Made by a program: the position numbers and the translations under genes. DNA of 21,027 nucleotides from a virus, in the IMG/VR virus record IMGVR_UViG_3300035698_001333, positions 1 to 21,027 of that record; one strand, written 5' to 3'. Below, in pieces: positions 1 to 21,027 of this stretch; position 1 is the stretch's first letter; each line of letters starts with the position of its first letter. A model generated the notes under the pieces. It was not told the origin of the DNA. It made no database searches and saw only the letters and a list, made by a program, of their open reading frames with translations.

Positions 1-16
1 ATTAACTAGGAGAATT

Positions 17-211
17 ATGAGCTGGATTGCAGGACTTATGCAGTTCTTTAAGATCGTTGGCTTTTTCCTTAACCTTAAAGCTGAGAGCAACAAGCAAAAG
101 GCTGAGGAAAAGGCTGAGATCGGAAAGGAGATTGTCGATGCTCTTAAAGAAACAAACAAAGCTCGGCGTGCTTCTTATCTCAATGCTGCTATTGGTAGGA
201 TGCGCAAGTAA
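17..211 (+). CDS. Small membrane-associated helical protein, possible i-spanin-like
   Basis: A 64-residue protein. The ATG at 17 follows AGGAG at 8-12, so the start is well supported. Residues 3-20 are hydrophobic (Trp, Phe, Leu, Ile with one Lys) and could form one membrane segment. The rest is highly charged, rich in Lys, Glu and Ala, and predicted by eye to be helical or coiled coil. A lipoprotein gene begins inside it in the +1 frame at 138 and extends past its end, which is the layout of Rz/Rz1 spanin pairs. In that family the i-spanin is an inner-membrane protein with a periplasmic coiled coil. At 64 residues this one is short for the family, and a holin-like or virion-associated role is also possible. 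Gene existence is likely; the function is inferred from layout only. Confidence 0.55.
   Translation: MSWIAGLMQFFKIVGFFLNLKAESNKQKAEEKAEIGKEIVDALKETNKARRASYLNAAIGRMRK
125..130 (+). promoter_or_regulatory. Ribosome binding site deciding the lipoprotein start
   Basis: AAGGAG lies seven bases before the ATG at 138, inside the upstream gene. It selects that ATG over the longer in-frame reading from 27, whose N-terminus is Arg-rich and would bury the lipoprotein signal peptide. Confidence 0.6.
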
Positions 212-329
212 AGGCATAACGCTCTACCCGATACAGCAAACGGACTTCTATGTTCAGGAGAACGGAGATGTTTGCATGTCTGAGTTCTATTTCAATGAAG
301 TGCTCCAAGTAAAGCTAAAGGAGATGTAA
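138..329 (+). CDS. Small lipoprotein, possible o-spanin (Rz1-like)
   Basis: A 63-residue protein starting at the ATG at 138, behind AAGGAG at 125-130. It has a classical lipoprotein signal peptide: Lys-rich start, a hydrophobic run of Leu, Ile and Val, then the lipobox L-V-G-C at about residues 20-23, followed by Ala-Ser. The mature part, about 40 residues, should be lipid-anchored, probably at the outer membrane. It overlaps the upstream gene by 74 bases in the +1 frame, as Rz1 does with Rz, and a disulphide- or contact-based partnership with that protein is plausible. The mature part is not notably Pro-rich, unlike many Rz1 proteins, so another phage lipoprotein role cannot be excluded. The stop overlaps the next start (TAATG at 327-331). 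The lipoprotein call is strong; the spanin call is inference. Confidence 0.6.
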   Translation: MLLKKQTKLGVLLISMLLLVGCASKGITLYPIQQTDFYVQENGDVCMSEFYFNEVLQVKLKEM

Positions 330-1063
330 TGACATTAACACAATTAAGAACACTAATTAGAAAGCGCCTTGGAGATGCTGGGGGAGCCTTCTGGACAGAT
401 GACGAGCTGACTGCATACATCAATGATGGCTGTCGAGACATTTCCTTTAGAACAAAGAGCTTAAAAGCCAATGGCTATATCACACCGGTCTCTTGCACAT
501 CTTCAACAGCATCTGAAGGGGTGAGGGAGTGGACGTTATCAGATGAATTTGCAAATATTTACAGCGTAGAAGATGTATATTATTTTACCAATGAAAGCTG
601 GGAAAAGCTTATTCCAACGTCCCGCGATGACTTGAACAACCAGAGCGATGGCTGGTTAGGTAACGTTGGGTACACGATCAATGCTTCAACGGGCACGGCC
701 ACGTACAATTACGGTGGTAGCCCAAGTATCCCAACGCATTATTACTGGGATCGTGAAGAAGATGTCATTGGTATTGACCCACCGCCTAATGAGGATAACG
801 TTGGTGACAACTATATGAGGGTCTATTACACGAAAGAACATGCTGACATCTCTTCTCCCACTGACTCGCCTACGATACCTGAGCCGTTACATCAAGCTGT
901 TGTTAACTTTGCCTGTGCTACAGGCTTTGAGGATAGAGGATGGGGTGATAAGGCTAATGACCAGTGGGAAAAGTTCTTTAAACGCGTGAGCGATTATAAA
1001 GTTGAGACAAACCGTGAACGTGAAGATGAAGAAATTATAATGAAATCATACAAGAACGTATAG
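329..1063 (+). CDS. Head-tail adaptor protein (SU10/gp4-like adaptor family)
   Basis: A 244-residue protein. The start at 329 sits five bases after AAAGGAG (317-323) and overlaps the upstream stop. The N-terminal 40 residues have the layout typical of phage adaptors: a Leu/Arg-rich helix ending R-L-G-D, an acidic W-T-D-D-E-L segment, then Y-I-N-D-G and an Arg/Asp helix. The middle is beta-rich with many Tyr and Trp (I-D-P-P-P, Y-Y-T-K). The C-terminus returns to a helix (A-V-V-N-F-A-C-A) and a charged tail. Proteins of this kind form a 12-subunit ring below the portal and connect it to the nozzle. The next gene encodes a nozzle-like protein, which fits. The family call is from remembered sequence pattern, not a search. 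Confidence 0.7.
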   Translation: MTLTQLRTLIRKRLGDAGGAFWTDDELTAYINDGCRDISFRTKSLKANGYITPVSCTSSTASEGVREWTLSDEFANIYSVEDVYYFTNESWEKLIPTSRDDLNNQSDGWLGNVGYTINASTGTATYNYGGSPSIPTHYYWDREEDVIGIDPPPNEDNVGDNYMRVYYTKEHADISSPTDSPTIPEPLHQAVVNFACATGFEDRGWGDKANDQWEKFFKRVSDYKVETNREREDEEIIMKSYKNV

Positions 1064-1070
1064 GATACCT

Positions 1071-4000
1071 ATGGCCGGATTAACTGAAGAGCTCAAAGAG
1101 TTTTACATCAAGAACATGCCTGGCATGAACAACCAGATAGAGGATCTTGACCTTAAGGACAAGTGGGTTGAGAACGCTCAGAACGCTCGCTTTGAAGCAG
1201 AGCCTGGTTCAGTAGACAAGCGTGACCCGTTGACTTATTACAATTCAACAAGCAAGGGCTCAGGAGCCATTACTGGACTGTACCGCTATTACACCAAAGG
1301 TGGTGTAACCAAGTTCATTATGGTCCACGGTACTACCTGTTACGTTGGGACAGACTCTGGTGGCACGTGGACTGCTATCAGGACATCCCTGACTACTGGC
1401 AAACGCATGTCCTTTGAGGTGTACAGAGACCTCTTAATATGCTCTAACGGCTACGACAATCCATTTGTTTACGATGGGGCATCAACGAACACTACGTGGG
1501 AGTTAGGCGCTTGTAAGGCCGCTCTAGCCGCAGGAGGAAGTAACCTAGATAGTGCCGCGGTGTATTCATATAAGATTGCCATAGACACTAATGCTTACAT
1601 ATGCGATTCCGTTAGTAATACGGTAACAACCGACGCTTCAAACAGAAAGGTTACGCTGTCGAATATACCGTTGGGTCCGATTGGGTCTGACAGGAAGATC
1701 TACCGCACGGAGGGTGACGGCTCTGATTATTACCTCATTGCTACGATAGGCAACAACACGGAAACAACGTATGAAGATGACATAGCTGATACCACAGTCA
1801 CTGCTCTGCCTGCCGTTACAGATGACATGCCTAAAGGAAGCATTCTCAAGGTTCATAGGGAACGTCTATTCATCGCTGGTGACCCAAGTAACCCAAACAA
1901 GATTTATTATTCTAACCCTTATCTGCCTCACTACATAGACCATACGACCAACTCAACGTACATGGAAGTGGCCGCTGATGATGGTGATGAGATTATGGGC
2001 ATCCCGATACAGCTGGGTGTCATGGTCTGTATTAAAAAGAACACTTGTCGTAAGCTTTATATCACATCAGGAACATCAGGAGCAGATCCCTCTTCTTGGT
2101 ATGCTGAGGACCCGGACTCTTTCGTTGGGTCACCCGCGCAATGGTCTATTACACAGACGCCTTATGGCATTGTGTTCTTAGGGTGGGATCACTGGTACAT
2201 CCATGATGGGCAGACAGCCAGTCCTGTCATTCAGGAGTTTGACACAGAGGACATCCTGCCGGCAACCTATTCTGATGTCGTTGGGTTCTACCACAACGGG
2301 ATTATGCTCGCGGCGTATGCTGATAAGGTCGTAGCCAACCAGTTCCATGACAGGATTATGCGTTGGAACTTCAAGCGGGAGGCATTGAGTATAGACTTGT
2401 GGACATCAACCACGATCTCAGGGGCTAACTGCTTTGCGTCTAAGACAGGTGATGACGAAACAGGTGAGCTGTATTATGGAGATTCTGTAAATGGCTATAT
2501 CTTAAAGGCTAAAGAATCTGAGGAAGCGTACCGCTTAAGGACTAAGACTGAGGTAAATACTGGTTCTGGAGCAGACGTGTTCATTGGAGGTACTGAAAAT
2601 TCTCCGTACGTAGAGCTTGGAGCTACCACCGCAGCGAGTTCTATACCAGAGGGTATTTGTATCTTTTGGGATAGCACGGTAACGACACCCGGAGCTGGAT
2701 GGACTGAGATAACGACTTATGCCGATAGGCTGTTAATTATTAATAGTACGTATGGTGCTACTTCAGGTTCATCCACGCATACACATACTTACACAGGTTC
2801 ACTTGCTTCTACAACTCCATCCGGAATATGGATTGGTGAGAGCGGATCTGCAGGGGATTGGAATTCCCATACTCATACAATATCTTCTCACACAACTTCT
2901 GCTACGTCTGATTGCCCGAGGAATATAACACTAAGGATGTTTTATAAGAATACTGACACGACGGAATACGTTTTCCCTACTGGCTCATACATCATGTGGA
3001 ATGCGTCTGATATACCTACTGGTTGGCAGAGTGCCATTGACGTTTGGGGTTCAGGCATTGATGGACATTACTTGAGATTTGGTACATCAAGCCTTTTCTC
3101 ACCTAATAGTGCTGGGCATACTCACACGGGAACTGGAAGTAGTGGTGCAATGGTTGGCGGTGGTGCTGGTACAATGAGCACAGGGATAGGACAGTCTCAA
3201 GGAACTTACCATCCCCATTACCACACTTATAACTTGCCTATTCAAGGTGCTTCAATGGACGGGTGGGAATTGGACTACGCTGCCTTTGGATTGATAAAGA
3301 AAGTATCCCAAGAGAGCACGTGGAATGGTACGGAAATATATGGATACTGCTTATACACTGGAGCCGGTGCTCCCGGGAATGATTGGGCAGTTGATTCAAC
3401 CTATGACGGAAGATATATAAAGGTTAGCACTTCAACAATATCCACGGGGTCTGCTGCCAATGCTGAGCATACTCACACTGTTACAGGCTCAACGTCAGGA
3501 ACAGGAACACCTTGGGGTGGAGGTGATGACCGTACTGCTGGTGGTGGTGCGCATACTCACGCTGTCTCTGCTACCGTTGTTAATGCTACGCCAACACCTA
3601 CAGCCGTTACGTTCCGTCTTGTGAAGAAAATAATTGGCAAGATGCTTGATTACAACGACGCTTCAATCACAACGTACACGCATGGAGTATGGGTATCTCC
3701 AGCTCAGGAGATCAACGCAGATGCGTTGGGTAAGATGTTCTGGAATGAGTCGATTGCTAACGTTGCCAATGACAACGTTACTCTCTCCGTACGGCTGGGA
3801 GCAACTGAAGCTGCCGTTGATGATGCTACCTCTTGCACTGGGAACAGTGGGACTCATTCCTTTGGGGATGCTGACCATGGGTTGGTTGATACAGATAGAG
3901 TCATCATTGATGCTACCACTACAATCCCTCCGGGGTTTTCTAATTCAATATTGTATTATGTGTTACGCACTGATGCCAATAATTTCCAAGTGTCATTAAC

Positions 4001-4547
4001 TTCAGGTGGTTCTGCTGTTCAGTTCACTGCTGGTGGTGGAACTGACGTTACGTATAAGAAGTGGGACGAGTTGTTAACTGATCCCAACGGATCTACGATT
4101 GCGTCAACAACAAACGTGTGGTTGCAGTACTTGATAGTCCTTACAGCCGCTGACTCTCAAGTGACCAATCCACAGGTATATTTTACTAACGCATACGTTG
4201 TCAAGTACACGTACAATAAAAGCTCGACGGTGGCTGAGACATCTGTGAACTTCCAGTATGAGATTGGCTTTAGAAACTTTGACTTGCCTTTCTCAGATAA
4301 GTTCTTTAAGCTTGTTGGTACAACGCATGTTGGTGAAGTCGGTTCGTTTACGCTATACTGGGAGACAGAGAACGCAAGCAATTCCTTTACAGTATCACTT
4401 GACGCTAACCCAAATCGTTGGCAAAGCATGCTACATGACACGGCTCTTGGCAAGGAAATGAATTTCAAGGTAGGTAAGAACGACCTGGAGTCATTCAGGT
4501 TGAATGAAATAAAGGGGCTGTTCAGTCCACAGCCAACAATATTATGA
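1071..4547 (+). CDS. Nozzle-like tail protein with three collar-like His-rich modules inserted
   Basis: A 1,158-residue beta-rich protein. The N-terminal ~500 residues resemble phage tail nozzle/stabilisation proteins with a beta-propeller: an opening M-N-N-Q segment, an N-A-R-F motif, then repeated short strands with G-x-x-Y-R-Y, H-R-E-R-L-F-I-A-G and Y-S-N-P-Y blocks. Residues ~524-853 differ: three successive modules each have a strand with Trp or Tyr, a G-W or G-N-D-W step, and two His-rich loops of H-T-H-T type. This is the pattern of tail-collar domains. Residues ~926-991 look like another small inserted domain. The C-terminal ~160 residues return to beta structure resembling the nozzle body. 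Only a weak AGGA precedes the ATG at 1071. The gene ends in an ATGA overlap with the next. It would form the tail tip and perhaps contact the cell surface; that role is inferred. Confidence 0.65.
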   Translation: MAGLTEELKEFYIKNMPGMNNQIEDLDLKDKWVENAQNARFEAEPGSVDKRDPLTYYNSTSKGSGAITGLYRYYTKGGVTKFIMVHGTTCYVGTDSGGTWTAIRTSLTTGKRMSFEVYRDLLICSNGYDNPFVYDGASTNTTWELGACKAALAAGGSNLDSAAVYSYKIAIDTNAYICDSVSNTVTTDASNRKVTLSNIPLGPIGSDRKIYRTEGDGSDYYLIATIGNNTETTYEDDIADTTVTALPAVTDDMPKGSILKVHRERLFIAGDPSNPNKIYYSNPYLPHYIDHTTNSTYMEVAADDGDEIMGIPIQLGVMVCIKKNTCRKLYITSGTSGADPSSWYAEDPDSFVGSPAQWSITQTPYGIVFLGWDHWYIHDGQTASPVIQEFDTEDILPATYSDVVGFYHNGIMLAAYADKVVANQFHDRIMRWNFKREALSIDLWTSTTISGANCFASKTGDDETGELYYGDSVNGYILKAKESEEAYRLRTKTEVNTGSGADVFIGGTENSPYVELGATTAASSIPEGICIFWDSTVTTPGAGWTEITTYADRLLIINSTYGATSGSSTHTHTYTGSLASTTPSGIWIGESGSAGDWNSHTHTISSHTTSATSDCPRNITLRMFYKNTDTTEYVFPTGSYIMWNASDIPTGWQSAIDVWGSGIDGHYLRFGTSSLFSPNSAGHTHTGTGSSGAMVGGGAGTMSTGIGQSQGTYHPHYHTYNLPIQGASMDGWELDYAAFGLIKKVSQESTWNGTEIYGYCLYTGAGAPGNDWAVDSTYDGRYIKVSTSTISTGSAANAEHTHTVTGSTSGTGTPWGGGDDRTAGGGAHTHAVSATVVNATPTPTAVTFRLVKKIIGKMLDYNDASITTYTHGVWVSPAQEINADALGKMFWNESIANVANDNVTLSVRLGATEAAVDDATSCTGNSGTHSFGDADHGLVDTDRVIIDATTTIPPGFSNSILYYVLRTDANNFQVSLTSGGSAVQFTAGGGTDVTYKKWDELLTDPNGSTIASTTNVWLQYLIVLTAADSQVTNPQVYFTNAYVVKYTYNKSSTVAETSVNFQYEIGFRNFDLPFSDKFFKLVGTTHVGEVGSFTLYWETENASNSFTVSLDANPNRWQSMLHDTALGKEMNFKVGKNDLESFRLNEIKGLFSPQPTIL
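2640..3630 (+). repeat. Three degenerate collar-like modules within the nozzle gene
   Basis: At protein level three modules of roughly 100-115 residues follow each other (about 2640-2965, 2970-3305 and 3310-3630). Each begins with a short hydrophobic strand and a Trp/Gly turn, then has a paired set of His motifs: H-T-H-T-Y and H-T-H-T-I; H-T-H-T-G and H-P-H-Y-H; H-T-H-T-V and H-T-H-A-V. Modules 1 and 3 end in near-identical style (R-N-I-T-L-R-M and V-T-F-R-L-V). The DNA repeats are too diverged to be a recent duplication. Confidence 0.65.
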
Positions 4548-4777
4548 TAGAACAACTTTACAAAGTACCAGAGAAGGGCGAATGGTCAAAAGATTTGGCA
4601 AGGGATATAAACAAAGCCTTGTCTTACTTGTATAGTAAATCTCTTTCAATAGAATACACGGACACAGCACCAACCAAGGTGCCTTATGGTACATTTATTA
4701 TCTTTGACAATGGAGCAAATGAACGGATATACTTTAAAACAGCGGAAGGAACGGTAGCTTACGTCGAGGCCGTATAA
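4544..4777 (+). CDS. Small virion-module protein of unknown function
   Basis: A 77-residue protein starting in an ATGA overlap with the nozzle-like gene. No good Shine-Dalgarno site precedes it, so it is probably translated by coupling to the upstream gene. The first half is a Lys/Leu-rich helix (S-Y-L-Y-S-K). The second half is a run of short strands (V-P-Y-G-T-F-I-I-F-D-N-G, E-R-I-Y-F-K-T, V-A-Y-V-E-A-V). This looks like a small all-beta virion protein with a helical tether. I do not recognise the family. Its position between the nozzle-like gene and the Gly-rich virion genes suggests a minor tail part. Confidence 0.65.
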   Translation: MIEQLYKVPEKGEWSKDLARDINKALSYLYSKSLSIEYTDTAPTKVPYGTFIIFDNGANERIYFKTAEGTVAYVEAV

Positions 4778-4791
4778 CCAAGGAGATCGCA

Positions 4792-5514
4792 ATGGCTTTT
4801 AACATGGGTGAATATTTCATGGGGACAGAAGGAACGCCGGGAGAGCACGGTATAGATACAGCATATTTTGATGACTACGGGGACTATCAGGGCATGCGTG
4901 ACCAGATGAACGACTACTGGACAGGTGCTATGAACTTTGAAGAGAGCCCTGGCATGAAAGCGTACTCTGAAGGTATCCTTGAGAATGATTATGCTTCACT
5001 CGATAGAGAATACATGGGTGACCCCGGTGATAGGTCAGGTAGCATGTTTGGTAATGCTATGGAGGCCGGTTCTATCTCTGGTCTTGGTGGTGAGCGTAAC
5101 ACTGGGGAATTCAATAAGGTCAACTATGAATTACAGGCCAAGAAAGCCGCAGCCAAAGCAGCCATGAACAAGTATCGTATGGACTATATGGGTGAAGCTG
5201 CCATGAGAGCACCTGAAGGTATGGCTAAGCTACCTCAAGGACAAAGAGGGGAAATGTTCCCGTATAAAGTTGACCCAGTAGCCGGTGAGACTGGTTGGCT
5301 TGGAGAACAGTTTGATAAAGGAATGTCTTGGTTTGGTACACAGAGCCCTACCGATGTGGCTGATATAGCTGGTACGTTCTTCCGTGGTAAGATGGGAGCA
5401 GGAGCAGACCCAACACGAGGCGCGGGATCTTCAATGGGTGGGCAAGGAAACATAAGCAACTATAACAGAAGCACAGCGCCGTCTAATTACGGTGGGTCTA
5501 AAATATCATTCTAA
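4792..5514 (+). CDS. Gly/Met-rich virion-module protein, unrecognised
   Basis: A 240-residue protein with a strong ribosome binding site (AAGGAG at 4780-4785, six-base spacer). Composition is unusual: rich in Gly, Met, Asp and Tyr, with few long hydrophobic runs. There is an acidic N-terminal half with many D-Y and M-x-x-Y motifs. A short helical Lys/Ala segment lies near residues 108-128 (K-A-A-A-K-A-A). The tail is flexible and Gly/Ser/Asn-rich. No catalytic motif, signal peptide or membrane segment is seen. The next gene begins ten bases after its stop. Low-complexity proteins placed just before the giant ejection-type protein are often internal virion proteins, so an internal or ejected role is a guess from position. 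Confidence 0.65.
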   Translation: MAFNMGEYFMGTEGTPGEHGIDTAYFDDYGDYQGMRDQMNDYWTGAMNFEESPGMKAYSEGILENDYASLDREYMGDPGDRSGSMFGNAMEAGSISGLGGERNTGEFNKVNYELQAKKAAAKAAMNKYRMDYMGEAAMRAPEGMAKLPQGQRGEMFPYKVDPVAGETGWLGEQFDKGMSWFGTQSPTDVADIAGTFFRGKMGAGADPTRGAGSSMGGQGNISNYNRSTAPSNYGGSKISF

Positions 5515-5520
5515 GGGGGA
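5513..5520 (+). promoter_or_regulatory. Ribosome binding site deciding the start at 5525
   Basis: AAGGGGGA overlaps the upstream stop codon and sits four bases before the ATG at 5525. It favours that ATG over an in-frame GTG at 5492, which lies inside the upstream gene with no such site. Confidence 0.6.
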
Positions 5521-5524
5521 AACA

Positions 5525-6472
5525 ATGGGAAAGTTCACATCACAAGGAACACAATACAAGGGCAATAGCGGAGCTGACTTAGCGTGGGCTAAGATGGGTT
5601 CAGAGAACGTCAGGAGGTTGAGGGAAGCAGAAGCGCTAAAAAATGAGAACGCCGTTAAGCTTGCCTATGCCTCTATTGCTAGTGGGAAGAGCAGGATAGC
5701 ACAAGAAGGAGATCCAGGTGCCATTGAGATAGGAGATACCGGACAGTTTATGGCTTCTGTTGGAGGTGACGGAACAAGCTCAAAGCTCTACTCTGAATCT
5801 ATTAAGGAATCATGGGTAGAGGGAAGAAGTTTTATGGAAGGCTTAGTTGATGCTGCTAGTTTAAGTGAAGAAGCTGAGAAAGAACTTTCCACTGTACTTA
5901 AAAAATACGGTGGATATGAAGGCGCTATCACAGCAAAGTCTGCTCAGGTTGCTAAATCACGTGGAATACCATCAGATAAGATGCCTTCCATGATGTCTGA
6001 TGCTGTTAAGTTTGACATAGCTCAAGACGAAGCAGATAAAAATGCACCACCAGACACAAAGGCCCAGTTTAATTATCAAACTAAAAGATTTGAGTACCTG
6101 CCTAAAAGAGGGGAGACAGTGCAAGGTCCTGGCGGAAATATACTGGACTACGCTACTGGCGAAAAGAAAATGCCTAACCCAGGAAAGGCTGTTCTTGGCA
6201 TGGGTCAAAAGGCTCTTTCCTATGGAGCTGGTGCTGCTGGTACGTCTTATAATGCATACACTGGTGCTTCTGGTTTAATGCCGGGTGCTATCAAGGGGCT
6301 ACCTAGCATACCAAAAGAATGGTTACAGAATGCGTATAGAGGAGAATTGTTTGACTTAGATGCTCCAAAAGAATTCTATGGAAATGCTTTCAATAAAACA
6401 AAGGATTCTTTGCTGAACACCTTTAGTAAATATGGAGGGAAGTTTAACAATCCCAATGGAGGGTCATACTAA
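5525..6472 (+). CDS. Virion-module protein, unrecognised (possible internal virion protein)
   Basis: A 315-residue protein starting at the ATG at 5525, behind AAGGGGGA. The N-terminal ~60 residues are charged and helical (N-V-R-R-L-R-E-A-E-A-L-K), resembling short helical virion proteins. The middle contains helical Ala/Glu/Lys segments and a Gly-rich loop. Residues ~220-265 are Gly/Ala-rich and weakly hydrophobic (L-G-M-G-Q-K-A-L-S-Y-G-A-G-A-A-G). The C-terminus is Asn/Gly-rich. No enzyme motif was found. The DNA looks somewhat richer in A than the flanking genes, and it lacks the CGTTGG hexamer common elsewhere in the window. The stop overlaps the next start (TAATG at 6470-6474). An ejection or internal-core role fits the position but is not shown. 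Confidence 0.65.
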   Translation: MGKFTSQGTQYKGNSGADLAWAKMGSENVRRLREAEALKNENAVKLAYASIASGKSRIAQEGDPGAIEIGDTGQFMASVGGDGTSSKLYSESIKESWVEGRSFMEGLVDAASLSEEAEKELSTVLKKYGGYEGAITAKSAQVAKSRGIPSDKMPSMMSDAVKFDIAQDEADKNAPPDTKAQFNYQTKRFEYLPKRGETVQGPGGNILDYATGEKKMPNPGKAVLGMGQKALSYGAGAAGTSYNAYTGASGLMPGAIKGLPSIPKEWLQNAYRGELFDLDAPKEFYGNAFNKTKDSLLNTFSKYGGKFNNPNGGSY

Positions 6473-6672
6473 TGGCGATGAGTGCAGAGAACAAGCAGAA
6501 GATACGAGACCAAGTGAACTCTATGAGCCAAGCAGATCAGGAAAAGAGGCTTAGGAATATACTTATGCCAATCCCTTCATACGCAAAGGAAATGATGCAA
6601 GATGGCCAACCCGGAAAACAATCCATTTTCACCAAAGTTCAGGGCAAAACCCCAAAACCCAAGTCGTTCTAA
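6472..6672 (+). CDS. Small basic protein overlapping the giant virion gene
   Basis: A 66-residue protein. TGGAGGG at 6458-6463 precedes the ATG at 6472 by eight bases; a second in-frame ATG lies at 6478. The first 40 residues are helical and charged (K-I-R-D-Q-V-N-S-M-S-Q). The tail is basic, Lys/Pro-rich. The last 71 bases overlap the start of the giant gene in another frame, so both reading frames are constrained there. The family is not recognised. Coupled translation with the next gene is likely. Confidence 0.6.
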   Translation: MAMSAENKQKIRDQVNSMSQADQEKRLRNILMPIPSYAKEMMQDGQPGKQSIFTKVQGKTPKPKSF

Positions 6673-9600
6673 GACTGAAGTTTATAATCCCAACATGTTC
6701 ACCGAGCTTGGCTACGGTCTAGGTCGTGGCACAGAAGGTCTTATCAGCAGTGTTGGTGACATGGCTTACTGGATGGGTGAGATTGGTGGAGATGATGAGT
6801 TAGCTAATTGGGGTAAACAGCACGCGTCTTACTGGGAAAACCAGATGTCAACTGGACGTGAACGACCCCGCGAGGAGATGACTCTTAAGAACCATCCCTT
6901 TATACGCTCTGCTGGTCTGTTGGGTGAAGCGCTGCCTTCCGTAGCGTTGGGTTTTGCTGGAGGCGCTGCAGCATTCAAGGGTGCTAAGTTGGTCGGAGCA
7001 ATCCCAAAAGCTATTAAGTTTGCTCAGCTTGGTAAGATGGCTCAGCTCGGTTTATCCTTTGCCGGTACACAACCGTTGGGTGCTGTCATTGGTTCTAGCA
7101 TGTACAAAGAGGCTCGTGCCAACGGGCTATCCATTGGGAAGTCCAGTAACCTTGCCATGCTTGACTGGATGGGTGAATCAGTCCTTGAGATTGTTCCCTT
7201 GATGGAATATATGAAGGGTGGAAAGAACATTGCCCGCAGGTTCTTACGTACAGGTATCACTGAGGGCCTTGAGGAGGTCACTCAAGGTGTTTTCTCTGGT
7301 GCTCTCAAGGCATATGGTTGGAAAGGAACACAGAACCTCTACGAGGACATTACAGATGGTCTACTTGAACAGTTCATTGGTGGTTTCTTAGCCGGTGGGC
7401 TTCTCTCCGCAGCAGCTAATCCAGATACTATTGACAATATTGCAGGTGACTTATACCGAAAGCTTGGTAGAGATAAGGTCTACAACGAGGATGGCAGCAG
7501 GATTTCTTTAAAACAAGCTGAAGCTATGGTCACTAAGGTGGCTGATAACATTGCTGGAACAGCTAACAAATTACAAGAGTATGCCTACAAAGAGTTTGAA
7601 AGATCCGGGACATTAAAGAGCGAACGGCTAAACCGTGAAGATGTCAACAACGTCATGACCTCTACTAGCGTTACCATTGAGGGTGGCAGAGGCAAGCCAA
7701 ACCTATACAACAGGGTTGTATCAACAGCCAAAGATGCCGGTCAGAGCGTCTTTAACAATTTCTCCACAGAACAGAAAGAATCTGTAAATAAGAAGATTGA
7801 CGGAATTCTCCGTGGTATGAAGTTCCCAATAGGTGACGGAAGAACGATAGGCATGGACAGTGAGGAACTGAGAGCCACTAATTTATACGTGCAACTCCAA
7901 GAATCTGCAGCCAGTAACCCTGAGTTCTCGTCAGAAGATGTAAATCGTATCATGAACCAACAGCCTAAAGACGGCAAGGGCAAGTATACTGTTCACGTTG
8001 TTGGCGGTGAGTCAACGCAATCCTACGACGAAGAGGGCTCTAGTAACACTTCAGTGTTTGCTCCTTGGCTCATGTTCCCAACGGACGAGCATACTCTGCC
8101 AAGATCTCCGATGATCCAGTTAAAAGACCTTGCTAACATCATGCAACATGAAGGATATAAGGTTGAGTTCGTTGGGCAAGGATTAAACCCACGCAATCTC
8201 CATAAGAGATTCAATGACATGCTCAAGGGCAAGTGGAAGGCTGACCGTTCTGACTTCAGTACAAACGAGTCTGACCCTGATGATGACAACGACAAGATAT
8301 TAAGAGCGTCCGGATATAGCGAAGCCGTGTCTGGTGCTGTTAAGCTTATCCTTGAGATGATACACAACGAGAGTGCTCCGTTGTTCTTACGTTCATTCAA
8401 AGACGTTGATATTATATTCCGTCTTGCTAGGAACCTTGATGAGATTAAAACGTATGGATACATGCAGGATGGAAGCATTAGCATCTTTGCTGATGCCATT
8501 GAGCAACGATGGAAAGAAGGACACTTCGATATACAGGGCAAACACCCTTCGTTGGCTGAAGCTATTGCTCAGATAATGATGCATGAGCAGGTTCATTTCG
8601 TTATCAACACGAACAACAAGAAGAATCTTCAATCCTTAGCTAAGGGTGGAGAGCACGTTGGGTTGACGCTTGCTGAAGTCACAGAGAACAGGCTTAATAA
8701 GCTTGAAGGTAAGCCTTACCAGCAAGACCTTATAGATGACCCTGCTATGGCTGACGCTCTATTCGGTTGGTGTGAAGAGCATGTATGTGAAGCGTTGAGT
8801 CTTAAACACACGTATGGTATGACTGACAAAGCTGCTCGCGAACAAGCTAAGCCGTACTACGGTAACGTCACGCCAGAGACATGGCTTGAGCATTGGAATG
8901 CTACACACACAACCAAGATGACCATTAAAGATATTAACGAGGTAGCAGCTGTCATCTACGCCGGCGCAAAGCAACAGGCAACCCAACGCATGTCAGAGAA
9001 GAAGGCCAGAGGCCTGGAAGAGAAGTTGCGTGGGGTAGGAAGATGGACTGTTACACGGTTTAACCCAATCCGATCTTCCCAACGCGAAGCAGGTATGTTC
9101 TTCCGTAGGTTTGAACCTGAAACAACCAGCCCACAGTACCAGAATTACATTGATAATTTTAGAGAAGAGCTTAGGACTACGCTTGATAAGCGTAAGAAGC
9201 TGGACTTAGCCAAGATGATTAAGAACCTTGAGGCTAAGCAGAACGAACAGAAGGAGCTTAAGTTCGCAGGCTTTGCAACCGCAGAGGACAAGGCCTTAAT
9301 AGCTAAGGTTAAGCGACATAAGAAATACGCTATCACTGGTACGCCTGTCTCCCGCGCATGGATACTCCCAACGGGCGAGTACTTACACGTAAAGCAAGGA
9401 GAGGATCACTTTTACGTTATGAGTGAGGCCGGACTTAATAGTATGAAGTCCCGCAGCATCCGTAAGTCTTATGACCGCACGTATCAGATATGGAACATGG
9501 AGTCGCAGACACTCAAGTTGGTTCAGGCTGATCTTGACCAGAGCATAGGGCAAGACAAGGTGGACCAGTTCGTCATAGAGACTGGCGATGGTGACTTCGT

Positions 9601-12600
9601 TCTGCTTGACCAAGAGTATATCATGAATAACTTTAAGCTGTCAGGGCTATTAACCAAGCGGAACACGTCCTCTATTTACAACCAGGCTACCTTTGGACGT
9701 AAGATGTACGCCGGGTTTGGTCCATCCAACGTTCCCTCAGAATATTTAAACATCCAAGCTGTCATCCAAGGCATAGAATTCCCTACTGTTACAGCCGCTT
9801 ACAACTATTTATTGAAGAGTTCGCTTAAGGACTTCAAGTCTAAGGTGGGTAAGCCAACGTTTGTGGCCGGTCAATCTACGGATCCCAAGGAAATTGTTAA
9901 CATCTACGCAAAGCGTTCGGTTAAAACGCCTGAACGTCAGTCAGTAAACCTTGGAGAACTCCTATATCGTGCTCTTTCTATCAATCCTGATAAGATGGAG
10001 GCGTTTGCTGAGGACAAGAACCTTCCGCCTGAGCTTAAGGACATACAAATACGTGTCCGGAATGACGTTAACCGTAGGGCTAAGTACGAACGAGGCATGG
10101 CACAGGTAGAAAAGAAGAAACAAGCCGGCCTTGCTAAGGGACGTGGGTATCAGTCAGGTAAGATAGCTGAACCGTTTACTGACTCTACGGAAAGGCTTAA
10201 GCGTACCGGTGACGTGGTTGAACGTGAATCCGTAGAGAAAGGTCTAGACTTCGCTACAACGCCGCTCACGACAGGGCTTAGCGCTGTTAAGAAGGCTCTG
10301 GAGAGGGCTAAGAGGGTACCTTCTACCAAGCAGGCAGGTCAGTTCGATCTGTTTGAGAATGAGCGTATACAAATTCTCCCTGAGCGTAGCATAGCCATGG
10401 ACGCCTTGATTAAGAAGGCTTTGTATGAGGGGAACAGTGATGACGCACAGTATTACAAAGACCAACTGGTCGAGAACTTCACTCCGGAAGAGATAAATTC
10501 TAAGCTAGCAGAGATGCAAGCCAACGCTGGGTACTTCGCGGAGCAGCTAGAAACTGGCAAGGCAATGGAAGAGGCAAAGGACGTTGCTAATCCTAAGTCA
10601 TTGCAGGACATCAACTTAGTAGAGGATAAATATGATACTCAGAAGCTAAGAGAGATGGAAGAACGGGCCCGTCGCATGCAGGCACGTGAAGCCCACGATG
10701 AGAAGAAGCGTTGGGAACAGAACATCTTGGATGAGTTGGTTCAGATTGAAGAGGACGGCTCAGAGAACTTTGAGCTTCAGCATAAGTTCCTAGCGTGGGT
10801 TAAAGAGGTAACTGATACCGGTTTGCTAACCAGAGACCAGGCTTTTATCAAGGCTGAGGAGTCCTGGCGTGCGGTTGATACGGTCAACACACAGAAGGAG
10901 ATGCAGGCAGAGATAACCCAGACCGAACCAGCTAAGATGAAGTTTGGTGTAAAGAATGCTGAGCGTGATGCTGGTATTCATAAGAAATCTGCTGACCGTG
11001 TGCTATCCGAGAAGCTCCGCAAGGACTTGATGGCTATCAGCCGTTGGCTTTACGTTGTAAACAACTACCGTTTCAAGAGCAGAAGCAATGCTGTTGTTAA
11101 TAAAGGACTGAAAGAGCTTGTCCAAAGCCAAGGTGGTAAGGCTAAGCTGACTGCCAAGGACTTATCTGAAGTACCAATGGGTATAAGGTCAGAAGAAACT
11201 TCTGGTAACCTTGACTATGACGTAAGGATGTCCCTTAGATATATTAATAACAAGCTTAGTGATATACGCAAGAAGGGTTGGACCATATCAGCTAAGGCCG
11301 GGAAGCTTGTCCGTACACCAGCCGACGTTCTTGAGATCGACAGTACCGAAGCGTTGGATACGTACATATCGTCGCTAATTAGCGACATCAACTTGTTCCT
11401 TTCTGATGAGTTCAGGCAGGACTTCAAGGGCTTAGACGTAGCGTTGGATAAAGGTTGGATGAAGCTGACTGAAGGGTACCAGATGTTTGATGAGCTAACA
11501 GCCACTATGATATGGCTACCTGCTGGTGCTTACAAGCTTGATAGGACTGGTAACTTCGTTAACGTGACCGGACGCACCGTAGATATTGAGAAGGTCATTG
11601 ATAAAGAACAGGTCGTTACGCTACCTGATGGCTCAATGGTTGATGAGTCTGGAGCTAAGGTCATCTTGATGGGACCCGATGCCAACGGTGCACAATGGTA
11701 CTCAGCTATATCCAGGACAGCTAACATTGAAAAGACTTGGATGATGGACTTGGTTGAGAACCAGAAGAATGACTTTGGTCAAGCCTTTAACACTGCTACT
11801 GGTGAGATTAAGTTTGCTGGGTGGGGAGACATTGGTAACATCGCTAAGAAAACACGTGAGACCATTGACAGTAAACTACGCAACCGCCAGTACGAGAATG
11901 TCTCTGACACCCTTGACAAAGAGATACGTCCTGAGATGCGTGAGTATGGCTGGAAGCTTAAAGCATGGATTGCTTTACGCAAGAAGATTAACCCAATGCT
12001 TACTGATGAAGATATTGTCCTCGGTATAACACGGGATGATACTAAGAAGCTCAACAAGCTCGCGCCGTATAAAACGTTGGCTACAGAGGAACAGATCAAT
12101 GAGATAGTCCAGAATTACATGAAGGAACGCCACCTCTCAGGTCTTGGCGGGTTCAGCGGTGCACAGGTAACTAACTCTATTATACGTGCTGCTTGGAAGC
12201 ATGTACAGACAGCTTACCCAGAAGAGAATGAACTTGTGCAGAAAGAACGTCTTGATGCTCTCCTCACTCTTATGCAGTTGGCTAACCAAGAGATTATAAC
12301 GGTCAAGGGTACCGATAACTACCGGTTATCTGACATAGGCATGTCCCACTTGTGGCAAGAAGGACAGATTAAGACTCAAAGCCCTGCGAAAGGTAGGAAC
12401 GAGTGGGAAAGAGATGCTAACATTCATATGTACCAGCTTGTCATGAAACATCTTGGTCGTTCCGTATCTGACTCTGAACTTAGAGCATTAAAGAAGGCTA
12501 GACCAACGGCTATGTTCTGGAGCCAGCTTGATAAACCGCTACAAGACATCGTGCTGTTGTCTAAAAATAACATTGAAGATGTCGTATTCGAACAGTTGTT

Positions 12601-14800
12601 AGAATCTGGGTTGCTTGATCGTGCTGCTAATGAATCCAACGTTCGTAAGGGTTTCTCCCACATGGCCTGGGTGCACAGAGATGAGGAGCACAAGACCACA
12701 CGCACACAAACCTATCAGCTTACCCACGGAATGGTAAGACATAAGTACCGCACGGCAGCTGAGTCCATCTTAGCTACAAGCAATGACGTAGAAGCAGGTA
12801 CCGCACTCAAGGCTATCACTAATTATGCCGCGGCAATGGGTGATTACGTCAACACATCCATCAATAAGATGAACCAAGATGACATGATTAAGAAGCTTCA
12901 AGGGATGACCCCAGTTGATGAGGCCGGGCTCCCAACGGTGAAGGACAAGTCAGGTAAGGTCCACAAGCTCGGGTTCATTATATACGAGAACGATTACGCC
13001 GTCATGAAGAACGGAGTGCAGAGATCACATGCATTCATGACATCGTTGGGTTATCGTCAGCTCCGTAACGCGGAAGGCCTAACACGCAGACGCGGTGGAT
13101 CATTCTTTGACCCGTGGGTTCACAAGGATGTGTATACCCTGCTTAGTAACCTCTATGAAACAAGCAACCAGAACGATTACTTCAAGGCATTGCTTAAGGT
13201 CAACGGTGTTATTAAACGTAACATCATGCTTAGTCCTTATAACTTTGCCGTACAGATAGCTTCATCTCCTATGCTATGGCTGGATGACACTCAGAACCTG
13301 TGGAACCCTGACATAGGCATCAAACCATTTGATACCGTGCTTAAGCCACTGTTTCAATGGCATGGTGGCTTTAAGTTTGGTCTATTAGGTGGTGGTGTTA
13401 AAGAGTTCCAGAAACAGAAGGCTGACCCCGATCCTATGTCCCACATCAAGGATGCTTCCTATGACCAAGAGCTAGTCAATCTGTTCATACGTCATGGTGC
13501 ACGCAACTTCAACGTGCAATGGGTTAATGAATCCCTGTTTGATTACGAGATGCTCAACAAGCATCCGCTCTTACAATCCAACGTTGAGGAGCTGAAGGAA
13601 ACCGTTGGGAATAAGTTTGGCGTTGACAACTACGTGTTCAACCACTATGTCGGAAGAGTCATGTACCAGTACATGTCTGGTATGACAAGCCGGTTCTACA
13701 AGGACATGAGCAATCCTAACTCAAAGTCCTATGTCCATGATGAGACCACCCGCAAGGATGAAGCAGCCCGCCGCGCTGTAGCCTTTGCCAACGATACGTC
13801 AGGTATGATAGACAAGTATATCTATGGAGCTGAAGGACCTATGCTACAAGCTATGCTGTTTGCTCGTGACTTTACCATGTCATTCATGCGTCAGGTATCA
13901 GGTGCTACCTACCCACTGTGGAAGAAGCATCACAAGTACCGTGTTAAGAATGGCAAGGAGTTCAACGGCCTTCTTCATGGTGAAAAGTCAACGCATGAAA
14001 TGGAATACCTAAGTAAGTATTATCAAGCCCACCTTGGTAAGGTCGTTATGATTAAGTTCCTACTGTTCTCTATAATACAGTTTGGTATGAGCTTCCTTGA
14101 TGATGATGACGAGGACAAGGAGCAGGGCATCTACGCACCAAAGAGATGGATGTTTAAGAATGAACCCGGGAAGTTTGGTATGATCCGTGTCCCTAGAGTT
14201 GGTCCGTTTAAGGGCAAGGGTGATGAGCCTTTATTCCTTGACCCTCTGCTATGGCGAGAGCTCTCCCAAATGACCACCTTATTAGAGAAAGGACCACTGC
14301 GCTTTGCTAAAGGCAAGATGGCTTGGGTTCCTAAGACTGCTATTGAGGTCATTGGCAACCAGAACTATCGTGGTCAGCCCATCACTAACACAACCGGTGC
14401 CATACCATTCCACCTGGCGGCTGGAGACATGGCTAAACATGTAGCAGGATCTGCTCTCCCAACGTTCTTACGTGAGACAGGCCGCGTACCTGGCTGGGGT
14501 AAAGCTGCTTCAGGTATAGGTATCCCGATTAAGACCGGTACTAACGCTAAAGATGTAAGAGAATTAAGAAGGATACAGACAGTCGTAGCACAGAAGAGGT
14601 ACTGGGATCAGAAGAGGACGGACAAGATGTATGCCGCCACTCCTTCTCAACTACGAGCCATGCGATTTATTAAAGATAAACGCATGAGAATATCACAAGA
14701 GCAATTAAGAAATGAATTAAACCGAAGGAAAAATCCTTTGAAGAACACACGAAAACGTAACCGTGCTACTCTTAAAAAGAATAAGATATTTAACCGTTGA
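6602..14800 (+). CDS. Giant polyvalent virion protein with zincin-like domain (probable ejection protein)
   Basis: A 2,732-residue protein. AAAGGA at 6585-6590 lies 11 bases before the ATG. Residues ~95-165 and ~255-285 hold Gly/Ala-rich hydrophobic stretches that could insert into membranes. Residues ~620-735 look like a metallopeptidase: a strand G-S-I-S-I-F-A-D, a helix with H-E-Q-V-H at 661-665, and a downstream Glu cluster (E725, E726, E730). Residues ~1020-1145 resemble a degenerate NADAR domain. Q-F-D-L-F at 1247-1251 resembles a sliding-clamp-binding peptide. Residues ~1340-1380 are a charged coiled coil. The C-terminal ~500 residues have the style of large polyvalent phage protein domains: A-R-R-A-V-A-F-A-N-D, a Phe-rich helix, a hydrophobic segment at ~2480-2495 and D-P-L-L-W-R-E-L. 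The extreme C-terminus is very basic. Such proteins are packed in the capsid and ejected with DNA; the role here is inferred. Confidence 0.7.
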   Translation: MANPENNPFSPKFRAKPQNPSRSKTEVYNPNMFTELGYGLGRGTEGLISSVGDMAYWMGEIGGDDELANWGKQHASYWENQMSTGRERPREEMTLKNHPFIRSAGLLGEALPSVALGFAGGAAAFKGAKLVGAIPKAIKFAQLGKMAQLGLSFAGTQPLGAVIGSSMYKEARANGLSIGKSSNLAMLDWMGESVLEIVPLMEYMKGGKNIARRFLRTGITEGLEEVTQGVFSGALKAYGWKGTQNLYEDITDGLLEQFIGGFLAGGLLSAAANPDTIDNIAGDLYRKLGRDKVYNEDGSRISLKQAEAMVTKVADNIAGTANKLQEYAYKEFERSGTLKSERLNREDVNNVMTSTSVTIEGGRGKPNLYNRVVSTAKDAGQSVFNNFSTEQKESVNKKIDGILRGMKFPIGDGRTIGMDSEELRATNLYVQLQESAASNPEFSSEDVNRIMNQQPKDGKGKYTVHVVGGESTQSYDEEGSSNTSVFAPWLMFPTDEHTLPRSPMIQLKDLANIMQHEGYKVEFVGQGLNPRNLHKRFNDMLKGKWKADRSDFSTNESDPDDDNDKILRASGYSEAVSGAVKLILEMIHNESAPLFLRSFKDVDIIFRLARNLDEIKTYGYMQDGSISIFADAIEQRWKEGHFDIQGKHPSLAEAIAQIMMHEQVHFVINTNNKKNLQSLAKGGEHVGLTLAEVTENRLNKLEGKPYQQDLIDDPAMADALFGWCEEHVCEALSLKHTYGMTDKAAREQAKPYYGNVTPETWLEHWNATHTTKMTIKDINEVAAVIYAGAKQQATQRMSEKKARGLEEKLRGVGRWTVTRFNPIRSSQREAGMFFRRFEPETTSPQYQNYIDNFREELRTTLDKRKKLDLAKMIKNLEAKQNEQKELKFAGFATAEDKALIAKVKRHKKYAITGTPVSRAWILPTGEYLHVKQGEDHFYVMSEAGLNSMKSRSIRKSYDRTYQIWNMESQTLKLVQADLDQSIGQDKVDQFVIETGDGDFVLLDQEYIMNNFKLSGLLTKRNTSSIYNQATFGRKMYAGFGPSNVPSEYLNIQAVIQGIEFPTVTAAYNYLLKSSLKDFKSKVGKPTFVAGQSTDPKEIVNIYAKRSVKTPERQSVNLGELLYRALSINPDKMEAFAEDKNLPPELKDIQIRVRNDVNRRAKYERGMAQVEKKKQAGLAKGRGYQSGKIAEPFTDSTERLKRTGDVVERESVEKGLDFATTPLTTGLSAVKKALERAKRVPSTKQAGQFDLFENERIQILPERSIAMDALIKKALYEGNSDDAQYYKDQLVENFTPEEINSKLAEMQANAGYFAEQLETGKAMEEAKDVANPKSLQDINLVEDKYDTQKLREMEERARRMQAREAHDEKKRWEQNILDELVQIEEDGSENFELQHKFLAWVKEVTDTGLLTRDQAFIKAEESWRAVDTVNTQKEMQAEITQTEPAKMKFGVKNAERDAGIHKKSADRVLSEKLRKDLMAISRWLYVVNNYRFKSRSNAVVNKGLKELVQSQGGKAKLTAKDLSEVPMGIRSEETSGNLDYDVRMSLRYINNKLSDIRKKGWTISAKAGKLVRTPADVLEIDSTEALDTYISSLISDINLFLSDEFRQDFKGLDVALDKGWMKLTEGYQMFDELTATMIWLPAGAYKLDRTGNFVNVTGRTVDIEKVIDKEQVVTLPDGSMVDESGAKVILMGPDANGAQWYSAISRTANIEKTWMMDLVENQKNDFGQAFNTATGEIKFAGWGDIGNIAKKTRETIDSKLRNRQYENVSDTLDKEIRPEMREYGWKLKAWIALRKKINPMLTDEDIVLGITRDDTKKLNKLAPYKTLATEEQINEIVQNYMKERHLSGLGGFSGAQVTNSIIRAAWKHVQTAYPEENELVQKERLDALLTLMQLANQEIITVKGTDNYRLSDIGMSHLWQEGQIKTQSPAKGRNEWERDANIHMYQLVMKHLGRSVSDSELRALKKARPTAMFWSQLDKPLQDIVLLSKNNIEDVVFEQLLESGLLDRAANESNVRKGFSHMAWVHRDEEHKTTRTQTYQLTHGMVRHKYRTAAESILATSNDVEAGTALKAITNYAAAMGDYVNTSINKMNQDDMIKKLQGMTPVDEAGLPTVKDKSGKVHKLGFIIYENDYAVMKNGVQRSHAFMTSLGYRQLRNAEGLTRRRGGSFFDPWVHKDVYTLLSNLYETSNQNDYFKALLKVNGVIKRNIMLSPYNFAVQIASSPMLWLDDTQNLWNPDIGIKPFDTVLKPLFQWHGGFKFGLLGGGVKEFQKQKADPDPMSHIKDASYDQELVNLFIRHGARNFNVQWVNESLFDYEMLNKHPLLQSNVEELKETVGNKFGVDNYVFNHYVGRVMYQYMSGMTSRFYKDMSNPNSKSYVHDETTRKDEAARRAVAFANDTSGMIDKYIYGAEGPMLQAMLFARDFTMSFMRQVSGATYPLWKKHHKYRVKNGKEFNGLLHGEKSTHEMEYLSKYYQAHLGKVVMIKFLLFSIIQFGMSFLDDDDEDKEQGIYAPKRWMFKNEPGKFGMIRVPRVGPFKGKGDEPLFLDPLLWRELSQMTTLLEKGPLRFAKGKMAWVPKTAIEVIGNQNYRGQPITNTTGAIPFHLAAGDMAKHVAGSALPTFLRETGRVPGWGKAASGIGIPIKTGTNAKDVRELRRIQTVVAQKRYWDQKRTDKMYAATPSQLRAMRFIKDKRMRISQEQLRNELNRRKNPLKNTRKRNRATLKKNKIFNR

Positions 14801-14825
14801 CAAAGTTCGTCTTATTTGCTAATCT
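14797..14825 (+). promoter_or_regulatory. Possible promoter for the recombination/replication module
   Basis: TTGACA at 14797-14802 matches a sigma-70 -35 box exactly and overlaps the stop codon of the giant virion gene. The best -10 at 17-base spacing, TAATCT at 14820-14825, matches only three of six consensus bases. The position at a module boundary supports it; the weak -10 does not. Confidence 0.35.
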
Positions 14826-14844
14826 GTTATTAACATAAACAGAT
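14822..14844 (+). repeat. Perfect 7-bp inverted repeat, operator-like
   Basis: ATCTGTT at 14822-14828 pairs exactly with AACAGAT at 14838-14844 across a 9-base A/T-rich spacer. It overlaps the candidate -10 and ends just before the ribosome binding site (AAAGGGAG, 14845-14852). It could be an operator or a weak RNA hairpin; there is no U-tract, so it is not a typical terminator. Confidence 0.5.
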
Positions 14845-14857
14845 AAAGGGAGATGAG

Positions 14858-15769
14858 ATGCACTTATCAAATAATTCCTCCTCGGTAGCAAGAAGTTGTT
14901 GGAAAAAGTATTACTGGCGATACGTAGCAAAGCTTACCCCCATTCGACAATCCTCGTCGGTGACACTCGGCAAGGTAGTCCACGAAGCATTCGACCTCCA
15001 CTACAAGAACACCCCACGCATAGACATCATTAAATATATCACGTCAACTTTTGACGATGAAATAAATGCTGTCTCCCCCGAGGAACAAGAAAAAATAGTC
15101 GTTAACAAGTACACCGCATTAGGCATGTATTCAAACTGTCCCCAGTTACAGAACACCCAACAATTCGAAGCCGTTGAGTCAGAAAAGGAGTTCTCTGTCC
15201 CCCTAGTCCGTGGCAATCGTTATGATGAACGCGTTGATTATGAAGGACGCGTTGATGGTATCGTTAAGAAGCATGGTAAGTGGTGGCTCAGAGAATTAAA
15301 GACAACAGGACAAACCCAGCGGATATTTGAGCAGCGCATTGCTAGTTCATCTCAAGGCACAGGTTACGTGTGGGCGATGCGTAAGCTAGGCTTCCCAGTC
15401 GTTGGGATAATGTATGATTACGTCAAACGCCCTCTGCTACGCAAGCGTGTCATGGAGGACCAGTTCTCCTTTGGCAACCGCATCCTTGCTGACTACTCAG
15501 TTAAGCCTGAAATGTACTTTAAGCAGATGTATTCCTACCGGAGCGACCAAGAAATCAAGTTGTGGGAGGAAGATACCGTGAATATAATCAAGGAGTTACG
15601 CAAAAAGAAAAAGAACACGGCCACTTTCTACCGCAACACAGATTCTTGTTATAATTATAACTGGGAGTGTGATTACAAGAAGATATGCTTTGAAGCTAAG
15701 CCCGATCCTCTTACCCTCCAACTGTATTTCCAGCATGACGGAAAGCCGATTGGCCCCCCAGTAAACTAA
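14858..15769 (+). CDS. PD-(D/E)XK exonuclease with putative Fe-S cysteines (RecB/Cas4-like)
   Basis: A 303-residue nuclease. Motifs in order: G-K-V-V-H-E-A-F with H42; G-R-V-D-G with D133; E-L-K with E146 and K148; then a Q166/Y170 pair in S-Q-G-T-G-Y. Together these match the RecB-type PD-(D/E)XK core (PDDEXK_1 family). C14 in S-C-W-K-K-Y and C264, C271 and C277 near the C-terminus form the one-plus-three cysteine layout of Fe-S nucleases such as Cas4 and AddB. It probably resects DNA ends to make single strands for the Sak4-like annealing protein encoded downstream. The start follows AAAGGGAG and is the first gene after the virion module. A Cas4-like adaptation role is unlikely because no CRISPR genes are near. 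Confidence 0.8.
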   Translation: MHLSNNSSSVARSCWKKYYWRYVAKLTPIRQSSSVTLGKVVHEAFDLHYKNTPRIDIIKYITSTFDDEINAVSPEEQEKIVVNKYTALGMYSNCPQLQNTQQFEAVESEKEFSVPLVRGNRYDERVDYEGRVDGIVKKHGKWWLRELKTTGQTQRIFEQRIASSSQGTGYVWAMRKLGFPVVGIMYDYVKRPLLRKRVMEDQFSFGNRILADYSVKPEMYFKQMYSYRSDQEIKLWEEDTVNIIKELRKKKKNTATFYRNTDSCYNYNWECDYKKICFEAKPDPLTLQLYFQHDGKPIGPPVN

Positions 15770-15795
15770 GGACATTGTCCTGGACTGTCTAGGAC
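15770..15795 (+). repeat. Overlapping GGAC/GTCC palindromes between genes
   Basis: Immediately after the exonuclease stop, GGACATTGTCC (15770-15780) is a palindrome with a single central base. Overlapping it, GTCCTGGAC-T-GTCTAGGAC (15777-15795) is a second palindrome with one mismatched pair. GGAC or GTCC occurs five times in 26 bases. This could be a repressor operator or an RNA structure controlling the small downstream gene. There is no U-tract. Confidence 0.5.
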
Positions 15796-15813
15796 AAAAG
15801 AAAGGATGAAAAG

Positions 15814-15990
15814 ATGGTAAAAAACAACAAAATGAAGAAAGTAGGGCCAGACGGAGTATCTGCAGTCGATGATGATGATACTGTCCTTGACGCACTCAAA
15901 GAGCTGACCAAGTGTGTGGCTGAGAATACGGTCATTCTTAAGTCAATGAAAGCATCCCACGACAAATGGGTGCGCGCCGGAAAGTTTTGA
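15814..15990 (+). CDS. 58-residue acidic-centre protein, unrecognised
   Basis: A short gene with AAAGGA at 15801-15806 eight bases before the ATG at 15814. The protein has a Lys-rich start, a run of four Asp residues near 19-22, then one amphipathic helix (V-L-D-A-L-K-E-L-T-K-C) and a basic end (W-V-R-A-G-K-F). It is probably a small helical protein that binds a partner, but nothing identifies the family. It fills the space between exonuclease and HNH genes and is preceded by the GGAC/GTCC palindromes. The HNH gene begins two bases after its stop. Confidence 0.6.
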   Translation: MVKNNKMKKVGPDGVSAVDDDDTVLDALKELTKCVAENTVILKSMKASHDKWVRAGKF

Positions 15991-15991
15991 T

Positions 15992-16468
15992 ATGAAACTA
16001 CTTACAACAATTCACTGTAAAATATGTGGGCAAATTGGTGAGATGAGACTCAATAATAAAACGCGTTGCCGAAAATGTCAATTAAAAGCTAAACGAAAAG
16101 ATTGGCATCTGGAAATGAGTAATCCATTGAGCAGAAAAGCAAAGGCTGAGAAGTCAAGAGCTTATCGCCAAGTAAACCCAGCTAGATGCAGGGAAATTTG
16201 TTACGCGTGGCGAGCTGCCAACGTTGGCAAGACGTTACAGAGTCGTAGAATCAGTCAGAAAAAATACAGACAACAAAACCCAAAGAAAATGTGGTGTCAT
16301 CATGCTGTACATCGTGCGGTTAAGTCCGGACGGATCAAGAGACAAGACTGTTGGTGCGGCAAAGAAGCTCAAGCGCACCATGAGGACTATAATAAGCCTT
16401 ATGAGATTATATGGCTATGTCCTATGCACCACTCAGAATTACACAGAAAGGAATTAGCCCGTGGCTAG
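15992..16468 (+). CDS. Free-standing HNH endonuclease with N-terminal zinc finger
   Basis: A 158-residue protein. An N-terminal zinc finger is formed by C9, C12, C26 and C29. The middle is basic, with many Arg, Lys and Gln, and probably contacts DNA. The C-terminal domain has the phage HNH signature: C120-x-C122, H129-H130-E-D-Y-N134, W-L-C143-P-M-H146-H147 and H151. The first cysteine pair is C-x-C rather than the more usual C-x-x-C. Such genes are often homing-type endonucleases inserted between phage genes; some support DNA packaging, but the position here, within the recombination module, favours a selfish or accessory role. Only a weak GGAAAG precedes the start. Its 3' end overlaps the next gene by eight bases. 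Confidence 0.8.
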   Translation: MKLLTTIHCKICGQIGEMRLNNKTRCRKCQLKAKRKDWHLEMSNPLSRKAKAEKSRAYRQVNPARCREICYAWRAANVGKTLQSRRISQKKYRQQNPKKMWCHHAVHRAVKSGRIKRQDCWCGKEAQAHHEDYNKPYEIIWLCPMHHSELHRKELARG

Positions 16469-16667
16469 ACATATTACCTGTGATATATGTGGACGTGAAA
16501 TCAGAACAGAGGACATACGCCACATAGGAATAACCCGCACTGATCCTCATAGTGATAGCGAGAAGCCAACGATGGTAGAGCAAGAAACATGCGTTCACTG
16601 TGCTGAGGACGTTCGTAAGTACATCCTCTTGCTATCAACCGAAGGAGGCGTACGTGAATCTAAATGA
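16461..16667 (+). CDS. Zinc-ribbon protein, function unknown
   Basis: A 68-residue protein with a GTG start at 16461 behind AAAGGA (16447-16452). C7-x-x-C10 and C44-x-x-C47 form a likely zinc ribbon with a charged loop between. The remainder is a short helix. It overlaps the HNH gene by eight bases and the Sak4-like gene by 14 bases, so it is translationally embedded in this operon. Such small ribbons are common in phage early regions and may bind DNA, RNA or a host protein. I see no evidence for a specific role. Confidence 0.65.
   Translation: MARHITCDICGREIRTEDIRHIGITRTDPHSDSEKPTMVEQETCVHCAEDVRKYILLLSTEGGVRESK
16642..16648 (+). promoter_or_regulatory. Strong ribosome binding site deciding the Sak4-like start
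   Basis: AAGGAGG lies five bases before the GTG at 16654. An in-frame ATG reading from 16600 exists but is inside the zinc-ribbon gene and adds 18 residues without homologous appearance, so the GTG is preferred. Confidence 0.65.
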
Positions 16668-17424
16668 CATGAAGCCTGCAGGAAACACAATTGACCGAGG
16701 TATATCAATCTGTGTGTATTCAAACCCCGGTGTTGGCAAAACCACGATGGCGACCTCCCTCCCACCCGAAGAAACATTGATAATCAATGCTGAAGCTGGT
16801 CTAGGACCTCTTCTAGGCAAGGGTCACTGCGTCTTTAACCTATTGCAGACCGTCAAGGACTATGAGTTCGAAAAGACCATTGACGAGCTCTACAAGCAGT
16901 TAAGGACAACGAAGCATCCGTTCAAGAACATCGTTATAGACAACTTGTCGGAGGTTGAAAACCAGTTGGTATTGAACCTGACCAAGCGCCGTGGGAAAGA
17001 AGGTCCAACGCTGCGTGAATACGGGGATTCTGCTTACAAGATCCGCGAGTGGATACACTTGTTCCGTGACCTTGTCTTTCAAAACATGAATGTAATTATC
17101 AACTGCTGGGAGTTCCCAATGGAGCTCAAGAATGTCGAAGGCAACGTAGTGACGCTCACAGTCCCTAAAATTGCCAAAAGCGTTGTACCCACGCTATGTG
17201 GTTGCCTCGACATGGTCGGACATCTGGAAGTGCACGAGAAAACAGGCAAACGTTGGCTACGGTTAAGGCCTAACGACGTAAGCCTGTGCAAAACTCAGTT
17301 CGCAGGTGTTGGAGAGGACCAATCTGGAGAGATAGCCGACTTTGGCATTATCTTCGGTAAAGTATTAAACCATGTGTACAAAGAGGTTAAAGACCAAGAA
17401 GCTAAAGAAAGGCTAGGTAATTAA
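16654..17424 (+). CDS. Sak4-like P-loop ATPase, single-strand annealing/recombination protein
   Basis: A 256-residue protein from the GTG at 16654. The Walker A motif is S-N-P-G-V-G-K-T at 23-30, after a short strand; the Walker B motif is N-I-V-I-D-N-L-S-E with D96. The strand-rich middle and the K-I-A-K-S-V-V-P segment fit the AAA_24/Sak4 RecA-like group used by phages for strand annealing or exchange. A partner exonuclease is encoded upstream and a DUF669 protein downstream, a common Sak4 neighbourhood; DUF669 proteins are thought to act as ssDNA-binding partners. The stop is immediately followed by the next start at 17425. Whether it acts by annealing or RecA-like exchange cannot be told from sequence. 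Confidence 0.75.
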   Translation: MNLNDMKPAGNTIDRGISICVYSNPGVGKTTMATSLPPEETLIINAEAGLGPLLGKGHCVFNLLQTVKDYEFEKTIDELYKQLRTTKHPFKNIVIDNLSEVENQLVLNLTKRRGKEGPTLREYGDSAYKIREWIHLFRDLVFQNMNVIINCWEFPMELKNVEGNVVTLTVPKIAKSVVPTLCGCLDMVGHLEVHEKTGKRWLRLRPNDVSLCKTQFAGVGEDQSGEIADFGIIFGKVLNHVYKEVKDQEAKERLGN

Positions 17425-17682
17425 ATGGAAATGGATGTCATATCAAAGACAGACGTTGACAAGCTCTTTAAACTAGGTCATAGGACTCTTCATTTTTACA
17501 AAATGTCTGGATTAATTAAACAGCCCATGAGGTTAGATAAGCACACCTACTGGGAGAAAGACTATATCATTCCAAGGCTAAAAGAAATAAATGAGTTAAA
17601 AAGAACACCATGTGAGGCTTGTGGCAGAGTACATAATCTTACTAGCATTAACTTCCTAAACAACAAAAGGAGTAATAAATGA
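17425..17682 (+). CDS. MerR-like helix-turn-helix protein with C-terminal CxxC
   Basis: An 85-residue protein. Residues 5-58 follow the MerR HTH layout: I-S-K-T-D-V-D-K-L-F, then R-T-L-H-F-Y (about 20-25), G-L-I (29-31), an aromatic wing Y-W-E-K-D-Y and R-L-K-E-I-N-E-L. The usual dimer coiled coil and ligand domain are absent; instead there is C63-x-x-C66 followed by a short tail. This suggests a compact DNA-binding protein, such as a phage regulator or excisionase-type architectural factor, rather than a metal sensor. The ATG at 17425 abuts the Sak4-like stop; another in-frame ATG is at 17431. No strong ribosome site is seen, so coupling is likely. It overlaps the DUF669 gene by four bases. 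Confidence 0.65.
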   Translation: MEMDVISKTDVDKLFKLGHRTLHFYKMSGLIKQPMRLDKHTYWEKDYIIPRLKEINELKRTPCEACGRVHNLTSINFLNNKRSNK

Positions 17683-18113
17683 ACATAGACTGGGATGTTG
17701 ATACAGATTCAGGCGGTACGTATGACAATGGACCTTACAGAGTCCGCATTAAGTCGATTGAGGAAGCCCAAGCGTCAACAGGCAGCCCTCAGTTAGTAAT
17801 AAAGTCCGAGTTCTGTGATGGTAAGTACGAAGGCAAGACGTTGACTGACTGGATTACGTTGGTTGACACGGCCGGTTGGAAGTTGGTTAAGTTCATTAAA
17901 GGCATGAGCGTTGACATTGCTGTCGTTAAAGACACCATTGGAGATACCAACTCAGGTCAATTCCGTGGGTTCCTCAACAAGTTGATCGGTAAGACAACGA
18001 TTTGGGTCGTTGGGAAGAAAACACGCGATGGAGTCGTAAACACAACTGTTCTTGATTATCAGCCCGATCCAAAGGTTGAAGAAACAGCGAAAGAAGAGGC
18101 ATGGCTTGAATAA
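17679..18113 (+). CDS. DUF669 family protein, probable ssDNA-binding partner
   Basis: A 144-residue protein. AAAGGAG at 17666-17672 precedes the ATG by six bases. The N-terminus D-x-D-x-D-S-G-G-T-Y with a following beta-rich body (Y-R-V-R-I-K-S-I, L-V-I-K-S-E-F) and G-K-T-L-T-D-W-I fits DUF669, a phage family found beside Sak4 and Erf-like recombinases. The C-terminus is acidic (V-E-E-T-A-K-E-E-A-W-L-E), as in single-stranded DNA-binding proteins that recruit partners. It likely coats ssDNA made by the exonuclease. The family assignment is by recalled pattern and context. Confidence 0.7.
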   Translation: MNIDWDVDTDSGGTYDNGPYRVRIKSIEEAQASTGSPQLVIKSEFCDGKYEGKTLTDWITLVDTAGWKLVKFIKGMSVDIAVVKDTIGDTNSGQFRGFLNKLIGKTTIWVVGKKTRDGVVNTTVLDYQPDPKVEETAKEEAWLE

Positions 18114-18858
18114 AGAATCCAACGACTATGGTTGGGTTAAGTTGCACCGCAAGATAGCGTTGACTTCGTTCTATAGCAACGTAGATGCAACCTATCTTGC
18201 AGTGCACCTCTTGCTCCACTCTAATTTCAAAGACAGCGCGTTTAATATTCACCACACGTCTGCTATATGTCGCAGAGGTCAATATCTTGGTGGTTACAAG
18301 CGTCTTTCAAAGGAATTAGGGTGGGGTAAAACACGTGTAAGACGTGCTATAAAGCGGTTAGCAGATGCTACGTTTCTTACAACTTACTCAACAAATCAGT
18401 ACGCCATCCTAACCATATGCAATTACAATAGTTACCAAACCCGGGTGTCACCTCAGACCCCCCTGAGTGCTCACACTGGACCCCCTGGGGTGCCAACTGG
18501 GACCCCGGTGACTGCTCAACCTGGACCCCATCATAAGAATGTTAAGAATGTTAAGAAAGAAAAACCTATAGTGGGTGTCAAAGATTTTGATTATCTTTGG
18601 TCTTTGTATCCACGCAAAATCGGGAAGAAAGTATCTGTTCGCCACATGACATCATCCATAAAAACTGCTGTTGATGTTGAAGATTGCGCCCGCGCCATTC
18701 AAAACTACCTAAATTCACGTTCCTACCAAAATGGCTTTGTGCAATATGGCTCTACTTTCTTTAATAATTGGACTGACTGGGTTACTGACCCCGATCCGGG
18801 TGAGGACCCTAAGTTAAAAGAGTTAAAGGAGCTCGTAGATGCAGAAAAAGACAAGTAG
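18106..18858 (+). CDS. Replication initiator / replisome organizer-like protein
   Basis: A 250-residue protein with a TTG start at 18106 behind an AGAGG site, overlapping the DUF669 gene by eight bases. The N-terminal ~110 residues have the D-Y-G-W-V-K-L-H-R-K-I opening seen in phage replisome organizers, then a winged-helix region (R-G-Q-Y-L-G-G and G-K-T-R-V-R-R-A-I-K-R-L). Residues ~114-142 are a Pro/Gly/Thr linker that also carries DNA repeats (see iterons). Residues ~143-155 are Lys/Asn-rich. The C-terminal domain, F-D-Y-L-W-S-L-Y-P-R-K to S-T-F-F-N-N-W-T-D-W, is a familiar end of phage replication proteins that contact the helicase or loader. It should melt the origin and recruit host DnaB-type helicase. 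Confidence 0.75.
   Translation: MNKESNDYGWVKLHRKIALTSFYSNVDATYLAVHLLLHSNFKDSAFNIHHTSAICRRGQYLGGYKRLSKELGWGKTRVRRAIKRLADATFLTTYSTNQYAILTICNYNSYQTRVSPQTPLSAHTGPPGVPTGTPVTAQPGPHHKNVKNVKKEKPIVGVKDFDYLWSLYPRKIGKKVSVRHMTSSIKTAVDVEDCARAIQNYLNSRSYQNGFVQYGSTFFNNWTDWVTDPDPGEDPKLKELKELVDAEKDK
18446..18530 (+). repeat. Four iteron-like repeats in the initiator gene, candidate origin
   Basis: Four copies of a 22-23 bp unit begin at 18446, 18468, 18491 and 18513. Each starts TG and carries a GACCCC core at 18456, 18479, 18501 and 18524, with spacings of 23, 22 and 23. Spacings of 22 and 23 are not multiples of three, so protein repetition alone does not explain the pattern. An A-rich tract follows immediately. 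Lambda and several other phages keep their origin in this part of the initiator gene. Confidence 0.6.
18531..18570 (+). other. A-rich tract next to iterons, candidate DNA unwinding element
   Basis: The tract contains two direct 9-bp repeats, AAGAATGTT at 18535-18543 and 18544-18552, then AAGAAAGAAAAA. It contrasts sharply with the C-rich iterons just before it. It encodes the Lys/Asn-rich linker, which may partly explain the composition. Confidence 0.4.
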
Positions 18859-19300
18859 TAGTGACAGAATGAAGCGAAAGTGGGCAGCAGCAAAGGAGAT
18901 GTCAAAGGACGCAAGAAAGTGGGCAGCAAAGGAGATGTCAAAGGACTGGGCAGCAAAGGAGATGTCAAAGCACGTACTTGATGCTCTTGTCCCTAAACAA
19001 TTTGGAAAGTCCATTAAGATTGACATTCCGGAGCACAGCCATATATTTGGTGGTGCAAGGGGAAGTGGGAAATCCTCCGCTTTAACTGCTTCTGACATGC
19101 AAAAGGCTGCTTATGCGTTGGGTAATAGTACCCACACGCATCCCCAGATGCTCGTGCCGACGGCAACGCAAGTAATCAACGCCCAGAAAGCCAACATGAA
19201 GAAAGCAAACCCAGCGTCATCCCAGTTCATTGAGCCTGAAAGAGAGCCGGAAAAGCAATCGTTGGATAATATCGTTGATGACATCATAAGGGGGCTGTAA
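18839..19300 (+). CDS. P-loop-containing protein with N-terminal tandem repeat, unrecognised
   Basis: A 153-residue protein. AAAGGAG at 18826-18831 precedes the ATG by seven bases, and the first 20 bases overlap the initiator gene. Residues ~13-45 carry a tandem amphipathic repeat, three copies of W-A-A-K-E-M-S-K (first copy with an extra Ala). Residues ~62-80 hold a strand followed by G-A-R-G-S-G-K-S, a good Walker A match, but no Walker B or further ATPase fold is evident in the remaining ~75 residues. The C-terminal part is low-complexity, ending in an acidic helix. It could be a minimal nucleotide-binding protein, a truncated ATPase, or a chance Gly loop. It is coupled to the next gene by TAATG. 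Confidence 0.6.
   Translation: MQKKTSSSDRMKRKWAAAKEMSKDARKWAAKEMSKDWAAKEMSKHVLDALVPKQFGKSIKIDIPEHSHIFGGARGSGKSSALTASDMQKAAYALGNSTHTHPQMLVPTATQVINAQKANMKKANPASSQFIEPEREPEKQSLDNIVDDIIRGL
18882..18970 (+). repeat. In-frame tandem repeat in the P-loop protein gene
   Basis: GGGCAGC begins three copies at 18882, 18921 and 18948, each followed by an AAAGGAGATGTCAAAG block. The copy distances, 39 and 27 bases, are multiples of three, so the repeat is best explained at protein level. Each copy includes a Shine-Dalgarno-like AAAGGAG, with ATG too close to serve as a start. Confidence 0.75.
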
Positions 19301-19779
19301 TGCTTATAAGTGACGGAAGTTGGGTATCTGAAGCATGTAAAGCCATATCCAAGGTGGCTACAGACCAAGATGACTTGGAAAGACGCTTGTCCATACTCAC
19401 GGCTGATAAGATGTTGGGTTTCTTCAAGCCGTTGGTTAAACCTGCAGTGCCGCTCACGGTGATGAAGTATCGTGCTCTAAACAGGGAGCAAAGGTTCTCT
19501 TTCAATAAAGACAATCCTGATTGGGCAGAGAATCCCGCCATTTCTGAATTCCTAGCTGAAGAGTCCGGGGTCGATTGTGGCAACCAATCCAACGCTTGGT
19601 GGCTTACAAACTGCATGAAGTATGACATTGGCGAAGAGCGAAAGGACAAGGTTCAGTCAGCGCTGAACTTGTACAGCCTTGACATACGAAGGCTAAACAC
19701 CCCACGAAAGCATGCTGACCCTGAAGTTGAGCATGTCCGCAATACGTTTGGTGGGATTGTAGGTGAGCATGCCGAGTAG
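19300..19779 (+). CDS. 159-residue early-region protein, unrecognised
   Basis: The ATG overlaps the upstream stop (TAATG at 19298-19302) and follows a run of G (GGGGG) that can act as ribosome site. The protein is soluble, mostly helical: an N-terminal D-G-S-W-V, a helix with E-R-R-L-S-I-L-T-A-D, a Pro-rich turn (F-K-P-L-V-K-P-A-V-P), a basic R-A-L-N-R-E-Q-R-F, and a central patch with C-G-N-Q-S-N-A-W-W-L-T-N-C. The tail is charged. No catalytic motif or known fold is recognised. Its location after the initiator suggests a replication accessory or early host-takeover protein, but that is position only. Confidence 0.6.
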   Translation: MLISDGSWVSEACKAISKVATDQDDLERRLSILTADKMLGFFKPLVKPAVPLTVMKYRALNREQRFSFNKDNPDWAENPAISEFLAEESGVDCGNQSNAWWLTNCMKYDIGEERKDKVQSALNLYSLDIRRLNTPRKHADPEVEHVRNTFGGIVGEHAE

Positions 19780-19987
19780 ACACTACCCTTGGGGGTTGGC
19801 TTTGGCGATGTACACAGCGGAGCCTGATAAACACTACAAAGCATATCAGAAATTATGTCGTTATTATGATGATGAAAGGGTTTGGGTGGAAGAGAATTAT
19901 GACAAAAGAAAAAATACCGCAAAATGCAAACGAGATAAAGTTCGTACAAACAAAAGACCTGATAAAAGAGTTGGCAAGTCGGTTTGA
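19763..19987 (+). CDS. Small basic protein, overlapping both neighbours
   Basis: About 72-74 residues, from GTG at 19763 or ATG at 19769. The N-terminal half is rich in Tyr, Trp and His (M-Y-T-A-E-P-D-K-H-Y-K-A-Y), the C-terminal half strongly basic (R-T-N-K-R-P-D-K-R). It overlaps the upstream gene by ~17 bases and the next gene by ~89 bases. The ribosome site is weak. The C-terminal basic half may be a by-product of the overlapping frame, so the reading frame is only moderately supported. No family is recognised. Confidence 0.4.
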   Translation: MSMPSRHYPWGLALAMYTAEPDKHYKAYQKLCRYYDDERVWVEENYDKRKNTAKCKRDKVRTNKRPDKRVGKSV

Positions 19988-20144
19988 TACGTCAATCTTC
20001 GTTGCAAGCAACAACGAGACAAAGGACAGAGCCGCGTTGGGATGGCATTCTAAAGGAGATTATTTTACTCTTCTTGGGTTAATAAAATGGATAGAACATA
20101 GGATTGATGAAATGGAGCCTGAAGATCCAAACGAACAACCCTGA
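19899..20144 (+). CDS. 81-residue protein, unrecognised
   Basis: The ATG at 19899 is preceded by GGAAGAGA a few bases upstream and gives a natural start (M-T-K-E-K-I-P). A longer in-frame reading from 19866 is possible but adds Met/Gly/Phe residues encoded in the neighbouring frame. The protein has a helix-rich pattern with D-L-I-K-E-L-A-S-R-F, a strand T-S-I-F-V-A-S, a G-W-H-S-K-G loop and a helix L-I-K-W-I-E-H-R-I-D-E-M, ending acidic. It resembles small phage early proteins but no function can be given. It overlaps the next gene by 38 bases. Confidence 0.6.
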   Translation: MTKEKIPQNANEIKFVQTKDLIKELASRFDTSIFVASNNETKDRAALGWHSKGDYFTLLGLIKWIEHRIDEMEPEDPNEQP

Positions 20145-20352
20145 ACAAAAAGGAAATTTCACCCCCAAAGGGCGACCCCACGCGAACGACGACATTAGAT
20201 GGTACGAGTTATTCGTCTTAGCTGGGGCCGTCCGCTATGAAGAGCCAGAACCTCCACCGCTACCGGGCATGGACATTGATGAATTCATGGATTATGTTGA
20301 AGATGACCTAAAGAAGCAGGGAGTTAAATTCATATCATGGCGAAAACAGTAG
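20107..20352 (+). CDS. Small Pro/acidic-rich protein, unrecognised
   Basis: About 81 residues from ATG at 20107 (an in-frame TTG lies just before it). The middle has W-Y-E-L-F-V-L-A-G-A-V-R-Y followed by an acidic-proline stretch E-E-P-E-P-P-P-L-P-G-M-D-I-D, then an acidic helix and a basic end. The ribosome site is weak (AGGA three bases before the ATG), suggesting coupling with the upstream gene. It overlaps the next gene by 16 bases. Function unknown. Confidence 0.5.
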   Translation: MKWSLKIQTNNPEQKGNFTPKGRPHANDDIRWYELFVLAGAVRYEEPEPPPLPGMDIDEFMDYVEDDLKKQGVKFISWRKQ

Positions 20353-20495
20353 ACAAAAAGGGGTGGCGTTGGGTATGTGACATCTGCGGGAAGGAAGCTG
20401 GTCTGCACCAGTGCCTTAAACGTGGTAAGCACGAATATTACTGTTGGGCTTGTATTGGGAAAGGAGTAAAGAATGTGCCACGACCATCGAAGTGA
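20337..20495 (+). CDS. 52-residue zinc-ribbon protein
   Basis: A short gene starting at the ATG at 20337 and ending at 20495. C14-x-x-C17 and C36-x-x-C39 form a likely zinc ribbon, with C26 and H32 between. The rest is basic, with Trp residues near the first knuckle. The Shine-Dalgarno candidate (AGGGAG) is 13 bases away, which is long, so the gene may rely on coupling. It overlaps the next gene by 23 bases. Similar small zinc proteins are frequent in phage early regions; partner unknown. Confidence 0.6.
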   Translation: MAKTVDKKGWRWVCDICGKEAGLHQCLKRGKHEYYCWACIGKGVKNVPRPSK

Positions 20496-20646
20496 CCCTT
20501 ATTATTGGGCGAATGACCAGTATGCTAGACCGTTGGAGGACAGTATTATGTTCAAGTTTATGTTGTGCGTTATGATGCTGTTTGTACTCACTATTTTTAA
20601 CCCACTATTTTGGATAGTGCTTTTCTTAATGAGGATATTCTTATGA
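20473..20646 (+). CDS. Small membrane protein, one or two transmembrane segments
   Basis: A 57-residue protein with AAAGGAG at 20460-20466 six bases before the ATG. The N-terminal ~25 residues are polar and aromatic (H-D-H-R-S-D-P-Y-Y-W). Residues ~27-57 are strongly hydrophobic, F-K-F-M-L-C-V-M-M-L-F-V-L-T then N-P-L-F-W-I-V-L-F-L, enough for one long or two short membrane spans. It ends right after the hydrophobic segment with R-I-F-L. It could be a holin-like or superinfection-exclusion protein, but nothing in the sequence decides this. Confidence 0.6.
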   Translation: MCHDHRSDPYYWANDQYARPLEDSIMFKFMLCVMMLFVLTIFNPLFWIVLFLMRIFL

Positions 20647-20689
20647 CAGAGAAACTTTATTAGCATAGCACAACTAGGGAGGAAGTATA

Positions 20690-20857
20690 GTGAAAGACAA
20701 CATAATCCTAGATGATTGGAGCATGAATGATGATAGTGCTGAATTGCTTGAGATAGTGGCTAGGTTTCAAGAAGGATTTAATACCAACCTACATTGTATG
20801 GAATTGGTTCAATGTATTTTAGACGCTGGATTTACCAAGAAGAAGGAGGAGCGATGA
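20690..20857 (+). CDS. 55-residue acidic helical protein, unrecognised
   Basis: GTG start at 20690 behind a strong AGGGAGGA site. The protein is acidic at the start (L-D-D-W-S-M-N-D-D), then helical with E-L-L-E-I-V-A-R-F and two Cys residues, ending in a Lys/Glu tail. The stop overlaps the next start (ATGA at 20854-20857). Function unknown. Confidence 0.55.
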   Translation: MKDNIILDDWSMNDDSAELLEIVARFQEGFNTNLHCMELVQCILDAGFTKKKEER

Positions 20858-21027
20858 GTAATTATGAGATGTTTCAAGTAAAAGCAACTATAACTAAGAA
20901 TATACACATATCTTGTGTTGAGCAGATGCTAGATAAGCTAAAGGCTGTGGGAAATATTGAAAATGTTTCGATGGATTATTTTATTGACGATAGCCCAAGA
21001 TATGGTGGGGCAGAACTCAAGAAAGGA
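20854..21027 (+). CDS. Partial gene running off the window, unrecognised
   Basis: The ATG at 20854 follows GGAGGAG with good spacing and overlaps the upstream stop. The first 58 residues are in the window and the frame is open to the end. The visible part begins with strands (F-Q-V-K-A-T-I-T) and a helix with V-E-Q-M-L-D-K-L-K-A-V-G, then N-V-S-M-D-Y-F-I-D-D. No family is recognised from this fragment. Confidence 0.55.
   Translation, partial: MSNYEMFQVKATITKNIHISCVEQMLDKLKAVGNIENVSMDYFIDDSPRYGGAELKKG

Follow-up and report, generated by a model that had tools for sequence, protein, structure and literature searches.

Positions 18443–18574 of the window, a 21,027-bp virus record, very probably form a theta-type origin of replication inside the phage's own replication initiator gene. 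The segment combines an array of four candidate iterons with an adjoining A-rich tract, and we infer that it is bound by the initiator, melted, loaded with helicase and active as an origin. A candidate origin within the initiator gene had been proposed in an earlier note on this DNA. Support for the proposal came from the family of the initiator, from the position of the array in the linker of the protein and from selection at the DNA level, and the origin is regarded as putative. An iteron origin inside an initiator gene is as such already known from several phages; the new part is the helical phasing together with the AAGAATG tract across a family of initiators.

The Initiator Gene and Its Product

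The gene at 18106–18858 (plus strand) codes for a replication initiator or replisome organizer of 250 aa, if translation starts at the TTG at 18106, an assumed and uncertain start. By family match it is a phage replication initiator. The protein matched phrog_2514 ("DnaD-like helicase loader") with 2.4e-20 over residues 8–153, phrog_270 ("replication initiation protein") with 3.4e-17 and phrog_186 with 1.8e-11, and tblastn revealed relatives in 146 phage records, many of which are annotated as replisome organizer or DnaD-like helicase loader. The gene is located downstream of Sak4-like and DUF669/SSB-like genes, the usual neighbourhood of replication genes. Of the window proteins that were scanned, none was recognised as a helicase.

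The gene product is composed of an N-terminal winged helix, a linker and a C-terminal partner domain. Residues 11–111 (18136–18438, plus strand) constitute the winged helix-turn-helix (wHTH) DNA-binding domain, as delimited by pLDDT and by family alignment A1, in which the domain closes with the motif NYNSYQ. AlphaFold2 predicted the winged-helix blocks, with HTH helices and wing strands, at pLDDT values of at least 90. The linker mostly had values of 38–61 and was followed by weakly predicted helices. Foldseek retrieved mostly winged-helix DNA-binding proteins with weak scores (best E 0.04), and a PDB sequence profile search gave only weak matches of the winged-helix type. According to the predicted model, the array encodes residues 113–141 in a disordered linker between the wHTH and the C-terminal part, and due to its disorder this linker would be free to carry DNA sites.

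The C-terminal domain (18575–18855, plus strand) was assigned by a match to phrog_9327 ("primosomal protein", 2.8e-5) and by the shared motifs LYPRKIGKK and STFFNN..W, which are also present in ORF34 of Lactobacillus phage Lc-Nu and in the replisome organizer of Dulem virus 39. It resembles primosomal or O-like C-termini and is the putative part for binding of a partner protein, helicase or loader. The curated DnaD/DnaB_2 C-terminal domain (PF07261, TIGR01446) was not found in the window protein and matched no more than 2 of the 37 proteins of the family. "DnaD-like" is therefore the name of the N-terminal family and does not stand for a DnaD domain.

Close to the 5' end of the gene we also observed an inverted repeat (18140–18209) with 18-nt arms, which are 89% complementary and separated by 34 nt. 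Possible roles are that of a further site for the initiator or of a hairpin in the mRNA.

The Candidate Iteron Array

The candidate iteron array (18443–18529, plus strand) consists of four units of 22–23 bp with GACCCC cores at 18456, 18479, 18501 and 18524. The units, their positions and the spacing of 23, 22 and 23 bp had been described before and were borne out. Each unit has a weaker GTGYYMA-like half upstream of its core. In the 21 kb window, GACCCC is clustered at 18456–18524 alone and the other copies are scattered. A 14-bp matrix derived from the four cores scored 17–19 bits on the array versus no more than 10 bits on the rest of the window. The GC content of the array is 68%, which is in the top 0.02% of the window, and the 93-bp stretches covering the array had the highest out-of-frame self-identity of all such stretches in the 21 kb.

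Alternate units lie 45 bp apart, as had also been reported. This spacing is in frame: the 42-nt halves of the array at the 45 bp offset are 79% identical and result in a 15-residue protein repeat, in which 6 of 15 residues are identical by eye. For the null model we kept the protein fixed and redrew the codons from the window's own genes in 20,000 trials. The self-identity of the array at lag 22 was matched in 3/20,000 trials and that at lag 23 or lag 45 in none (0/20,000 each); none of the 20,000 trials produced four GACCCC motifs. The signal of the window at lag 11 was marginal (1089/20,000). Since the protein-fixed null rarely or never gave the periods of 22, 23 and 45 bp, the 15-residue protein repeat does not account for the DNA repeat.

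Periodicity and Synonymous Constraint in Related Initiator Genes

We used a profile of the winged-helix domain to collect 91 initiator ORFs from viral contigs and named phages, 44 of which were mutually less than 75% identical and served as the non-redundant set. For the 102 nt after NYNSYQ, the self-identity of the DNA was judged against versions of the respective gene in which synonymous codons had been permuted. The mean Z of the 44 linkers was 3.10 at lag 11, 2.36 at lag 22, 1.05 at lag 23, 0.99 at lag 33 and 0.98 at lag 44. At lags 9, 10, 12, 21 and 24 it was near 0, and Z was also near 0 for a control stretch within the wHTH of the 44 relatives. When the genes were grouped into 15 clusters of less than 40% identity, mean Z at lag 11 was 3.13 (95% CI 2.56–3.69) and 13 of the 15 clusters showed a Z of at least 3 at lag 11, 22 or 23.

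At these three lags, a Z of at least 3 was reached by 30 of the 44 linkers versus 12 of 1528 control windows from other genes of the same loci. Nine of the 44 relatives lacked strong periodicity (Z<2.5). The earlier note had named relatives that keep the protein without the repeats as evidence against its reading; such relatives, with weak or no detectable repeats, do occur and make up a minority.

The repeat units vary between phages, as exemplified by TGTCCATCAAG, CTAACAAACAA, GACCAGCAATC and GACGAAACGCA. After rotation, 37 units had a loose 11-mer in common, G-N-M-M-A-N-C-A-R-N-Y, with 4.23 bits for the consensus versus 3.05 (sd 0.07) in column-permuted controls. Against this family 11-mer, the units of the window scored lower than shuffles when read on the coding strand and about the same as shuffles on the opposite strand. 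Judged from these scores, the sites of the window would have diverged in sequence and kept their spacing.

A comparison of the repeats with synonymous sites in relatives had also been suggested. It was made on 29 close pairs of relatives, the window itself having no relative that is close enough. Synonymous divergence at conserved residues was 0.057 in the linker and thus about fourfold lower than in the adjacent wHTH (0.214), and the direction was nearly uniform over the 29 pairs, which represent about ten groups and are not independent. In the same pairs, the linker protein was less conserved than the wHTH. Together with the codon-preserving nulls and the out-of-frame family periodicity of 11, 22 and 23 bp, this low synonymous divergence showed that the linker DNA is selected beyond the need of the protein. 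The nulls and the family periodicity also back the earlier interpretation of the 22–23 bp half-period as a sign of selection at the DNA level.

A scan of viral contigs for spaced GACCCC yielded at least 120 stretches, which look like chance or unrelated repeats. Among the 80 loci listed with spaced GACCCC, one weak match to the initiator domain was found (E 0.0012), in a gene without GACCCC. A search for closer relatives by the C-terminal domain gave none, and the scan of genome contigs with the single window protein gave one from Bradyrhizobium as the only relative.

In alignment A3, the C-terminal domain that follows the same wHTH and linker differs between phages and can be DnaB_2, DUF7833, Phg_2220_C or the STFFNN type. 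This suggests that swapping of the C-terminal domain may occur at the origin itself.

The A-Rich Tract

Directly 3' of the array is an A-rich tract (18530–18574, plus strand) with 27% GC and 9-bp AAGAATGTT repeats, which we consider a candidate DNA unwinding element. Between 18534 and 18557 it harbors 2.7 perfect copies of TAAGAATGT. The segment 18530–18574 is within the weakest 0.24% of all 45-mers of the window and is one base off the weakest 45-mer of the initiator gene. An A-rich tract with 9-bp direct repeats next to the array, as previously claimed, is thus present, but its 9-bp repeat is in frame (KNVKNVKK). From this phage alone, selection at the DNA level and at the protein level can therefore not be separated; the family data allow this.

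The AT content of the 44 genes climbs to about 0.74 at about 90 nt past the end of the domain, directly after the repeats. In the 300 nt following, AAGAATG was observed 34 times versus 10.2 times (sd 2.6) with permuted codons. AAAAATG, which is synonymous with AAGAATG and more AT-rich, was depleted in the linkers of the 44 initiator genes (L001–L141), with 5 copies observed versus 17.7 expected. In this family, copies of AA(G/T)AATG are mostly 9 bp apart. Because AAGAATG is preferred to the synonymous and more AT-rich motif, the tract appears to be recognised by its sequence and not just as a weak helix.

Comparison with Known Origins

In the alignment, ORF34 of Lactobacillus phage Lc-Nu, a putative replication protein, has 32% identity to the window initiator, the same wHTH and the same C-terminal motifs. 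The linker of ORF34 also contains 11-bp repeats (TGTCCATCAAG) and an AAGAAT tract. Its iterons differ in sequence and are units of 11 bp versus 22–23 bp in the window, and ORF34 is followed by a DnaB-like helicase gene, of which none was recognised in the window.

The Tuc2009 Rep2009 (ORF16) and TP901-1 Rep (ORF13) genes code, like the gene of the window, for DnaD-like replisome organizers, and they carry an origin of direct repeats as is proposed for the window. Both replisome organizers bind to regions of direct repeats in their own genes, and these regions represent the origin (PMC8965321); the record of Tuc2009 has the note "contains origin of replication". The rep linker of Tuc2009 showed 11-bp periodicity (Z 3.2) followed by a tract of short repeats, while the periodicity signals in TP901-1 were weak. 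Our winged-helix profile did not match either protein, and their repeat units have sequences other than those of the window.

The ori of phage lambda, located in gene O, contains four repeats with annotated starts at 39034, 39054, 39078 and 39101, and its spacing of 20, 24 and 23 bp corresponds to about two helical turns as in the window. The iterons of lambda are inverted-repeat sites. Those of the window, by contrast, are direct, GACCCC-cored units without an obvious dyad. No sequence homology was found between lambda O and the family profile, and no P-like loader was recognised downstream of the window initiator. The layout agrees with the analogy to lambda O that had been drawn in the earlier note, as in lambda, too, the initiator gene has iterons followed by an AT-rich tract halfway along its length (PMC7466680). 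A direct precedent for origin DNA that dictates the linker peptide comes from lambdoid phages, where the presence of two extra iterons makes the O protein 13 residues longer (PMC7466680).

The G38P protein of phage SPP1 (gp38) binds the oriL repeats within gene 38, which are accompanied by an AT-rich DUE (PMC6316719). Compared by description, G38P and oriL are similar in layout to the candidate of the window. As differences, SPP1 has a second origin, oriR, as well as a separate loader, G39P, and the helicase G40P.

Alternative Explanations

The repeats may be sites through which the initiator mainly regulates its own gene, or the replication operon, and may not serve as an origin. Iteron-binding initiators like the plasmid Rep proteins often repress their own genes, which counts for this explanation, and the segment is inside a transcribed operon. 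The array is, however, deep in the coding region and away from a promoter; promoter-like matches at 16500–20000 did not exceed those in shuffles, and there was none at the array. Furthermore, the adjoining tract of low stability with its conserved motif fits an unwinding element and not an operator, and in phages whose function has been proven, the origin is at this very place. We therefore consider autoregulation as the main role improbable.

Just as improbable is an accessory origin or a site of replication restart, with the principal origin in a part of the genome that has not been sequenced. In SPP1, gp38 binds to two repeat regions that are far apart (PMC6316719), and the window is, by its open ends, a fragment of a genome that may have other origins elsewhere. 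Against this, no second match to the 14-bp iteron matrix was found in the 21 kb, and the site within the gene is the origin in most of the described relatives. The GC skew was monotonic on this one-strand fragment of 21 kb and thus carries no information on the position of an origin.

Selection could instead act on the linker peptide, as a proline/threonine-rich spacer or as KN repeats in contact with DNA or with partners, which would make the DNA repeat a consequence. Both the spacing of 45 bp and the A-rich 9-bp repeat indeed keep the frame. The periods of 22, 23 and 11 bp, however, are out of frame and are not produced by nulls with a fixed protein, and the family has no excess at multiples of 3 (9, 12, 21, 24). 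The linker protein also diverges more than the wHTH, and its synonymous sites about four times less. A repeat of protein origin is hence even less probable than the two explanations above. The least probable explanation is neutral tandem duplication by replication slippage without function: disordered linkers tolerate tandem repeats, but slippage in a coding gene should favor multiples of 3, while the family peak is sharp at 11 and 22 (23) bp, peaks at 9, 10, 12, 21 and 24 are missing across 15 clusters of less than 40% identity with different units, and the low synonymous divergence represents constraint.

Proposed Mechanism and Implications

For the origin within the initiator gene we propose the following mechanism, the binding, melting and loading steps of which are modelled on lambda, SPP1, Tuc2009 and TP901-1 (PMC7466680, PMC6316719, PMC8965321). 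Several copies of the winged-helix initiator would bind to the four iterons of 22–23 bp on one face of the DNA, as one unit corresponds to about two helical turns. The bound initiators could wrap the DNA or stack into a compact nucleoprotein complex, which would strain and melt the adjoining A-rich AAGAATG tract. Recruitment of the replicative helicase, or of its loader, to the exposed strand would then fall to the C-terminal domain of the initiator. The origin would be selected at the DNA level and the linker peptide would be a by-product.

The extension to the whole diverse family with wHTH, linker and partner domain has about an even chance of being correct: its linkers would hold a helically phased origin with contiguous, phage-specific sites at intervals of 11 bp (or 11+11/12) and, after these, a conserved unwinding tract of AAGAATG repeats that is recognised by its sequence beyond its AT-richness. 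We found no description of family-wide 11-bp phasing with an AAGAATG tract in the open-access literature, which is a weak statement of absence. If the extension is true, sequence alone could suffice to locate the origins of many unclassified phages and to assign them to their initiators. For most metagenomic phages the origin is not known, and the codon-preserving periodicity test finds a likely origin within an initiator gene by sequence only and without a cultured host. The linker would also be a case of an amino-acid sequence that is largely dictated by the function of the DNA. With the initiator and the site that is probably cognate to it readable together as one unit, the evolution of initiator specificity could be studied.

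Other Features of the Window

No Rfam or tRNA feature was found in the window. The ORF at 1071–4547 codes for 1158 aa and has an N-terminal head-closure-like match (phrog_8040, residues 15–294) and one further marginal match, and 6602–14800 is a single ORF of 2732 aa. The ORF that follows the initiator gene (18839–19300) had a marginal terminase-like match (phrog_979, 0.025) and no known family. Near its start it contains three in-frame repeats of 27 bp (WAAKEMSKD-like) at 18884, 18920 and 18947.
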